Source of the DNA: Planotetraspora mira
GTDB lineage: Bacteria; Actinomycetota; Actinomycetes; Streptosporangiales; Streptosporangiaceae
NCBI RefSeq assembly: GCF_016863275.1
Contig: NZ_BOOO01000013.1
Coordinates: 186,001-250,000 of the forward strand
Length of the DNA: 64,000 nt
Direction: 5' to 3'
Below are positions 1 through 64,000 of the stretch, piece after piece (the stretch's first letter is position 1; each line of letters opens with the position of its first letter). Made by a program: the position numbers and the translations under genes. The notes beneath the pieces are model-generated. The model did not search any database. It was not told the origin of the DNA and saw only the letters and a list, made by a program, of their open reading frames with translations.

Positions 1-82
1 CGTCCCGTTGCATCCCCTGTGGGGGTCCCAATACCACCGCCCGTCCGCGTCATTGGAGGCGGACATGGTCTTAGGAGGAGAC

Positions 83-922
83 ATGGCGGAACGGTTCGCA
101 AACCGAGGGCTGCTGGGCGAGCTGGCGGCCGAGTTCGCGGGGACGCTGATCCTGATCCTCTTCGGCACGGGCGTCGTCGCCCAGGTCGTCGGCGGCGGGA
201 TCGGCGACCACGACAGCATCGCATGGGCGTGGGGACTCGCGGTCGTCCTCGGTGTCTACACGGCGTCCCGCGTCAGCGGCGCCCATCTCAACCCCGCGGT
301 GACCGTGGCCCTGGCCGTCTTCAAAGGGTTCTCCTGGCGCAAGGTCCTTCCGTACGCCCTGGCGCAGACCCTCGGCGCGTTCCTCGCGGCGCTGATCGTG
401 CGATGGAACTACAGCGAGGTCCTGGCCAAGGTCGACCCCGGGCACACCGTCAAGACGCAGGGGGTCTTCTCGACCCTGCCGGGCAACGGCACGCTGCCGG
501 TCCACATGTGGGGCGGCTTCCGCGACCAGATCATCGGCACCGCCATCCTCCTGTTCCTGATCCTCGCCGTCACCGACGTCCGCAACTCCGCCCCGCTCGC
601 CAACCTGGCGCCGTTCATCGTCGGCCTGATCGTGGTGGCGATCGGCATGGCCTGGGGGACGAACGCCGGTTACGCGATCAACCCCGCCCGTGACTTCGGC
701 CCCCGCCTCGCCTCGTTCCTGACGGGGTATGGAACCGCCTGGCGCGACCAGTACGGTGACCTCTATTTCTGGGTGCCGATCGTCGCGCCCCTCATCGGCG
801 GCGTCATCGGCGCAGGCCTCTACCAACTTCTGGTCGACCGCTTCCTGCCGCGTGAGGGAGCGCCTGAGCCGGGCCGCACCCCGCCGCCGGCCGACTACGA
901 GGCCGCGACGGCCGCCCGCTGA
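83..922 (+). CDS. glpF: Glycerol facilitator / aquaporin
   Basis: Membrane channel of the MIP family that lets glycerol cross the cytoplasmic membrane by facilitated diffusion. The protein has about 279 residues with six hydrophobic segments and two half-helices carrying the NPA boxes, at residues 70-72 (in HLNPAV) and 200-202 (in INPARD); Asp after the second NPA-Arg favours a glycerol-type pore. An upstream in-frame ATG at 8 would add 25 residues, but ATG 83 has AGGAGG at 73-78 just in front and starts where family members start. glpK follows after 55 bp and glpD after that, so the three read as one glycerol operon. The C-terminal tail is Pro/Ala-rich and cytosolic. The promoter lies at or beyond the window edge. 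Confidence 0.93.
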   Translation: MAERFANRGLLGELAAEFAGTLILILFGTGVVAQVVGGGIGDHDSIAWAWGLAVVLGVYTASRVSGAHLNPAVTVALAVFKGFSWRKVLPYALAQTLGAFLAALIVRWNYSEVLAKVDPGHTVKTQGVFSTLPGNGTLPVHMWGGFRDQIIGTAILLFLILAVTDVRNSAPLANLAPFIVGLIVVAIGMAWGTNAGYAINPARDFGPRLASFLTGYGTAWRDQYGDLYFWVPIVAPLIGGVIGAGLYQLLVDRFLPREGAPEPGRTPPPADYEAATAAR

Positions 923-977
923 TTCCCGACCCGGTATTAGATCGGTGTGACCCCACGACACGAGAGGCAGACGAACG

Positions 978-2486
978 ATGGCCGACTTCGTCGGAGCGAT
1001 CGACCAGGGCACGACGAGCACCCGTTTCATGATCTTCGATCACGGCGGCAACGAGGTGGCCCGCCACCAACTGGAGCACGAGCAGATCCTTCCCCAGGCG
1101 GGCTGGGTCGAGCACAACCCCACCGAGATCTGGGAGCGGACCCGCGCCGTCGCCGACACCGCGATGCGCGTGGCCAATCTGCACACCTCCGACCTCGCCG
1201 CGCTCGGCATCACCAACCAGCGGGAGACGGCGGTCGTGTGGGACCGCCGCACCGGCCGGCCGTACTACAACGCGATCGTCTGGCAAGACACCCGGACCGA
1301 CCGCATCGCCGCGGCACTGGAGCGCGAGGGCAAGGGAGACGTCATCCGGCGTAAGGCGGGCCTGCCCCCGGCCACGTACTTCTCGGCCGGCAAGATCCAG
1401 TGGATCCTCGAGAACGTCGACGGCGTCCGCGAGGCGGCCGAGCGCGGTGACGCGATCTTCGGCAACACCGACACGTGGCTGCTGTGGAACCTCACGGGCG
1501 GCGTCGACGGCGGTGTGCACGTCACCGACCCCACCAACGCCAGCCGCACGATGCTGATGAACCTGGAAACGCTCGACTGGGACGACGAGCTGCTCTCCTT
1601 CTTCGACATCCCCCGCCAGATGCTTCCGGAGATCAAGCCGTCGTCCAACCCCGACCTGTACGGCACCACCCGCCTGCTGGGCGGGGAGCTGGCGCTGTCC
1701 GGCGACCTCGGCGACCAGCAGGCGGCGACGGTCGGGCAGGTCTGCTTCGAGCCCGGCACCGCCAAGAACACCTACGGCACCGGCAACTTCCTGCTGCTGA
1801 ACACCGGCACCGAGCCGGTGCGCTCGCAGAACGGCCTGCTGACCACGGTCTGCTACCAGTTCGGCGACGCCAAGCCGGTCTACGCGCTGGAGGGGTCGAT
1901 CGCGGTCACGGGCTCGGCCGTGCAGTGGCTGCGCGACCAGCTCGGGATCATCTCGGGCGCCGCGCAGAGTGAGGCGCTGGCCCGGCAGGTCGAGGACAAC
2001 GGCGGCGTGTACTTCGTGCCCGCCTTCTCGGGCCTGTTCGCCCCCTACTGGCGGTCGGACGCCCGCGGCGCGATCGTCGGGCTGTCGCGGTTCAACACCA
2101 ACGCCCACCTGGCGCGGGCGACCCTGGAGTCGATCTGCTACCAGACCCGCGACGTCGTCGAGGCCATGCAGCAGGACTCCGGAGTCGTCCTCGACGTGCT
2201 GCGCGTCGACGGCGGCGTGACCGCGAACGAGCTGTGCATGCAGATGCAGGCCGACATCCTCGGCGTGCCGGTGTCGAGGCCGGTCGTGGCCGAGACCACC
2301 GCGCTCGGCGCGGCCTACGCCGCCGGGCTCGCCGTCGGTTTCTGGCAGTCCACCGACGACCTCAAGCAGAACTGGAACGAGGCCCGCCGCTGGGAGAGCC
2401 AGTGGAACGACGAGCAGCGCGAGCGCGGCTACGCCGGCTGGAAGAAGGCCGTCACCCGCACCCTCGACTGGGTCGACGTCCAGTGA
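978..2486 (+). CDS. glpK: Glycerol kinase
   Basis: FGGY-family carbohydrate kinase that phosphorylates glycerol to sn-glycerol 3-phosphate, trapping it in the cytosol. At 502 residues it has the usual family length. The N-terminal phosphate-binding loop IDQGTTSTR is at residues 8-16. The conserved block around [16 protein letters not shown] and the C-terminal RVDGGVTAN segment are intact. It sits between glpF and glpD on the same strand, giving the standard uptake, phosphorylation and oxidation order. No frameshift or missing motif is seen. Very secure. Confidence 0.97.
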
Positions 2487-2492
2487 AACGTC

Positions 2493-2530
2493 GCCGGGCC
2501 GCCTGCCTGTCAGACAGGCGGCCGCCCGGC
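2493..2530. terminator. Hairpin between glpK and glpD
   Basis: The 78-bp glpK-glpD gap holds a GC-rich inverted repeat: outer arms GCCGGGC/GCCCGGC and inner arms CCGCCTG/CAGGCGG, with an overlapping CCTGTC/GACAGG palindrome at the tip. No T-run follows. It could attenuate readthrough, protect the upstream mRNA end, or be a partial terminator that lowers glpD expression relative to glpFK. Confidence 0.5.
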
Positions 2531-2564
2531 ACCTCCCCTCGATCAATGAGGAGCTCGAAACACG

Positions 2565-4346
2565 ATGTCTGAATATTCGGGGCCGACTTCCGTGCCATCC
2601 CTGGAGCCCACTCCAGGACCGTCTCGCGGGCCGGTGCTGGGACCCCGGTACCGGGCGGCGGCGCTGCGCACCCTCGGCGAGCACGAGTTCGACGTGCTCG
2701 TCGTGGGTGGCGGCGTCGTGGGGGCGGGAGCCGCGCTCGACGCGGTCTCCCGCGGCCTGTCCGTCGCCCTTGTGGAGGCCCGCGATCTGGCGGCGGGCAC
2801 GTCCAGCCGGTCGAGCAAGCTGATCCACGGTGGCCTGCGCTACCTGGAACAGCTCGACTTCCGGCTGGTGCGCGAGGCGCTCAAGGAGCGAGGCCTGCTG
2901 GTGACCCGGCTGGCGCCGCACCTCGTCCGGCCGGTCTCCTTCCTCTACCCGCTGACCCACCGGGTCTGGGAACGGTTCTACGTCGGCGCCGGGATCACCC
3001 TGTACGACACGCTCGCCGGGTCCTGGGGACTGCGGCGTCACCGCCAGCTCAGCCTGCGGCGGACGCTGGAGAAGGCCCCCGCGCTGCGCAAGGACGCGCT
3101 CGTCGGATCCATCCAGTACTACGACGCGCAGGTCGACGACGCCCGGTTCACCATGATGGTCGCCAGGACCGCCGCCCAGTACGGGGCCTGCGTCACCACG
3201 AGGACACCGGTGATCGGCTTCCTCCGCGAGGGCGCCCGGGTGACCGGGGCGCGCGTGCGCGACCTGGAGAGCGGTGCCGAGATCGAGGTCAGGGCCCGGG
3301 AGGTGATCAACGCCACCGGCGTCTGGACCGACGAACTGCAGCGGCTGGCCGGCGTGGAGGGCACCGCGACGGCGAGGCCCACCGAGGGAGTGTCCGTACG
3401 CGCGTCCAAGGGCGTGCACGTAGTGGTGCCGCGCGACCGGATCAGGCTCGACACGGGGCTCATCCTGAAGACCGAGAAGAGCGTGCTCTTCGTCATCCCG
3501 TGGGGGGCGCACTGGATCGTCGGGACCACCGACACCGCGTGGGACCTGGACAAGGCCGAGCCGTCCGCGACCAACGCGGACATCGACTACATCCTCGACC
3601 ACGTCAACGCCGTGCTGAAGACCCCGCTGACGACCGATGACATCGAGGGCGTCTACGTGGGCCTGCGCCCGCTCATCGGGCAGTCGGGCGCGAACACCGT
3701 CAAGCTCTCCCGCGAGCACGCCGTGACCAGGCCGCTCCCCGGTCTGACGGTCGTCGCAGGCGGAAAGTACACCACCTACCGGATCATGGCCAAGGACGCC
3801 GTCGACGCCGCGGTCAGGCACCTGGGCGAGGCCGTACCCGCGTCGATCACCCAGCGGGTCCCGATCATCGGCGCGGCCGGGTTCGAGGCCGTGCGCAACA
3901 ACAAGAGGCGGCTCGCGGAGCGGGCCGGGCTCCCGGTCGGGCGCGTGGAGCACCTCCTGCACCGGTACGGCTCTCGCACGGAGGAACTCCTCGAGATCAT
4001 CGGGATGGCGCCCGGTCTCGGCGACCCGATTCCGGGCGCGGAGGCCTACCTCAAGGTCGAGGCGGTGTACGCGGCCTCGCACGAGGGCGCGCTGCACCTG
4101 GAGGACGTCCTGGTCCGCCGCACTCGCATCTTCATCGAGGAACGCGACCACGGGCTGGAGGCCGCGGGGGAGATCGCGGAACTCCTGGCGCCGATCCTCG
4201 GCTGGGACGTCGACCGGACGAAGAGGGAGATCGACGATTATCGGCAGTATGTCCAGGCCGACACCGCGTCCCGGCGGGAGCCGGACGACGCCGCCGCGAA
4301 CGCCGTACGGCTGCGCGGTCTGACGCCGTCGGAGGCGATGAGCTGA
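2565..4346 (+). CDS. glpD: Aerobic glycerol-3-phosphate dehydrogenase
   Basis: FAD-dependent, membrane-associated enzyme that oxidises sn-glycerol 3-phosphate to dihydroxyacetone phosphate and passes electrons to quinone. The protein has 593 residues. The FAD-binding loop VVGGGVVGAGAALD lies near residues 46-59 and is followed by the family block GTSSRSSKLIHGGLRYLEQ. The C-terminal DAO_C domain is complete. A Pro/Gly-rich leader of about 35 residues precedes the flavin domain. The start ATG has GAGGAG at 2548-2553, 11 bp upstream, which is a slightly long spacing. It is the last gene of the glp operon and is followed by a strong terminator. Confidence 0.96.
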   Translation: MSEYSGPTSVPSLEPTPGPSRGPVLGPRYRAAALRTLGEHEFDVLVVGGGVVGAGAALDAVSRGLSVALVEARDLAAGTSSRSSKLIHGGLRYLEQLDFRLVREALKERGLLVTRLAPHLVRPVSFLYPLTHRVWERFYVGAGITLYDTLAGSWGLRRHRQLSLRRTLEKAPALRKDALVGSIQYYDAQVDDARFTMMVARTAAQYGACVTTRTPVIGFLREGARVTGARVRDLESGAEIEVRAREVINATGVWTDELQRLAGVEGTATARPTEGVSVRASKGVHVVVPRDRIRLDTGLILKTEKSVLFVIPWGAHWIVGTTDTAWDLDKAEPSATNADIDYILDHVNAVLKTPLTTDDIEGVYVGLRPLIGQSGANTVKLSREHAVTRPLPGLTVVAGGKYTTYRIMAKDAVDAAVRHLGEAVPASITQRVPIIGAAGFEAVRNNKRRLAERAGLPVGRVEHLLHRYGSRTEELLEIIGMAPGLGDPIPGAEAYLKVEAVYAASHEGALHLEDVLVRRTRIFIEERDHGLEAAGEIAELLAPILGWDVDRTKREIDDYRQYVQADTASRREPDDAAANAVRLRGLTPSEAMS

Positions 4347-4445
4347 TCATGGGCTGACCCGCCGGGGTCGCCGTCCCGGCGGTGGCGGCGGGCGGGCCCG
4401 GCCGGCATCACGAAGGGACCGTGATGCGGGCCCGGCAGGAATCAC

Positions 4446-4486
4446 AAAGGGGCCGGCGATCGACACGTGCGATCGCCGGCCCCTTT
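4446..4486. terminator. Bidirectional terminator, glpD / aldo-keto reductase
   Basis: A perfect 17-bp stem (4446-4462 with 4470-4486) and a 7-base loop, with arms beginning AAAGGGG and ending CCCCTTT. It lies between two convergent genes, so A- and T-tracts serve both directions. Confidence 0.85.
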
Positions 4487-4524
4487 CGTGTGCCCGGTCC
4501 TATACGGTCACCGGTTTCACCTGC

Positions 4525-5385
4525 TCAGTTGGCGTCCAGCCGGGCGAGCTCGTCCGCCGACAGCTTGAGGTCGACGGCCTCGGCCGAGTCGCGGGCCGTC
4601 TCCGGACGCGAGGAACCGGGGATGGGGATCACGACCGGGGCCTTGGCCAGCAGCCACGCCAGGCAGACCTGCTGCGGGCTGACGCCGTGCTCCTGTGCCA
4701 CCTCGGCGAAGGGGGCGAAGCGGGAGCCCAGCTCGCCCGCGCGCGAGATGCCGCCGAGCGGGGCCCACGGCAGGAAGGCGATGCCCATCTCCGCGCACAG
4801 GTCCAGCTCGGGCTCGCTCGAGCGGAAGGCGGGGGAGAACTGGTTCTGCACGCTCACCAGCCGGCCGCCGAGGATCTCGTTCGCCGTGCGGATCTGCTCG
4901 GGGTTCGCGTTCGAGATGCCGGCCATGCGGATCTTCCCCGCGTCCAGCAGGTCGCGGACCGCGCCGACGGAGTCCTCGTACGGAACGGTCGGGTCGGGAC
5001 GGTGGAACTGGTAGAGCCCGATCACGTCCACGCCCAGCCGCTTCAGCGAGGCGTCCGCGGCCTGCCTGATGTGCTCGGGCGATCCGTCGACCGTCCAGGA
5101 GCCGTCGCCCGGGCGGAGGTGGCCGCCCTTGGTGGCGACCAGCACCTCGGAGGTGTCGCCGCCGTAGCTCGCCAGCGCCCGCGCGATCAGGGACTCGTTG
5201 TGGCCGACCTCATCCGCGTGGATGTGGTAGGCGTCTGCGGTGTCGATCAGAGTCACGCCTGCGTCGAGCGCCGCGTGGATGGCCGCGATCGAGCGCGACT
5301 CGTCCGGGCGTCCTTCGATCGACATGGGCATGCCGCCGAGGCCGATCGCGCCGACCTGGACGTCGCCGATGTTGCGGGTCTGCAT
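4525..5385 (-). CDS. Aldo/keto reductase
   Basis: NADPH-dependent (beta/alpha)8-barrel oxidoreductase of 286 residues. The catalytic tetrad is visible: Asp48 and Tyr53 in LIDTADAY, Lys86 in VATKGG and His128 in YQFHRPDP. The C-terminal cofactor segment IPIPGSSRPE is also present. The substrate is unknown; the sequence resembles general actinobacterial AKRs acting on small aldehydes or ketones. It lies downstream of the E1-E2 genes on the same strand but is separated from them by a strong hairpin at 5421-5455, so it is probably transcribed on its own. Confidence 0.88.
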   Translation of the reverse strand: MQTRNIGDVQVGAIGLGGMPMSIEGRPDESRSIAAIHAALDAGVTLIDTADAYHIHADEVGHNESLIARALASYGGDTSEVLVATKGGHLRPGDGSWTVDGSPEHIRQAADASLKRLGVDVIGLYQFHRPDPTVPYEDSVGAVRDLLDAGKIRMAGISNANPEQIRTANEILGGRLVSVQNQFSPAFRSSEPELDLCAEMGIAFLPWAPLGGISRAGELGSRFAPFAEVAQEHGVSPQQVCLAWLLAKAPVVIPIPGSSRPETARDSAEAVDLKLSADELARLDAN

Positions 5386-5420
5386 CTGAATCCCCCAAAA
5401 ACGACACGTACTCTTCTGCT

Positions 5421-5455
5421 CCTCCGCGGGCCGGAGTGACTCCGGCCCGCGGAGG
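5421..5455 (-). terminator. Terminator after E2 gene
   Basis: A perfect 15-bp GC-rich stem (5421-5435 with 5441-5455) with a 5-base loop lies 65 bp past the E2 stop and 36 bp before the aldo/keto reductase start. It lacks a long T-run but should end or strongly reduce the dehydrogenase transcript. Confidence 0.7.
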
Positions 5456-5519
5456 ACGGGTCTCGCTCGACTCTAGTGATTGAAATCCGGAGTATCGCGC
5501 CGGGGCCCCGGCATCCGAA

Positions 5520-6869
5520 TCAGGCGAGGATCCGCACGGGGTTCTCGACCAGGGAGAGGAAGGCCCGCATCCACTCGGCGGCGACCACGCCGTCGACGGG
5601 GCGATGGTCCACCGAGAGCGTCACCCGCATGACCGTGCCGACCTCGAGCGCGCCGTCCTGGACGACCGGCTCCTGACGAGCCGCGCCGACGGCGAGGATC
5701 GCGGCCTGCGGCGGGTTGATGATGGCGGCGAAGTCCTCGGTGCCGTACATGCCGAGGTTCGTCACGCTGATCGCGCCGCCCTCCAACTCGTCCTGCCGGA
5801 GCCGCCCGGTCCTGGCCCGCTCGGCGAAGTCCCTGACGGCCGTGGCCACGGACGAGACGGTCATCCGCTCCACGGACCTGAGCACCGGCGTCACCAGGCC
5901 GCGCTCGGTCGCGATCGCCACCGACACGTCGACCGAGGAGAACGACCGGACCGCGTCCGGCGTCCAGATGACGTTCATCGCCGGGACCAGCAGGTGGGCT
6001 CCGGCGACGGCCTTGATCACCAGGTCGTTGACGGAGACGCGGACGGGGGCGCCGTCGTTCAGCTCCTCCCGCAGGCGCAGCAACCTGTCGACCCGTGCGG
6101 TCCCGCGCAGGTAGAAGTGGGGGGTCGTCTGCTTGCTCTCGGTCAGCCGTGAGGCGACGGCCCTGCGGATCCGCGAGTGGGGGATCTCGGTGAAGGCCGG
6201 GGTGCCCGTCACCGGGCCCGTCACGGGGGCCGTCGGCGTGCCCACCGCCGTCGCGGGGGACGCCGCCGGGCTCGTCAGGGCCGCGGCCGGGGGCGCCGCG
6301 ATGACCGGCGCGGCCCGGTCCCGGCTCGCGATCGCCGCCTCCACGTCCCTGCGGATGATCCGCCCGTTCGGGCCCGTGCCGGTGATCTGCTCGTACGGCA
6401 GGCCCGCCTCCTTGGCCATCCGGCGGGCGAGAGGGCTGGAGAAGACCCTCCCCTTCCTCGTCCCGTTGGCCGTACCGGCCGCCGGTGCCTGAGCGGGGGC
6501 CGCGCCGGCGAGGGAGGAGGGCGCCGGCGCGGAGTCGTTGGCGGCGGGGGAGCCCGATGCGGTGGCGCTCGCCCCGGGTGAGGTCACGCCGAGCTCGGCG
6601 AGCAGGGCGTCGACGTCGGCTGCCTTCTCGCCGGGTCCGCCGATGACCGCGATGGGGGAGCCGACCTCGACCCCCGCCCCCTCGGGGACCAGGGTCTTCA
6701 GGATGACGCCGTCGGTGTCGGCCTCGACGTCCGCCACGGCCTTCTCGGTCTCGACGGTGGCGATCACATCGCCCTTGGCGTACGGAGTGCCCTCCGGGAG
6801 CGGCCATCCCTGGAGGACGGCCTCGACCGCGTTGGCGGCCAGTTCTGGCATGCGCAGGAGCTTGGCCAT
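5520..6869 (-). CDS. 2-oxoacid dehydrogenase E2 (dihydrolipoyl acyltransferase)
   Basis: Core acyltransferase of a 2-oxoacid (or acetoin) dehydrogenase complex; it moves the acyl group from E1 to CoA by a swinging lipoyl arm. In order: a lipoyl domain (residues 1-77, modified Lys43 in VETEKAVAD), an Ala/Pro linker, the E3-binding domain (about 139-178, SSPLARRMAKEAGLPYE), a second Ala/Pro/Thr linker, and the catalytic domain ending with the HRPVDG active-site motif near residue 420. The ATG at 6869 follows the E1 stop by 11 bp, with GAGGGG as ribosome site. No E3 gene is nearby, so a chromosomal lipoamide dehydrogenase must serve it. Substrate (pyruvate, branched-chain oxoacid or acetoin) cannot be told from sequence. 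Confidence 0.92.
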   Translation of the reverse strand: MAKLLRMPELAANAVEAVLQGWPLPEGTPYAKGDVIATVETEKAVADVEADTDGVILKTLVPEGAGVEVGSPIAVIGGPGEKAADVDALLAELGVTSPGASATASGSPAANDSAPAPSSLAGAAPAQAPAAGTANGTRKGRVFSSPLARRMAKEAGLPYEQITGTGPNGRIIRRDVEAAIASRDRAAPVIAAPPAAALTSPAASPATAVGTPTAPVTGPVTGTPAFTEIPHSRIRRAVASRLTESKQTTPHFYLRGTARVDRLLRLREELNDGAPVRVSVNDLVIKAVAGAHLLVPAMNVIWTPDAVRSFSSVDVSVAIATERGLVTPVLRSVERMTVSSVATAVRDFAERARTGRLRQDELEGGAISVTNLGMYGTEDFAAIINPPQAAILAVGAARQEPVVQDGALEVGTVMRVTLSVDHRPVDGVVAAEWMRAFLSLVENPVRILA

Positions 6870-6880
6870 GTCGGGACCCC

Positions 6881-9061
6881 TCAGTACCGCGTGATCTCGG
6901 TGAGCTTGGCGGCCACTTCTTCGGTCCTCGCGATGGCCGCACGCTCGAGGACCTTGCTGATGCTGGGTGACGCCTCGCTGCCGGTCACCCGCTCGACCGG
7001 CTGGTCGAGCCAGTCGAAGAAGCGGCGCTGTATCTCGTCGGCGAGCCAGCCGCCGTACGACGTGCCGACCGCTCCCTGCTCCGCGATGAGCACGCGGTTG
7101 GTCTTCCGGATGCTCTCGCCGATGGTGTCCCAGTCGATGCTCGCGCGGTCGAGCCAGCGCAGGTCGATCACCTCGGCGTCGACGTCGCCGAGGGACTCGA
7201 CGGCCTCCAGGACGTAGTTGGTCATCGCGAGGTAGGAGATGACGGTGAGCTGCGATCCGGACCGGCGGACCGCGGCCTTGCCGACGGGGATGCAGTAGTC
7301 GAGGTCGTCGACCGGGCCGTCGCCCGACGACGCGTAGAGGTCGACGTGCTCCAGGACGACCACGGGATCCTTGCACCGCAGCGCGCTGTTCATCAGGCCC
7401 ACGTAGTCGAAGGGGGTCGAGGGGGCGACGATGCGCCAGCCCGCCGCGGTCGCGAAGATCCCGGCGGGGTCCATCGAGTGTTGCGAGCCATAGCCGGTGC
7501 CCATCGCGACCTTGCTGCGGAGCACGAAGGGGACCTCGCCGTCGCCCCCGAACATGTGCCTGGCCTTGCCGATCTGGTTGAAGAGCTGGTCGGCGGCGAC
7601 CCACATGAAGTCCGCGTACATGAACTCGACCACGGGCTTGTAACGACCGTCGAGCGCGACCCCGCCGCCGAGGCCGGCGAAGGCGTTCTCGCTGATCGGA
7701 GTGCCGAGGACCCGGTCGGGATAGGCCTGCTTGAGCCCGCGGGTGGCGCCGTTGGTGCCGCCGCCCAGCCGGTGCACGTCCTCGCCCATGACGACGACGG
7801 TCTCGTCGGTCTCCATCCGGCGCCCCATCACCCGTGCGACGGCGTCGATGAACTTCTGATCGGCGACCTCGCCCGTGAACGACTCGCGGTCGGCCATCCT
7901 GGCTCCGGCGAACTCGCCGAGGTCACCGCGGATCCCCACGTCCGCGAAGGCCGGGTCGGGCCACTCGTCCGGCTTGATCCGCCGCTGGCCGTCCTTCCCG
8001 CCGGGAAGGGGTTCCAGGAGCACGTCGCCGAGGTCGGCCATCAGCGCCTTGGCCCGTTCGGTGACGGCGTCGATCTCGGCGTCGCCGAGGATGCCGCGCC
8101 GTACCAGGTGGCCGGAGAGCTGCCTGATCGGATCCCGGTCGCGCCAGGCCTTCTCCTCTTCCTTGGTCCGGTAGCCGAACGCGCTGCCGGGGAAGGGGCC
8201 GTTCTGGTGGAAGTAGCGGTAGACGTCGGCCTCGATCACCGTCGGGCCCCTGCCGTCCCGCATGTGGGCGAGCGCCTCCCGCATGGCGAGGTGGACCGCG
8301 AGTGGATCCATTCCGTCGACCTTCCAGCTGGGGATCCCGAAGCCGGGCCCGCGTGCCGACAGCCGGGGCTCACCGGTGGCCTCCTCGACGTTGGTCGAGA
8401 CGGCGTAGCGGTTGTTCTCGATGAAGAAGCACAGAGGCAGGTGCCACGCCGAGGCCAGGTTGAGCGTCTCGAGCGTGGAGCCGATGTTGGCGGCGCCGTC
8501 GCCGAAGTAGGTCACCGCCACCGCGTCGGTACCCGCCTGCCGGTGCGCCCAGGCGGATCCGGCCGCGAGCGGGACGCCGCCGCCGACGATGGCGTTCGTG
8601 CCGATGGCGCCGGCCTCCTTCCACTGCAGGTGCATGGAGCCGCCGCGGCCGTGACTGAAGCCGCGGTCGAGGCCGCAGATCTCGGCGAGGCTCTTGAGCA
8701 GCACCGCGCGCACGTCGGCGGAGAACTCCTTGGTGGGGTCGATCCCCTTCGGCTCGACGTGGGCGAGCACCTTGGCGAGGAACTGGTGGTGACCCCGATG
8801 GGAGCCGTTGACGGTGTCGGCGCTGGTGAGGGGGAGGATCGAGCCGACGGCGCCGCCCTCCTGGCCGATGCTCGAGTGCGCGGGACCGTGGACCAGGCCC
8901 TCCCGGGCGAGGTCGAGGACGTACTCCTCGAAGGTCCTGATCAGCACGAGTTGGCTGAGCATCGACGTGAGCAGAGCCGGTTCGGCCGCGTCCCAGTCGG
9001 CTTCTGTGGCGACGATCTCGACCCACGGCGCGGCGGGTTCGAGCCGGTTGTGCTCGGTCAT
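6881..9061 (-). CDS. 2-oxoacid dehydrogenase E1, fused alpha and beta subunits
   Basis: Thiamine-diphosphate enzyme that decarboxylates a 2-oxoacid (or cleaves acetoin) and acylates the E2 lipoyl group. The 726-residue chain joins an alpha part (about 1-390; ThDP motif from GDGAANIG near 187 to the NN pair near 215) to a beta part (about 394-726; VVMGEDV, then GTPISENAFAGLGGG). These are separate subunits in most bacteria; fused forms are known in actinobacteria. Start chosen at ATG 9061 (MTEHNRL) with GGGAGAG upstream, rather than 9127. It is the first gene of the E1-E2 operon and is divergent from the VOC gene. Confidence 0.9.
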   Translation of the reverse strand: MTEHNRLEPAAPWVEIVATEADWDAAEPALLTSMLSQLVLIRTFEEYVLDLAREGLVHGPAHSSIGQEGGAVGSILPLTSADTVNGSHRGHHQFLAKVLAHVEPKGIDPTKEFSADVRAVLLKSLAEICGLDRGFSHGRGGSMHLQWKEAGAIGTNAIVGGGVPLAAGSAWAHRQAGTDAVAVTYFGDGAANIGSTLETLNLASAWHLPLCFFIENNRYAVSTNVEEATGEPRLSARGPGFGIPSWKVDGMDPLAVHLAMREALAHMRDGRGPTVIEADVYRYFHQNGPFPGSAFGYRTKEEEKAWRDRDPIRQLSGHLVRRGILGDAEIDAVTERAKALMADLGDVLLEPLPGGKDGQRRIKPDEWPDPAFADVGIRGDLGEFAGARMADRESFTGEVADQKFIDAVARVMGRRMETDETVVVMGEDVHRLGGGTNGATRGLKQAYPDRVLGTPISENAFAGLGGGVALDGRYKPVVEFMYADFMWVAADQLFNQIGKARHMFGGDGEVPFVLRSKVAMGTGYGSQHSMDPAGIFATAAGWRIVAPSTPFDYVGLMNSALRCKDPVVVLEHVDLYASSGDGPVDDLDYCIPVGKAAVRRSGSQLTVISYLAMTNYVLEAVESLGDVDAEVIDLRWLDRASIDWDTIGESIRKTNRVLIAEQGAVGTSYGGWLADEIQRRFFDWLDQPVERVTGSEASPSISKVLERAAIARTEEVAAKLTEITRY

Positions 9062-9071
9062 GACTCTCCCA

Positions 9072-9085
9072 TGCAATCGTTCGCA
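9072..9085. promoter_or_regulatory. LacI-type palindrome in E1 5' region
   Basis: TGCAATCGTTCGCA is a CG-centred near-palindrome (12 of 14 positions symmetric) 10 bp upstream of the E1 start. It shares the TGCAA-TCG core with the LacI-type boxes at 31698, 32889, 39477 and 39557, suggesting the same or a related regulator. Confidence 0.4.
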
Positions 9086-9106
9086 GGGCGTCAAGCGTGA
9101 CACAAA

Positions 9107-9116
9107 GTGGATCCAA
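9107..9116. promoter_or_regulatory. GGATCC palindrome, operator candidate 1
   Basis: GTGGATCCAA, a one-mismatch copy of the palindrome at 9171, in the divergent E1/VOC promoter region. Centres of the two copies are 64 bp apart. The GntR-FCD protein encoded at 9770 is the likely ligand. Confidence 0.45.
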
Positions 9117-9170
9117 TATCTAGCCACATGATGGTTGTGGACGCCGGTTTACCGGGCGGTCTATGCTAAT

Positions 9171-9180
9171 TTGGATCCAA
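9171..9180. promoter_or_regulatory. GGATCC palindrome, operator candidate 2
   Basis: TTGGATCCAA is a perfect 10-bp palindrome just after a -10-like TATGCT (9162-9167) and 25 bp before the VOC start, where a bound repressor would cover the transcription start. Confidence 0.5.
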
Positions 9181-9204
9181 TGTTCCCTCGTGGAGAGTTT
9201 CAGG

Positions 9205-9735
9205 ATGAACGTGGGACTTCCGGGGCTGAGCGGCGTGGACCACATCGGTTTCACGGTGCCGGACCTCGAAGAGGCGAGCAGGTTCCTCGTCGATGTGCTC
9301 GGGTGCGAGTACATGTACACGCTGGGCCCTTACCGCCATGACGACAGCGACTGGATGTCCGAGCACCTCAACGTCCACCCGCGAGCGGTGATGCGGCAGT
9401 TGCACTTCTTCCGGTGCGGCGGGCAGGCGATCTTCGAGGTGTTCGAGTACTCCGCGCCGGAGCAGAACGCGACGATGCCGAGGAACAGCGACATCGGCGG
9501 CCACCACGTGGCGCTCTACGTCGACGACCTGGATGTCGCGGTCACCTACCTCAAGGACAAGGGGGTCACGATGCTCGGCGACCCTACGGCCAGCAAGGGG
9601 CCGAGCGAGGGCCAGCGCTGGGTGTACTTCCTCAGTCCCTGGGGGATGCAGTTCGAGCTCGTCTCCTATCCCGGGGGCAAGGCCTTCGACCACCGGGCGC
9701 AGGACACCGCGACCCGGAGTCACGCGGCCCCATAG
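9205..9735 (+). CDS. VOC-family metalloenzyme (glyoxalase/dioxygenase fold)
   Basis: The protein has 176 residues made of two beta-alpha-beta-beta-beta modules. Four likely metal ligands can be seen: His in VDHIGFTV, Glu in AIFEVFEY, His in GHHVALYV and Glu in MQFELVSY. Such sites occur in glyoxalases, epimerases and extradiol dioxygenases, so the reaction is open. Start at ATG 9205 with GGAGAG upstream, in preference to an ATG at 9163 that would lie inside the promoter. It is the first gene of an operon with a GntR regulator and a two-subunit molybdenum hydroxylase, which suggests a role in catabolism of an aromatic, heterocyclic or aldehyde substrate. Confidence 0.82.
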   Translation: MNVGLPGLSGVDHIGFTVPDLEEASRFLVDVLGCEYMYTLGPYRHDDSDWMSEHLNVHPRAVMRQLHFFRCGGQAIFEVFEYSAPEQNATMPRNSDIGGHHVALYVDDLDVAVTYLKDKGVTMLGDPTASKGPSEGQRWVYFLSPWGMQFELVSYPGGKAFDHRAQDTATRSHAAP

Positions 9736-9769
9736 GCGTACCGACCGGACGGAACCAAGAGGACGACCC

Positions 9770-10459
9770 GTGACGACAGAGGCCGAGCAGACGGCGAACG
9801 GCAGCCGGAACCACGCGGCGAGTCACCGCGTGGCCGACTACCTGCGCGCCGCGATCCTCAGCGGGGAGATCGGGCCCGGTGAGCGCATCCGCCAGGAGGA
9901 CGTCGCCGAGCGGTTCGGCGCCAGCAGACTGCCGGTGCGGGAGGCGCTGCGGATCCTCGAGGCGGAAGGGCTCACGGAGCACGAGCCGCACAAGGGCGCC
10001 AGGGTGCCGTCGCTCTCGATGCGCGACCTGAGCGTCATCTACCAGATCCGCGAGCGGCTCGAACCTCTCGCGCTCACGGAGAGCATCCCGAACCTCTCAG
10101 AGAACGACCTCCGTGAGCTCGATCGGCTGCAGCAGAGGATCGAGGCCGACACCGGCATCGACGAGTTCCTCGCGCTCGACCGCGAGTTCCATCTGATGAC
10201 CTACACCGGCTGCCGGGTCGACCAGCTCTCGATGATGGTCGTCCGGCTCTGGAACTCCACCCAGCACTACCGCCGGGCGTTCATGAAGGTGAGCGGATCG
10301 GGACGGCGATGGGTGATCAACGCCGAACACCGGCTGCTGCTCGACGCCATGGAGCGGCGAGACTCCGTCGACGCCGAACGGCATCTCGCCGGCCACATCC
10401 GCCGCACGCGCACCGAACTCTCCCGGCACCCCGAGGTTTTCGGAGGACCGACGCCATGA
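9770..10459 (+). CDS. GntR-family (FCD) transcriptional regulator
   Basis: Winged-helix regulator of 229 residues. The N-terminal GntR helix-turn-helix is at about residues 20-85 (LRAAILSGEIGPGERIRQED then RLPVREALRILEAEGL), followed by an all-helical FCD ligand domain (about 95-220) with Asp/His residues that usually hold a metal and an organic acid. The GTG start at 9770 has AAGAGGA upstream. Its stop overlaps the next gene in ATGA, so it is translationally coupled to the hydroxylase. It probably autoregulates through the GGATCC palindromes at 9107 and 9171, responding to a carboxylic acid from the pathway. Confidence 0.88.
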   Translation: MTTEAEQTANGSRNHAASHRVADYLRAAILSGEIGPGERIRQEDVAERFGASRLPVREALRILEAEGLTEHEPHKGARVPSLSMRDLSVIYQIRERLEPLALTESIPNLSENDLRELDRLQQRIEADTGIDEFLALDREFHLMTYTGCRVDQLSMMVVRLWNSTQHYRRAFMKVSGSGRRWVINAEHRLLLDAMERRDSVDAERHLAGHIRRTRTELSRHPEVFGGPTP

Positions 10460-10950
10460 CGCAGGCATTCGAGCTCACCGTCAACGGCAGGCAGGTCCGG
10501 ATCGAGACGCATCCGGACACGTCGCTGCTCCACGCCCTGCGCAACGAACTGGGGCTCAAGGGCCCCCGCTTCGGCTGCGGGCTCGGCCTGTGCGGCGCGT
10601 GCTTCGTGCGGATGGACGGCCAGGTCGTGGCATCCTGCGACACCCCCATGTGGTCGGCGGAGGGCCGGACCGTGGTGACGGTCGAGGGGCTTGAGCCCGG
10701 AGAGGGCCTCCACCGTGTGCAGCAGGCGCTGCTCGACGAGCAGGCGGCCCAGTGCGGCTTCTGCATCACCGGGATCGCCGTGAACGCGGCGACCCTCCTC
10801 GAGACGAACCCCGACGCCGACGAGGAAGCCATCGTGGAGGCGCTCGACCGGAACCTGTGCCGCTGCGGCGTCCAGCGCCGTGTGGTGCGGGCCGTGCTGA
10901 AGGCGCGTTCCGAGAGCGCCTGCCACGTGACACCGGAGGACGCCGTATGA
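10456..10950 (+). CDS. Molybdenum hydroxylase, 2Fe-2S subunit
   Basis: Small electron-transfer subunit (164 residues) of a xanthine-oxidase-family enzyme. The plant-type ferredoxin cluster ligands are Cys41, Cys46, Cys49 and Cys61. The second [2Fe-2S] cluster ligands are Cys100, Cys103, Cys135 and Cys137 (QCGFC and CRC motifs). The size and cysteine pattern match IorA, NicA and CoxS-type subunits. It overlaps both neighbours by ATGA. No FAD subunit lies nearby, so electrons must leave to another acceptor, as in the isoquinoline and nicotinate enzymes. Confidence 0.92.
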   Translation: MTQAFELTVNGRQVRIETHPDTSLLHALRNELGLKGPRFGCGLGLCGACFVRMDGQVVASCDTPMWSAEGRTVVTVEGLEPGEGLHRVQQALLDEQAAQCGFCITGIAVNAATLLETNPDADEEAIVEALDRNLCRCGVQRRVVRAVLKARSESACHVTPEDAV

Positions 10951-13079
10951 CCGTCGAGCGCGAGATCGTCAGGACGCCCATCCTCCCGCAGGATCTGGCG
11001 GCCAACCCCGTCCTGTCGCGCTGGGTGACGGTACACCCCGGCGGGACGATCGACGTGCGCGTCGGGAAGGTCGAGCTCGGCCAGGGCATCCTCACCGCGC
11101 TCGCGCAGATCGCCGCCGAAGAGCTGGGTGTGGACCTGGAGCAGGTCCGGATGCAGCCGGCGAACACCGCCCGCGGCCCCAACGAGGGTGGGACCTCCGG
11201 GAGCATGTCGATCATCCACTCCGGGTCGGCCGTACGGGCCGCCTGCGCCCAGGTACGGGCGAAGTTCGCGGCCGAGGCGGCTCTGCGCTGGGGCGTCGGC
11301 CCCGACCGGGTGACCGTGCGGCAGGGCGTGATCCGGTGTGACGAGCGCACCACGTCGTACGGCGAACTGGCCGGCGTGGTCGACCTCGATGTGCCCGCCG
11401 ACCCCTGCGGGCCGCTCGGCGGCGGCGACCGCCCGGCGCTCGTCGGCAAGAGCGCCGCCCGGCTGGACCTGCCCGACAAGATCGCCGGGCGTCCCCGCTA
11501 CATCCACGACCTCGACCTGCCGGGCCAGCTGTCCGGGCGGGTTCTGCGGCCGCCGTCGCCGGGGGCGACGCTGCTGCACGTCGACGAGGGCCGGCTGGCG
11601 GATCTGGACGTCCAGCTCGTCAGGGACGGCTCGTTCGTCGGAGTCGTGGGAGCGGACGAGGCCGAGGTGATGCGTGCCGTGAAGGTCCTCCGGGACGCCA
11701 CGACCTGGGAGGAGTCCGATTCGCTCCCCGATGAGGACGACCTGTCCACGTTCCTGCGGTCCGGGCCGCACGAGACCATAGAGGTGCTGATCCCCGAGGG
11801 CCCGCCCCCGGGAGGACACACGATTCAGGCGACGTACAGCAGGCCGTTCCTCGCCCACGGGTCGATGGCGCCGAGCTGCGGAATCGCCCGGTGGAACGAC
11901 GACGGGACCCTGTCCGTCTGGAGCCACAGCCAGGGCATCCATGGTCTCGGCGCCGCGATCGCGCGGGCGCTGGACATCGACGTGGAGCGGATCGAGGTCG
12001 AGCACGCGGAGAACGCCGGCTGCTACGGCCACAACGGCGCCGACGACGCGGCCTTCGACGCCGTGCTGCTGGCCCGCGACGTGCCCGGGCGGCCGGTGCA
12101 GGTGCTGTGGAGCAGGCAGGACGAGCTCGCGTGGTCGCCGTTGGCGTCCGCCATGTCGGCCGATGTCCGGGCGGTCGTCGACGACTCGGGGTCGGTCCTG
12201 TCCTGGCGGTACGACGTCTGGAGCCAGGGGCACACCAGCAGGCCCGGCTATCTCGGCGTGCCGGGTCTGCTCGCGGGCGCCTACCTCGAACGGCCGTTGC
12301 GCTATCCCGCGCCGGCCGACCCTCCGGCGGCCAGCGGCGCGGGCACGGTGCGCAACGGCGTGCCGATCTACGACTTCCCTGACCGGGGCGTCACCGGTCA
12401 CCGGCTGCTCGAGACGCCCATCCGCACGTCGGCGATGCGCGCCCTCGGCGCGTACATGAACGTGTTCGCGATCGAGTCGTTCATGGACGAGCTCGCCCTG
12501 TCCGCCGGGGCCGACCCGCTGGAGTACCGGCTCAGGCACCTCGGCGACGCCCGTGGCCGGACCGTCCTCGAAACCGCCGCGCGGGCGGCCGGCTGGGGGA
12601 CGCCGGTCGAGGAGGGCGTCGGGCTCGGCATCGGCTTCGCCCGCTACAAGGACAAGGGCGCCTACTGCGCGGTGGTCGCGGAGGTGGAGGCCGAGAGCGA
12701 CATCCGGCTTCGGCGGCTGACCATCGCCGTCGACGTCGGCATGGTCGTCAATCCGGACGGCGTGCGCAACCAGATCGAAGGCGGAGCCACCCAGGCGGCC
12801 AGTTGGACGCTGAAGGAGCGTGTGCGCTTCGACCGGCGCCGGATCACCAGCGACGACTGGGAGAGTTACCCGATCCTCCGGTTCAGCGAGGCGCCGGAGG
12901 TCTCCGTGGAGATCGTGGAGGCGCCGGGCGTCCCGTCGGTGGGGGCCGGTGAGGCTGCCCAGGGGCCGACCGCGGCGGCCATCGCGAACGCGGTCGCCGC
13001 GGCCGTCGGCGTGCGCGTCCGCGACCTCCCGCTCACGACCGACGCGGTCGTCGCCGCCATCGAGGCCTCCGGCGACTAG
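10947..13079 (+). CDS. Molybdopterin-binding hydroxylase, large subunit
   Basis: Catalytic subunit (710 residues) of a xanthine-oxidase-family aldehyde or N-heterocycle hydroxylase; it inserts a water-derived oxygen at an electron-poor carbon. The region from residue 20 (NPVLSRWVTVHPGGTIDVRV) and the single-chain layout resemble isoquinoline 1-oxidoreductase beta. The active-site block GAGEAAQGPTAAAIANAV near the C-terminus carries the conserved Glu. There is no twin-arginine signal. ATGA overlap with the 2Fe-2S subunit; the 3' end overlaps the convergent LysR gene by 4 bp. The substrate is not known. Confidence 0.87.
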   Translation: MTVEREIVRTPILPQDLAANPVLSRWVTVHPGGTIDVRVGKVELGQGILTALAQIAAEELGVDLEQVRMQPANTARGPNEGGTSGSMSIIHSGSAVRAACAQVRAKFAAEAALRWGVGPDRVTVRQGVIRCDERTTSYGELAGVVDLDVPADPCGPLGGGDRPALVGKSAARLDLPDKIAGRPRYIHDLDLPGQLSGRVLRPPSPGATLLHVDEGRLADLDVQLVRDGSFVGVVGADEAEVMRAVKVLRDATTWEESDSLPDEDDLSTFLRSGPHETIEVLIPEGPPPGGHTIQATYSRPFLAHGSMAPSCGIARWNDDGTLSVWSHSQGIHGLGAAIARALDIDVERIEVEHAENAGCYGHNGADDAAFDAVLLARDVPGRPVQVLWSRQDELAWSPLASAMSADVRAVVDDSGSVLSWRYDVWSQGHTSRPGYLGVPGLLAGAYLERPLRYPAPADPPAASGAGTVRNGVPIYDFPDRGVTGHRLLETPIRTSAMRALGAYMNVFAIESFMDELALSAGADPLEYRLRHLGDARGRTVLETAARAAGWGTPVEEGVGLGIGFARYKDKGAYCAVVAEVEAESDIRLRRLTIAVDVGMVVNPDGVRNQIEGGATQAASWTLKERVRFDRRRITSDDWESYPILRFSEAPEVSVEIVEAPGVPSVGAGEAAQGPTAAAIANAVAAAVGVRVRDLPLTTDAVVAAIEASGD

Positions 13080-14047
13080 GTGTCGCCTGCCGCGACGTCG
13101 TCGACGGTGGGAACTCGTGGAGTCGCCGCCCAGGATGGGAGCCATGTCGTCTCGGGGAGGGGGGCCAGGCTTCCGAAGTGGTTGATGATCGCCCGTAGTC
13201 CTGGGTGCGGATTCGTTCTGGGCAGGATGAGCGAGATCGGATAGGCGATCGTCGGGTTCACGATCGGGATGCGGCGTATGTCGTAGCTCGTCGGCCAGAC
13301 GTACCGGTCGCGCGCGCCGACGAGTGTGGCCACGTCTGCGGAGTCCGCGAGGGTGTCGAGGAGCACCTCGTTGCCGAAGTTCGGGCCGGCGGCGTCGACG
13401 CGGAGATCGAATTCGGTGGTGAGCTGGTCGTAGAACTCGGCCCATTCGCTTCGCGGCGCGATGCCCGGCACCCAGATCCGGTGCCGGCGCAGTTGGGCCG
13501 GCGTCAGTGCCCGTGCGGAGGCGAGTGGATGGCGGGGGCCGACGAGGAGTTCCAGCGGAGAGTCGAACGCGCGGATCATCTGCAGGTCGCGCGGCAGCGC
13601 GGCGGGGTCGGTGATCGTGCGGAACGTGGCGTCGACGTCGCCTGCCTGGACGGCTGCGACCGCCGCGCGCGGGTCGTTGACCCTGAGGGTCACCACGTCG
13701 AGCTCGGTCTCGGGATGCGACCGCCAATAGTCGTGCAGGATCACGGCCTGTGCGGATCGGAGGCCGAGGACGTCGATCCGAAGTGCCCGCGAGCCCGGTC
13801 TGATCGCGGTGACGGCGCGATCGACACCCACGATGATGTTCCGGGCGTGCGGGAGGAACGCCTGGCCGTCGAGCGTGGGCTCGACCCCTCGGGCGGTGCG
13901 GGTGAACAGGCGGACGCCGAGTTCGCGCTCGAGGGCGGCGATCCGCTTGGAGACGGCCTGCTGCGTCACGCCGAGCTCGTCCGCCGCATGTTGCAGCTGT
14001 CCGAGCTCGGCGGCGCGGACGAACGATCGCACCGCCTCGGTATCCAC
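13076..14047 (-). CDS. LysR-family transcriptional regulator
   Basis: The protein has 323 residues. The N-terminal winged helix-turn-helix is at residues 1-60 (FVRAAELGQLQHAADELGVT then QQAVSKRIAALERELG), followed by a periplasmic-binding-like effector domain. The start is GTG 14047. It is divergent from an MFS transporter across a 122-bp gap holding an ACAAC-N5-GTTGT inverted repeat, the usual layout for a LysR protein controlling its neighbour and itself. It is convergent with, and slightly overlaps, the molybdenum hydroxylase gene. Confidence 0.88.
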   Translation of the reverse strand: MDTEAVRSFVRAAELGQLQHAADELGVTQQAVSKRIAALERELGVRLFTRTARGVEPTLDGQAFLPHARNIIVGVDRAVTAIRPGSRALRIDVLGLRSAQAVILHDYWRSHPETELDVVTLRVNDPRAAVAAVQAGDVDATFRTITDPAALPRDLQMIRAFDSPLELLVGPRHPLASARALTPAQLRRHRIWVPGIAPRSEWAEFYDQLTTEFDLRVDAAGPNFGNEVLLDTLADSADVATLVGARDRYVWPTSYDIRRIPIVNPTIAYPISLILPRTNPHPGLRAIINHFGSLAPLPETTWLPSWAATPRVPTVDDVAAGDT

Positions 14048-14066
14048 TGATCCAGTCTATGGGAGC

Positions 14067-14081
14067 ACAACTGTTGGTTGT
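14067..14081. promoter_or_regulatory. LysR operator candidate
   Basis: A 15-bp inverted repeat, ACAAC-TGTTG-GTTGT, 20 bp upstream of the lysR start and in the shared region with the MFS gene. Its position and symmetry fit a LysR (T-N11-A-like) site. Confidence 0.4.
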
Positions 14082-14169
14082 GGAGCACGGGCAGCAGGTT
14101 GTTTGATCCCGCTCCGGGGCGGCTGGTGTGATTCACCGATCCGAACATCGGTTGTCGCGGAGGAGTCGC

Positions 14170-15417
14170 ATGCGCGTGCGGTTGGGACGCAGTTTCGGTT
14201 GGCTGTGGTCGGCCTACGCGGTGAGCACTTACGGCACGTGGATCGCTTTCGGAGCGTTCCCGCTGATCGCGGTGCGCGTGCTGCACTCGTCGGCATTCGC
14301 CGTATCGCTCCTGGAGGCCGCCGGCCTGGCCGTCGCGGCGGTCGTCGCGGTCCCGCTCGGTCCGTGGATCGAGCACCGGGCCAAGCGCCCCGTGATGATC
14401 GGGATGGACCTGATCCGCTTCCTGGCCATGGCGAGCGTTCCGATGGCGTACCTCCTCGGGCTGCTGTCCTACGGACAACTCCTCGTTGTCGCGGTCATCT
14501 CGGGAACCGCGAGCATCGCGTTCACCGCCGCCTCCGGCGCGTACCTGAAGCACCTCGTCCGCGGCGATCATCTCCTTACCGCGAACGGGAGATTCGAGGG
14601 CACGACCTGGGTGGCCACCGCGGCAGGACCACCGCTCGGCGGCGCGCTCGTCGGGCTGCTCGGCCCGGTCGTCACCGTTGCGGCGGACGCCCTCAGCTAC
14701 CTGCTCTCCGCGCTCGGGGTCCTCCAGATCCGCGGAGCCGACGTCGCGGTTTTCCGCGACCCCGCGACCAGGTTGCGCTCCGCCGACTTCCTGGCCGGTT
14801 GGCGGTTCATCTTCCACGACCGGGTGATGCGGCGCCTGTTCCTCAACCAAATGACCGTCAACGGCCTGATCATGGCCACCGGCCCGCTCCTGGCCGTCCT
14901 CCTTCTCGGCCAGTACCACTTCCCGGCCTGGCAATACGGTCTCGCCTTCGGCATCCCGGCACTCGGAGGCTTCGCCGGCGCCCGCCTGTCGGCGCGCCTC
15001 GTCGCCCGCTACGGGCGGCACCGCGTCATGATCGTCACCGGCTGGCTGCGCTCGATCTTCCCGCTCGGCCTCGTCTTCACCCGTCCCGGCGTTCCCGGCC
15101 TCCTCACCGTGATCGTCGTGGAGGGCCTGCTGATCGTCTGCATGGGCGTTTTCAACCCCATCAGCGCGACAGAACGCCTGCGACGCGCTCCCGCCGATCA
15201 CGTCGCCCAAGTCCTCAGCGCATGGAGCATCAGCAGCAAACTCGCCCAGGCCGCTCTCATGGTGATCTGGGGCGTGATCGCGACACTCACCGGCCCGCTT
15301 GCCGCGATCACCGTCTCCGGCGTCCTCCTGCTCGGCACACCCCTTCTGCTGCCCAGGCAGGCGCACGTACCCGACCCGGTGGCGGCACCGGCGTCCGAAG
15401 GCGTCCGATCCGCATGA
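14170..15417 (+). CDS. MFS transporter (MFS_3 / EntS type)
   Basis: Membrane carrier of about 415 residues with roughly 11-12 hydrophobic segments; it probably exports a small molecule by proton antiport. The first-loop motif (LGPWIEHRAKRPVMIG, near residue 60-75) is of the EntS/tetracycline-exporter kind. ATG 14170 has GGAGG at 14159-14163; an upstream ATG at 14128 has no ribosome site. It is divergent from a LysR regulator, probably its controller. It is convergent with another transporter of the same family at 15433-16707, so the window holds two similar exporters side by side with different regulators. Confidence 0.86.
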   Translation: MRVRLGRSFGWLWSAYAVSTYGTWIAFGAFPLIAVRVLHSSAFAVSLLEAAGLAVAAVVAVPLGPWIEHRAKRPVMIGMDLIRFLAMASVPMAYLLGLLSYGQLLVVAVISGTASIAFTAASGAYLKHLVRGDHLLTANGRFEGTTWVATAAGPPLGGALVGLLGPVVTVAADALSYLLSALGVLQIRGADVAVFRDPATRLRSADFLAGWRFIFHDRVMRRLFLNQMTVNGLIMATGPLLAVLLLGQYHFPAWQYGLAFGIPALGGFAGARLSARLVARYGRHRVMIVTGWLRSIFPLGLVFTRPGVPGLLTVIVVEGLLIVCMGVFNPISATERLRRAPADHVAQVLSAWSISSKLAQAALMVIWGVIATLTGPLAAITVSGVLLLGTPLLLPRQAHVPDPVAAPASEGVRSA

Positions 15418-15432
15418 CCGGATCGACTCGCC

Positions 15433-16707
15433 CTACGCCGGGACGCCTGACCGGCGCGGGGGCGGGAAGTCGCGGAGGGGACGGATCGGGCCGAACAGCA
15501 GAACGGTGACCGAGAGGACCTGCGCGGCCGCCATCAGCCACAGGGTCTCGCGCACACCGATCGTCTCGCCCAGCACGCCGCCGAGCAGCCCGCCGAGGGG
15601 GATCGCACCGTAGTTCAGCGCCGAGGTGCTCGCCGTGATCCGCCCGAACAGTTCGGCCGGGCAGTACTGCTGCCGGAAGGTGCCGGTCAGGACGTTCGAG
15701 GCGACGAAACCCACGCCGGTGCCGAAGCCCGCGGCGGTGAACAGGGCCAGCCCGGTGGCACCACCGCCGATCGGCCCGAGCAGCGTCATCGGCGCGGCAA
15801 ACATCTCGCAGAGCAGGAATCCCCGCGCCGTCCCGAATCGGGAGGCGACGCGGCCGGCGAGCGTCGCGCCGAACAGCCCACCCGCCCCGGCCAGCGCCAG
15901 CACCATGCCGATCTGCCCCGGCCCGGCGCCGAGATGCCGGGCGAGATACACGACCTGGATCGACTTGAAGCCCATCAGCGCGATGTTCGACATCGCGCTG
16001 AACGTGGTGAGGGTGCGCAGGTACGGGTCGTGCACCACGAACCGCAGCCCGTCGCGGATCTCCGCGAGCAGTCGCCGCTCCGCGGTGTCGACCCGCGGCG
16101 TCTCCCCGGCTCGCACGGAGCGCAGGCACAGCACGGCGACCCCGAAGCTGACCACGTCCGCCAGTACGCCGCTGACCGCGCCGAACGCCTGCGCGAGCAG
16201 CCCGGCGAGCCCGGGACCGGCGATCTGCGCGGCCGATTCGCTGCCCTGGAGCCGGGTGTTGGCTTCCAGCAGGCGCTCGCCCCCGACCAGAATCGGCAGG
16301 TACGCCCGGTAGGCGAGGGTGAAGAACACCTTCGCGACCCCGCCTACGGTGGCCGCCACGAGGAGATGGGTCATCGTGAGCACGCCCAGCCAGGCCGCGA
16401 TCGGCACGCTCGCGAACACCGCCATCGAGACGGTGTTGCACACCTGCATCATCGGCCGTTTCCGCGACCGGTCCACCCAGGCGCCTGCGGGCAACCCGGC
16501 CAGCAGCCAGGGAAGCCAGGCGGCCGCGGTGAGCAGGCCGACGGTGAACGTGCTCGCGTGCAGTGTCACCACCGCGACGAGCGGCAACGCCACACTGGCG
16601 ACCGAACTGCCGAGCATGCTGGTGGTCTCGCCGGCCCACAGCAGCCGGAAGTCCCGCATCCGCAGCAGTTCACCTCGCAGGGCCGGCGCGGGCGGCGCCG
16701 CGGTCAC
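15433..16707 (-). CDS. MFS transporter (MFS_3 type)
   Basis: Membrane carrier of about 424 residues with 11-12 hydrophobic stretches. The family motif PAGAWVDRSRKRPMMQ follows the second membrane segment. It starts at GTG 16707, overlapping the stop of the ArsR-like regulator gene in GTGA, so the two are translationally coupled. It is probably a drug or metabolite exporter whose expression is released when the regulator lets go of the promoter near 17284-17315. Confidence 0.87.
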   Translation of the reverse strand: MTAAPPAPALRGELLRMRDFRLLWAGETTSMLGSSVASVALPLVAVVTLHASTFTVGLLTAAAWLPWLLAGLPAGAWVDRSRKRPMMQVCNTVSMAVFASVPIAAWLGVLTMTHLLVAATVGGVAKVFFTLAYRAYLPILVGGERLLEANTRLQGSESAAQIAGPGLAGLLAQAFGAVSGVLADVVSFGVAVLCLRSVRAGETPRVDTAERRLLAEIRDGLRFVVHDPYLRTLTTFSAMSNIALMGFKSIQVVYLARHLGAGPGQIGMVLALAGAGGLFGATLAGRVASRFGTARGFLLCEMFAAPMTLLGPIGGGATGLALFTAAGFGTGVGFVASNVLTGTFRQQYCPAELFGRITASTSALNYGAIPLGGLLGGVLGETIGVRETLWLMAAAQVLSVTVLLFGPIRPLRDFPPPRRSGVPA

Positions 16708-17267
16708 GGCCGGCCCGGGACGGCCCGCACGGTCAGGAAGACCGTCTTGCGCTCCTGCCCGTCGTCGGGGATCTCCCGGTCGGCCAGGGAGGCGAGCAGG
16801 GTGACGATCCGCTCCTCCAACTCGGCGAGCTCGGCGACCGACAGCCGCGCCCAGTGGTCGGTGCTGAACGCCGCCCGCCGCCACGGTTCGGGGTAGCCGT
16901 CGCGGTCGGCGAACCACTGCCGCGCCATGGCGGTCTGCCGGTCCAGGACCAGCGACTCGGCGGCCTCGGCGACGGGATCGTCGGGGAAGTCCGACGGCGA
17001 CCAGTTGAGACGGCCGGAGACCATGCGCCACCAGCGTTCCCGGCGGTCACGCGCGAGTTCGGGAGCCTCTTCGACGAGTTCGCTCGCCGCGAGGACCTTC
17101 AGGTGATGGCTGATGTTCCCGACGGCCTGCCCGGTCTTGTCGGCGAGCACCGACGCCGTCGACGGGCCGTCCACTCGCAGGACGTCGAGCAGCCGCCGCC
17201 GCAGTGGATGCGACATCGCGGCGAGGACCTTCGAATCGTGGATTTCCCGCGTCGGGCGCTCAGACAT
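16704..17267 (-). CDS. ArsR-type winged-helix regulator
   Basis: The protein has 187 residues. The N-terminal helix-turn-helix (about residues 12-75; [19 protein letters not shown], then GQAVGNISHHLKVLAASEL) is of the ArsR/HTH_20 type. No metal-binding CxC or His cluster is visible, so it is probably not a metal sensor. The C-terminal half is helical and charged and should dimerise or bind ligand. It heads a two-gene unit with an MFS exporter and is divergent from a SARP-type regulator. Confidence 0.85.
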   Translation of the reverse strand: MSERPTREIHDSKVLAAMSHPLRRRLLDVLRVDGPSTASVLADKTGQAVGNISHHLKVLAASELVEEAPELARDRRERWWRMVSGRLNWSPSDFPDDPVAEAAESLVLDRQTAMARQWFADRDGYPEPWRRAAFSTDHWARLSVAELAELEERIVTLLASLADREIPDDGQERKTVFLTVRAVPGRP

Positions 17268-17283
17268 GCGCTCACTCTAATTA

Positions 17284-17315
17284 CACAACACTTCTTGTGC
17301 AACAACTCTTGTGCA
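17284..17315. promoter_or_regulatory. Operator region, ArsR/SARP divergent promoters
   Basis: An AT-rich stretch with CACAA-N6-TTGTG (17284-17299) and a direct repeat CTTGTGCA at 17294-17301 and 17308-17315, 14 bp apart. It lies 17 bp upstream of the arsR-type gene and before the SARP gene. It is the best candidate binding site for the ArsR-type protein. Confidence 0.45.
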
Positions 17316-17368
17316 TGTGCGCTCGTCCGATCACCTCAACGCACTGCGCATGGGCCAGAATCGGTCTC

Positions 17369-20300
17369 GTGCAGTTCGGCATCCTGGGGCCGCTTGAGGT
17401 TCGGACGGCCGAAGGGGAATCGATCTCCGTCGGCGGGCCGCGGCCGCGCGCGCTCCTCGCGCTGCTCCTGCTCGACGCCGGTCGGCTCGTCGGCGTGGAG
17501 CGACTGGTCGACGGTCAGTACGGCGACGATCCACCGGCCGGGGCGGCCAACGCGATCCAGGCCCACGTGTCGCGGCTCCGCCGCAACCTGCCCGCCGATC
17601 TGATCGAGTTCCACGGCGCCGGGTATCGGCTCGCGGTCGACCCCGACGACGTGGACGTTCACCGCTTCGAGCGCCTCGCGCGTGAGGGGCGGAGGCTCCT
17701 GGCCGCGGGTCATCACGAGCGCGCCGCGAGATCGCTCAAGGACGCACTCGGGTTGTGGAGAGGCCCCGCGCTGGCGGACGTGGCCGACGCGCCCTTCGCG
17801 CCGTCACAGGTGACCCGCCTGGACGAGGTACGGCTGGCGGCGCGGGAAGACCTCATCGAGGCCGAGCTCGCCCTGCCCGAGGGCACGTCGGCGGCCGAGC
17901 TGCGGCAACTGGTGGCGGCCCACCCGCTGCGCGAACGGCTGCGTGGCCAGCTCATGCAGGCGCTGCACGCCGCCGGACAGCAGGCCGCCGCGCTGGCCGT
18001 GTTCGACGAGGGGAGGCGGCTGCTCGCGGACGAGCTCGGCGCCGATCCCTCACTCGAACTCGCGGCGCTGCACGTGGCGATCCTGCGTGGCGACGAGGCG
18101 CGCGAGCGGGCCGCCGGCCCCCGCCTCCCCGCACGGCTCACCAGCTTCGTCGGCCGCGCGACGGAGCTGGATCGGATCGACTCGCTGCGCGACTCGCGAT
18201 TGGTGACCCTGACAGGGCCCGGCGGCGCAGGTAAGACCAGGCTGGCGGTCGAGGCCGCCCGCCGCCGAAGGCAGGACGTCTGTTTCGTGGACCTGTCCCC
18301 GCTCGACGACGGCGGCCAGATTCCGCAGGCCGTACTGGGCGCGCTCGGCCTGCGTGAGATGGGATTGCGGTCACTGGGCCCGGGCCAGAGCGACATCGCG
18401 GACCGGATCACCGCCGCCCTGGCGGATCGAGAGCTCCTCCTCGTCCTGGACAACTGCGAACACGTGATCACGTCGGCCGCCGTCCTCGTCCGCCGGTTGC
18501 TCGACGCCTGTCCCGGACTGGCCGTCCTGGCGACCAGTCGCGAGCCGCTCGGAATCACCGGTGAGACGCTCGTCCCCCTGTCGCCGCTGGCCGTGCCGCC
18601 GCCGGGCACGCCGCTCGGCGAGGCGGTCGAATACCCCGCCGTACGGCTGTTCGCGGATCGGGCCGCCGCCGCACGGCCGGGCTTCGCGATGCGGCCCGAA
18701 GTCGTCGAGATCTGCGCGACGCTGGAGGGATCGCCGCTGGCCATCGAGCTGGCAGCAGCGAGAGTGCGGTCGTTCACCGTGGAGGAGATCGTCTCCCGCC
18801 TGAAGGAGCACGGCAGGTTCGCGCTGTTGTCGCGCGGCGACCGCACCGCTGCGGCGCGCCACCAGACCCTGTACGCGGTGGTCGAGTGGAGTTGGAGCCT
18901 GCTCAGCCCGGAAGAGCAGATGATGGCCAGGCGCTTCTCGGTCTTCTCCGGTGGCGCGTCGATCGAGGCGGTCGAACAGATCTGCGGACCCGCCGACGTG
19001 CTGGCCGACCTGGTGGACAAGTCCCTCATCGAGGCGGGCGACGGACGCTACCGGATGTTCGACACGATCCGCCTGTTCTGCGCCGAACGCCTGTCGGAGA
19101 CGGGGGAGGAGGAGCGGCTGCGCGACGCGCACGCCGCCTGCTTCCTCGACCTGGCGCGACGCGCAGACCCGTGGTTACGGCGGGCCGAGCAGCTCGACTG
19201 GCTGGCCCGGCTCTCCGCGGATCACAGCAACCTCGAGGCCGCGTTGCGCCATGCCGTACAGGCGGATCCGGAGACGGCCCTGCGGCTGGTCGCCGCCCTG
19301 TCGTCGTACTGGTGGCTGAGTGGACGGCGTGGCCAGGCGGCCTCGTCGGCGATCGGCCTGCTCGGGCGTCTCGGCGCCGACGCACCCGAACCGCCCGCGG
19401 GGCTGGAGGAGGAGTACGTCCTGTGTGTGCTGCAGGCCGTACCGGATGCCCTCCCCGCGCAGTGGGCGCGGGCCGAGCAGATCATGCGATCGCTGGACCG
19501 GGAGCTGCGGCACCCGTTCGCGGCGGTCATGTGGGGAATGGTCGCGGGGCCGCCGGAGCCCGGCTCGGCCAGGACGCGGCAGTTCGGCTCCGATCCGTGG
19601 AGCCGGGCCATGGCGTTGCTGGGGAAGGGCACGGTGAACCTGCTCGACGGCAGGGTGGCCGAGGCCGAGCGGGATCTGGAGGCGACTCTGGAGAGCTTCG
19701 GTTCCGTGGGCGAGCGCTGGGGGACGGCACAGGGGTTCGAGTGGCTGGGGACGATCTCCAGCTGGCGGGGCGACTGGGCGCGGGCCAGGCGCCTGTGGGG
19801 GCAGGCCCTGGACCTGCACGAGCAACTCGGCGCGCTGGACGAGATGGTGGACGTGCTCTGTCACCGGGCGAGCGGGCTGCTGCGCGAAGGCGACTTCGAC
19901 GCGGCGGACGCCGACCTGCGGCGCGCCGCCGAGTTGGAGCGCAGGACGGGCAGATCGCACCGGCAGGCACTGGTCGCGCTGGGCCGGGGCGACATGGCCC
20001 GCCTCCAAGGCGATCACGCCGAAGCGCGCACCTGTTACATGGAGGCTTTGAACGACGCCCGCCCCGGCACCTACGTCGGCGACAGCATCAGGATGTCGGC
20101 GCTGTCCGCTCTGGGACGGCTGGCCCAGGCCGAGGGCGACCTCACGGAGGCCAGGCTCCGTCACGGTGAGGTTCGCGCGCTGGCGCACACGATGCCGGCG
20201 ATGGACCTCGCCGGCGTCGCCGAAGGGCAGGCGGGGCTGGCCCTGCTCGAAGGTCTGGCGGAGCGGGCGGCGTTCCTTCTCGGGGTGGCGGTGGCGCTGC

Positions 20301-20443
20301 GCGGCATGGCCGTCACCGGTGACCGTGACGTCGCCGGGATCGCCGCGGGCGCCACGGAGGTCATCGGCGCCGAGGCGTTCGCGTCGGCCTTCGCCAGGGG
20401 CGCCGCGCTGGACCGGGACGAGGCGCTGACAGCCCTCTCCTGA
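17369..20443 (+). CDS. SARP/AfsR-type regulator (BTAD, NB-ARC-like, TPR)
   Basis: Large pathway activator of about 1024 residues. It has an OmpR-like winged helix (about 1-90, from VQFGILGPLEVR), a bacterial transcriptional activation domain (about 95-245), then an STAND-type ATPase with P-loop LTGPGGAGKTR near residue 281 and a Walker B LLLVLDNCEHV, and a helical TPR-like C-terminal half. It probably senses a cue through the ATPase/TPR part and activates nearby metabolic genes. The GTG at 17369 gives the normal SARP N-terminus; an in-frame ATG at 17315 would add 18 residues. A flavin monooxygenase gene follows after 52 bp and may be its target. Confidence 0.88.
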   Translation: MQFGILGPLEVRTAEGESISVGGPRPRALLALLLLDAGRLVGVERLVDGQYGDDPPAGAANAIQAHVSRLRRNLPADLIEFHGAGYRLAVDPDDVDVHRFERLAREGRRLLAAGHHERAARSLKDALGLWRGPALADVADAPFAPSQVTRLDEVRLAAREDLIEAELALPEGTSAAELRQLVAAHPLRERLRGQLMQALHAAGQQAAALAVFDEGRRLLADELGADPSLELAALHVAILRGDEARERAAGPRLPARLTSFVGRATELDRIDSLRDSRLVTLTGPGGAGKTRLAVEAARRRRQDVCFVDLSPLDDGGQIPQAVLGALGLREMGLRSLGPGQSDIADRITAALADRELLLVLDNCEHVITSAAVLVRRLLDACPGLAVLATSREPLGITGETLVPLSPLAVPPPGTPLGEAVEYPAVRLFADRAAAARPGFAMRPEVVEICATLEGSPLAIELAAARVRSFTVEEIVSRLKEHGRFALLSRGDRTAAARHQTLYAVVEWSWSLLSPEEQMMARRFSVFSGGASIEAVEQICGPADVLADLVDKSLIEAGDGRYRMFDTIRLFCAERLSETGEEERLRDAHAACFLDLARRADPWLRRAEQLDWLARLSADHSNLEAALRHAVQADPETALRLVAALSSYWWLSGRRGQAASSAIGLLGRLGADAPEPPAGLEEEYVLCVLQAVPDALPAQWARAEQIMRSLDRELRHPFAAVMWGMVAGPPEPGSARTRQFGSDPWSRAMALLGKGTVNLLDGRVAEAERDLEATLESFGSVGERWGTAQGFEWLGTISSWRGDWARARRLWGQALDLHEQLGALDEMVDVLCHRASGLLREGDFDAADADLRRAAELERRTGRSHRQALVALGRGDMARLQGDHAEARTCYMEALNDARPGTYVGDSIRMSALSALGRLAQAEGDLTEARLRHGEVRALAHTMPAMDLAGVAEGQAGLALLEGLAERAAFLLGVAVALRGMAVTGDRDVAGIAAGATEVIGAEAFASAFARGAALDRDEALTALS

Positions 20444-20495
20444 CCGTCAGCCGGTTGTCTCCGGACTGTCAGCGCTCCGCGCGAGGCTCTGGGAC

Positions 20496-21659
20496 ATGAA
20501 GAACACCAGCATTCTGATCTCAGGCGCCAGCGTCGGCGGCCCCGCACTCGCCTTCTGGCTCGACCGCTACGGCTACAACGTGACCGTCGTCGAGAAGGCC
20601 CCCGCCCTGCGTCTCGGGGGCCAGGCCGTCGACTTCAAGGGCGAGGTGCACCTCACGGTGCTGGAACGCATGGGCATCCTGGAGGACGTACGGCGCCTGC
20701 AGACCGGTGGGACCGACCAGGAGATCGTCGACGCCGAGGGCCGGACGCTGGCGGTCATGCCCGGCGAGTTCACCGGCGGCGAGCTGGAGATCCCACGCGG
20801 CGAGCTGTCCCGGCTGCTGTATGAAAGGACGCTCGCCGCCGGATGCGAGTACGTCTTCGGCGACTCCATCACCTCGCTCACCGAGACCCCGGACGGCGTG
20901 CACGTCACGTTCGAGCGCGGCGCTCCGCGCACCTTCGACCTGGTGGTGGGTGCGGACGGCATCCATTCCAACGTCCGCCGTCTGGCCTTCGGCCCGGAAA
21001 GCGACTATGTCCGCTTCCTCGGCTACTACTACGCGCTGGCCGACGTCCGGCAGGACTTCGGGAAGGCCGCGATGATGTACAACGAGCCCGGCAGGCTGGT
21101 CTCCACCGGGGGGCCCGCGGCCGGCGCCTTCTTCGCCTTCTCCTCGCCGCAGCTGGACTACGACCGTTATGACATCGAGGAGATGAAGCGGATCGTGATC
21201 GACGCGTACGCCGGGATGGGCTGGCGGACTCCCGCCATCATCGAGGCGGTGCGCGAAACGGACGACCTCTATCTCGACTCGATCAGCCAGGTCCGGATCG
21301 ACCGCTACGCCAAGGGCCGCATGGTGCTGCTCGGCGACTCCGCGTACGGCAACACCCTGGGCGGCTTCGGCACCGGGCTGGCCATGGTGGCCGCGTACGT
21401 GCTGGCCGGCGAGCTCGCCGCGGCCGACGGGGATCACCGGGTCGCCTTCCGGCGTTACGAGGAGGAGTTCCGCGACTATGCCAAGATCGCCAAGAACGGC
21501 AACGCGGGCGGCTTCCTCGCTCCGAGGACGCGCGGCCGGATCCGGATGCGCAACTGGATCTTCAAGGCCGGCTTCCTGTTCAAGCTCATGATGAAGATGA
21601 CCGACAAGTTCGCCACGGACATCACGCTCAAGGACTATTCGTCCCTGGTCCGCCGCTGA
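20496..21659 (+). CDS. FAD-dependent monooxygenase (PHBH/TetX family)
   Basis: Class A flavoprotein hydroxylase of 387 residues. The Rossmann loop ISGASVGGPALAFWLDRYG is at residues 8-26, an internal DxG-type segment is VVGADGIHSNVRRL, and the second FAD/ribityl motif GDSAYGNTLGGFGTGLAM is near 275-292. Relatives hydroxylate aromatic compounds or inactivate antibiotics such as tetracyclines and rifamycins; the substrate cannot be decided. It follows the SARP regulator closely on the same strand and may be co-regulated. Confidence 0.86.
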   Translation: MKNTSILISGASVGGPALAFWLDRYGYNVTVVEKAPALRLGGQAVDFKGEVHLTVLERMGILEDVRRLQTGGTDQEIVDAEGRTLAVMPGEFTGGELEIPRGELSRLLYERTLAAGCEYVFGDSITSLTETPDGVHVTFERGAPRTFDLVVGADGIHSNVRRLAFGPESDYVRFLGYYYALADVRQDFGKAAMMYNEPGRLVSTGGPAAGAFFAFSSPQLDYDRYDIEEMKRIVIDAYAGMGWRTPAIIEAVRETDDLYLDSISQVRIDRYAKGRMVLLGDSAYGNTLGGFGTGLAMVAAYVLAGELAAADGDHRVAFRRYEEEFRDYAKIAKNGNAGGFLAPRTRGRIRMRNWIFKAGFLFKLMMKMTDKFATDITLKDYSSLVRR

Positions 21660-21821
21660 CCGTCGGGCTCATTCCTGAATCAGGTCGCCCAGTGCGGCGC
21701 GCATGGTCGGATATCTGTCCTCGACTTCGGGTCCCGTCCCGGGCTGAGGTTCGGTCTCGTCCGATCCGTCCTGGACGTGCCGGCCTGACGCCGTTCGGCG
21801 CCGCTTTGAGGTGCGCCGAGA

Positions 21822-22568
21822 TCAGCGGTCTTTGTCGCGCCGCCGGGCGGCCAGCCACAACACGATCATCGAGACCAGTGCGCCCGCTGCGACCCCGCAG
21901 ATCAGTCCCACGACGGTGTCCAAGCCGCCGTCCAGCTCGTCGGCCCCCAGCACCAAGGTCGTCGCCGCCAGTGCGAGGACGACGGCGACCAGAGCGTAGA
22001 ACGTGGGACTGAGGAAGAGGCTGCGCCGGGGAGCCTGCGGAGGGGCGGTCAGCTCCGCGGCGGGACCCAGACTGGCGGCTCTGGGCCGTTTGAAGTATTC
22101 GAAGCGCACCCATGTGCCGCAGGGTTCCCAGCCGTCGGGGGCGAGCCGGTCGACAACGCTCCCGCGACGGGCGGGTGGGATCAGCTCTCTTCGGTACTCC
22201 CACTGCTGCGGGTGCTCGGGGTCGCGCGTGCAGACGAACAGGCCCTTCGCGTCGACGGTGTCGACCTCCCAGCCCTGCGCGCCGTGCTCGTTGAGCAGCT
22301 TGACGTCGTGGAACAGGTCCGCGGTCCAGCGCCAGCTGTGGGCGTTAGCGCCGGGCTCGGCGGGCGGTGCCGAGGTGGCGGTCAACTCCTCGGCCAGCTC
22401 GGCCGCCTGACCGAACTCCTCCTCGGGGTCGCCGCCGCTTTCGGCGAGGTAGGCGGCGAGCTCGTCCAGGGTCGCGCCGACCCGGTCGGCCGGCATGCCC
22501 GCCTCGGCCAGAAGGCCGGCGAGTTCGCCGAAGTAGGCGCCGGCCGCCTGTGTGGAGTAGCCGTTCAT
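21822..22568 (-). CDS. HAAS-domain membrane protein, PadR partner
   Basis: The protein has 248 residues. The N-terminal helical part (about 1-75) resembles the HAAS/DUF1700 domain that accompanies PadR repressors. A middle domain around residues 80-150 has the DUF2812-like pattern of paired Trp/Tyr residues (WEVDTVDAKGLFVC, then WEYRRELIPP). Two hydrophobic segments lie near the C-terminus (about 178-200 and 210-235), ending in a basic tail. It starts in ATGA overlap with padR. Its likely role is to bind and modulate the PadR protein at the membrane; ligand unknown. Confidence 0.7.
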   Translation of the reverse strand: MNGYSTQAAGAYFGELAGLLAEAGMPADRVGATLDELAAYLAESGGDPEEEFGQAAELAEELTATSAPPAEPGANAHSWRWTADLFHDVKLLNEHGAQGWEVDTVDAKGLFVCTRDPEHPQQWEYRRELIPPARRGSVVDRLAPDGWEPCGTWVRFEYFKRPRAASLGPAAELTAPPQAPRRSLFLSPTFYALVAVVLALAATTLVLGADELDGGLDTVVGLICGVAAGALVSMIVLWLAARRRDKDR

Positions 22569-22933
22569 CGAAGCTCCCCTTCGCGTGGGGTCGCGGGCTC
22601 GACTCCGCCCTTGAGCAGCGCGGCGCGCACCGACTCGCCGAAGCTCAGCCAGAGCCCGCCCTGCTCGGCGAGTGTCTGCCTGCCGCGGTCGGTGAGCTGG
22701 TAGTAGCGCCGGCCGGGTCCGCGCTCGGTCACCCGGAACTCCGCGGCGACCAGTCCCGCCTCCTCCAGACGGTTGAGCACCGGGTAGAGGGTGCCGCCCT
22801 TGATCTGGCCGAGGCCCGACTCGGCGAGGTCTTTGACGATCTCGTAGCCGTAGTTCTCGCCGGCCGTCAGGCTGGCGAGCACCATCAGGTCGAGCACGCC
22901 TTTCAGCCAGCTCGCGCGTCGGTCGCTCGTCAT
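22565..22933 (-). CDS. PadR-family transcriptional regulator
   Basis: The protein has 122 residues, with the PadR winged helix over residues 10-90: LDLMVLASLTAGENYGYEIV, then GTLYPVLNRLEEAGLV and GRRYYQLTDRG. It follows the CPBP gene by 14 bp and overlaps the HAAS gene by ATGA, so the three form one operon read leftward from about 23690. It probably represses that promoter through the inverted repeats at 23694-23740. Confidence 0.9.
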   Translation of the reverse strand: MTSDRRASWLKGVLDLMVLASLTAGENYGYEIVKDLAESGLGQIKGGTLYPVLNRLEEAGLVAAEFRVTERGPGRRYYQLTDRGRQTLAEQGGLWLSFGESVRAALLKGGVEPATPREGELR

Positions 22934-22947
22934 GGTAGCGATCCTAT

Positions 22948-23670
22948 CTAGCCTGCCTGCCCGACTAGCTCACGCCGAGGTCGCGGGGAGAGCAGCAGGC
23001 CGCGGAGGTCGATCAGGGCGTGGAGCAGGATCGGCAGGAGCAGGCTGCCCGTCCTCAGATAGAGCATGGTCAAGCCGAAGCCGATCAGGGTGACCATGAG
23101 CATGCCGCGCCACCCCTGATAGAGGTGGCCCGCGACGAACACCACCAGGGCGGCCGAGGCGGCCGTCTCCCGGCTCAGGCCGAGAGCGCCCGTGCCGACC
23201 GCGATGAGCAGTCCCCGGTAGACGATCTCCTCGGTGATGCCGGCGGTCACCGACAGGCCCGCCGCATACCAGCGCTCGACCGCGGTGCGCGGCAACAGGT
23301 GTGCGAAGGCCTGCTGGCCGGGGATGGGCTTGCCCTTGGCCGCCAGTCGCCAGAAGACGAACATGCCGACCGCGGAGGCGCTCAGGAAGCCGACGACCGT
23401 TCCGAGGGTGTCACTCGGCGGCTCCTTGATCACCAGGCCGATGTCCGCGGCGTCGAGACTCGGCTCCACCGCGACGATGAGAAGCGCCACGGCGGCCATC
23501 GCAAACAACTCGGCGCACCAGAGCGTGTTCATCCGGCGATAGACCAAGGGGTCCTGGTCGCGGGTGCGGGCCAGCCTGTCGTAGGCGCGCTTGCCGAGCA
23601 GGGGGCTGGCGACGGCCAGATAGCAGACGAGGACGGCCGACAGGGCGAGCGTCAACGGCGTGAACGACAT
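22948..23670 (-). CDS. CPBP-family intramembrane metalloprotease (CAAX-like)
   Basis: Integral membrane protein of 240 residues with seven to eight hydrophobic segments. The Abi/CPBP active site is present: motif 1 TEEIVYRG (EExxxR), motif 2 His in VFVAGHLYQG and motif 3 in LLHALIDLRG. The family includes Rce1-like proteases and bacteriocin-immunity proteins; in actinomycetes it often has unknown substrates. It is first in an operon with padR and its HAAS partner, suggesting induction by membrane or antimicrobial stress. Confidence 0.85.
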   Translation of the reverse strand: MSFTPLTLALSAVLVCYLAVASPLLGKRAYDRLARTRDQDPLVYRRMNTLWCAELFAMAAVALLIVAVEPSLDAADIGLVIKEPPSDTLGTVVGFLSASAVGMFVFWRLAAKGKPIPGQQAFAHLLPRTAVERWYAAGLSVTAGITEEIVYRGLLIAVGTGALGLSRETAASAALVVFVAGHLYQGWRGMLMVTLIGFGLTMLYLRTGSLLLPILLHALIDLRGLLLSPRPRRELVGQAG

Positions 23671-23693
23671 GGGGGGACTCCTTAGGTGCTGTG

Positions 23694-23740
23694 CTACCTA
23701 GAAGGTAGAGCAAGCTAGTTAGATATACAACCTAGCTTGC
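23694..23740. promoter_or_regulatory. PadR operator/promoter region
   Basis: Two inverted repeats upstream of the CPBP gene: CTACC-TAGAA-GGTAG (23694-23708) and GCAAGCTAG (23710-23718) with CTAGCTTGC (23732-23740). The AT-rich 13-bp spacer of the second could contain the -10 region on the minus strand. They probably form the PadR-controlled promoter. Confidence 0.55.
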
Positions 23741-23763
23741 GGCACGGGCTACCCGCGGAAATG

Positions 23764-23797
23764 CGAAGACGGCGGCCGAAGGCGGCCGCCGTCTTCG
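23764..23797 (-). terminator. Terminator after phosphatase fragment
   Basis: A perfect 14-bp stem (23764-23777 with 23784-23797) and 6-base loop, 11 bp past the stop of the minus-strand phosphatase reading frame. It separates that unit from the CPBP operon promoter. Confidence 0.75.
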
Positions 23798-23807
23798 TGG
23801 GCGTTTG

Positions 23808-25082
23808 CTAGCCGTCAGACCGCTTGCGGTGCAGGGTGAACTGCTCGAAGACCGAGAGGTCGCCGTGCGGCTTGTTGACGTTGTAGTAGGTCACCTTCAT
23901 GGTCGTGGTGCCGCCGCGGCGGTTCCCCGGGTCGACTTCGAACGCCGCGAAGCCGTACGGGTGATCGAGGTCGCGGACGCCTACCCAGACGGCCTGCTCG
24001 TGGACGTAGGTCGAGGTGCGCTTGCCGTTGCTGCCAGCCGTCGCGGAGACCGCGGTGATCACCTTGGCGGTGCCGTCCTTGAAGAAGGACTGGTTGGTGG
24101 TGCCCGACACGCCGCCACCACCGAGCACCATGTGCACGGTGCCGTGCGAGGTGTCGATGGAGTCGGTACGGCTGGACACCGGGTTGGGGGTGAGCGTCTC
24201 GCTGCCGCTCACCACGCCGCGCACGGCCAGCGACCGCTCGTAGTTGTGCTCGTGACCACAGACGACGAGGTCGACGCCGTACTTGTGGAACAGCGGGCCG
24301 TACGCCTGGCGCAGGCCCAGGTCGGCGCCGTTGGCGTCGGAGGAGCTGATCATCACCTGGTGCATGGCGACGACGATCCAGTCGATGTCGCGGGAGGCGC
24401 GCGCCTTGCTCAGTTCCTTCTCCAGGAACTTCATCTGGCGGCCGCCGGAGTAGCCGTGGACGTAGATGTCGCCGCCGTCCTGCAGCGCGACCTCGTCGTT
24501 CTGCAGCACGATCACCCGCACCGAGCCGGCGGTGAAGGCGTACCAGAGGTTCTTGAGTTCGGCGTCCGTCTCGGTGGACGGCAGGTCGAAGTACGTCTGG
24601 AAGGCGCCCAGGCCGATCGGGCCGTTGCCGGACTCGATCTCGTGGTTGCCGGCCGCGGGCATCCACGGGCGGAACCGCGCCGAACGCGTGTTGTTGGTGA
24701 AGAAGTTGTTCCACGTGCGCACCCGGTCGACGTCCAGGTTCGCGTAGCACAGGTCGCCGTTGAGCAGGTGGAACAGCGGCGCCACCTGCTCGATGCCGGT
24801 GACGATGTCCTTGGTGGCGGGGGTGGAGTTGGCGTCCAGCGTCACCGAGCCGTCGGCCGCCCAGGTCACCTGCGGCGCCGACTGGTCGCCGAAGCTGGTG
24901 AAGGTCAGCGGGGCCCGGCCGCGCGGCGCGGTCTTGAAGATGGCGCTGTCCGGCGCGGCACCGTCGTGGGACACCATGTACACGTACTCGGTGCCCGGCT
25001 TGAGCCGGTTCAGCTGCGCATGGTGGACGTAGACGGTGCGGCCCGACTTGCCGTCGACGTCTACTTGCCTCGTACGGCATGC
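23808..25082 (-). pseudogene. Purple acid phosphatase, 5'-truncated
   Basis: The open frame encodes the end of the N-terminal fibronectin-like domain (VYVHHAQLNRLKPGTEYVY) and the whole metallophosphoesterase core. All metal motifs are present: Asp in TSFGDQS, GDLCY, GNHE, the His in VVAMHQ, and GHEH. The frame has no usable start: an in-frame TAG at 25083-25085 closes it, the first GTG (24983) lacks a ribosome site, and no signal peptide remains, although relatives are secreted. Roughly the first 100-130 residues are missing. The DUF4143 ATPase gene ends only 10 bp away at 25093, so the break lies in 25083-25092. Probably a decayed gene; cytosolic expression from GTG cannot be excluded. Confidence 0.8.
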
Positions 25083-25092
25083 CTAAGCGGGG

Positions 25093-26361
25093 TCAGGCGT
25101 CCGCGGTCGCGTCCCACAAGGCTGATAGCGGGAGTGCGCGCATCCGGTCCCCGAAAGGGAGCGTCTCCTGGCCTGTGTAGAGGACGTATCCAGCGATCAG
25201 GCGGTCACCGAGTTTGCGAGCCAGGTGCTGGAGCCCCCTGAAGTCGTCGGCGCGTACGGTCTCCGCCGACTTGACTTCGATGCCGACGACTTCGCCGGAG
25301 GCCCGTTCGAGAATGCCGTCCACCTCGACGTTGTCACGGTCGCGATAGTGGTAGAGGCGTGCGGGTTCCTCCGACCACGTGAGCTGGCGGGCCAACTCGC
25401 CGAGGGCGAAGTTCTCCAATAGCGGCCCAACGGGTGTGGTCATGTCGGTGGTCCGAGCGGGTGTGAGGCCCGCGAGGTGTGCTCCCAGCCCGGAGTCGAC
25501 CACGAGAAGCTTCGGCGTCGCGATGGCGCGCGTGGTCGCATTGGACGACCATGCCGGAATTCGCTTGATGACGTAGACGAGGTCGAGCAGGTCGACGTAC
25601 CGCTTCACGGTGTTGCGAGGGAGTCCGAGGTCGCGGCTGATGTTGTCGATGACCGCCAGACCCGCCATCCGGCCGCAAAGGACGTTGAGGAGACGTCGCA
25701 TGTCGGTGGGGCGCTCGATGTCGGACATCAGTTTCACGTCCCGATTGATCAAGTCGGAGATGTAGGACTCGAAGAAGCGTGATCTCCTCCTGTGGGTGGG
25801 GCGATGGACCGCCTCGGGATAGCCGCCTCTCAGAGCCCGATTCAGATAGTCGGCTCGCCGCAATCCGGATCTCGGAACCTTGAGGTCAGGGCCGTTCAGG
25901 AAGGCCGCGTCGACGAACCCGTCCGCGCTCCGCTCGATCTCCCCCTGAGACAGCGGCCACAGTTCGATCGTCTCGGATCGGCCGGGAAGCGCGTCCGGAA
26001 GGTCTCGGAGTCCTAGCAGCCGGGCGGAGCCCGTCAGAAGGAAGCGTCCAGGCCGTGGATCGGCATCCACTTCGCGCTTGATCGAGAGAAGCAGTTCGGG
26101 TACGCGCTGGATCTCATCGATGAGAAGAAGCCCGTCATGATGCACACTCCCGTCGGGATCTTGCCGCGCGGCGGCGCGTACGGCCGCTTGATCCAGGTAT
26201 ATCTCGCGTGATCCCGGTGTCCTGCGCGCAATCCTCTGAGCCAGAGTGCTCTTGCCGACCTGCCGGGCACCGTTGATCACCACAACCCGGGTGTCGGCGA
26301 GCGCCTCCGCGGCCATGCCTTCCGCCCGCCGAGGGAAGACCGTCAGCTCATCGATGTCCAC
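25093..26361 (-). CDS. AAA ATPase with DUF4143 domain
   Basis: P-loop ATPase of 422 residues. Walker A is VVINGARQVGKST (about 27-39), Walker B is LLLIDEIQ, and sensor 1 is RFLLTGSARL. The C-terminal DUF4143 part has a winged-helix region (NISRDLGLPRNTVKRYVDLL) and a nuclease-like fold with VEVDGIL and VGIEVKSAE, which resembles the PD-(D/E)XK core. Function of this widespread family is unknown. The start is GTG 26361; a -10-like TATTCT lies only about 7 bp before it and there is no ribosome site, so the message may be leaderless. Three identical palindromes lie 32-93 bp upstream. It abuts a truncated phosphatase gene, which suggests it arrived by insertion. Confidence 0.85.
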   Translation of the reverse strand: MDIDELTVFPRRAEGMAAEALADTRVVVINGARQVGKSTLAQRIARRTPGSREIYLDQAAVRAAARQDPDGSVHHDGLLLIDEIQRVPELLLSIKREVDADPRPGRFLLTGSARLLGLRDLPDALPGRSETIELWPLSQGEIERSADGFVDAAFLNGPDLKVPRSGLRRADYLNRALRGGYPEAVHRPTHRRRSRFFESYISDLINRDVKLMSDIERPTDMRRLLNVLCGRMAGLAVIDNISRDLGLPRNTVKRYVDLLDLVYVIKRIPAWSSNATTRAIATPKLLVVDSGLGAHLAGLTPARTTDMTTPVGPLLENFALGELARQLTWSEEPARLYHYRDRDNVEVDGILERASGEVVGIEVKSAETVRADDFRGLQHLARKLGDRLIAGYVLYTGQETLPFGDRMRALPLSALWDATADA

Positions 26362-26392
26362 GAGGCCAGAATAGAGGGGTCAGGCCTTAGGC

Positions 26393-26454
26393 GTGGCAGA
26401 TCTGCCGCTACCTTCGTGGCAGATCTGCCGCATAGAGTGTGGCAGATCTGCCGC
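26393..26454. repeat. Three perfect palindromes GGCAGATCTGCC at 23-bp spacing
   Basis: The 16-mer GTGGCAGATCTGCCGC occurs at 26393-26408, 26416-26431 and 26439-26454, each start exactly 23 bp after the last. The 12-bp core is a perfect palindrome. They stand directly upstream of the DUF4143 ATPase start. Identical copies at fixed pitch suggest cooperative binding by one dimeric protein, possibly the ATPase itself through its winged-helix part. The rest of the 26455-26596 gap shows nothing recognisable. Confidence 0.85.
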
Positions 26455-26596
26455 ATAGGTGTACCGAGCCGGTAAGGCCTCTAGTCCGGCCCGGTGACGC
26501 GCGGGGTCTGCGACGTCACGGCTGGACCGGCATCGCCGGGTGGCCGGACCGCATCGCCGCCGCAGGTCGCGAGGCCTGATGCGACTCGGCGGGCGA

Positions 26597-27232
26597 TCAG
26601 TCCTGCCGGCTGTAGCGCAGATTCATGGTGTCGGTGTGCCCCGACCACCTCAGGGTGAGATGCCAGCAGCCGATGCGGGGAAGGTCGATGCCCGAAGGGC
26701 CGGGGCCACCGAGAACGGTGCGCTCGACCACCGTTCCCGAGCCGTCGAGCCGAGCTTCGATGCGGAGCGGGTCACCGGGGTGGAGAGGAACCCGCGAGAC
26801 CCAGAGGATCTTGTTGCTGCGATCGGGCAGCGGCGGCGCCGTCAACGGGTAGCCGAAGATGATCGCGGCGATGTCGCCGCGATCGCCCAGCACGTACGGC
26901 ATGCGGGGCTCCGGATCGCTGAAGCCGGTCCGGGCCCACTGCGGGAGCACCCGGTTGGGCACGTCGGCGGCGCAGGCCGCGATGGGTGACGCGGTCACCG
27001 GAGCCGGACGGGGAGCCGCCGGCCGGGTCCGGTCGGAACCGAGGTCGACGGTGATCAGGGCGACGCCTGCCACCACGACCAGGACGGCCGTCGCGGCCGT
27101 GAGCGGAGCGAAACGGCTCCACCTGGCCCGGCGCCCGGCGGCCGTCGTCCAGTCCGGCTGCTCGGGGTCCGGCACGCCTGCCGTACGAGCCTGAAACGCG
27201 TTCCGAACCCGCTCCTGGAGATCTTCTTTCAT
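26597..27232 (-). CDS. Single-pass membrane protein, probable sigma-factor partner
   Basis: The protein has 211 residues. A short cytosolic N-terminus (about 1-40, MKEDLQERVRNAFQARTAG) is followed by one membrane segment (about 43-62, TAATAVLVVVAGVALITV) and an extracytoplasmic domain of mostly beta character with Cys residues. The layout and position match the membrane regulators encoded after SigE-type sigma factors. No zinc-binding HxxxCxxC motif is visible. The start overlaps the sigma stop by one base (TGATG), indicating coupling. Anti-sigma function is inferred from position. Confidence 0.65.
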   Translation of the reverse strand: MKEDLQERVRNAFQARTAGVPDPEQPDWTTAAGRRARWSRFAPLTAATAVLVVVAGVALITVDLGSDRTRPAAPRPAPVTASPIAACAADVPNRVLPQWARTGFSDPEPRMPYVLGDRGDIAAIIFGYPLTAPPLPDRSNKILWVSRVPLHPGDPLRIEARLDGSGTVVERTVLGGPGPSGIDLPRIGCWHLTLRWSGHTDTMNLRYSRQD

Positions 27233-27786
27233 CACTGGACACCTTCCAGACGCGCACCGAGCGCGGCGAGGGCACGAGAGATCGTGGATGACACGGTGCT
27301 GCGGCTCACCCCGAGGGTGACGGCGATCTCCGGATCCCCGAGATCGAGGTAGAAGCGGAGCACCAAGACCTCCCGCTGCCGTCGCGACAGGTCCCTCATC
27401 GCGGTGAAGACCGCGGCGTGCTCCTCCTGGAGCAGGACCACGGCCTCCGCCGAGGTCTCCTGGATCCGGTGCTCGATCCCGGCCAGCGAGGCGAGCTTGC
27501 GACGGCGGAGCGCCGACCGGCATCCGTTGACGACCGAGGTGCGCAGGTACGCCGGTGGGCTGTCCGGCGGTCCTTGGCGCTGCCAGCGGCGGTGCAGTCC
27601 CATGAAGGCGTCCTGCACCACTTCCTCGGCCAGCCCCTCGTCTCCGGTCAGCAGCACCGCGACCCGTACGAGTGGTCCGGCATGGGCTCGGAACAACAAT
27701 GTGAGCTGCTCCGTAAGGACCGGTGGTGGTCCGGCGTTCGCCGGCCGGTCGCCGTACGGCGAAGGCAGGTGGTCCGTTGTCGGCAC
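27232..27786 (-). CDS. RNA polymerase sigma-70 family factor (SigE/ECF type)
   Basis: The protein has about 184 residues. Region 2 is near residues 20-90 (LLFRAHAGPLVRVAVLLTGD, then EEVVQDAFMGLHRRW) and region 4 near 120-175 (LSRRQREVLVLRFYLDLGDP, then VSRSTVSSTISRALAALG). GTG 27786 was chosen because it gives the normal family length; the frame is open to 27972 and earlier starts are possible. It is coupled to the downstream membrane protein. The 205-bp region upstream contains an imperfect inverted repeat (CGAGA-AA-TCTCG type near 27881) but no convincing ECF promoter was identified. Confidence 0.83.
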   Translation of the reverse strand: MPTTDHLPSPYGDRPANAGPPPVLTEQLTLLFRAHAGPLVRVAVLLTGDEGLAEEVVQDAFMGLHRRWQRQGPPDSPPAYLRTSVVNGCRSALRRRKLASLAGIEHRIQETSAEAVVLLQEEHAAVFTAMRDLSRRQREVLVLRFYLDLGDPEIAVTLGVSRSTVSSTISRALAALGARLEGVQ

Positions 27787-27991
27787 GCCCTGAGCCGCCT
27801 TCCTGGAATGTCCCGAGGTTTTACCCAATAAGACGTCCGAAGGCCCGATCTGCTGAATCGCGCCGAGAAATCTCGCCGAGTTTCCGGGTGGATCGCTGGA
27901 CCTGGAGCCCATCCTGGTGGGCATGCCACGGCCCGGCCGGGTCACGCCCGGCCGGGCCGTCACTGCCTTCATCGGGTACGGCTGAGCCGGG

Positions 27992-29452
27992 TCACCACTC
28001 GACGGCGATGTACTTGGCCTCCACGTAGTCGAGCATGCCCTCGTGGCCGCCCTCCCTGCCGATGCCGCTCTGCTTCACGCCGCCGAACGGCGCCGCCGGG
28101 TCGCTGACCAGGCCGCGGTTGAGTCCGACCATGCCGGACTCGATCCGCTCCGTCACCCGCAGCCCCCGGGCCAGGTCGCCGGTGTAGACGTAGGCGACCA
28201 GCCCGAACTCCGTGTCGTTGGCCAGCCGGATCGCCTCGTCCTCGTCGTCGAAGGTGACGATCGGGGCCACCGGCCCGAAGATCTCCTCCTTCAGGATCGG
28301 CGCGTCCGGGTGCACGTTGACCAGCACGGTCGGGTCGTAGTAGAAGCCGGGCCGGTCGGGCCTGCCGCCGCCGACGACCGCCTTCGCGCCCCCGTCGACG
28401 GCGCCCCGGACGAGGCTGTCGACCTTGTCGACCGCGTCCTGGTTGACGAGCGGGCCGACCTGGGTGCCCTCGGCGGTGCCGGGGCCGACCGTGAGGGCGG
28501 ACATCCGCTCCGCCAGCCGCCGCCCGAACTCGTCGGCGATCGACGACTCGACGTAGAACCGGTTGGCCGCGGTGCACGCCTCACCGGCGTTGCGCATCTT
28601 GGCGATCATCGCGCCCTCGATCGCCGCGTCGAGGTCGGCGTCGGCGAAGACGACGAACGGCGCGTTGCCGCCGAGTTCCATCGACGTGTTGATCACCTGG
28701 TCGGCCGCCTCCTTGAGCAGGACGCGCCCCACCTCGGTCGAGCCCGTGAAGGAGAGCTTGCGGACCCGGGGGTCGTGCAACATGGCCGACACGACGGCAC
28801 CCGACCTGCGCGCGGGGAGCACGTTGACGACGCCGGCGGGCACGCCCGCCTCCTCCAGGACCCGCGCCATGGCCAGTGCGGTCAGCGGGGTGTCGCTGGC
28901 CGGCTTGAGGATCACCGTGCACCCGGCCGCCAAGGCCGGGCCGATCTTCCGCGTGGCCATCGCGGCGGGGAAGTTCCACGGTGTGACGAGCACGCAGATG
29001 CCGACCGGCTGGTGCACCACGAGGATGCGGTTCGCCCCCGAGGGCGCCGTGGTGACCGCGCCGATGTCCCTGACGGCCTCCTCGGCGTACCACCGGAAGA
29101 ACTCCGCGGCGTAGGCGACCTCACCCCGCGCGTCCGGCAGCGCCTTGCCGTTCTCGAGAGAGATCAGCCGGGCGAGGTCCTCGCTCCGCGCGGTCATCAG
29201 CTCGAAGGCCTTGCGCAGGATCTCGGCGCGCGCGCGTGGAGGTGTCGCGGCCCACGCGGCCGCCGCCTTGTCAGCCGCGTCGACCGCGGCGATCGCGTCG
29301 TCCACGGTGCCGTCGGCCACCGAGGCGACGACCTCTCCCGTGGCGGGGTCGAGCACGTCGAAACGGCCGCCGTCGCCGGCGGGGACGGCCTTACCCCCGA
29401 TGTAGAGCTCGGTGAGCAGGTCGCCCACGAGTGTCTGGCTGTTGTCTCCCAT
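27992..29452 (-). CDS. NAD(P)-dependent semialdehyde dehydrogenase (GabD-like)
   Basis: Aldehyde dehydrogenase of 486 residues, closest in pattern to succinate-semialdehyde dehydrogenases. It oxidises an omega-semialdehyde to the acid with NAD(P)+. The active-site Cys is in NAGEACTAANRF, the general-base Glu in SMELGGNAPF, and the Rossmann block VTPWNFPAAMATRKIGPAL is present. ATG 29452 has GAAAGGCG about 12 bp upstream; an ATG at 29470 is an alternative. It is third in a leftward operon after the dehydrogenase (30720) and M24 gene (29479), under the LacI-type box at 31698. It would finish breakdown of an amine- or lactam-derived semialdehyde. Confidence 0.88.
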   Translation of the reverse strand: MGDNSQTLVGDLLTELYIGGKAVPAGDGGRFDVLDPATGEVVASVADGTVDDAIAAVDAADKAAAAWAATPPRARAEILRKAFELMTARSEDLARLISLENGKALPDARGEVAYAAEFFRWYAEEAVRDIGAVTTAPSGANRILVVHQPVGICVLVTPWNFPAAMATRKIGPALAAGCTVILKPASDTPLTALAMARVLEEAGVPAGVVNVLPARRSGAVVSAMLHDPRVRKLSFTGSTEVGRVLLKEAADQVINTSMELGGNAPFVVFADADLDAAIEGAMIAKMRNAGEACTAANRFYVESSIADEFGRRLAERMSALTVGPGTAEGTQVGPLVNQDAVDKVDSLVRGAVDGGAKAVVGGGRPDRPGFYYDPTVLVNVHPDAPILKEEIFGPVAPIVTFDDEDEAIRLANDTEFGLVAYVYTGDLARGLRVTERIESGMVGLNRGLVSDPAAPFGGVKQSGIGREGGHEGMLDYVEAKYIAVEW

Positions 29453-29478
29453 CGGAAACGCCTTTCGCATGGCAGGAC

Positions 29479-30723
29479 TCAGTACGGGTTGGCGACGACC
29501 AGGTCCTGGGCCGGGAACAGGGTGAGGATGCGCCCACCATCGGGTGTGACGACGACCTCCTCCTCGATCCTCGCAGCCGAGAAGCCGTCGCTGGCGGGGC
29601 AGTAGGTCTCCAGGGCGAACACCATGCCGACCTGGAGCTCGACCGGCTCCCGCATGCTGTTGAGCCGCGAGATGATCGGCCGCTCGTGCAGACCCAGCCC
29701 CAGGCCGTGGCCGAACTGGAGGCCGAAGGCGGCCATCTCGTTCTCGAAGCCGAACTCGGTCGCCGCGGGCCACACGGCGGCCACCTGGTCGGTGCCCACC
29801 CCTGGCTTGATCATGCGGATCGACGCGTCCATCCACTCACGCGCCTTGGTGTAGGCGTCCCGCTGGCTCGGGGTCGCGCTGCCGACGCTGAACGTCCGGT
29901 AGTAGCAGGTCCGGTAGCCGTTGAAGGAGTGGATGATGTCGAAGAACGCCTGGTCGCCCGGGCGGATCAGCCGGTCGGAGAAGTTGTGCGGGTGCGGGTT
30001 GCACCGCTCGCCGCTCACCGCGTTGACCGCCTCGACCTGGTCCGAGCCCATCTCGTAGAGGCGCTTGTTGGCCAGGGCCACGATCTCGTTCTCACGGATG
30101 CCGGGTTTGAGGGCCTCGACGATGTCCTGGTAGACGCCGTCGACCATGGCGGCGGCCTGGGTGAGCAGCATGATCTCGTCGGAGGACTTGATCTGCCGGG
30201 CGTCGAGCATCAGTTGCTGCGCGTCGACCACCTTCAGGCCCTGGCGCTGCATCTCGAACAGGAACGCCGGCTCGACGATGTCCACCCCGACGGGGGCGTC
30301 CGCGAGACCCGCGTCCTCGAGCAGGCCCTTGATCTGGCGGACCGCGTCCTCCATCAGCCCCGCCGTCGGCGCGATGGCGCCGCGGAGCCCGAGCATGCCC
30401 GCGTGGCAGTTGGCCGGGTCGAGCCACGGGCTGTACAGCCGGTGGTGACGGGCCGCCGACCCGAAGTCCCACAACATGGGCTCGCCGCCCCGCGTGAGCA
30501 GCGCGTACCTGGTCATCTTGTCGCCGAGGGCGCCGCCGATCCAGGTCTGGGTGACGTACCGGATGTTGTAGAAGTCGAAGAGCAGGAAGGCGCCGCACTC
30601 GCTGGCGTCGAGCGACGCCCTGGCCCGGCTCAGCCGGTAGTCCCTGAGCCGGCCGAAGTCGACCCGCTGCTCGTAGTCGACCCCCATGTGCCCGGGTGCG
30701 GGCATCGGAATCGCCGATGTCAT
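29479..30723 (-). CDS. M24-family (pita-bread) hydrolase/lyase with altered metal site
   Basis: The protein has 414 residues with a creatinase-like N-terminal domain and a pita-bread C-terminal domain. Of the five expected metal ligands, Asp262, His339 (QFGHGLG), Glu372 (FALETY) and Glu387 (RIEEEV) are in place, but the position 11 residues after Asp262 is Cys273 rather than Asp. Relatives include Xaa-Pro peptidases, creatinase (metal-free) and the DMSP lyase DddP. It is probably not a standard aminopeptidase; a C-N or C-S cleaving role in the local pathway is an inference. ATGA overlap with the preceding dehydrogenase gene. Confidence 0.8.
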   Translation of the reverse strand: MTSAIPMPAPGHMGVDYEQRVDFGRLRDYRLSRARASLDASECGAFLLFDFYNIRYVTQTWIGGALGDKMTRYALLTRGGEPMLWDFGSAARHHRLYSPWLDPANCHAGMLGLRGAIAPTAGLMEDAVRQIKGLLEDAGLADAPVGVDIVEPAFLFEMQRQGLKVVDAQQLMLDARQIKSSDEIMLLTQAAAMVDGVYQDIVEALKPGIRENEIVALANKRLYEMGSDQVEAVNAVSGERCNPHPHNFSDRLIRPGDQAFFDIIHSFNGYRTCYYRTFSVGSATPSQRDAYTKAREWMDASIRMIKPGVGTDQVAAVWPAATEFGFENEMAAFGLQFGHGLGLGLHERPIISRLNSMREPVELQVGMVFALETYCPASDGFSAARIEEEVVVTPDGGRILTLFPAQDLVVANPY

Positions 30724-31685
30724 GACCGACCGTCCTCACGCGGGGTGCCGAGGCCGTCGTCGACGTGGACGCTCTCGGGCTTGAGTTCGATTCCGGAAGC
30801 GGCGGCCTGCAGGTCGAGCAGGATCGAGAAGTCCTCGTCCACCCGGCCGCTGCCGACGCTGGCCTGCACCATCTGGGCGGTGACCGCCGTGACGGGCATC
30901 GGCACGTCGAGACTCCGGGCCGCGGCGAGGCCGAGGTCGAAGTCCTTGCGCAGCAGGATCGGCGTGAACGTCGGGGTGTAGTCGAGGTTCACGAAGGCGG
31001 GGGACTTGTAGCGGGTGAACGCCGAGCCCATGACGCTGTTGTTCAGGAACTCGAGGAAGGCGTGCCGCGAGACGCCGCCCTTCTCGACGAGGACGGTGAT
31101 CTCGGCCAATGACTGGGTGACCACGCCGAGCATCAGGTTGTGCGCGATCTTCACCAGGCGGGCGAGGTCGCCCTCTCCCACATAGGTGACCGACTTGCCG
31201 ATGTGCCTCAGCAGGTGGGCCACCTTGTCGTAGGTCGCCTCCGGGCCGGACACGACCAGGCTCAGGGTCCCGGACCTGACGACCTTGCCGTTCCCGCTGA
31301 CCGGGGCGGCGAGGAAGTCGACGCCCCGCTCCGCGCATATCGCGCGCACCGCGGCCGACGCCTCGGTGGAGATCGTGGAGCAGTCGACGACCGCGCCCGG
31401 CACCTGGTCGCCGGTGAGCAGGCCGCCCTCGCCGAGGAGCACCTTCTCGAGGTCGGCCGACGTGGAGACCATCGTGAACACGACGTCCCTGTCCCTGAGG
31501 TCGGCGACCGCCTCGCACACCGCGGCGCCGTGCTCCTTGAGCGGTTCCGCCTTTGCGAGGGTGCGGTTCCAGGCGGTGAGGTCTACGCCGGCCTTGGCGA
31601 GCCGCTCCGCCATCGCGACACCCATGCGGCCGGTTCCGATCCAGCCGACCCGGGGGCCGGAAGCGTCCGTAGTCGAATCAGTCAT
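30720..31685 (-). CDS. 3-hydroxyisobutyrate-dehydrogenase-family NAD(P) oxidoreductase
   Basis: Beta-hydroxyacid dehydrogenase family protein of 321 residues. The dinucleotide loop GTGRMG is at residues 17-22. The substrate-binding block VDFLAAPVSGNGKVVRSGTL and the catalytic Lys179 with Asn183 (LVKIAHN) are present. It would oxidise a 2-methyl- or 3-hydroxy acid, or reduce a semialdehyde. ATG 31685 has GAGGCGGA upstream and sits directly behind the LacI-type box 31698-31711, so it is the promoter-proximal gene of an operon with the M24 and semialdehyde dehydrogenase genes. Confidence 0.86.
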   Translation of the reverse strand: MTDSTTDASGPRVGWIGTGRMGVAMAERLAKAGVDLTAWNRTLAKAEPLKEHGAAVCEAVADLRDRDVVFTMVSTSADLEKVLLGEGGLLTGDQVPGAVVDCSTISTEASAAVRAICAERGVDFLAAPVSGNGKVVRSGTLSLVVSGPEATYDKVAHLLRHIGKSVTYVGEGDLARLVKIAHNLMLGVVTQSLAEITVLVEKGGVSRHAFLEFLNNSVMGSAFTRYKSPAFVNLDYTPTFTPILLRKDFDLGLAAARSLDVPMPVTAVTAQMVQASVGSGRVDEDFSILLDLQAAASGIELKPESVHVDDGLGTPREDGRS

Positions 31686-31697
31686 CTGGTCCGCCTC

Positions 31698-31711
31698 TGC
31701 AATCGTTTGCT
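31698..31711. promoter_or_regulatory. LacI-type operator
   Basis: TGCAATCGTTTGCT, a CG-centred palindrome matching TGCAA-N-CG-N-TTGCA at all but the last base. It is 13 bp upstream of the 30720-31685 gene on the minus strand. Confidence 0.7.
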
Positions 31712-31807
31712 GTTCAAAGTAGGAGCTGATCATATCCCTGTCAATATGACGCCGCTCACGGTCGGGCCGATGGTCAGACGACGATCGGCCCCCCGTGTGG
31801 ACGGCGC

Positions 31808-32866
31808 TCAGCGAAGCCGGTCGGCCACCCAGTCGGCGGTGTACGGGCGGTGCCACGGGGCGACGTTGGCGCAGCCGTGATTGCCGTCCTCGAGCATGAG
31901 CAACTCGGTGTCACTGCCCGAGGCGGCCCTGAGCCGCTCCGCGTGCTGCCAGGGGATGAGGCGGTCCTTGCGCCCGAAGACGATGAGCAGCGGCGCGGTG
32001 ATGGCCTCCGCCGATCCGTCCAGGTTCAGGGTGGAGGCGATGGCGTGGGCCTCCTCCTGCGACCCGGCGCCCGACCTGACCTGGAACGTCTGCCGGGTGA
32101 GCAGCGGGAGCCCGTCCCAGCAGTCCCCGAAGTTGTACGGCCCCGCCAGGGCGACGCAGGCCTTGACCCGGTCTCCGGCCGCGGCGGCGACCCTGGGCGC
32201 GTAGTAGCCGCCCAGGCTGACGCCCCACACCGCGATCCGGTTCTCGTCGATGTCCGGCTCGGCGGCCAGGGCGTCCAGGATGGCCTTGCCGGGCAGGGAC
32301 CAGTCACCCCTGATGGGCAGGTCGTACTCGGCCTCGCCCTGGCCGGGGCCGTCCACGCTGAAGGTGGCGAGCCCGCGCTCGAGGAAGGTCTCCTCGGTCG
32401 ACCGCAGTTCCTCCTTGGTCGAGTCCAGGCCCGACAACATCAGCACCACGGCGTGCGGCCCGGGACCGGCGGGAAGCCGGAGCACGCCGGCCAGCGTGGT
32501 CCCCTCGAAGTCGATCTCGATCCGCCGGCCGGCGGGAGACAGGTGCGGCAGGGCGTCGGTGAGGCAGGCGACCGCGTGGCCGTGCGCCTCCCGCATCTGG
32601 TCCAGGTCCTCGACGAAGACGAACTTCGCGAAGTGGTAGTAGACGGCGGCGCGGGTGAGGTGCTGCCCCGCGGACAGGAACCGGTCGCGCGCGAGGGCGT
32701 CACGCCCGAGTTCCTCGTGCTCGGCGGCGACCTTCGACCAGGCGGAACACCAGTCGGCCCAGTTTTCGAGCCCCCGGGTGACGCGTTGGAAGTCGGAGAC
32801 CGTCACACCGTTCGTGGTGAACCGGGGGCCCCAGTTGGCTATGGCTGAGGCGACTCGATCGTCCAT
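31808..32866 (-). CDS. Alpha/beta hydrolase, dihydroxypseudooxynicotine-hydrolase-like
   Basis: The protein has 352 residues: a helical N-terminal cap (about 1-110; FTTNGVTVSDFQRVTRGLEN, then WADWCSAW) and an alpha/beta hydrolase domain. The nucleophile is Ser217 in WGVSLGG, the acid Asp301 in FGRKDRLIP and the base His330 in DGNHGCAN. The cap and these positions match, from memory, the nicotine-pathway C-C hydrolase of Arthrobacter (Ser217/Asp300/His329). The substrate here is unknown; it would be a ketone-like intermediate with a side chain that becomes a semialdehyde or amino acid. ATG 32866 was preferred over a TTG at 32893, which lies inside the LacI-type box. Single-gene unit, divergent from the CrtI-like gene. 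Confidence 0.82.
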   Translation of the reverse strand: MDDRVASAIANWGPRFTTNGVTVSDFQRVTRGLENWADWCSAWSKVAAEHEELGRDALARDRFLSAGQHLTRAAVYYHFAKFVFVEDLDQMREAHGHAVACLTDALPHLSPAGRRIEIDFEGTTLAGVLRLPAGPGPHAVVLMLSGLDSTKEELRSTEETFLERGLATFSVDGPGQGEAEYDLPIRGDWSLPGKAILDALAAEPDIDENRIAVWGVSLGGYYAPRVAAAAGDRVKACVALAGPYNFGDCWDGLPLLTRQTFQVRSGAGSQEEAHAIASTLNLDGSAEAITAPLLIVFGRKDRLIPWQHAERLRAASGSDTELLMLEDGNHGCANVAPWHRPYTADWVADRLR

Positions 32867-32888
32867 GTCGACCTGCTTTCTGGCGTCT

Positions 32889-32902
32889 TGCAAACGAGTG
32901 CA
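32889..32902. promoter_or_regulatory. LacI-type operator
   Basis: TGCAAACGAGTGCA, flanked by T and A so that the symmetric arms TTGCA/TGCAA extend to 16 bp. It lies 23 bp upstream of the hydrolase start and 73 bp before the divergent flavoprotein gene; it may control both. Confidence 0.75.
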
Positions 32903-32974
32903 ATCTCGCTCATTGTGGGTGAACTGTCAAGGAATCAACCGTTTGATACCTGTGAGGAACCTGGTGAGGCATAG

Positions 32975-34552
32975 ATGGGCGTGACCAACGGAGGAAGGGC
33001 CGCCGACCTGCCGGATTCGGTGGATGTGATCGTCGTCGGAGCCGGGCACAACGGCCTGGTGTGCGCCGGATACCTGGCGGCCGCCGGTCTGGAGGTGCTC
33101 GTCCTCGAGGCGAGGGACGTGCCCGGCGGCGACACCGTCACCGAGGAGCTGACGCTGCCGGGCTTCGCGCACGACTCGTGCTCGAGCGCGCACGTGCTGA
33201 TCCAGTCGAACCCGCTGATCAGAGACGACGAGCTCGGCCTGCTCGGCGCGTACGGGCTCGAGTACACGATGACCGACCCCGCGGTCGTGCTGCCCCAGGC
33301 CGACGGCGACGCGCTGGTCATGCACCGTGATCTCGGCGCGACCGCCGACGAGATCGCCCGCTGGTCCCGCGCCGACGCGGAGGCCTTCAGGCGGCTGGTG
33401 GGGGAGTGGTCGGACGGCCTGGCCGCGGAGCACGCCAGATGGAGCTCTAACCTGCCTCCGGGTGACGGCGACGCGGCCGGGCGGTACCAGGCCCTGCGCC
33501 GCCGGTCCGCCTGGGACGTCGTCCACGAGCGGTTCGAGAACCCGGTCGTCCGCTCCTTCATGGTGTGGCTGGCGCTGGCGACCATCCAGGACCCGTGCAG
33601 GCCGGGCACCGGCGTCCTGCCCGCCTCCATCACGGCGGGCCGCCTCAACTTCGGCTGGACCACCCCGATCGGCGGGTCGAGCGCCCTTCCCGCCGCGTTG
33701 ATCCGGCAGATCGAGGCCCACGGAGGGCGGGTCGCCTGCTCGGCGCCCGTCTCCTCGATCGACGTCGAGGGCGGCCGGGCCGTCGCGGTCCACACGGCCG
33801 ACGGCCGCGAGGTGCGGGCGCGGCAGGCGGTGGTGTCGAGCGCGCACCTGGCCCGCCTCGCCGGCATGGTCTCCGGTGCGGACGTACCCGCCGACCTGGC
33901 GCAGGCGAGGGACACCTGGAGGCCGGGACTCAGCGTCTTCGCCGTCCACGCCGCGCTGCGCCACGACATCGCCGTGAACGGGAAGGGCGGGCCGGTCGCG
34001 AGCGCCGCGGCGGGGTTCGGCACCGCCGAGGGCGTCGCCCGCCAGATGGCGGCCTTCCACCGCGGAGAGCCCGACGCGAGCGACCCCTGGCTGCTCGTGG
34101 TCGACCAGACCGTGGTCGATCCCGGCCGTGCGCCCGACGGCGGCGCCACCTTCAAGATCCTCACGATCGCGCCGTACGAACGCGCGGACGGGCGCTCGTG
34201 GGAGGAGAGCAAGCACGAGCACGCCGAGGCGCTGATCGGCCTGGTCCGCTCGCGGACCACCGGGCTCGAGCCGGAGAACGTCCTCGCGATGCGGGCGGAG
34301 TCGCCGGTCGACGTGGCCGCCCACAACATGCACAACCTCGGTGGCTCCTGCCACGGTGGTGAGTTCCTGACGCCGTCCGGAGAGGTGATCCCCGGCTGGC
34401 TCTCGTACCGATCTTCCATTCCCCGCCTGTTCCTCACGGGCGCCACGACCCACCCCGGGGGATCGGTCTCCGGCAGGCCCGGGCGCAACGCCGCCCGGAC
34501 CGTGCTGACCGACCTCGGGATCGATCCTGCGAAGGTGATGGGCCCGATCTGA
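32975..34552 (+). CDS. CrtI/PYROXD2-like FAD oxidoreductase
   Basis: Flavoprotein of 525 residues in the phytoene-desaturase-like amine oxidase superfamily. The FAD loop VVGAGHNGLVCAGYL is at residues 20-34, with the E-G-G segment VLEARDVPGGDT just after. The C-terminal cofactor block PRLFLTGATTHPGGSVSGRP is complete. The branch resembles PYROXD2-type proteins rather than true carotenoid desaturases, and no carotenoid genes are near. Start ATG 32975 with GGTGAGG upstream. It is divergent from the hydrolase, sharing the LacI-type box, and so probably takes part in the same catabolic route, perhaps oxidising an amine or alcohol. Confidence 0.82.
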   Translation: MGVTNGGRAADLPDSVDVIVVGAGHNGLVCAGYLAAAGLEVLVLEARDVPGGDTVTEELTLPGFAHDSCSSAHVLIQSNPLIRDDELGLLGAYGLEYTMTDPAVVLPQADGDALVMHRDLGATADEIARWSRADAEAFRRLVGEWSDGLAAEHARWSSNLPPGDGDAAGRYQALRRRSAWDVVHERFENPVVRSFMVWLALATIQDPCRPGTGVLPASITAGRLNFGWTTPIGGSSALPAALIRQIEAHGGRVACSAPVSSIDVEGGRAVAVHTADGREVRARQAVVSSAHLARLAGMVSGADVPADLAQARDTWRPGLSVFAVHAALRHDIAVNGKGGPVASAAAGFGTAEGVARQMAAFHRGEPDASDPWLLVVDQTVVDPGRAPDGGATFKILTIAPYERADGRSWEESKHEHAEALIGLVRSRTTGLEPENVLAMRAESPVDVAAHNMHNLGGSCHGGEFLTPSGEVIPGWLSYRSSIPRLFLTGATTHPGGSVSGRPGRNAARTVLTDLGIDPAKVMGPI

Positions 34553-34598
34553 GGCCGGCGGCGTCCGACCGGGCCCACCGCCCGGTCAGACGCCGGCC
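34553..34598. terminator. Hairpin between convergent genes
   Basis: Arms GACCGGGC/GCCCGGTC with an inner 5-base loop, extended after a mismatch by GGCGTC/GACGCC or, alternatively, GGCCGGC/GCCGGCC. It lies between the flavoprotein stop and the end of the ABC ATPase gene, overlapping the latter's last codons, and probably ends both transcripts. Confidence 0.6.
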
Positions 34599-35356
34599 GC
34601 CTCCGTCTTCGGCCCCGCGGACGACGGGCCGCCCGGAGCGGACCCGCTCGCGCCGCCGAGGTACAGCGACGCGATCTCCGGGTCGTCCTTGACCGCGGAC
34701 GCCGTGCCGGTGAGCCGCACCTTGCCGCCCTCCATGACCACGCCGTGGGTGGCCAGGCCGAGCCCGAGCCGCACGTTCTGCTCGACCAGCAGCACCGTCG
34801 TGCCGGCCTGGTTGAGCTCGTTGATCAGACCGGCCACTCCCGCCAGGCTGCGCGGGTCGAGGCCCAGTGACGGCTCGTCGAGCAGGATCAGCTTCGGGTC
34901 GAGCATGAGGCACCGTGCGATCTCCACCATCCGCCGCTGGCCGCCGCTGAGGTTCCCCGCGTTGTCGCCCGCCCGGGTCGCCACGATGGGGACCCGCTCG
35001 AGCACCATGTCGAGCCGCTCCCGCAGGAGTGCGCGGTTCTTGCGGATCAGGTAGCCGCCCATCAGGACGTTCTCCCGCACCGACATGGCCGGGAACAGCG
35101 CGTGCGACTGCGGCACCTGGGTGATCCCCTTGCGGAGGATCTCATCGGGGGACCGGTCGCCGATCGTCTCGCCGTTCATGGAGATCTCGCCGCTGCTCGG
35201 CTTGAGCAGCCCGCTGATGACGCGGAGCACGGTCGACTTGCCCGCGCCGTTGGGGCCGACGATGCACGTGATCGTCTGCGGGGCGCACTCCAGGTCGACG
35301 CCCTGCAGCACGCTCCCTCCGCCGTACCCCGCGACGACTCCCTTCAGGGACAGCAC
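34586..35356 (-). CDS. livF: Branched-chain-type ABC transporter ATPase (LivF)
   Basis: ATP-binding subunit of 256 residues of a HAAT-family importer. Walker A GPNGAGKST is near residues 34-42, the signature LSGGQRRMVEIARCL follows, and Walker B with the catalytic Glu is LILLDEPSLGL. The last 25 residues are Gly/Ser/Pro-rich. The start is GTG 35356, one base after the stop of the upstream LivM-LivG gene. It is last of a four-gene leftward operon (binding protein, LivH, LivM-LivG fusion, LivF). Confidence 0.92.
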   Translation of the reverse strand: MLSLKGVVAGYGGGSVLQGVDLECAPQTITCIVGPNGAGKSTVLRVISGLLKPSSGEISMNGETIGDRSPDEILRKGITQVPQSHALFPAMSVRENVLMGGYLIRKNRALLRERLDMVLERVPIVATRAGDNAGNLSGGQRRMVEIARCLMLDPKLILLDEPSLGLDPRSLAGVAGLINELNQAGTTVLLVEQNVRLGLGLATHGVVMEGGKVRLTGTASAVKDDPEIASLYLGGASGSAPGGPSSAGPKTEAAGV

Positions 35357-35357
35357 G

Positions 35358-37250
35358 TCACTGCACCGCCTCTCGTGTCGCCGTCTCGGCCCGGTCGCTC
35401 TCTCCGGCGCCCTCGTCCGCGGTGCCGTCCTCAGCCGGCCGCCAGTCGTCGCCGAGATAGGCGTCGAGGACCAGCGGGTCGGTCCGGATCCGCTCGGGCG
35501 GCCCCTCCGCGATCGGCGCGCCGTGCGAGAACACGACGACCGGGTCGCACAGGTCGAGGACGAGGGGGATGTTGTGCTCGACGATGAGGAACGTCACCCC
35601 GCTCCGGTTCAGCTCGCGGATGACCTCGGTGAGCTGCCCGAGCAGGCTGGGGTTCACGCCGCCTGCCGGCTCGTCGAGCAGGATCAGCTTGGGCTCGAGC
35701 ATCAGCACCTGCGCGAGCTCGACGAGTTTCTGCTGGCCGTACGACAGCGCGCCCGCTGGCTGGTTCGCGAACCGGCCGAGGCCGACGATGTCGAGCAGTT
35801 CCCTGGCCCGCGCCGCCTCGTGACCGCCGACCGCGTCGGAGAACATCGTCCGCCAGCGCGAGTCCGGCAGCGGGGCGACCACGTTCTCCTGGACCGTCAT
35901 CTCCTTGAACAGCCGGGTGACCTGGTATGTGCGCCCCAGTCCCAGGTGGCCGCGCCGCCAGGGCCGCATCCCGTCGATCCGCCTGCCGTCGAACCAGATC
36001 TCGCCCGAGTCCGCGGCCATGCCGCCGCTGATGAGGTTGAACAGCGTCGTCTTTCCTGACCCGTTCGGCCCGATCAGCGCCGTGATCGTTCCCTTGCGTA
36101 CGGTCAGACCGGCGTTGTCGACCGCCGTCAGGCCGCCGAACCGCTTCGACACGCCGCGCACGTCGAGCAGGATCTCGCCCGGCGCTATCGCGTCCTCGGC
36201 GTTCACGGCGGCGAGTTCGGCGCGTACCCGCTCGGTCGTCGTGGCGGGAGCCCGGTTGAGGGCGCCGGCCTGGTCGGTGTACTCCACCTTTTCCGGATGC
36301 CGCCTGCGCCACCACGCCTCGATCGTCGGCAGCAGGCCCTTGGGCAGGAACAGCACCACGACCATGAGGGCCAGACCGAACAGCAGCACACGCGACTGGC
36401 TGCCGCCGCCGTACACCGTGGCCGCCTCGCTGACGACCTGGACGATGAAGGCGCCGATGACCGGCCCGTAGAGGGTGCCCCTGCCGCCGGTGAGGGTGGC
36501 GAGCACGATGGTCACGCTGCCGAGGATCGCGAACGACCCGACTGGGTTGATGAAGGTCAGGTAGTAGGCGTAGACGCCGCCCGCCATGCCGATGAAGAAC
36601 GAGCTCGCGGCGTAGGCCACGATCTTGAAGCGGGTGGTGTTGACGCCGATCGAGGCGGCCTTGCCCTCGTCCTCCCGGATCGCCACCAGGCCCGTGCCGA
36701 ACTTCGTGCGCCTGATCCACGCGCTGAACAGGACCGTCAGCACCAGCAGGATCAGATACACGTAGTAGAACGGGATGTTCTGGAAGTCCCGGTCCCAGAA
36801 GGGCAGCTCGAGGGTGATCCCGTCCGACCCCTGGGTGATGCCCTTCAGATTGACCGCGAAGATCTGTGCGGCGAGCAACATCGCGATCGTGATGATGACG
36901 AACGCGTGTCCCCGGGTGCGCAGCACGACCGAGCCGATCAGCACCGCGATGATCACCGCGGTGACCCCGCCCAGCGGCGCGACCCACAGCGGGTTCACGC
37001 CGAACCGCACGGCGAGCACGCCGACGGTGTAGGAGCCGAGGCCGAGGAACATGCTGTGGCCGAGGGAGATGTATCCGGCGTAGCCGGAGACGATGTTCCA
37101 GCTCGACGCCTGGATGGCGAGCAGGAACGCCAGCAGCATGACCCCCTGGGGGTACGGCTGCCACGGGTTGACGACCGGGTAGAGCAGGAGCGCGACCAGA
37201 CAGAGCCCGGCGATCAGGTGTGCGCGGGGAAGGGCTCGCAACCTGCTCAT
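35358..37250 (-). CDS. LivM-LivG fusion: ABC permease plus ATPase
   Basis: A 630-residue protein combining a LivM-type permease (about 1-330, ten or so hydrophobic segments, with the conserved GYAGYISLGHSMFLGLGSY) and a LivG-type ATPase (about 350-610; Walker A GPNGSGKTT near 391-399, signature LSYGQQKLVELAQ, Walker B LILLDEPAGG). An acidic tail ends the chain. Permease and ATPase are usually separate; here the linker (about 320-350) is Pro/Ala/Glu-rich and has no stop. ATGA overlap with livH upstream. It imports a branched-chain amino acid, amide, urea-like or aromatic substrate, as yet unknown. Confidence 0.9.
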   Translation of the reverse strand: MSRLRALPRAHLIAGLCLVALLLYPVVNPWQPYPQGVMLLAFLLAIQASSWNIVSGYAGYISLGHSMFLGLGSYTVGVLAVRFGVNPLWVAPLGGVTAVIIAVLIGSVVLRTRGHAFVIITIAMLLAAQIFAVNLKGITQGSDGITLELPFWDRDFQNIPFYYVYLILLVLTVLFSAWIRRTKFGTGLVAIREDEGKAASIGVNTTRFKIVAYAASSFFIGMAGGVYAYYLTFINPVGSFAILGSVTIVLATLTGGRGTLYGPVIGAFIVQVVSEAATVYGGGSQSRVLLFGLALMVVVLFLPKGLLPTIEAWWRRRHPEKVEYTDQAGALNRAPATTTERVRAELAAVNAEDAIAPGEILLDVRGVSKRFGGLTAVDNAGLTVRKGTITALIGPNGSGKTTLFNLISGGMAADSGEIWFDGRRIDGMRPWRRGHLGLGRTYQVTRLFKEMTVQENVVAPLPDSRWRTMFSDAVGGHEAARARELLDIVGLGRFANQPAGALSYGQQKLVELAQVLMLEPKLILLDEPAGGVNPSLLGQLTEVIRELNRSGVTFLIVEHNIPLVLDLCDPVVVFSHGAPIAEGPPERIRTDPLVLDAYLGDDWRPAEDGTADEGAGESDRAETATREAVQ

Positions 37251-38125
37251 ACCGTGTCCTCGCGCAGCTTGGCGCCGAACAGCCCCTGCGGGCGGATCAG
37301 CAGAACGACCATGATCACGATGTAGAAGACCAGAGTGGACCAGTTCAGCGACCCGTAGGTCGCGGTCAGCGTCTCGGCCAGCCCCAGGATGCCCGCGCCG
37401 ACGAGGGCGCCCGGCAGGCTGCCCATCCCGCCGAGGACCACGATCCCGAGCAACCGGGAGATCCAGTCGTAGTGGGACGCGGGGAAGAAGGGATACAGCA
37501 CGGACAGGATGGACCCGCCCACCCCCGTCGTGGCGCTGCCGATCGCGAACGCGAGGGCGGCCGTGCCGGTGGCGCCGACCCCGACGAGCGCGGCGCCCGA
37601 CGGGTTCTGCGTCGCGGCGCGGATCGCCCGCCCGGTCCATGTCCTGGTCAGCACGAAATACAGGGCGGCCAGCACGGCCATGGCCGCGAGGAAGCCGAAG
37701 ACCTGCGCCTTGGGCAGCGAGATGGCCCCCACGCGGAAGGACTCCTCGAAGTACGACGGCGTGGCCGACTTGAACTTGTTGCCCGCGGTGATGTTCAGGA
37801 CGCCCTCGATGACCAGCGCGAAGCCGAAGGTCAGCAGAACCGACATGGAGGCCGAGGAGCCCCGGATCCGCGACAGCAGGAGGCGGTAGGCCACCCAGCC
37901 GAAGCCGAACATGAGCGGCGTCGTGACCACCGACAAGAGGATCGGATCGATCCCGGTCTCGTGCCACAACCACCACGTGAGCATCGCCACCAGGATGAGG
38001 AAGGCGCCTTGTGCGATGTTGATGATCCGCATGACCCCGAAGATCAGGGTGAGTCCGGACGCCATGAGCGCGTAGACCCCCCCGATCAACAGGCCCAGTG
38101 CGATCGCCTGGACTAGATGAGTCAT
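37247..38125 (-). CDS. livH: Branched-chain-type ABC transporter permease (LivH)
   Basis: Inner-membrane permease of 292 residues with about eight hydrophobic segments. The N-terminus ALMASGLTLIFGVMRIINIA is the family signature; VVLGGMGSLPGALVGAGILG near the C-terminus is the coupling-loop block. It overlaps the LivM-LivG gene in ATGA and follows the binding-protein gene by 22 bp. Confidence 0.92.
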   Translation of the reverse strand: MTHLVQAIALGLLIGGVYALMASGLTLIFGVMRIINIAQGAFLILVAMLTWWLWHETGIDPILLSVVTTPLMFGFGWVAYRLLLSRIRGSSASMSVLLTFGFALVIEGVLNITAGNKFKSATPSYFEESFRVGAISLPKAQVFGFLAAMAVLAALYFVLTRTWTGRAIRAATQNPSGAALVGVGATGTAALAFAIGSATTGVGGSILSVLYPFFPASHYDWISRLLGIVVLGGMGSLPGALVGAGILGLAETLTATYGSLNWSTLVFYIVIMVVLLIRPQGLFGAKLREDTV

Positions 38126-38147
38126 CTGGGGAACTCCTCGGCCGCCG

Positions 38148-39437
38148 TCACTTCCAGGCGGGCTTGGGGTTGACGACGGTGGTGGATGTCGCCACGTCGG
38201 ACGGAGCTACGACCTCGACCTTTCCTGACTGCCACTGGGCGAGCAGGAACTGGCCCTTCGGCTCGCCGGTCGCCTCCCAGGACAGGGGGCCAAGGATGGT
38301 GTCGACGGTGTTGCCGTGCAGCCAGTCGCGGATCTTGTTCTGGTCGATGGAGCCGACCTTCTCCGTCGCGGTCTGCAGGACCTGGGCGGCGGCGAACGCG
38401 TCGGCCGCGTCCTCGGCGGGGTCCGCGTTGTAGGCCTTCTTGTACGCGGCGACGAAGTCGGTGTTCAGCGGCGTCGTGGCCTTCTCGTTCCAGCTGACCG
38501 TGTAGAAGACGCCCTCGGTGTTGGCCAGGCCGACACCGTCGCTGTACTGGCCGGCGTTGCTCGGGGCGGAGGTCTGGAAGAGCATCTTCGGCGAGAAGTT
38601 GAGCTGCTTGAGGCCGCGGACCAGGCCGACGCCGTCCTCGAACACCGCGCCCTGCGCGACCAGGTCGGGCTTCTTGCTGGCCAGGTTGCTGGCGATGGTC
38701 TGGAAGTTCGTCGTGTCCGCCGGGTAGACCTCGCTGTACACCGTCTGCACGCCGAGGCCCTCGAGTTGCTTCTGCATCGACTCGATCACCGGCTTGGCGA
38801 AGGGATCGTCCTGGCTGGGGTAGGCCGCCGTCTTGGGGCGGTCGGCCTCGGGGAGCGACTTGATCCAGTTCACGAACACGTCAGCCTGGTGGGGGGCGGT
38901 CGCGGGCTGGGCGAAGAAGAGGTACTTGAAGTTGCGCTCGAACATGTTGGGGGCGCCGCCGGCCGGCTCGACGAAGACCATGCCGTTCTTCTCGGCCACG
39001 GCCGAGGCGGCGTAGTTGAGCAGGGAGGAGAACGTGCCCAAAAGCAGGTCGACCTTGTCCTGCGTGATCAGTTTGGTGTAGTCGGCGACGACGGTGTCCT
39101 GGTTGCTCGCGTCATCGGTGATCTTCAACTCGACCTTGCGCCCCATGATCCCGCCCTTGGCGTTGACCATGTCGCGCCACACCTCGTAGCCGCGCTTGGC
39201 CTCACCGCCAGGCTGGGCGAAGTCGCCGGTCAGGGGGAGGGAGATGCCGACGACGATCGGCTTGCCGGTGTCGCCGCCGGCGGCGGCCGATTCCGACGGC
39301 CGCGTTCCGCAGGCCGCGAGCGCCAAGGCCGCCACGACGCTCAGCGCCACCGTCCTCAAACCTCGACCGCGACGGCGGGAAAGGGGGAGGCCGGATTTAC
39401 CATGGGTCTCTGTGCCGCTGGGGGATGAAGCGGTCAT
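38148..39437 (-). CDS. ABC transporter substrate-binding lipoprotein (HAAT family)
   Basis: Extracytoplasmic binding protein of 429 residues (LivJ/LivK or AmiC-like fold). It has a basic N-terminus with a lipoprotein signal ending in the lipobox LAAC near residue 43, then the mature domain from KPIVVGISLPLTGDFAQPGG. ATG 39437 has AGGAGGG upstream. It is the first gene of the ABC operon and lies behind the LacI-type box 39477-39490. The binding domain is intact. The ligand is unknown but should be the compound degraded by the neighbouring enzymes. Confidence 0.91.
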   Translation of the reverse strand: MTASSPSGTETHGKSGLPLSRRRGRGLRTVALSVVAALALAACGTRPSESAAAGGDTGKPIVVGISLPLTGDFAQPGGEAKRGYEVWRDMVNAKGGIMGRKVELKITDDASNQDTVVADYTKLITQDKVDLLLGTFSSLLNYAASAVAEKNGMVFVEPAGGAPNMFERNFKYLFFAQPATAPHQADVFVNWIKSLPEADRPKTAAYPSQDDPFAKPVIESMQKQLEGLGVQTVYSEVYPADTTNFQTIASNLASKKPDLVAQGAVFEDGVGLVRGLKQLNFSPKMLFQTSAPSNAGQYSDGVGLANTEGVFYTVSWNEKATTPLNTDFVAAYKKAYNADPAEDAADAFAAAQVLQTATEKVGSIDQNKIRDWLHGNTVDTILGPLSWEATGEPKGQFLLAQWQSGKVEVVAPSDVATSTTVVNPKPAWK

Positions 39438-39476
39438 GAGCCCTCCTCTGTGAGCTTTTTGCCGCATAGATTTAAC

Positions 39477-39490
39477 CGCAAACGATTGCG
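39477..39490. promoter_or_regulatory. LacI-type operator
   Basis: CGCAAACGATTGCG, CG-centred with symmetric arms CGCAA/TTGCG, 40 bp upstream of the substrate-binding protein gene of the ABC operon. Confidence 0.75.
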
Positions 39491-39556
39491 ATGGCCAGCA
39501 GCATGCGGTTTCATCCTGTCAGTGTCAAGAGGTCGGGCAGGACTCGCCGCGTGGAC

Positions 39557-39570
39557 TGCAAACGAGTGCG
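39557..39570. promoter_or_regulatory. LacI-type operator
   Basis: TGCAAACGAGTGCG, the same sequence as the box at 32889 in 13 of 14 positions. It lies 57 bp before the rightward unit 39627-42801 that encodes the LacI protein, implying autoregulation. It is 80 bp from the box at 39477, so looping between the two divergent promoters is possible. Confidence 0.72.
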
Positions 39571-39626
39571 GGCTATCATGGGCGGGTCCGTCCAGCTGAA
39601 TCGAGCCGAACGGGAGCTATCAAATC

Positions 39627-40550
39627 GTGACACGGCACCTCGTGGTCGGGGCCTTCAGCCCGTCCGTCCTGCTGCGCGTCGGCCGACGGGTCGGCCTGCT
39701 CGCCGAGCATGACCTGGACGTGGTGGAGAAGCCCGTTCCGTCGTCGCCCGCGCAGTTCCGCGCGCTGATCGACGGCGAGCTCGACGCGGCCCTCACCAGT
39801 CCGGACAACGTGGTCGCCTATCGCTTCGACCCGGGCAACCCACTCGGTGAGACGGCCGACGTCCACATCGTCTCGGCGATCGACCGCGGCCTCGGCCTCG
39901 GTGTCTACGCCCGCCCCGGGCTCGCCTCCGCGGCGGACCTGAAGGGCGCGACCATCGGCGTCGACGTGCCCGGTTCCGGGTTCGCCCTCGGCCTGTACGC
40001 GCTGCTCGAGTCCCTCGGCCTCGACCGCGGCGACTACGAGATCGCGACCCTCGGCTCCACTCCTCGCCGCCTGGAGGCCCTGCTGGCGGGCGACTGCGAC
40101 GCGACCATGCTGAACGCGGGCAACGAACTGCGGGCGGAGGCCGCCGGTTCGGTACGGCTCGGCCGGCTCGTCGACGTCTGCCGGCCGTACCTGGGCACGG
40201 TTCTGAGCGCGGCGGGAGACCGTAAGAGACCGCTTGTCGAGGCGCTGGCCGCCGCGCTCCTCGCGACCGCCCGCGAGATCGGCGCCGGACGCGCCGACCA
40301 GGTGACCGTGGAGGAGGCCGTCGAGGCCCTGCGGCTGCCGGAGGCCCTGGCCGTACGGTATCTGGAACGGCTCAAGGACCCCGAAGAAGGCCTGGTCGCC
40401 GACGGCGTCGCCGACATCGCGTCGATGGAGACGATCGTCGTGCTGCGGCGCAGGTACGTGCCGGCCCTCGTCGACGGGGCCGACGTGCTGGCCACCGCCC
40501 TCGACCCCGCGCGCGGCCTCATCGATCCGGCTTCGGCGACGAGGCGATGA
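39627..40550 (+). CDS. NMT1/ThiY-like substrate-binding protein without signal peptide
   Basis: The protein has 307 residues with a periplasmic-binding type II fold similar to SsuA/ThiY/NrtA proteins: LVVGAFSPSVLLRVGRRVGL at the start, a LKGATIGVDVPGSGFAL hinge block near 110-126. The N-terminus runs directly into the first beta strand; there is no signal peptide, lipobox or membrane anchor. It therefore probably acts in the cytosol, as a ligand sensor or ligand-modifying protein. GTG 39627 is the start; the stop overlaps the MFS gene in ATGA, and that gene overlaps the lacI gene. It could present or sense the inducer for the regulator two genes on. Confidence 0.75.
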   Translation: MTRHLVVGAFSPSVLLRVGRRVGLLAEHDLDVVEKPVPSSPAQFRALIDGELDAALTSPDNVVAYRFDPGNPLGETADVHIVSAIDRGLGLGVYARPGLASAADLKGATIGVDVPGSGFALGLYALLESLGLDRGDYEIATLGSTPRRLEALLAGDCDATMLNAGNELRAEAAGSVRLGRLVDVCRPYLGTVLSAAGDRKRPLVEALAAALLATAREIGAGRADQVTVEEAVEALRLPEALAVRYLERLKDPEEGLVADGVADIASMETIVVLRRRYVPALVDGADVLATALDPARGLIDPASATRR

Positions 40551-41725
40551 CCGCGCTCGCCACCCGGGAACGGTCGCCGCGGCTGCTGCAGTACATCTCG
40601 TTCGTCAGCACCCTCGACCGGTTCTCGATGCCCCCGATGCTGATCGCGATGGCCCGTGATCTCGGGGCGCCCCTGTCGGCGGTGGTCAACGCGGCCGGCG
40701 TCTACTTCCTGCTGTACGGGCTCATGCAACCGCTGTGGGGCATGGTCTCCGACCGTCTGGGCCTGGTCAGGACCATGCGGATCGCGCTGCTGCTCGCGGC
40801 CGTCTGCTCGACGGCCGCTGCCTTCACCGAGTCGGCGCTCAGTCTCGGCGTGGCCAGGGGACTGGCGGGAGCGTGCTTCAGCGCCGCGGTCCCCGCGAGC
40901 CTGATCTACATCGGCGACACGGTCCCCGCCCACCGGCGGCAGCGGGAGGTCACCGGCCTCATGACGGGCGTGGCGCTGGGCACGGCGATCGCCTCGACGG
41001 GCGCGGGGGCGCTGGCCCAGTTCGCGAGCTGGCGGATCGCGTTCGTCCTGACCGGGGTCATCTCGCTGCTGCTCGTGTTCGCGCTCGGACGGCTTCCGCG
41101 ACCGGCGCTCGTCCGGGCGCACGCCGGCCTGCTCTCCCCGCTGGTCGCCGTCGCCCGCTCCGGGCCCACGCGGCTCGTGCTGGTCCTGGCCTTCATCGAG
41201 GGAGCCGTCCTGCTCGGTTCGCTGACGTTGCTCCCCCCGGCCGTCGAGGCCGCGGGAGTGAGCGCTTCCGTCGCCGGTGCCGTCACCGCCGTGTACGGTG
41301 TTGCCGTACTGGGGTTCGCCCGTGTGGTCGGTGTGTTGTCGCGCCGCACGCACGCGTCCCGGCTCATCGCACTCGGAGCGCTCGCCGCCGCGGCCGCATG
41401 CGGGCTGACCGCCCTGTCCCGCTCGCCGGGCATGGCACTGGTCGCCGCGGCTCTACTCGGCCTCGCCTGGGCCTCGATGCACTCGTCGTTGCAGACCTGG
41501 GCGACCGAGGTGTTGCCGGAGGCTCGTGCGACGGTCGTGTCGGCCTTCGCCGGGGCGCTGTTCCTCGGCAGTGCCGTCGCCGCGGTGCTCGTCGGGGGCC
41601 TCGCGGAGAGCCACAGGTACACGGAGATCTTCGGCCTGGCGGCGGCTCTCGCCGTACCGCTCGGCCTGTTCGCCACGCTGGGACGCAAGCGATGGATCCG
41701 ACCTGAAGGAGAACCCGGTCGATGA
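40547..41725 (+). CDS. MFS transporter
   Basis: Membrane carrier of 392 residues with about 12 hydrophobic segments. The loop motif WGMVSDRLGLVRTM lies between segments 2 and 3. It is translationally coupled on both sides (ATGA with the binding-like protein upstream and ATGA with the LacI gene downstream). Its place suggests uptake or efflux of the substrate or a pathway product under LacI control; direction is not known. Confidence 0.87.
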   Translation: MTALATRERSPRLLQYISFVSTLDRFSMPPMLIAMARDLGAPLSAVVNAAGVYFLLYGLMQPLWGMVSDRLGLVRTMRIALLLAAVCSTAAAFTESALSLGVARGLAGACFSAAVPASLIYIGDTVPAHRRQREVTGLMTGVALGTAIASTGAGALAQFASWRIAFVLTGVISLLLVFALGRLPRPALVRAHAGLLSPLVAVARSGPTRLVLVLAFIEGAVLLGSLTLLPPAVEAAGVSASVAGAVTAVYGVAVLGFARVVGVLSRRTHASRLIALGALAAAAACGLTALSRSPGMALVAAALLGLAWASMHSSLQTWATEVLPEARATVVSAFAGALFLGSAVAAVLVGGLAESHRYTEIFGLAAALAVPLGLFATLGRKRWIRPEGEPGR

Positions 41726-42801
41726 GACCCAACCAGCCTTCGTTAACCCCTGCCGGGGAGGTCAAGCGGGCTCAGCCTCCCACGCTCCGGGACGTCGCCG
41801 AGGCGGCGGGAGTGCACGCCGCGACCGCCTCACGTGCCCTGAACCCGAGCACGCGGCGGCTCGTCAGCGCGGAGACGGCCAGGCGGGTGATCAAGGCGGC
41901 CAAGACGCTCGGCTACCAGCCCAACCCCATCGCGCGGAGCCTGAAGACCGCCAAGTCGAGCACGGTCGGGCTGGTCATCCCCGACCTGACCAACCCGCTG
42001 TTCCCGCCGATCGTCCGGGGGATCGAGGACGTCCTCGAGGCCGAGGGCTTCAGCGCCTGGATCGTCAACACCGACAACGATCCCGAGCGTGAGCGCGTCC
42101 GCATCGACTCCCTGCGCTCCCGTCAGGTCGAGGGCCTCATCATCGCCACCGCACGGGTCGACCACCCCTTCCTCGAGGCGCTGCACGAGCAGGGCGTCAA
42201 GATGGTGCTCGTCAACCGGCGGGTGGAGAACCTCGAGGTCCCGTATGTGACGGCCGACGACGCGACCGGCATCGCGCTCGCCGTACGGCATCTGGCGGAT
42301 CTCGGGCACAGGCGGATCGCCCATCTGGCCGGCCCGCAGGGCACCTCCACGGGTGTCGTGAGGTCGAGGGCGTTCCGGCACGCCATCCGTGACCACGGAC
42401 TGGAGGACGATCCGTCCCTCATCGTCGAATGCGCCCGCTGGAACGAGGCCGACGGGGCCACCGCGATGCGCGAACTGCTCGACAAGGACGACCGGTTCAC
42501 GGCCGTCGTCGCCGGCAACGACCTGATCGCGCTCGGCTGCTATGACGTGTTCGCCGAGCGGGGCATCTCCTGCCCGGACGAGATGAGCGTGGTCGGCTTC
42601 AACGACATGCCCTTCATCGACAAGCTGCGCCCGCCGCTGACGACGGTGGGGGTGCCGCACCACGACATCGGCGCCGAGGCCGCACGCATGTTGCTCGACT
42701 GCATCGAGGAGCCTGAGAGGCGTCCGAGGTCGCTTCTCCTCCCCGTGACGATGGTCGTCCGCGACTCCACCACCCACCCCCGCCCCCTCCCTTCCCCGTG
42801 A
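41722..42801 (+). CDS. LacI-family transcriptional regulator
   Basis: The protein has 359 residues. The N-terminal helix-turn-helix and hinge are at about residues 20-78 (LRDVAEAAGVHAATASRALN, then LGYQPNPIARSLKTAKSSTV) and are followed by a full periplasmic-binding-like effector domain. It is the third gene of the autoregulated unit starting behind the box at 39557. CG-centred palindromes of one kind lie before four promoters of the locus (31698, 32889, 39477, 39557), making it the probable repressor of the whole catabolic and transport set. Its stop codon is itself the first TGA of the 53-bp repeat cluster A. Confidence 0.92.
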   Translation: MRPNQPSLTPAGEVKRAQPPTLRDVAEAAGVHAATASRALNPSTRRLVSAETARRVIKAAKTLGYQPNPIARSLKTAKSSTVGLVIPDLTNPLFPPIVRGIEDVLEAEGFSAWIVNTDNDPERERVRIDSLRSRQVEGLIIATARVDHPFLEALHEQGVKMVLVNRRVENLEVPYVTADDATGIALAVRHLADLGHRRIAHLAGPQGTSTGVVRSRAFRHAIRDHGLEDDPSLIVECARWNEADGATAMRELLDKDDRFTAVVAGNDLIALGCYDVFAERGISCPDEMSVVGFNDMPFIDKLRPPLTTVGVPHHDIGAEAARMLLDCIEEPERRPRSLLLPVTMVVRDSTTHPRPLPSP

Positions 42802-43020
42802 TCATGCACACCTTCGTGAACGTGGGCTCTGACGTGCCCATATCCCGCGCGTGATCATGCACACTTTCGGCCGCATCACCTCTGACCTGGGCGCATCCTG
42901 TGCGTGATCATGCACGGATTCGTGTGCGGCGGCGCTGACCTGGGTGTGCGTCGCGCGTGATCATGCGTGGATTCGCGGAGGAGGCCGCTCGCCTGCGGAT
43001 CCTTCTTTCGTGATCATGCA
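42799..43020 (+). repeat. 53-bp repeat cluster A (five cores, forward)
   Basis: The core TGATCATGCA begins at 42799, 42852, 42905, 42958 (last base G) and 43011, exactly 53 bp apart each time. Between cores, TTCG(T)G a few bases after the core and TGACCTGG around 30 bases after it are partly kept while the rest varies. Being not a multiple of three, the period rules out a coding repeat. The first core overlaps the lacI stop codon. The following stretch 43021-43175 has no repeat; it is AT-richer and probably holds the promoter of the GNAT gene. Confidence 0.9.
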
Positions 43021-43175
43021 TTCGGGGGCCGCCCTCCGCCGCCCTCGGCGCGCGAGGTAACCGTCCATCCAGCAGTGACGTCAATGGTGTGAAATATGGC
43101 GTTTTTCCAGATCTGCTACTTTTGTCCGCCCATCCGCCTTGTGCATCTCACTACGTGAAAGCGGTGTGGTCTCCC

Positions 43176-43946
43176 ATGGGTGACATCGGTGTGGACGGCC
43201 TGGCCGATGGAGCGGCGAAGGCGCTCCTGCTGGCCTTCGATCAGTTGCTCACGGCAGGCTGGGGGGTGGACAGCCCGCGAGGGGAGCACGGCACCCGTCT
43301 GATCACCTCCGGCATTCCGCTGCCCCATCTGAACGGCGTGTTCACTGAGAGCCGCGACCCCGATGTCGACGAGGTGGCCGAGTTCGCCCACCGGATGACG
43401 GCGAGTGCCGTCCCGTGGAGCATCCAGGTGCGCGGCGAGCCCGCTCCGGAGCTCGTCGAGGTGGCCGCGCGTTTCGGGCTCACCCACCGCATGCGCCTTC
43501 CGCTCATGACGATGCCGGCGACACCGGTGGCGCTCACTTCGGGGGACCACTCGATCCGGACGGTCGACGGGAAGGATCACGAGATCTACCGTGACTCTCT
43601 CGCCGCCGGTTTCGAGGCTCCCGTGGACATCATGGCGACGCTGGCCCAGCCGGAGATCCTGGACATGCCGGGCGCGACCGCCTATCTCGTCGAAGCAGAC
43701 GGAGAACCGGTCTCAACGGGATTCGGCATCCTCGTGGGGGACCACGTCGGGGTGTTCAACGTCTCGACCCCGCCGCGCCACCGGCGCCGCGGGTACGGCA
43801 GGGCCGCCACCGAGGTGGTCATGCGGGACGGATTCGCCGCCGGCGCGCGTGTGGCGTTCCTCCAGGCCAGTTCGGACGGCCAGCCCCTCTACGAACTGCT
43901 CGGCTTCCGCGTCGTCGAGACGTGGACCTACTTCGAGCACGGCTGA
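43176..43946 (+). CDS. GNAT-family N-acetyltransferase
   Basis: The protein has about 256 residues. The C-terminal half has the acetyl-CoA loop PPRHRRRGYGRAATEVVM (about 190-207) and the later strand VAFLQASSDGQPLYELLGFR typical of GNAT enzymes. The N-terminal half is less conserved and may be a divergent second GNAT-like fold. ATG 43176 was chosen; the frame is open from a GTG at 43089, but that extra part looks like promoter DNA. Substrate unknown. The gene is alone, bracketed by repeat cluster A in forward and cluster B in reverse orientation. Confidence 0.8.
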   Translation: MGDIGVDGLADGAAKALLLAFDQLLTAGWGVDSPRGEHGTRLITSGIPLPHLNGVFTESRDPDVDEVAEFAHRMTASAVPWSIQVRGEPAPELVEVAARFGLTHRMRLPLMTMPATPVALTSGDHSIRTVDGKDHEIYRDSLAAGFEAPVDIMATLAQPEILDMPGATAYLVEADGEPVSTGFGILVGDHVGVFNVSTPPRHRRRGYGRAATEVVMRDGFAAGARVAFLQASSDGQPLYELLGFRVVETWTYFEHG

Positions 43947-44049
43947 GCCCTCCGGCCCGCGTGCAGGGCGTCAGCGCCCGATTCGGCCGGCCGGGTCGTA
44001 CAGGTCTGCTCGCCGGAGCCGTGCCGCTGCCTTGCCGTACGGTCACACG

Positions 44050-44218
44050 TGCATGATCACGCATGCCGTACGGCCAGGCCAGGATGGGTTTTCACGAAGG
44101 TGCGCATGATCACGCAGGGGATGCGGCCAGGTCGGGATGGGTTTTCACGAAGGTGTGCATGATCACGCCCGGGGTGTGGGCAGGTCAGGGGGGATGCACC
44201 CGAATCTGTGCATGATCA
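44050..44218 (-). repeat. 53-bp repeat cluster B (four cores, reverse)
   Basis: The reverse-complement core TGCATGATCA begins at 44050, 44103 (first base C), 44156 and 44209, again exactly 53 bp apart. In the reverse reading each core is followed by the same TTCGTGA and CCTGGCC-like elements as cluster A. The cluster fills most of the 401-bp gap between the GNAT and epimerase genes. The rest (43947-44049) shows nothing recognisable, and 44219-44347 holds the LacI-type box and the epimerase leader. Confidence 0.9.
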
Positions 44219-44279
44219 CGAGCAGGGGGGCGGGCGGCATTGACAGGGCAATCCGTCGGGGTCATTCTGCTCGGGCTGG

Positions 44280-44293
44280 GCAAATCGTTTTGC
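44280..44293. promoter_or_regulatory. LacI-type operator of epimerase/TetR-LacI unit
   Basis: GCAAATCGTTTTGC, CG-centred with symmetric arms GCAAA/TTTGC, 54 bp upstream of the epimerase start. The half-site GCAAATCG is shared with the box at 47077 and differs from the set at 31698-39570, suggesting the TetR-LacI fusion protein as ligand. Confidence 0.6.
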
Positions 44294-44347
44294 GAAAGAC
44301 CAGGCGGAGAAGGCCGGGTCTGACGAACAAAGGTGAGAGGAGAACGC

Positions 44348-45235
44348 ATGACCGACCAACCGCGTCGCGTTCTGGTGACCGGCGCGGCCGGCAGGCTGGG
44401 GCGGGCGGTGCTCGACCTGCTCGCCGCGCGCGGCGTGCCCGCGACCGCGCTCGACCTGCGGGACCCGGGAGGGCTCCCCGCCGACCGCGTGGTGGCCGCC
44501 GACGCGGGCGATTCCGCGGCCGTGCGCGAGGCGCTCGACGGGGTGGACGCGGTGGTGCACCTGGCGGCGATCCCGGCACCCAGCCTGGGCACACCGGAGG
44601 AGGTCTTCTGCGGGAACACGAGGGCGACGTTCGTCGTGCTCGAGGAGGCGGGCGCCCTGGGCGTGCGCAGGGCGGTCATCGCGAGCAGTTTCTCCGCGCT
44701 CGGCCTGCCGTGGGCTTCCACGCTCCTGCACCCGGAGTACGTGCCGATCGACGAGGCGCTTCCCCTCCAGGTGGAGGACCCGTACGGACTGTCGAAACAG
44801 GTGGACGAGGCGACGGCGGCGATGGTCGCCAGGCGCCACGGCATGGCCGTCGTGGCCCTTCGCTTCCCGCTGCTCGGCGGTCCCGGAGACAAGTTCGACA
44901 AGACCGTCGCCCGCTATGCCGAGGATCCGGGCTCGGGCGCCAAGGAGCTGTGGACCTACCTCGACACCCGTGACGCCGCCCTCGCCTGCTGGCTGGGACT
45001 GACCCGTCCCTTCGAGGGATATCACGCGGCCTTCGTCGCCGCCCCGACCACGTTGGCCGCCCAGCCGACGGAGGAGCTCATCGGCCGGTTCCACCCCCAA
45101 TCCGAGCGGCGCGCGCCGATGCCCGGCCGGGCCGTGCCCATCGACCTCGGGGTGGCCGAGCGCCTGTTGGGCTTCGCCGCCCAGCACCCCTATCCCGTCG
45201 CCACGGCGAAGGAGCAGGAGGCCGAGGCCTCCTGA
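44348..45235 (+). CDS. NAD-dependent epimerase/dehydratase family protein
   Basis: Extended short-chain dehydrogenase of 295 residues. The NAD loop VTGAAGRLGRAVLDLL is at residues 10-25, and the catalytic YxxxK is YGLSK. The first-strand acidic residue is Asp in TALDLRDPG, favouring NAD. Overall pattern resembles uronate dehydrogenases and UDP-sugar epimerases; a sugar-acid substrate is plausible because a sugar ABC importer and a glycosidase lie downstream. ATG 44348 has GAGAGGAG upstream. An intrinsic terminator overlaps its stop codon. Confidence 0.83.
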   Translation: MTDQPRRVLVTGAAGRLGRAVLDLLAARGVPATALDLRDPGGLPADRVVAADAGDSAAVREALDGVDAVVHLAAIPAPSLGTPEEVFCGNTRATFVVLEEAGALGVRRAVIASSFSALGLPWASTLLHPEYVPIDEALPLQVEDPYGLSKQVDEATAAMVARRHGMAVVALRFPLLGGPGDKFDKTVARYAEDPGSGAKELWTYLDTRDAALACWLGLTRPFEGYHAAFVAAPTTLAAQPTEELIGRFHPQSERRAPMPGRAVPIDLGVAERLLGFAAQHPYPVATAKEQEAEAS

Positions 45236-45244
45236 GGACTTTTT
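45216..45244 (+). terminator. Intrinsic terminator at epimerase stop
   Basis: AGGAGGCC (45216-45223) pairs with GGCCTCCT (45226-45233), followed by a T-run at 45240-45244. The stem lies inside the last codons of the epimerase gene. A minimal 2-base loop will open to four or more. Confidence 0.65.
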
Positions 45245-45283
45245 CAGTGAGCATAAGGAGTCATCGACTGTAAGATCCCGGAC

Positions 45284-47002
45284 ATGTCCCCCGAAGGCCG
45301 ATCGGTCGCGCGGCGCGAACGGAAGAAGGCACAGACCCGCGAGGCGATAGTCGCGGCGGCCTTCGGGCTGTTCGCCGAGCGTGGGTTCGACGCGGTGACC
45401 GTCGCTGAGATCGCCGACGCGGCGGACGTCTCGGCCAAGACGGTCTTCAACCATTTCGCGGCCAAGGAGCAGTTGTTCTTCGAGGACGAGCCGCTCCTTC
45501 GCGGTGAGCCGGGCGCGCTGGTCGGGAGTCGCGCGTCCGGCATCACCGTCGGGCAGGCACTCGAGGGCGTGTTGCCCGGCCCGGCGGACCCCGTGTCCGA
45601 CGCCCGTGACCAGGCGACATGGGCGCGTGTCTACGCGGGCAGCCCCGCACTGCGCGCGTACGCCCGGGAGTCGTTCTCCAGGTGGGAGGGCGACCTGGCC
45701 GGTGTGATCGAGGCCGAGTTCGGCGCGCGTCCCGGCACGCCTTCGCCCGGGGTCGTGGCGACGGTCGTGCTCGCCGCGGTCCGCGAGGTGTGGGAGTCGA
45801 CCCTGGCGGCCATCGCTGGGGGAGCCCCGCCCGACGAGGCGGTCGCGGAGGGGAGGGGGCGCCTCTCCGCCACACTCGTCACTCTCGCGCCCGTCATGCC
45901 CGAACGGGTCTCCCCCGTGACCCCGGCGCCCGCCCAAGGTGACGCGGCCGTCGTGACCCCGGCGCCCGGCCATGGCGCGGCCGCCGCAATGCCCCGTTAC
46001 CCCCGGGGGGAACGGCCCAGCATCACCCGCGTGGCCGAACTGGCCGGAGTGAGCGCGACCACCGTGTCCCACACGTTGAACGGCCGCAGGCCCGTCGCCG
46101 AATCGACCCGGCGGCGTGTGCTCGATGCGATCGAACGGCTCGGCTACCGCCCCAACGTGCTCGCCCGTGGCCTGCGGACCAGCAGGAGCCAGACGATCGG
46201 GCTGGTCATCCCCGACATCACCAACCCGTTCTACCCGGCGCTCGCCCGCGGTCTGCAGGACGTCCTGGGCCCGGCGGGCTACGACGAGATCATCAGCAAC
46301 ACCGACGGCGACCGGGACCTGGAGCGGGCGGCGATCGAGCAGATGATCGCCAGGCAGGTCGACGGGCTGGCCTTCGCGGTGTTCCACACGCACGCCGAGG
46401 ACCTGCTGCCCGCCATAGAGGCGGGCATCCCGGTGGTACGGCTCGGCGGCCGGCTCGTCCAGGAGGGCGTCGACGTGGTTCACAGCGACGACGAGGGCGG
46501 GGCCGCCGAGGCCACCCGCTACCTGTTGGCACGCGGCTACCGCAGGATCGGGTTCGTCTGCGGCCCGCAGGCCGAGGGGCCGGCGGCCGAACGCGTGGCG
46601 GGTTACCGCGCCGCGCTGGCGGAGGCCGGAGCGCCCGCGGACCCCCGCCTCGTCGTGCACACGCACTTCAGCAGGGCCGGAGGGCAGGAGGGTGCGGCCG
46701 TGTTGCTGGACCTGTCGGAACCTCCCGACGCGGTGTTGTGCGCCAACGACATCATGGCGATCGGCGCCCTCGAGACGGCGGCCCTGCGCGGGCTGCGCGT
46801 TCCGGACGACCTGGCCGTGATGGGGTTCGACGACATCGAGGCCGCGGGTCTCATCTCGCCCGGCCTGACCACGATGGCGAACCCGGCGCGCGAGATCGGC
46901 CAGGCATGCGCCCGGCTGCTCCTCGACCGGTTGTCCGGGCGGGCCGAGGGATATCGCGAAGTGGTCATCCCCGCGCGGTTCGTCCGGCGCCAGTCGGCCT
47001 GA
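45284..47002 (+). CDS. TetR-LacI fusion transcription factor
   Basis: One continuous frame of 572 residues holds two complete regulators. Residues about 9-67 form a TetR helix-turn-helix (REAIVAAAFGLFAERGFDAV, then AADVSAKTVFNHFAAKEQLF), with a TetR-like ligand/dimer part to about 205. After a Pro/Ala-rich linker (206-245) comes a LacI helix-turn-helix (about 246-300; ITRVAELAGVSATTVSHTLN) and a full LacI effector domain to the end. No stop or frameshift separates them and the internal ATG before the LacI part has no ribosome site. It should bind two kinds of site and sense two ligands. It precedes the GH99/ABC sugar unit and probably controls it through GCAAATCG boxes. Confidence 0.9.
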   Translation: MSPEGRSVARRERKKAQTREAIVAAAFGLFAERGFDAVTVAEIADAADVSAKTVFNHFAAKEQLFFEDEPLLRGEPGALVGSRASGITVGQALEGVLPGPADPVSDARDQATWARVYAGSPALRAYARESFSRWEGDLAGVIEAEFGARPGTPSPGVVATVVLAAVREVWESTLAAIAGGAPPDEAVAEGRGRLSATLVTLAPVMPERVSPVTPAPAQGDAAVVTPAPGHGAAAAMPRYPRGERPSITRVAELAGVSATTVSHTLNGRRPVAESTRRRVLDAIERLGYRPNVLARGLRTSRSQTIGLVIPDITNPFYPALARGLQDVLGPAGYDEIISNTDGDRDLERAAIEQMIARQVDGLAFAVFHTHAEDLLPAIEAGIPVVRLGGRLVQEGVDVVHSDDEGGAAEATRYLLARGYRRIGFVCGPQAEGPAAERVAGYRAALAEAGAPADPRLVVHTHFSRAGGQEGAAVLLDLSEPPDAVLCANDIMAIGALETAALRGLRVPDDLAVMGFDDIEAAGLISPGLTTMANPAREIGQACARLLLDRLSGRAEGYREVVIPARFVRRQSA

Positions 47003-47038
47003 GGCGCCGCCGCCCCTTACCGAAGCGCACACGCACTC

Positions 47039-47066
47039 TTGACACTCCCTGTGTTGCGTGTAGATT
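47039..47066 (+). promoter_or_regulatory. Promoter of GH99/sugar ABC operon
   Basis: A consensus -35 TTGACA (47039-47044), a 16-bp spacer and a -10 TAGATT (47061-47066), which is an unusually good vegetative-type promoter for this GC-rich DNA. The start site would be near 47073, leaving about 115 bases of leader. Confidence 0.7.
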
Positions 47067-47076
47067 TCGGGATCAA

Positions 47077-47090
47077 TCTTAACGATTTGC
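47077..47090. promoter_or_regulatory. LacI-type operator of GH99/sugar ABC operon
   Basis: TCTTAACGATTTGC, whose right half (CGATTTGC) is identical to a half-site of the box at 44280. It sits just downstream of the predicted transcription start, where a bound repressor would block the strong promoter. Confidence 0.55.
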
Positions 47091-47188
47091 GCGAAGAAAC
47101 TCGCCCGGTGCCAAGGGCCAGGCCGGTGCCTTCCGCGTCCCGCCGGCACGCGTGATCGACCCCCCAGGCCAGTGACGAAAGGACGCCG

Positions 47189-48256
47189 ATGTCAGCCGGT
47201 GCAAAACGTCGAAACCCCGTGTTCGTCGCGACGCTCGTGATGATCCTCTGCGCTCTGTGGGCGCAACCCGTGCCCGAGGCCGAGGCCGCGAAGCTCTCGA
47301 CGAACGTCCAGCTCTTCTACTACCCGTGGTACGGCAACCCCGAGGTCGGCGGGGAATGGCGGCACTGGCAGCAGGGCGGCCACACACCGCCGGAGGACAT
47401 CGGCGCCGACCTGTACCCGAAGCTCGGCGCCTACGACTCCGGCGACGTCAGGGGCACGGTCGCCCAGCACATGAAGTGGGTCCAGCGCAGCGGCGCCGGG
47501 GTCATCGTCTACAGCTGGTGGGGCCGGGGCAGCTACGAGGACCGCATGGCCAGGGGAGTGCTCGACGCCGCTGCCAAGAGGGGCGTCAAGGTGGCCTGGC
47601 ACATCGAGCCGTACGAGGGCCGCACCGCCGAGTCCGTCGTCGCCGACATCGCCTACCTCAACGCGGCCTACGGCGACCATTCGGCCTACTTCCGCGCCCC
47701 CGACCAGGGAAGGCGCCCGGTCTTCTACATCTTCTGGAGCCTGCAGATCGCCGACTGGACGGCTCTCGACCAGGTCAACCGGGACAACGTCATCCTGGCG
47801 CAGACGACGGACACCTCCAAGATCGCGCACTTCTCCGGGATGTACACCTACGACGGCATCGCGGGAGCCACGGCTCCCGGATGGAAGGAAGCCGGCGCCT
47901 ACGCCAGGGAGCACGGCCTGATCTGGGCGCCTTCGGTCGCGCCCGGCTACGTCGACGACCGCGCGGTGCCGGGCAACACCACCCCGACGCTCGGCAGGGA
48001 CGACGGCGCCACCTACGACAAGGAGTGGTCCAACGCCCTCGACCCCGCGATCGGCGGATCGCCCACGTGGGTCTCGGTCACCTCGTTCAACGAGTGGCAC
48101 GAGGGCAGCTCCATCGAGCCCGCCTCCAGCAAGCCGCCGGCGGGCTTCGGCTACCAGACCTTCGCCGGCGCGTACGGCAAGCGGGGCAAGGCGGCCGAGA
48201 CGGCCTATCTCGATCGGACGAACTACTGGGTCAAGGCGTTCGAGAAGCGGCGCTAG
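47189..48256 (+). CDS. Secreted glycoside hydrolase, GH99-like
   Basis: Extracellular (beta/alpha)8 enzyme of 355 residues. It has a signal peptide (about 1-34, cleavage after AEA). The mature part starts with VQLFYYPWYGNPEVGGEWRH, typical of the endo-alpha-mannosidase/GH99 and GH71-like group. Catalytic-region motifs are WHIEPYEGR (about 141) and SFNEWHEGSS (about 300). It probably releases oligosaccharides from mannan-like or other alpha-linked polymers for import by the ABC system that follows. Confidence 0.85.
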   Translation: MSAGAKRRNPVFVATLVMILCALWAQPVPEAEAAKLSTNVQLFYYPWYGNPEVGGEWRHWQQGGHTPPEDIGADLYPKLGAYDSGDVRGTVAQHMKWVQRSGAGVIVYSWWGRGSYEDRMARGVLDAAAKRGVKVAWHIEPYEGRTAESVVADIAYLNAAYGDHSAYFRAPDQGRRPVFYIFWSLQIADWTALDQVNRDNVILAQTTDTSKIAHFSGMYTYDGIAGATAPGWKEAGAYAREHGLIWAPSVAPGYVDDRAVPGNTTPTLGRDDGATYDKEWSNALDPAIGGSPTWVSVTSFNEWHEGSSIEPASSKPPAGFGYQTFAGAYGKRGKAAETAYLDRTNYWVKAFEKRR

Positions 48257-48284
48257 CCGTACGCGAGCAGAAGGAGAGACGAAG

Positions 48285-49667
48285 ATGAGTTCAGTGCGGA
48301 AGCGGGCGCTCGGCGCGGCCGTGGCGCTCGTCGTCGGAGTGGTCGTGGCGGGCTGCGGGGGCGGGGCGGAAGAGCAGCAGCAGGGCGGCGAGCAGACGCT
48401 GAAGATGTGGACGTTCAAGAAGTCACACGCCGACGCGCTCAACAAGGTCGCCGCCCAGTTCAAGAGCGAGACCGGTATCACCGTGAGCGTGGAGGCGGTC
48501 ACCCCGGACGACGTGTTCGTCAGCAAGGTGCAGAGCGCGGCGCAGACCGACGGCCTGCCCGACGTGCTGGAGGTGCACGCGGGCGGCGAGGACCTCGAGA
48601 TGGGCGCCTCGGGCCTGCTGCAGGACCTGCAGGGTGACGTCGACGCCACCTGGAAGCAGCGGCTGCTGCCCACCACTCAGGAGAGCGGAGTGATGACGCA
48701 GCAGCGGATCGACGACGCGGCGAGCGACTCGCCGTTCAAGAGCACCAAGGCGGGCCAGCGCTTCAGCGTCGGCTTCACCGCGGGCGCCTTCGGCATCGTC
48801 TACGCCAACAAGGACAAGCTGCAGGCGGCGGGCCTCGACCCGAACACGCCCCCGAAGACCTGGGAGGAGTTCCTCGACGCGCTGAAGGCCACCACCGGCA
48901 AGGACTCCCAGCAGGGCGGCCTGTCCCTCGGGCTGAAGGTGAGCCAGACCGGCTACAACTGGGTCTACCAGCCGCTCGCGCACGCCTATCTGGGCAAGGA
49001 CCGGTTCCAGGCACTGTTCGCCAAGGGCGCCGCGCAGGGCTTCGCCTCTCCCGACGGGGTCAAGACCCTCGACGTCTTCAGCAGGCTCACGCCGTACTGG
49101 ATGCCGGGGAGCACCACGCTCGGCATCGACGAGGCGGACATCGCCTTCGCCCAGGGCAAGTCGGCGTTCGACGTGGGCGGCACCTTCACCCTGGCGTTCC
49201 TCGCCCAGAACGGCTTGACGCCCGACAAGGTGCTCACCTTCCCCATCCCGCCGTCGGCCGAGGGTGTGAACAAGGAGATCTCGATGTCCCCGCTGGCCCT
49301 GACGGGGCTCGGGGTCACGGCCACCACCAAGAACCGGGCGGCCGCGGTGAAGTGGCTCGACTGGCTCACCTCGCCCAAGGGGGCCGGAGCCGTCGCCAAG
49401 GAGTCCCTCGACCTGCCGGCGACCGATCTCGGCGCCGACGCCGAATCGCTGCTGGGAGCCGACCTCGCCGCGCTGCAGAAATACTTCACCGGCCCGCCGG
49501 AGAGCGCCTACGACGCCGCGGACGTCAGCTTCTTCCCTTCGGACTACGACCAGGTCAAGCCGGGTGACCTGATGGTCAGGCTGTCACCGCTCCAGGAGGT
49601 GTCGCCGCAGCAGGCGGGAACCGAGCTCGACAAGATCATGGGCTCCATGTGGAAGGCCACCGAGTGA
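48285..49667 (+). CDS. Sugar ABC transporter substrate-binding lipoprotein
   Basis: Extracytoplasmic binding protein of 460 residues (MalE/UgpB-type family 1). It has a lipoprotein signal with lipobox VAGC near residue 24, then the mature start LKMWTFKKSHADALNKVAAQ. AGAAGGAGAG precedes ATG. The gene is 28 bp after the glycosidase and overlaps the first permease gene in GTGA. It would bind the oligosaccharide released by the GH99-like enzyme. Confidence 0.92.
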   Translation: MSSVRKRALGAAVALVVGVVVAGCGGGAEEQQQGGEQTLKMWTFKKSHADALNKVAAQFKSETGITVSVEAVTPDDVFVSKVQSAAQTDGLPDVLEVHAGGEDLEMGASGLLQDLQGDVDATWKQRLLPTTQESGVMTQQRIDDAASDSPFKSTKAGQRFSVGFTAGAFGIVYANKDKLQAAGLDPNTPPKTWEEFLDALKATTGKDSQQGGLSLGLKVSQTGYNWVYQPLAHAYLGKDRFQALFAKGAAQGFASPDGVKTLDVFSRLTPYWMPGSTTLGIDEADIAFAQGKSAFDVGGTFTLAFLAQNGLTPDKVLTFPIPPSAEGVNKEISMSPLALTGLGVTATTKNRAAAVKWLDWLTSPKGAGAVAKESLDLPATDLGADAESLLGADLAALQKYFTGPPESAYDAADVSFFPSDYDQVKPGDLMVRLSPLQEVSPQQAGTELDKIMGSMWKATE

Positions 49668-50629
49668 GCTCGCTCGCCCTGAAGGATCGCCCCGGACGGC
49701 TTCGGAAGGAGCCGTCCGGGGGCCGGTCCCCCCGCCGCTGGCCCGGCTGGCTGACCGGATGGGCCTTCGTGTTCCCCGCGGTCGCGCTCTTCGCGGTCAT
49801 GGGGGTCTACACGATCGGCAGCGGCCTGGCCCTGAGCTTCGCCAAGTGGAACGGCTTCACCCCGACCTGGAACTGGGCCGGGGTGCAGAACTACCTCGAC
49901 CTGCTCTACGCCGACCCCGTGCTGGCCCCCGAGCTTCGCCGGGCCGGATGGAACACCCTGCAGGTCATGATCTTGGCGCCGCTGCTCACCGTGGCCATCT
50001 CGCTGCCGCTCGCCGTCGCGCTCAACTCGATCCGGCGGCTGCGTGCCGTGCTGCGCTCGGTCTACTTCCTGCCCTATGTCACCACCGGGGTCGCGATCTA
50101 CTTCGCGTGGCGGTACGTCCTCGAGCCCGACGGCGCGATCAACACGCTCCTGCGCTCCCTCGGCCTCGGCACGCTCGCCCAGCCGCAGGGTTTCCTCGGC
50201 AACCCCGACACCGCGCTGCCCACGCTGATCCTGATCCTGGTCTGGTCGAGCGTCCCGGTGGCGACGCTGCTCTACCTGAGCGGGCTCCAGGCCGTCGACC
50301 CCAACCTGTTCGAGGCCGCGCAGATCGACGGGGCCGCGCCCCGCCACGTCCTGCGCCGGATCATCTGGCCCCTGCAGCGGCCCATCACCGCCGCCATCGT
50401 CCTGCTCGGCGTGCGCGACACGCTGCACGGATTCCAGATCTTCCTGGTCATGACGCGGGGCGGCCCTGGTGGGCACACCGACGTGCTGGCGCTGATGGCC
50501 TACCGGCTGTCGTTCTTCAAGGGGCTGGCCCAGACCCTCGGCCTGGCCAGCGCGCTCGGCTGGCTGCTGTTCGCGGGGGCCGTCCTGCTGACCCTGGTGA
50601 ACGCGCGCATGTTGCGGAGGGTCCATTGA
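49664..50629 (+). CDS. Sugar ABC transporter permease 1 (MalF type)
   Basis: Inner-membrane permease of 321 residues with six main hydrophobic segments. The EAA coupling loop is FEAAQIDGAAPRHVLRRIIW. It starts at GTG 49664 inside the overlap with the binding-protein stop, with GGAAGG 9 bp upstream. A basic, Pro-rich cytosolic leader of about 30 residues comes first. Confidence 0.92.
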   Translation: MSSLALKDRPGRLRKEPSGGRSPRRWPGWLTGWAFVFPAVALFAVMGVYTIGSGLALSFAKWNGFTPTWNWAGVQNYLDLLYADPVLAPELRRAGWNTLQVMILAPLLTVAISLPLAVALNSIRRLRAVLRSVYFLPYVTTGVAIYFAWRYVLEPDGAINTLLRSLGLGTLAQPQGFLGNPDTALPTLILILVWSSVPVATLLYLSGLQAVDPNLFEAAQIDGAAPRHVLRRIIWPLQRPITAAIVLLGVRDTLHGFQIFLVMTRGGPGGHTDVLALMAYRLSFFKGLAQTLGLASALGWLLFAGAVLLTLVNARMLRRVH

Positions 50630-51447
50630 CCGGGCGGCGCGTGGTCAGGGCGGTCGTCTTCGTCGCCCTGTTCGTGTACGCGCTGATCAGCCTGTACCCC
50701 TTCCTGTGGATGATCTCGGGCGCCTTCAAGAGCAGGAGCGAGATCCTGGAGGGCGGCTTCCTGCCTCGCACGTTCACCCTCGACACGCTCACGCAGACCT
50801 GGGGCCGGCTGCACTTCTTCGACTACTTCCTCAACAGCCTCAAGGTCACCGGGCTGACCGTGCTCGGCGTGCTGGTGGTCTACAGCCTGGCGTCCTACGC
50901 GTTCGCCGTGCTCGACTTCCCCGGCCGGCGGATCCTCTTCTGGTTCTTCGTGGCGCTGCTGTTCGTGCCGGGCATCACGATGTTGCTGCCGGTGGTGATC
51001 CTGGAGAAGCAACTCGGGGTCCTCGGCACGCACATCGGCCTCGTCCTGCCCTTCGTGAACGGCACCGCCCCGCTGACGGTGCTCCTGCTCACCAACGCCT
51101 ACGGATCGATCCCCAGGGAGTTGCGTGAGGCGGCCCGCTCCGACGGCGCGAGCGAGGGGCGGATCTTCTGGTCGGTCCACCTGCCGCTGGCCAGGCCCGC
51201 CCACGTGACGGTCGCCGTCCTCACGGCGGTGCCGACCTGGAACGAGTACGTCCTGACCCGGGTGTCGATCTCCGATCCTTCGCGCTACACGCTGCCGCTG
51301 GGGCTGGAGTCCCTGATCTCCAGTGAGGTCCCCCGGTACAACGAGGTGATGGCCGCCTCGCTGATCATCGTCATTCCGGTCATCGTGCTGTTCCTGTTCC
51401 TCCAGCGGTACTTCGTCAACGGCCTGGTGGGGGCGATCAAGGGCTGA
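50626..51447 (+). CDS. Sugar ABC transporter permease 2 (MalG type)
   Basis: Inner-membrane permease of about 273 residues with six hydrophobic segments. The EAA loop is LREAARSDGASEGRIFWSVH. The start is a rare TTG at 50626 in TTGA overlap with the first permease stop, with GGAGGG close upstream; GTG 50641 is an alternative. No ATPase gene follows, so a shared MsiK-type ATPase elsewhere must power the importer, as is usual in actinomycetes. Confidence 0.9.
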   Translation: MTGRRVVRAVVFVALFVYALISLYPFLWMISGAFKSRSEILEGGFLPRTFTLDTLTQTWGRLHFFDYFLNSLKVTGLTVLGVLVVYSLASYAFAVLDFPGRRILFWFFVALLFVPGITMLLPVVILEKQLGVLGTHIGLVLPFVNGTAPLTVLLLTNAYGSIPRELREAARSDGASEGRIFWSVHLPLARPAHVTVAVLTAVPTWNEYVLTRVSISDPSRYTLPLGLESLISSEVPRYNEVMAASLIIVIPVIVLFLFLQRYFVNGLVGAIKG

Positions 51448-51467
51448 CAGACGGCGTGACCTGGGTA

Positions 51468-51483
51468 GACCCTGGACAGGGTC
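51468..51483. other. Hairpin between permease and SDR genes
   Basis: GACCCTG (51468-51474) and CAGGGTC (51477-51483) form a 7-bp stem with a 2-base centre. It follows the sugar operon by 21 bp and precedes the SDR gene by 24 bp; it may be a weak terminator or an operator. Confidence 0.35.
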
Positions 51484-51507
51484 CGCCGAGGAAGCCGGGG
51501 AGCGCAC

Positions 51508-52326
51508 ATGAGACTCGCGGGAGCACGCGTGCTCGTCACGGGTGCGTCGTCGGGCATCGGCGCGGCGACCGCCCTGGCGATGGCCGGACGGCACGCGCAC
51601 CTCGTCCTGGCCGGCCGGGACAGGGGCAGGCTCGCCGCCGTCGCGGCGCGCACGGGCGGTGAGGCCCTCGCCGGCGACCTCCCCGCGGGCGCGGCCCGCC
51701 TCGCCGCGGACGCCGGCCCCGTCGACGTGCTGGTGAGCAACGCGGGGGAGGGGTGGTGCGGGCCGTTCACGGAGATGCCGGGAGAGGCGGTCGAGCGCCT
51801 CGTGGGCGTCAATCTGGCGGCCCCGATCCAGCTGACCCGCCTGCTGCTGCCCGGCATGATCGAGCGCGGCCGCGGGCACCTCGTCTTCGTCGCCTCGATC
51901 GCCGGGGCCGTGGGCGTGGGAGAGGAGGCGGTGTACTCCGCGACGAAGGCCGGGCTGATGGCCTTCGCCGAGGCGCTCCGGTACGAATTGCGCGGATTGA
52001 AGGCGTCCCGCGCCGGCGGACGCACCGCGGCGCCGCGGATCGAGGTGACCGTCGTGGTGCCCGGGGTGGTCGACACGCCGTTCTTCGACCGGCGGGGCAT
52101 GCCGTACGGACGCCGTCGCCCCGCGCCGATCCCACCGGAGCGGGTCGCGCGCGCGGTCGTCGCGGCGGTGGAGCGCGGCCGGGCCGAGTGCTACGTCCCC
52201 GGCTGGCTCCGCCTGCCCGCCCGGATGCGGGGGGCGTTGCCCGGTCCCTTCCGGGCGCTGGCCGGGCGGACGGCGATGCGGGGACGGCCGGTCAGCCGCC
52301 GCGCAGCGCCCGGATCGACTCCTTGA
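51508..52326 (+). CDS. Short-chain dehydrogenase/reductase
   Basis: Classical SDR of 272 residues. The NAD(P) loop TGASSGIGAATAL is at residues 11-23. The NAG motif is VSNAGEG, and the catalytic pair is Tyr143/Lys147 in YSATK. The C-terminal 40 residues are basic and resemble membrane-associated members of the family. Its 3' end overlaps hpnH by 35 bp in convergent arrangement, so it is not part of the hopanoid operon, although a role in lipid modification is possible. Substrate unknown. Confidence 0.85.
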   Translation: MRLAGARVLVTGASSGIGAATALAMAGRHAHLVLAGRDRGRLAAVAARTGGEALAGDLPAGAARLAADAGPVDVLVSNAGEGWCGPFTEMPGEAVERLVGVNLAAPIQLTRLLLPGMIERGRGHLVFVASIAGAVGVGEEAVYSATKAGLMAFAEALRYELRGLKASRAGGRTAAPRIEVTVVVPGVVDTPFFDRRGMPYGRRRPAPIPPERVARAVVAAVERGRAECYVPGWLRLPARMRGALPGPFRALAGRTAMRGRPVSRRAAPGSTP

Positions 52327-53296
52327 GCGAGCCCAGCGTGGCGAAGACCGCCGTGGGCTCGTAGCCGCAGTGCGCCATGCAGTTGGCGCACCGGGGGTCG
52401 TGGCCACGGCCGTAGGAATCCCAGTCGGTGTCCTCGACCAGCTCACGGTAGGTCTCGGTGTAACCGTCCGACATGAGGTAGCAGGGCCGCTGCCAGCCGT
52501 ACAGGGAGTAGGACGGGATGGCCCACGCCGTACACGGGAAGTCGGTCGCGCCCTCGAGGAAGTCGAGGAACAACGGCGTGTGGTTGAACCGCCACCTGCG
52601 GCGGTTGCCGTCGGCGAACGCCTTGTGGAACAGCTCCCTGGTCTCGCGCACGCCGAGGAAGCAGTCCTGGTCGGGAGCCTTCTCGTAGGCGTAGCCCGGA
52701 GAGATCATCATCTGGTCGACGTGCAGGTCGTCGTTGAGGTAGTCGAGCACGTCGATGACGGTCCGCGGGCTGTCGGTGTTGAAGAACGTCGTGTTCGTGG
52801 TGACGCGGAACCCGCGGCGCTGGCATTCGCGCACGGCCGCGACGGCCTCGTCGAACACGCCCTCCTTGCAGACGGACGCGTCGTGCCGCTCGCGCAGCCC
52901 GTCGATGTGCACCGTCCACGCGAAGTACTCCGACGGCGTGAACTGGTCGATCTTCCTGGGGATCAGCAGCGCGTTGGTGCAGAGGTAGACGTACTTCTTC
53001 CGGTCGATCAGCTCCTCCACGAGCTCCCCGATCTGGGGATGCATGAGCGGCTCGCCGCCCGCGATCGACACCATGGGCGCGCCGCACTCTTCGATGGCGG
53101 CGACCGCCTGCTCGACGGGCATGCGCTGCTTGAGCACGTCGGCGGGATGCTGGATCTTGCCGCAGCCCGCGCAGGAGAGGTTGCAGGCGAACAGAGGCTC
53201 GAGCTCGACCAGCAGCGGGAACTTCTGGCGCCCGCGCAACTTCTGGCGCAGGATGTAGCCGCTGACGCGCAGGCTCTGACGGATTGGCATGGGCAT
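52292..53296 (-). CDS. hpnH: Adenosyl-hopene transferase, radical SAM
   Basis: Radical SAM enzyme of 334 residues that joins an adenosyl group to hopene in extended-hopanoid synthesis. The cluster motif CNLSCAGC gives Cys38, Cys42 and Cys45. SIAGGEPLMHP is the SAM-binding GGE motif. The C-terminal Cys pair in DPRCANCMAHCGYEP is characteristic of HpnH. It starts one base inside the hpnG stop (TGATG) and is the last gene of the hopanoid operon. The protein's length and motifs are complete. Confidence 0.93.
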   Translation of the reverse strand: MPMPIRQSLRVSGYILRQKLRGRQKFPLLVELEPLFACNLSCAGCGKIQHPADVLKQRMPVEQAVAAIEECGAPMVSIAGGEPLMHPQIGELVEELIDRKKYVYLCTNALLIPRKIDQFTPSEYFAWTVHIDGLRERHDASVCKEGVFDEAVAAVRECQRRGFRVTTNTTFFNTDSPRTVIDVLDYLNDDLHVDQMMISPGYAYEKAPDQDCFLGVRETRELFHKAFADGNRRRWRFNHTPLFLDFLEGATDFPCTAWAIPSYSLYGWQRPCYLMSDGYTETYRELVEDTDWDSYGRGHDPRCANCMAHCGYEPTAVFATLGSLKESIRALRGG

Positions 53297-54315
53297 CAGG
53301 GCCAGGCCTCCTTGGGTAGGGCGGCCGCTTCCGCGCTCGCCCGCCGCTTCTCGACCACGATCGGGCCGAGTCCTTCAAGGGCCGTGAGGACGGCGCTCAC
53401 GAGCGCGGGCGGGCCGCCTGCCAGCCGGATCGTCCGGGCGCCCGCCAGCCAGCCGAGTGCGACGTCCTCCGGTGCCCCGACGGCGTGCAGGCCGCCGGGC
53501 TCGTGCGCGTCGGACCGCAGAGGGTGCGGAGGCCTGGCGTCCGGCCTGACCAGGAGCGTCAGGTCAGGCGTGGGACGTGTGCCGGGGTCACCCTCCATGT
53601 CGCCCGTGGGGGCGCCGAGGAGCACCCGGCGCGTGCCGGTCGCCGCGGCCCAGCGCGCCAGGACGGGGCCGAGCCGCGTCAGGACGCGGCGGGCGGCCAG
53701 GCCGTGGGCGATGGTCGCGGGGCGGAGCAGGGGCCGGGAGGGGGTGTCGACGACCACCCGCACCACCGCGAACGGCAGCCCGGCGCGAGCCGCGGCCACC
53801 GGCCCGCTCTCCATGTCGGCCGCGCGCGCCAGCTCACCTTCCCCGTGATCCGCGTGCTCTGTCTTCTCCGCGCCGTCCGTTCGAGTCTTCTCCGCGCCGT
53901 CCGTCCGATCCGGCGTGCGTTCGGCGGCCGCCGAACGCATGCCTTCGCGGGCCGCCCTCCGGCGTGCCCCGCCGGTGACGACGTGCCGCGTCGTGACGAC
54001 AGGCCCGGTCTGTACGGCCAGGCCCGCGCGGACCAGGTCGCCGGCGATGAGCGGAGCGGAAGGACAGGGCCAGACCTGCCCGTCGTACCGGACCTCGCTG
54101 GCCACGAGGACCTCACCCGGGCTCAGCCCGTCGTCGAGGGCGCCCGCGAAGCCGGTGACGGCCAGCGGGACGTCGGGCGGCAGCCCCGCCGCGGCACGCG
54201 CCGCGCGCCGGGGTCCCATCCCGAGCCTGATCACTTCGTCGTGGCCGGAAGGCAGACCGCGGCGGAGCGCCCGGGCCTCGATCCCCAGCGCGACGCAGAC
54301 GAGGGGTCCGGTCAT
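53296..54315 (-). CDS. hpnG: Hopanoid nucleosidase/phosphorylase HpnG with IspH-like tail
   Basis: The N-terminal part (about 1-225) is a nucleoside-phosphorylase fold expected to remove adenine from adenosylhopane. The catalytic block ADMESGPVAAARAGLPFAVV is near residues 165-184. An insertion before it holds a tandem RTDGAEKT repeat, encoded by a 24-bp duplication around 53860-53915. The C-terminal about 110 residues do not belong to the phosphorylase; their order (LGWLAGARTIRLAGGPPALV and a final ALPKE) resembles the end of IspH, without its iron-sulfur cysteines. ATGA overlap with shc and one-base overlap with hpnH. Confidence 0.82.
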   Translation of the reverse strand: MTGPLVCVALGIEARALRRGLPSGHDEVIRLGMGPRRAARAAAGLPPDVPLAVTGFAGALDDGLSPGEVLVASEVRYDGQVWPCPSAPLIAGDLVRAGLAVQTGPVVTTRHVVTGGARRRAAREGMRSAAAERTPDRTDGAEKTRTDGAEKTEHADHGEGELARAADMESGPVAAARAGLPFAVVRVVVDTPSRPLLRPATIAHGLAARRVLTRLGPVLARWAAATGTRRVLLGAPTGDMEGDPGTRPTPDLTLLVRPDARPPHPLRSDAHEPGGLHAVGAPEDVALGWLAGARTIRLAGGPPALVSAVLTALEGLGPIVVEKRRASAEAAALPKEAWP

Positions 54316-56360
54316 GCGGACCTCACCCGGATCACCCGGAGGCGGTCGCCCTCCTGGTCGTCGTCCCGCTCCTGGTCCCGGCCGCCGTCTCGCTCGCCGT
54401 CTTCCTCGTGGTCCCGCTCCTGGTCCTGGCCGCCGTCCGAGCCGTCGTACCGGTCGTCGTCCCGATCGTCGTACCAGTCGTCGTCCCGGAGGCGCAGGTA
54501 GCGTCCGAGCGCGCTGATCGGGAAGACGAGCCGGTAGAGGTGGTAGTTGATGTAGAAGTCGCCGGGGAAGCCGGTCCCGGTGAAGAAGTCCTCGTCCCAG
54601 GTGCCGTCGGGGCGCTGTTGCTCGACGAGCCAGCGGACGCCCCTCTCCACGGCTCCGTCCGGATCACTGGCAGGCCGGTCGGCGGCCAGCAGCCCGATCA
54701 GGGCCCAGGCCGTCTGTGAGGGCGTCGACGCGCCGCGCCCGATCCAGGCGGGGTCGTCGTAGGAACGCAGGTCCTCGCCCCATCCGCCGTCGCCGTTCTG
54801 GTGCCGTTCCAGCCAGGCCACGGCCCGCCGCACGCAGGCCGCGTCCTGCCGTACGCCGGCGGCGACGAGGGCGGGCAGCACGGCTCCGGTGCCGTAGACA
54901 TGATTGGCGCCCCAGCGGCCGAACCACGATCCGTCCGGCTCCTGTGCCTTCAGCAACCACAGGACGGCACGGCGGGCGACGGCAGACCTCGCCTGGCCCT
55001 GCGCCGCCAGCGCCTCGACGACGTGGGCCGTGACGTCGGCGGTCGGCGGATCGATGACGGCGCCGAAGTCGCAGAAGGGCAGCCTCTTGCACAGCTCCCG
55101 GGTGTTGTCGGCGTCGAAGGCGGCGAACCCGCCGTCCCTTGACGCCATGCCCGTCATCCAGCGCATGCCCCTGTCGACGGCCGGGGACGCGTCCGGATGG
55201 GGCACCCGCCTGAGCGCGAGGATGACCTCGGCCGTGTCGTCGATGTCCGGGTAGCCGTCGTTGTCGAACTCGAACGCCCAGCCGCCCGGCGCCAGCGACG
55301 GCCGCCGCACCGCCCAGTCGCCGGGGCCCTTGACCTCCTCGGCGAGCAGCCAGTCCGCGCCACGCGACACGGCGGGATGGTCGCCGGGCACTCCCGCGTC
55401 GAGCAGGGCGTTCATCGCGAGTGCGGTGTCCCACACCGGAGACTGGCAGGCCTCGAGCCTGCGGCCGGTCTCGTCGTGGATCGTGAACCGGTCGAGCCCC
55501 TTGAGGCCCTTCATCATCACCGGATGGTCGAGCCGGTAGCCGCACAGGTCGAGCGCCATCAGCGAGTAGACCCAGGGCGGCTGAATTCCGCCCCACGACC
55601 CGTCGAGTTCCTGCCGCGCCACGATCCAGTCGGCGGCGCGCCGGACGGCCGCCTGGCGCAGGCCGGGTATCGGCCGCCGCTGGTAGCGGTGGAGGACCCC
55701 GTCGAGGGCGGTGAACACGGCGTCCCAACCGCCACGGGGCCGCCGCGGCGCGGGACGGCCGGTGCGCAACTCGGCGAGGTCGACGGGGAGCGGCCGCACC
55801 GGGCGGCGCGCGCTCACGATCGTCAGCGGCACGATGGTCTGCCTGGCCCAGCACGCCCAGTCGTAGACGTTGAGGGGGAACCACGAGGGCAGGAAGATCA
55901 TCTCTGGGGGCAGGACCGGCAGGTCGTCCCATGGCCACTGCCCGGCCGTCGCCAGCCAGATGCGGGTGAAGACCCTGCTGGCCTCGATCCCGCCTGCCTG
56001 CCGTACGAACTCGGCGGCGTCCTTCATGTGCCGCGCGTCGGCGGGGTCGCCCGCGAGGCGCAGGGCGGTGTAGGCCTCGATGGTGGTGGACAGGTCGCCG
56101 GGGCCGCCGTGGAAGTTGGCCCACGTTCCGTCGTCCCGCTGCTGGGACCGGATCCAGCGGGCCGCCTCGGCCGTCTCCTCCTCCGTGCGGATGCCGAGGA
56201 AGTGACGCAGCAGGAGATCCTCGGCGTCCATGGTCACGTTCGTCTGCAGCTCGCCCTTCCACCATCCTTCCGGCGCCTGGAGGCCGAGCAGGTGGTCGCA
56301 GGCCGCGTCGAGGGCGCGTTCGACGCCGGACGCGGGCGGTGCGGCGGGAGCAGTGGTCAT
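54312..56360 (-). CDS. shc: Squalene-hopene cyclase
   Basis: Membrane-bound class II terpene cyclase that turns squalene into hopene. The protein has 682 residues. The protonating motif DIDDTAEV (DxDD) is near residues 371-374 and several QW motifs (such as QEPDGSWFGRWG and QRPDGTWDE) are spread along the two alpha-barrels. Normal cyclases end near the YHLYRLVFPISALGRY block; here about 55 further residues follow, almost all Asp, Glu, Arg, Gly and Gln in short repeats. The gene is one base from the prenyl synthase stop and overlaps hpnG in ATGA. Confidence 0.95.
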   Translation of the reverse strand: MTTAPAAPPASGVERALDAACDHLLGLQAPEGWWKGELQTNVTMDAEDLLLRHFLGIRTEEETAEAARWIRSQQRDDGTWANFHGGPGDLSTTIEAYTALRLAGDPADARHMKDAAEFVRQAGGIEASRVFTRIWLATAGQWPWDDLPVLPPEMIFLPSWFPLNVYDWACWARQTIVPLTIVSARRPVRPLPVDLAELRTGRPAPRRPRGGWDAVFTALDGVLHRYQRRPIPGLRQAAVRRAADWIVARQELDGSWGGIQPPWVYSLMALDLCGYRLDHPVMMKGLKGLDRFTIHDETGRRLEACQSPVWDTALAMNALLDAGVPGDHPAVSRGADWLLAEEVKGPGDWAVRRPSLAPGGWAFEFDNDGYPDIDDTAEVILALRRVPHPDASPAVDRGMRWMTGMASRDGGFAAFDADNTRELCKRLPFCDFGAVIDPPTADVTAHVVEALAAQGQARSAVARRAVLWLLKAQEPDGSWFGRWGANHVYGTGAVLPALVAAGVRQDAACVRRAVAWLERHQNGDGGWGEDLRSYDDPAWIGRGASTPSQTAWALIGLLAADRPASDPDGAVERGVRWLVEQQRPDGTWDEDFFTGTGFPGDFYINYHLYRLVFPISALGRYLRLRDDDWYDDRDDDRYDGSDGGQDQERDHEEDGERDGGRDQERDDDQEGDRLRVIRVRSA

Positions 56361-56361
56361 G

Positions 56362-57375
56362 TCAGTGATCCCTGGACGTGATGAAGTGGGCGATGTCGAG
56401 GAACTCCGCGCGGACGGCCGCGGGCATGTCCGCCTGCGCGAGGTGGCGCTCGGCGGCGTCGAGCCGGTGTTTGGCCTCGGCCTCCGCCCAGTCCCGGCCG
56501 CCCGCCTCGTCGACGAGCCGCGCGGCCTCGCCGAGGTCGGTCTCCGCGAGCGGTCCCGGCCTGGCGAGCAGGGCCGCGAGCGCGTCGCCCGCCGCGGTGC
56601 CGCTGGTCAGGGCTGCCACGACGGGCAGGGTCTTCTTGCGGCTGCGCAGGTCGGACAGCACCGGCTTCCCCGTCGTCTCCGGGCTGCCCCAGATGCCGAG
56701 CAGGTCGTCGACGAGCTGGAATGCCAGCCCCGTCTCCGCCCCGAAGGACGCGAGGGCCGACACGAGCCGGTCCGGCGCGCCCGCCGCGATCGCGCCGATC
56801 GAGCAGGCGCACGCGAGCAGCGAGGCGGTCTTGTCCGCGGACATCCGCCGGCACTCCTCCAGGCTCACGTCGTCCCGCCGTTCGAAGTCCAGGTCGAGCC
56901 CCTGGCCGGCGATCAGCCGCCTGGTGGCCGCGAGCAGGCGGACGGCGGCCCGTGTCCGCGCCGGATCCGCCTCGTCGAGGATGAGCTCGTGGGCCAGCGC
57001 GAGCAAGGCGTCCCCCGCGAGGAGCGCCGCCGATTCGCCGAACACGGTCCACGCGGCGGGGCGGTGCCTCCGCGTCGGGTCGCGGTCCATGACGTCGTCG
57101 TGGAGCAGGGAGAACGCGTGCACGAGTTCGACCGCGGCGGCGACCGGCAGGCAGCGCTCCCCGCCGCCTCCCGCCGCACGCGCGGACAGCACGGCCAGAG
57201 CCGGCCGCAGTGCCTTGCCGCCGCCCTCGGTACGCCGCCCCGAGGCGTCCGTCCACCCCAGGTGGTAGGCGGCGACGCGAGCCGACAGCGGGTCGAGGCG
57301 GGCGACGGCGTCGCGCAGCACGGGCTCGACCAGCTCGCGTGCCTCGGACACCGACGGCGGGGTCACACCTGTCAT
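56362..57375 (-). CDS. Polyprenyl (farnesyl-type) diphosphate synthase
   Basis: Trans-isoprenyl diphosphate synthase of 337 residues that supplies farnesyl diphosphate for squalene. The first Asp-rich motif is DDVMD at residues 93-97. The second is in FQLVDDLLGIWG, followed by KKTLPVVAAL. The KALRP segment for homoallylic substrate binding is present. Chain length cannot be fixed from sequence, but the operon points to farnesyl diphosphate. ATGA overlap with hpnE. Confidence 0.91.
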   Translation of the reverse strand: MTGVTPPSVSEARELVEPVLRDAVARLDPLSARVAAYHLGWTDASGRRTEGGGKALRPALAVLSARAAGGGGERCLPVAAAVELVHAFSLLHDDVMDRDPTRRHRPAAWTVFGESAALLAGDALLALAHELILDEADPARTRAAVRLLAATRRLIAGQGLDLDFERRDDVSLEECRRMSADKTASLLACACSIGAIAAGAPDRLVSALASFGAETGLAFQLVDDLLGIWGSPETTGKPVLSDLRSRKKTLPVVAALTSGTAAGDALAALLARPGPLAETDLGEAARLVDEAGGRDWAEAEAKHRLDAAERHLAQADMPAAVRAEFLDIAHFITSRDH

Positions 57376-58697
57376 GGCCTCGCCTCTTTCAGGTGGCGTC
57401 TGGCGAGGCCGGCCGCGGTGAGTCCGCTCCGCACGGCGCCCTCCATCGTGTCGGGCCAGCCCGTGGCGGTCCACGCGCCGGCGAGATACAGCCCGGGCAG
57501 CAGGGTGGCCGCCCGCGGCCGGAGCGCGCCGCTGCCCGGGCTCTGGCGGAAGGTGGCACGCCGTTCCCTGGTGACGAAGAAATCCCTGATCCTGGCCTCG
57601 CGCGCCCGGGGGAGCAGTCGCTCGACCTCCGGGACGAACGCGGCGCGCACCTCGGCGGTCGAGGCGTCGATCCACCGGCGGGCGGCCGAGACGGAGATCG
57701 TCAGGTACTGCCCCTCACGGACTCCTCCGGCTCGCGTCTTGTCGAAGAACCACTGCACCGGTGAGCCGGTCACCGCGGCGAACGGCAGGTCGGTGACGCG
57801 CCTGTCGTAGACGATGTGGACGTTGACGATCGGGCTGGAGTCCAGTGCGCTCCACCGGTCCCTGTCGGGCGCCGCCTCGACGGGGACGAGTTTCGCGGCC
57901 TGCTCGTGCGGCGTCGCGACGATGACGGCGGACACCTCGATCCTGGTGCCGTTCACGACGATGGTGGGCCCCGGTTCGATCGCCTCGACCTTCGCCGACA
58001 GCCGTACCTCGCCGCCCCCGCGCTCGATCGCGGACCTCGCGGCCGTTCCGTGGAGCTCCCGGAGCGGGATGGCGGGGATGCCGATGTCGGCGGCGTCGGC
58101 CCGGCCGAGCAGCGCGGTCTGGAAGACCATCGCCGCGGGGCCCAGCGCGGCGTCCTCCGTGTGCATGTTGAGCGCGGCCACGGTGAACAGGTCCCAGAGG
58201 TCGCGCCTGGCGGCGTCGCCCTGCCCGTGCGCGGCCAGCCAACTCCCGAGGTCGGTCCGGTCGAGACGCGGATCGGCGGGGTCGAGCCTGCGGAGGGCGA
58301 GCGAGCCGCGCATCGCGCGCAGCCGGTCCGCCGGGGCGAGCAGCGAGTACGTCGCCAGAGCGGGCAGCAGGTGGAACGGCCCGGGCAGGGCCGAGCGGCG
58401 CAGCCGTCCCGCTCGCCCCTCGGGCGTGAGCACCCGCACGTCGAACCGGTCCTGGATGCGCACGCTCCCGCCGTGTCCCAGCCGGTCGAGCAGCCCCCGG
58501 TACGCCGTGCAACAGCGGAGGAAGACGTGCTGGCCGTTGTCGGCGAGCAGGCCGCCGCGCTCGAACGAATGCGTCGCCCCACCGAGCCGGGGGCGTGCCT
58601 CGAAGAGGGTCAGCGGGATCCCGGCCTTCGACAGGGCGACGGCCGCGGCGATGCCCGCGAGCCCGCCGCCGACGATCGCGACCCGCGCGCCCGTCAC
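57372..58697 (-). CDS. hpnE: Hydroxysqualene dehydroxylase
   Basis: FAD-dependent amine-oxidase-superfamily enzyme of 441 residues that reduces hydroxysqualene to squalene. The FAD loop VAIVGGGLAGIAAAVAL is at residues 6-22 and the C-terminal block LYLAGAWTATGWPDTMEGAV is diagnostic of HpnE. It begins at GTG 58697 in GTGA overlap with hpnD. It completes the three-enzyme HpnCDE route from farnesyl diphosphate to squalene. Confidence 0.92.
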   Translation of the reverse strand: MTGARVAIVGGGLAGIAAAVALSKAGIPLTLFEARPRLGGATHSFERGGLLADNGQHVFLRCCTAYRGLLDRLGHGGSVRIQDRFDVRVLTPEGRAGRLRRSALPGPFHLLPALATYSLLAPADRLRAMRGSLALRRLDPADPRLDRTDLGSWLAAHGQGDAARRDLWDLFTVAALNMHTEDAALGPAAMVFQTALLGRADAADIGIPAIPLRELHGTAARSAIERGGGEVRLSAKVEAIEPGPTIVVNGTRIEVSAVIVATPHEQAAKLVPVEAAPDRDRWSALDSSPIVNVHIVYDRRVTDLPFAAVTGSPVQWFFDKTRAGGVREGQYLTISVSAARRWIDASTAEVRAAFVPEVERLLPRAREARIRDFFVTRERRATFRQSPGSGALRPRAATLLPGLYLAGAWTATGWPDTMEGAVRSGLTAAGLARRHLKEARP

Positions 58698-59542
58698 CGG
58701 CCGGCCCCGGCGACGGCGCGTGCCGCGACCATCGCCTTCATCCACGGAGCGAGGGACAGCCGCCGGGACAACGCGCCCGCCGGGTCCGCCGCGATGCGGC
58801 CGAGCAGCCGCCGGTAGATGCCCGCCATCGCCGCGGTGCAGGCGGCGCTGCGCCGGTCGAGAAGGGGCACCAGGCGCATCCCGTCGTCGTACCAGCCGAG
58901 TGCGCGATGCGCCTCGAAGCGCACCAGGTTCGCCAGCCGTTCCGGCGGATCGGTGAACCGCCCCGCGTGGTCGACGTCGAGCGTGCACCCGAACCGGTCG
59001 AGATCCTCGGCGGGCAGGTAGATGCGCCCGGCGAGCCGGTCCTCCGACAGGTCACGCAGGATGTTCGTCAGCTGGAGCGCCACCCCGAGCGCATCCGCCA
59101 GCTTGGGCGCGGCGGGCTCCTCGGATCCGAAGATGCCGAGAGACAGCCGGCCGATCGATCCGGCGACGTGCCTGCAGTACGTCAGCAGGTCGTCGAAGCG
59201 TTCGTAGGTCGCGCCCCGGACGTCGGCGGCGCAGCCGTCGATGAGCTCGTGGAACGCGGGGAGTGGGATGGGGTACCGGCCTGCAGCGTCGTGCAGCGCC
59301 ACGAGGACGGGGTCGTCGGACGACGTCGCCCTGAGGGCGGCCCGCGCGTCGGTCAGGGCCGTCAGCCGCTGGTCCACGGGTCCGGTGCTGTCGCCGATGT
59401 CGTCGATCCGGCGCGCGAACGCGTACACGGCGCTGAGCGCGCGCCGTTTCTGCGGCGGCAGCAGCAGGATGCCGTAGGCGAAGTTCTGTGCCCTGGCCCG
59501 GACGATCTGCTCGCACTGCCGATAGGCGTCGGACGGCTCCAC
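58694..59542 (-). CDS. hpnD: Presqualene diphosphate synthase
   Basis: Squalene/phytoene-synthase-family enzyme of 282 residues that condenses two farnesyl diphosphates. Both Asp-rich motifs are present: RRIDDIGD near residue 44 and NILRDLSEDRLAGRIYLP near 159. The start is GTG 59542. It lies 4 bp after the hpnC stop and overlaps hpnE. Confidence 0.93.
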   Translation of the reverse strand: MEPSDAYRQCEQIVRARAQNFAYGILLLPPQKRRALSAVYAFARRIDDIGDSTGPVDQRLTALTDARAALRATSSDDPVLVALHDAAGRYPIPLPAFHELIDGCAADVRGATYERFDDLLTYCRHVAGSIGRLSLGIFGSEEPAAPKLADALGVALQLTNILRDLSEDRLAGRIYLPAEDLDRFGCTLDVDHAGRFTDPPERLANLVRFEAHRALGWYDDGMRLVPLLDRRSAACTAAMAGIYRRLLGRIAADPAGALSRRLSLAPWMKAMVAARAVAGAGR

Positions 59543-59546
59543 CGGC

Positions 59547-60494
59547 TCACCTCCCTCTCGCGAGGACGCGCAACCACTCGATCAGCAATCGGCCTCGGTG
59601 AGGCCGGATGGTGGTTCCGAGGACGTCGTGCCGGCCGTGCTCCAGCGCCGCGACGGTGGCGCGCCCGCCCGCGACGTAGCCGGCCACGGCCAGCCGGGCG
59701 AACCCGTCGAGCGTGCCGACGAGCGGCGCGCCCTCGTCGAGCAGGGCCGCCGCGCGCCGCACCTCGAACGCGATGACCTGGCGCAGACACGGCGAGGCCG
59801 AGGGGGCGGCCAGGTCGGCCTCGACGCAGCCGAAGCGCCGCAGGTCCTCGCCCGGCACGTATATGTGACCCCGCGCGAAGTCCTCGCCGACGTCCTGGCA
59901 GTGCTCGATGACCTGGAGCGCCGAGCAGATCCGGTCGGACAGGCCGAGCCGTTCCGGCACGGCCAGGCCGAAGACGTGCAGCACGATGTGCCCGACGGGG
60001 TTGGCCGACAGTTCGCAGGAGGTCAGCAGATCTTCGAAGGTGTCGTACCGCGTGACCGTCTGTTCTCGCCGGTTCGCCTCGACGAGCCGGTGGAAGGGAC
60101 CCGCGGGGATGGCGCAGGCCTCGATCGTGGGAGCGAGCGCCCGGATGACGGGCAGTCGCGGCTCGCCGCCGTCGTACAGGCGAATCAGGTCCGCGTCGAC
60201 GGCGTCGAGAAGACGGAGGCGGTCACGTGGGTCGCCCGGCTCGCCTGGGTCGCCTTCCGAGCCGGCGTCGCCGATGTCGTCGACGCGGCGGGCGAACCCG
60301 TAGACCGCGATGAGGTGGCGTCGGTAGCGAGCGGGCAGCAGCCGGGAGGCGACCGGGAAGTTCTCCCGGCGGACCGGCGCCGCATCGCAGGCATCGCTGA
60401 CATCGCCAGCACTCCCAACGTTTCCAACATTGCCGATATTGCTGACATTGCGGACGTTGCGAATGTGGCGGAGAACGCCTCCCCCCGACAACAT
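59547..60494 (-). CDS. hpnC: Hydroxysqualene synthase
   Basis: Squalene/phytoene-synthase-family enzyme that converts presqualene diphosphate to hydroxysqualene. About 315 residues from ATG 60494; ATG 60536 would add 14. The Asp motifs RRVDDIGD and EHCQDVGEDFARGHIYVP are intact. Before the normal start of the fold (ENFPVASRLLPARYRRHL) is an extension of about 40 residues with tripeptide repeats of Asn/Asp, Val/Ile and Gly/Ser. ATG 60494 was preferred because GAGGGAGA lies upstream. First gene of the hopanoid operon. Confidence 0.9.
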   Translation of the reverse strand: MLSGGGVLRHIRNVRNVSNIGNVGNVGSAGDVSDACDAAPVRRENFPVASRLLPARYRRHLIAVYGFARRVDDIGDAGSEGDPGEPGDPRDRLRLLDAVDADLIRLYDGGEPRLPVIRALAPTIEACAIPAGPFHRLVEANRREQTVTRYDTFEDLLTSCELSANPVGHIVLHVFGLAVPERLGLSDRICSALQVIEHCQDVGEDFARGHIYVPGEDLRRFGCVEADLAAPSASPCLRQVIAFEVRRAAALLDEGAPLVGTLDGFARLAVAGYVAGGRATVAALEHGRHDVLGTTIRPHRGRLLIEWLRVLARGR

Positions 60495-60795
60495 GACAAG
60501 AGGATCTCCCTCGCGATTCACCACAAAACATGGCATGAGCTCGGCAGACTTTACGCACGTGGCCTATCGGGCAGACGAAATGTTTGATCACGACCGGCGA
60601 GGTCGAGGGAATTCAAAATCCTTATTGTCGGGAGAGGTCGGTTAATGGGTGCGCTTTCCCATGCTTTTGCCGTAATGGCGTGAGGTAAAAGCTTGGCGCG
60701 CCTGAACGGCCCCGGCTCGTACGGCCAGGCGCGGCCGGGTAGGAGCCCGGCGGAAGTCATCCGGTGGTGAGCCGGAGCCAGTCGCAGTCTCAGTC
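60495..60795. other. Intergenic region upstream of hopanoid operon
   Basis: No gene was recognised in these 301 bases. The part at 60550-60660 is markedly AT-richer than its surroundings and should carry the hpnC promoter on the minus strand, though no convincing -35/-10 pair was fixed. The part near the deacetylase stop has short direct repeats of CAGTCT. Confidence 0.5.
60663..60692. promoter_or_regulatory. Inverted repeat upstream of hpnC
   Basis: GCTTTTGCC (60663-60671) and GGTAAAAGC (60684-60692) form a 9-bp stem with one G-T pair, 12-base loop. It stands between the deacetylase stop and the hpnC promoter zone; operator or terminator roles are both possible. Confidence 0.4.
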
Positions 60796-61506
60796 TCAGT
60801 CGACGCCGTGCTCGGCCAGTGGGCCGACGCGCAGTCCCGCGGAGCGGCAGTGGCCGACCAGTTGCCCGAGCGCGCCGAGCGCCGAGCGCCACGCACCCGG
60901 GGCCGAGGTGTGGTCGGAGTCGTGCAGCAGGAGCGTCGCGCCGCCGCGCAGGCCGGGGGCCATGCTCGCCAGCACGGACGCCGGGGTCGCACGCTCGGTC
61001 CAGTCCCGTCCCCATGCGGTCCACAACACGGGGCGCAGCCTCCACCACCATGCCGCGACCAGCGTCTCCGCGCTGAGCACCCCGTACGGCGGGCGGTACC
61101 AGACCGGGCGCACCCCCGTGACCGCGCTCACGAGGCCGGTCGCCCGGCCCATCTCGGCGGCGACCCGGCCGGGAGGCGTCGTGAGGGCGTTCTGGTGGCG
61201 CCAGCCGTGCACGCCGATCTCGTGTCCGGCCTCCACGATTCGGCGGCCGACTTCGGGATGGCGTTCGAGCATCTCGCCGAGCACGAAGAAGGTCGCACGG
61301 CATCCCAGCCGGTCCAGTTCGTCGAGGAAACGCGGTGTGGACCTCGGGTCGGGCCCGTCGTCGAAGGTCAGGGCGACGTGGTCGGGCGCCCCCACACCGG
61401 CCAGCCCGGGCAGCAGGCGGCGGACGGCGGGCAGCCAGGTCGCGCCGGGGCCGGCGTGCAGCAGGGCCGCACCACCGAGTCCGAGCGCGAAAGCAGCGCG
61501 AGTCAC
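60796..61506 (-). CDS. Polysaccharide deacetylase (NodB domain)
   Basis: Carbohydrate esterase family 4 enzyme of 236 residues. The metal and catalytic motifs are TFDDGPDP near residues 47-54, HGWRHQ for the metal His residues, and RPPYG. An N-terminal hydrophobic stretch (ALGLGGAALLHAGPG) may be a signal or anchor. It would deacetylate cell-wall or exopolysaccharide N-acetyl groups. The start is GTG 61506, and the gene is divergent from the glycosyltransferase gene with only 32 bp between them. Confidence 0.88.
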   Translation of the reverse strand: MTRAAFALGLGGAALLHAGPGATWLPAVRRLLPGLAGVGAPDHVALTFDDGPDPRSTPRFLDELDRLGCRATFFVLGEMLERHPEVGRRIVEAGHEIGVHGWRHQNALTTPPGRVAAEMGRATGLVSAVTGVRPVWYRPPYGVLSAETLVAAWWWRLRPVLWTAWGRDWTERATPASVLASMAPGLRGGATLLLHDSDHTSAPGAWRSALGALGQLVGHCRSAGLRVGPLAEHGVD

Positions 61507-61538
61507 CCCCTCAAGTGTTCTCAGGGAAGGCGCTCGTG

Positions 61539-62633
61539 ATGCCGAAGGGGCGAAAAATCCTCATTCTGAGCGCCGCCATGGGGGCGGGGCACGACGGCGT
61601 CGCCGCCGAACTCGGCCGACGGCTGGCCGCCGAGGGCGTCGAGGCCGAGGTGGTCGACATCCTGCGCCTGCTCCCGCTGGGCCTGGGATCGTCGTTGCGC
61701 CGGGGCTACGGCTGGATGATCCGTTCGGCGCCGTGGTTGTACGCGGCGATCTACAAGATCTTCTTCGTGTCGGAGAGGGCTCCGTCGACCTCGCCGCTGA
61801 CCCTTCTGGCCGCCGGGCCGCTTCGCGAGCTCGTACGGCTCCGCGCCCCCGAGGCGGTCGTCTCGACGTTCCACCTGGCCGCGCAGGTCACCGGTCACCT
61901 GCGCGAACGGGACCGGCTCACCGTTCCGAGCGTGGTCATCGTCACGGACTTCGCCGCCCACCGGTTGTGGCTGCATCCCGGGAACGACAGGTACCTGTGC
62001 GGCGACGCCGTGACGGCGCTCACCGTCGCGGAGGCGACAGGTCGTCCCGCGTTCTGTCACGCCCCGCTCGTCCGGCCCGAGTTCCTGAAGCCGGATGCCG
62101 ACACCGCGCGGGCCGGGGCGCGGGCGCGTGAGCGGCTCGGCATCCCGGACGGTGACCGGCCGGTGCTCGTCTCCGCCGGAGCCTGGGGTGTGGGGCGGGT
62201 CGAGGAGACGGCCCGCGTCCTGGCGGCGTCCGGCCGCTATCTGCCCGTCGTCCTCTGCGGGCGAAGCGACCGTCTCCTCCGCCGGCTCCGGGACGCGGGA
62301 ACCGGGCTGGCCCTCGGCTGGTGCGACGACATGCCCGACGTGTTCGCCGCGGCGTACGCGATGGTGGACAACGCGGCCGGCCTGACCTGCAGGGAGGCGT
62401 TCGCCGCCGGGGTGCCGGTCGTCTCCTACCGGCCCATCGCGGGTCACGGGCGCGACGGCGCGCTCGCCATGGCGCGGTCGGGGCTGAGCGTCTACGCGCG
62501 GAACGCGGCCGAGCTCATCGAGGCGCTCGACCGCCTCGACGGCACACCCGAGCGTGCCCGGATGATCGCCAGAGGGGCCGCGCTGTTCAGCGCTGCGTCC
62601 GCCGAATCTCTTCTGGGTCGTCCACCCGGATGA
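61539..62633 (+). CDS. GT28-type glycosyltransferase (MGDG-synthase/UgtP-like)
   Basis: GT-B glycosyltransferase of 364 residues. The N-terminal domain (KILILSAAMGAGHDGVAAEL) matches the MGDG_synth group, which acts on diacylglycerol at the membrane. The C-terminal domain has VSAGAWGVGRVEE and the nucleotide-sugar block VDNAAGLTCREAFAAGVPVV. It probably makes a glycolipid. ATG 61539 has GGGAAGG upstream; GTG 61536 is an alternative. The 3' end overlaps the convergent DMT gene by 47 bp. Confidence 0.84.
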   Translation: MPKGRKILILSAAMGAGHDGVAAELGRRLAAEGVEAEVVDILRLLPLGLGSSLRRGYGWMIRSAPWLYAAIYKIFFVSERAPSTSPLTLLAAGPLRELVRLRAPEAVVSTFHLAAQVTGHLRERDRLTVPSVVIVTDFAAHRLWLHPGNDRYLCGDAVTALTVAEATGRPAFCHAPLVRPEFLKPDADTARAGARARERLGIPDGDRPVLVSAGAWGVGRVEETARVLAASGRYLPVVLCGRSDRLLRRLRDAGTGLALGWCDDMPDVFAAAYAMVDNAAGLTCREAFAAGVPVVSYRPIAGHGRDGALAMARSGLSVYARNAAELIEALDRLDGTPERARMIARGAALFSAASAESLLGRPPG

Positions 62634-63477
62634 CGTCGTGGGCGAGGATGGCGGTCGAGCGTGAGAGCAGCACGCTGCCCAGGAGGATCACGCCGATTCC
62701 CACGAGTTCCGGCACCACCCAGGGGCCCGTCCTGATGTCCTCGCCGAACAGGGCCACGCCGTAACCGGTGCTCGCCACCGGATCGGTCACGGTGAGAGCC
62801 GGCTGGACGGCGACGAGCGACGAGCGCTGCAAGGCGTTCTGCAGGAGGAAAACGCTGCACAGGCCCGTGGCGATCATGGTGTAGAGGGACCACGTGGTCA
62901 GCACGGCGGGCGGATTCCGCTCCAGCACATCGATGGTCCGCTTCATCAGCACCGCGGTGTAGGCGAAGCTGAGCCCGGCCGCGATCCCGAGTGCCACGCC
63001 GCGAAGCCGGCTGCCGGCGACCATCCCGACCGCGACCGCCAGCGTCACGAGCCCCGCCGTGACCGCCGCGGAGATCACCCAGCCCACGAGGCCGGGCAGC
63101 CGATCGGCGTTGGCTGGGGCGGCCGCGATGAGGAAGATGGCGAGGCCCACGGTCAGGGCGCCGACGGCCAGCCACGACTGCCGCCCGAGCCGGATCTTGA
63201 ACATCCACGCGGCGATGAGCATCGTGACGGGCAACTCCACGACGAGGAGGGGTTGCACGAGCGCGAGCCCGCCGAAGCCGAGCGCGGTCGCCTGGAAGAG
63301 GAAGCCGCCGATGAGGGCCAGGATGCCGAGGAGCCACGCCGGGCGCCGGATCAGATCCCACATCAACGCCAGGCGGAACGCCTCGCTCGCCGGGACGGAT
63401 CGGGCGGCCTTGCGCTGCAGCACGGAGGCGATGGCGTTGCACACCGCCGCCAGAAGTGCGAGAGGAACAGCGATCAT
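62587..63477 (-). CDS. DMT-superfamily (EamA-like) transporter
   Basis: Membrane protein of 296 residues with about nine to ten hydrophobic segments. It begins with MIAVPLALLAAVCNAIASVL and shows the two-fold EamA-like repeat. The substrate is unknown; family members export small metabolites. ATG 63477 was chosen, as the open frame upstream lacks hydrophobic character and runs toward repeat cluster C. Its C-terminal end overlaps the glycosyltransferase gene. Confidence 0.83.
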   Translation of the reverse strand: MIAVPLALLAAVCNAIASVLQRKAARSVPASEAFRLALMWDLIRRPAWLLGILALIGGFLFQATALGFGGLALVQPLLVVELPVTMLIAAWMFKIRLGRQSWLAVGALTVGLAIFLIAAAPANADRLPGLVGWVISAAVTAGLVTLAVAVGMVAGSRLRGVALGIAAGLSFAYTAVLMKRTIDVLERNPPAVLTTWSLYTMIATGLCSVFLLQNALQRSSLVAVQPALTVTDPVASTGYGVALFGEDIRTGPWVVPELVGIGVILLGSVLLSRSTAILAHDVIRVDDPEEIRRTQR

Positions 63478-63594
63478 GACGTGGCCCCCGGATTCCGCGT
63501 CCGCTGAGGGAGCAATACCCCTCGAATGGTCCTCCCACGAGCAGATACCCCACGACCTGCCCAAACCCCCCAACCCACCCCAAAACCCCAGCCG

Positions 63595-63966
63595 TGATCA
63601 TGCGCAGGTTCGGCATCATGCCCCTCGACCAGCCCTGACGTCGGGCGTGATCATGCACAGGTTCGTGGATACGCGTGCTGACCAGCCCTGATGCCGGGCG
63701 TGATCATGCACGGATTCGTAAAGGTGCGGGCTGACCAGCGCGGACGGAGTTCGTGATCATGCACGGATTCGTGAAGATGCGCGCCGACCAGCATGGACGG
63801 TGTTCCCGATCATGCAATATCTCGGGCCGGACGTGCCGGTTGACGTGCGGGGTGGGCGATCGAGGCGTGGAATGCGGCACGCCGGGATGGTGCCGCCCCC
63901 TCGTGCATGATCACGACGCTCGTTCGAGCAGGTGAGAGGGCGTGCCGCCGAATTCGTGCATGGTCA
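63595..63966. repeat. 53-bp repeat cluster C (five forward, then two reverse cores)
   Basis: Forward cores TGATCATGCA begin at 63595 (last base G), 63648, 63701, 63754 and 63807 (first base C), all 53 bp apart. The first four units also share TTCGT about three bases after CAC and GACCAGC about 30 bases after the core. After a 97-bp step, reverse cores begin at 63904 and 63957 (TGCATGGTCA), again 53 bp apart. The cluster may run past the window end. No gene is seen between 63478 and 64000. Confidence 0.9.
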
Positions 63967-64000
63967 CGATGTGCGTATGCGCAGGTGGGACGGTGTTTTC

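Follow-up and report, generated by a model that had tools for sequence, protein, structure and literature searches.

Facing arrays of a core motif at 53-bp pitch behind gene ends in Planotetraspora, and an AbiEi/Vsr-type nuclease as their candidate reader

The window analysed here is a 64,000-nucleotide stretch of the Planotetraspora mira genome, and a recount within it gave sixteen copies of a short core (11 exact TGATCATGCA and 5 with a single mismatch) at a pitch of 53 bp, in agreement with the preliminary description of this DNA. At up to two mismatches, TGATCATGCA occurs 75 times in the window, compared with 26.4 times (s.d. 5.8) in shuffled sequences. The cores had been described as three separate clusters; they do lie in three places, but form two faced pairs of arrays, since clusters 1 and 2 are turned towards one another with a single gene in between. 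Array A (42799..43020, plus strand) has cores at 42799, 42852, 42905, 42958 and 43011, the upstream gene (41722-42801) having the TGA of the first core as its stop codon, and a weak core, TGACGATGG, lies 53 bp upstream of the array at 42746, within that gene. Array B (44050..44218, minus strand), with four cores at the same 53-bp pitch starting from 44218, 44165, 44112 and 44059, lies opposite and faces array A. The single gene enclosed by the two (43191..43946, plus strand) is of the GNAT acetyltransferase type. A GNAT-type gene was seen between facing arrays in two species (here and at L089:301-1068).

The second pair lies at the end of the window. Array C (63595..63816, plus strand; cores at 63595, 63648, 63701, 63754 and 63807, pitch 53 bp) is preceded by a C-rich stretch (about 63542-63592) and is faced by array C' (63904..63966, minus strand), with cores starting from 63913 and 63966. 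Array C' continues past the window end with further cores at 64019 and 64072, and a leftward gene (64137-64967 in window numbering, beyond its end) ends behind it. An Rfam scan of the window at gathering thresholds gave no match. A short tandem repeat of about 23 bp with the palindrome GGCAGATCTGCC is also present in the window, at 26388-26462.

The same unit recurs throughout the genome. The pair pattern TGATCATGC-N43/44-TGATCATGC occurs 657 times in the 9.03-Mb P. mira genome, and the reversed control 0 times. For a description of the unit, 179 arrays were taken from parts of P. mira contigs C1 and C13 and from 80 of the at least 91 scanned loci, the 80 having been chosen for four exact cores in a row; since units were found via their cores, core conservation in this set is partly by construction. 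The spacing is 53 bp in 541 of 576 cases (52 bp in 18, 54 bp in 6), the arrays have 3-5 cores in 168 of 179 cases, and the unit consensus is roughly CGTGATCATGC-RC-RGRTTCG-N13-YGACCTGS-N4-AC-N6. Two further blocks had been proposed as semi-conserved: from TTCGTG, the TTCG (positions 14-17) holds while the last two letters are not conserved, and TGACC(A/T)G is borne out by the conserved YGACCTG at positions 31-37.

The orientation of the arrays is equally regular. Opposite-strand arrays less than 450 bp apart face each other in 68 of 68 cases, and in 77 of 77 in a larger duplicate-free set. At distances of 450-2000 bp there are 9 facing, 1 diverging and 1 same-direction arrangements, three of the nine wide facing pairs being the window's A/B locus in three species, and a single gene was called between the arrays in five of the six wide-pair loci examined. 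Genes were called throughout by a crude codon-usage script, except in six fetched records discussed below. The commonest gap between facing arrays is 15 bp, and beyond this peak the gaps have no period near 10.5 bp. The helical phasing suggested earlier is thus not a general property, given these gaps and a distant carrier that also uses a pitch of 37-38 bp. Two structural readings of the pairs were rejected: facing arrays do not make one giant hairpin, just 11% of 53 outer pairs exceeding 0.7 identity, and arrays do not lie within a terminator hairpin, the complementarity of their own flanks being 8.4 against 8.1 for shuffled ones (66 loci).

Arrays sit directly behind genes. Among the 172 arrays with a callable upstream gene, this gene is on the same strand in 122, with a median of 19 bp to the first core, and in 24 arrays the core TGA doubles as the stop codon; for the remaining 50 arrays this median is 96 bp. 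Convergent gene pairs are over-represented at paired loci (30 of 63 versus 145 of 752, p = 1 × 10−6) and divergent ones under-represented (5 of 63 versus 170 of 752, p = 0.006). Of 34 inner single arrays, 25 have the same orientation as the gene upstream and 9 do not (p = 0.009). The last 20 bases before arrays are rich in C (C about 0.50, G 0.20-0.23), compared with C 0.36 and G 0.35 at 3' ends that have no array. Perfect cores number 263 in arrays or intergenic space and only 2 alone within called genes, although called coding makes up 86-90% of the sequence counted. At one rRNA operon of the distant carrier G329 (L271, G329:C1:1084201-1085400), a sense array was seen about 25 bp behind a strong hairpin that follows the 5S gene; the second operon (L272) has the same hairpin and no array. 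Judging from this case, termination may not depend on the arrays.

Orthologous loci were compared between species. Arrays are present in all six mapped loci common to P. mira and P. silvatica, at 14 of 16 mapped loci in P. kaengkrachanensis (and partly at one more) and at five of six in P. thailandica; for genome G002, with 11 mapped loci, two have at least three cores, four have one or two, and five have none. When units were found through their cores, the core had diverged by 0.7% and the spacer by 16-22% in P. silvatica (27 units), and by 1.0% and 30-31%, respectively, in P. kaengkrachanensis (31 units), with the tag positions 9-13 beside the core changing at 17-24%; five such units in G002 gave 2% for the core and 15-25% for the spacer. 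Because only unit pairs with a spacer identity of at least 0.55 were kept, spacer divergence is underestimated in these figures. When the core was not required, and units with gaps or a spacer identity below 0.5 were dropped, P. mira differed from P. silvatica by 0.8% in the core and 18% in the spacer (25 of 29 units) and from P. kaengkrachanensis by 3.1% and 34% (36 of 71 units). Between P. kaengkrachanensis and P. thailandica, core and spacer differ by 0% and 38% (6 of 17 units). The comparisons of P. mira with P. thailandica (21% and 37%, 7 of 30 units) and with G002 (26% and 38%, 7 of 53) comprise few units, length-changed arrays and poor alignment, and neither support nor exclude strong selection. 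For G002, with its few arrays, a loss of the reader was considered; the core-based and the unconditioned figures point in different directions.

These sequence comparisons indicate that in close relatives the core is kept by selection while the spacers drift, and the fixed pitch with drifting spacers, which the preliminary description had proposed, is indeed seen at orthologous loci. Its view that the arrays do not come from recent duplication also holds, since the spacers are unlike the products of recent slippage (mean identity 0.35 between units and 0.42 between neighbours); spacers from different loci are unrelated, so no recent copying is visible. Arrays occur in all five Planotetraspora genomes examined and are therefore not confined to one strain, and their pitch does not vary freely in close relatives. 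Between species the array length differs while the pitch stays, as for array A, which in G002 is shorter by 159 bp, or three units, according to BLAST coordinates. At the position of one facing pair of P. mira (C1:60118-60490), three other genomes (G002, G003 and G001, the last being P. thailandica) lack an array and instead contain 0.7-0.9 kb of different sequence; gain or loss of an array can accompany a change of the neighbouring sequence.

The letters adjacent to the core are specific to each species. P. thailandica has G at position 10 (95%) and A at position 12 (92%) in 147 units, where other species have C and most often G, respectively, and Planotetraspora sp. A-T 1434 has C at position 17 in 95% of 22 units, as opposed to G elsewhere. 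At five loci shared by P. mira and P. thailandica, all 25 units of the former have C at position 10 and all 13 of the latter have G, and in all four P. thailandica unit pairs with alignable spacers this position has changed in place. Such a concerted change of dialect is what one would expect of sites that follow a protein binding to them. Among the columns of the unit, near neighbours have the strongest dependences. The covariation favours DNA read by a protein over an RNA stem, so that the earlier suggestion of protein binding survives in this part, separate from the nucleoid or partition role that went with it and that is weighed below.

Outside these species the pattern thins out and changes form. 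A scan of GTDB r220 with one genome per species returned at least 91 stretches, all from Planotetraspora among the matches listed. The pair pattern is present in 22 of 297 genomes of the family, the strong carriers being five Planotetraspora (153-758 pairs) and Planotetraspora sp. A-T 1434 (G085, 555 pairs), which this classification places in a separate genus; five genomes of the genus g86 have 1-15 pairs and the other eleven have 1-2 each. A profile search found at least 142 matches in G209, at least 48 each in G238 and G143 and at least 34 in G216, all of g86, and at least three weak matches in G028, with none in two other g86 genomes and G013 among the matches listed. The outermost core in g86 is mostly CGTGATCTTGTAGTTTGTCGCA, the YGACCTG block is retained, and several facing arrays join in a palindrome. 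In 100-200 kb of each of three other genera of the family, periodic arrays gave no signal. The plasmid and phage collections queried with array C gave no match, nor did viral contigs searched with the core pair pattern.

At the level of the class, the 12-mer CGTGATCATGCA is found at least once in 183 of 296 genomes, in nearly all of them just a few times. It is counted 684 times in P. mira, 288 in G329, 287 in G388, 100 in G535, 35 in G327, 29 in G447, 22 in G370 and 20 in G143, and 0 times in G344, which belongs to the same genus as G388. In G329, G388 and G535 a different constant tag, one per genome, comes after the core; the pitches are 32-35, 41-44 and 53-55 bp in G388 and 37-38 and 51-55 bp in G329, and G535 has 51-bp palindromes at two of the three loci read. 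Since tags and pitches differ among the distant carriers, the core is their common part, and only carriers of the P. mira family were seen to combine the 53-bp pitch with the YGACCTG block. Five genomes of the genus g31 (G106, G132, G170, G213 and G225) have a 60-bp near-palindrome, TGATCATGCGGC...GCCGCATGATCA, nearly identical and in one place per genome, which looks like a single conserved locus unrelated to the arrays. Two copies of an element GTGATCTTGC...CAAGATCATTTCAGGAC were noted in G113 (C5:82497 and 249787), and may be another variant.

A candidate for the protein came from the genes that arrays enclose. Seven such genes were scanned, and in two of them, from P. thailandica and from the distant G388, the product combines an AbiEi part with a nuclease part of the DUF559/MTES_1575 type (the G388 protein matches AbiEi_4 above and the nuclease family below the Pfam cut-off); other enclosed genes are two GNAT genes, a UbiA, a P450 and a MobA-like gene. 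The P. kaengkrachanensis orthologue of the nuclease gene, which extends over two adjacent pieces of sequence, is 79% identical and is likewise bracketed by arrays, so that three genomes of two lineages have such a gene between facing arrays; in the 3.59 Mb searched, overlapping loci included, these three are the only homologues at an E-value of 1 × 10−3. In the predicted structure (pLDDT 69), residues 1-184 form an AbiEi antitoxin-like half and residues from about 190 to 293 a half resembling Vsr and the homing endonuclease I-Bth0305I, whose catalytic domain fold is thus found in the model; by Foldseek alone, matches of the Vsr/I-Bth0305I type have E-values of 0.6 or worse. A sequence search of the nuclease profile against solved structures found none. 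Residues D224, E235, D237, H242 and D251 are invariant in three sequences. A nuclease-type gene was not found in the portions of P. mira sequence searched. As a separate observation, a perfect DnaA-box-like word (TTATCCACA / TGTGGATAA) lies within 100 bp upstream of four of nine DUF559-type genes examined (L076, L276, L277 and L278), and P. kaengkrachanensis has a word with one mismatch upstream of its gene.

Three bracketed nuclease genes were ascertained at loci that had been selected for arrays, and for this reason a second sample was taken from a plasmid collection, in which tblastn found seven relatives (H1-H7). In four of the seven (H2 and H3 of Tsukamurella, H4 and H5 of Arthrobacter) the two flanks share 15-22 bp in facing orientation, compared with 4 of 973 control genes (p = 6 × 10−8), the controls being from genera other than those of the seven relatives. 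H6 has an imperfect bracket only, and H1 (Nonomuraea) has none. H7 (Tsukamurella, L280) is a weak relative, a hypothetical gene with no Pfam match, and short repeats of the GTGGGGGA type flank it, pointing the same way on either side. Two other queries of the plasmid collection gave no new nuclease-relative record. The bracketing elements differ from gene to gene, even for H2 and H3, which belong to the same strain, and every one of them is dispersed: brackets included, the element of H2 occurs at 12 places in 9 records, that of H3 at 19 places in 8 records, that of H4 at 28 places in 2 records, that of H5 at 7 places in 1 record and that of H6 at 11 places in 2 records. In the six that were fetched of the eight other records with the H2 element, all six copies overlap a stop codon or lie within 13 bp of one, three between convergent and three between tandem genes; in the remaining two records the copies overlap annotated genes.

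Our proposed explanation is that the arrays are sites of a sequence-specific DNA-binding protein, one per 53 bp, and that selection would hold them just past the ends of genes, the core end of each array pointing to the gene. The likeliest candidate reader is the putative AbiEi-type DNA-binding protein with a Vsr/homing-endonuclease-type nuclease part, whose own gene is array-bracketed. The system would resemble a REPtron, in which a RAYT transposase goes with dispersed REPs, except that the enzyme is an unrelated one. The candidate protein would recognise facing elements, its nicking or cutting would help to spread, maintain and standardise them, and a change in its specificity would then be followed by all sites. 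At gene ends, bound arrays would form a boundary effective from both sides, at which transcription is stopped or insulated. For this explanation as a whole, nuclease-read arrays, REPtron-like, acting as boundaries at gene ends, we consider the chances evenly balanced.

Several known systems share some of these features. TTF-I and its Sal boxes are tandem protein sites behind rRNA genes for which orientation matters, and the arrays likewise are tandem sites behind gene 3' ends with a preferred orientation, although they occur at hundreds of gene ends and in bacteria, and termination would here be an analogy. The MIRU of mycobacteria are tandem intergenic repeats of about 53 bp in actinobacteria; their sequence is probably different, and only parts of the unit are kept here. 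For the candidate protein, the modelled folds of its halves resemble I-Bth0305I, Vsr and AbiEi, the difference being that both halves are in one protein whose gene is bracketed by a dispersed repeat.

REPtrons, made up of REP elements and a RAYT (REP-associated tyrosine transposase), have numerous small extragenic elements, commonly as inverted pairs and specific to the lineage, which flank the gene of a DNA-cutting enzyme (PMC3733652). The arrays share with such REPtrons the dispersed short elements, inverted pairs, lineage-specific sequence and an enzyme gene flanked by the dispersed element, but the enzyme is a different one, a candidate AbiEi/Vsr-type nuclease, and the arrays are direct with an exact 53-bp pitch. 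Since RAYT is missing in 13 of 15 carriers and no GTAG tag is present, we do not file them as REPtrons: Y1_Tnp (RAYT/IS200, PF01797, a family that also covers IS200 transposases) had no match in those 13, P. mira included, and matched in the carriers P. thailandica (G001) and G143 and, among 11 other genomes, in G091, G162, G009 and G007, and the unit consensus has no GTAG tetranucleotide at the element end. DNA uptake sequences (DUS) have a constant core with dialect-specific neighbouring bases and form inverted pairs at gene ends (PMC3630211). The arrays share the constant core and lineage dialect; however, they avoid genes, from which their cores are nearly absent, and for this reason they belong no more under DUS than under REPtrons.

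Other explanations fit part of the same evidence. Polar roadblock terminators, in which some unrelated protein of the host covers the arrays and halts RNA polymerase in one orientation only, as TTF-I does on its tandem Sal boxes, while the nuclease is a bystander on the same sites, would account for arrays a median of 19 bp behind stop codons, for the polarity towards the incoming polymerase (68 of 68 pairs, 25 to 9 inner singles) and for a C-rich leader that would suit Rho. We nevertheless think this unlikely, since in G329 the array follows a hairpin at one rRNA operon and is absent from the second, G002 has at least three cores at only two of 11 mapped loci, and nine inner single arrays have the discordant orientation. 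Ends of non-autonomous transposons or MITEs with no host function appear improbable: facing arrays do resemble terminal inverted repeats with subterminal binding sites, those 450-2000 bp apart can enclose one gene, and array presence varies between species at some loci, but copies are not alike along their length, the spacers being unrelated between loci whereas detected units have an almost invariant core, which is kept against drift in close orthologues, and no target duplication was seen at the few empty or reduced sites examined.

The nucleoid-organising or partition role favoured in the preliminary description, or a related one as domain boundaries, seems slightly less probable still. Hundreds of sites, a pitch near five helical turns and the facing orientation speak for it, whereas the tight tie to stop codons and transcription units, the inward-pointing pairs, the preference for convergent genes, the enclosed AbiEi/Vsr-type nuclease gene, the lack of helical phasing in the gaps beyond the 15-bp peak and the other pitches of distant carriers all argue against it. 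An uptake signal of the DUS/USS kind, built up by biased transformation, would explain the common core with a lineage-specific flank and the inverted pairs at gene ends, as found in DUS; it is very improbable, since DUS are common within genes (PMC3630211), lone perfect cores here are not (2 versus 263), and fixed 53-bp arrays are unlike DUS. The least probable is an RNA element whose unit hairpins terminate or stabilise the transcript. In its favour, folding was computed for one complete array and seven pieces, and most of them do better than shuffled sequence (z between −0.3 and −4.6), because two same-direction cores can pair. Against it, position 6 is T in 99% of 540 units, though C would pair better, and an RNA stem inside the unit was rejected, as the inner stem has no covariation and, in almost every unit, the P. 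thailandica dialect disrupts two of the stem's pairs.

The reading that we prefer, arrays read by a nuclease and acting at gene ends, can be extended, with a little less confidence than even chances would warrant, to actinobacteria at large: AbiEi/Vsr-type nucleases may each mark tens to hundreds of gene ends with their own inverted sign, the signs of paralogues would differ, a change in specificity would rewrite all of them in place, and in Planotetraspora the signs would have grown into helically pitched 53-bp arrays. A search of open-licence papers, which is weak evidence of absence, gave no literature on these repeats or on repeat-flanked DUF559 genes among the matches listed. If the explanation is true, it would add a second class of enzyme to the proteins that own a dispersed family of extragenic repeats, and would suggest a role for DUF559 proteins that have no known function. 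The dialect change at orthologous sites is a natural experiment on a protein and its set of sites changing together, and the arrays bear on the question of what marks the ends of genes in high-GC bacteria.
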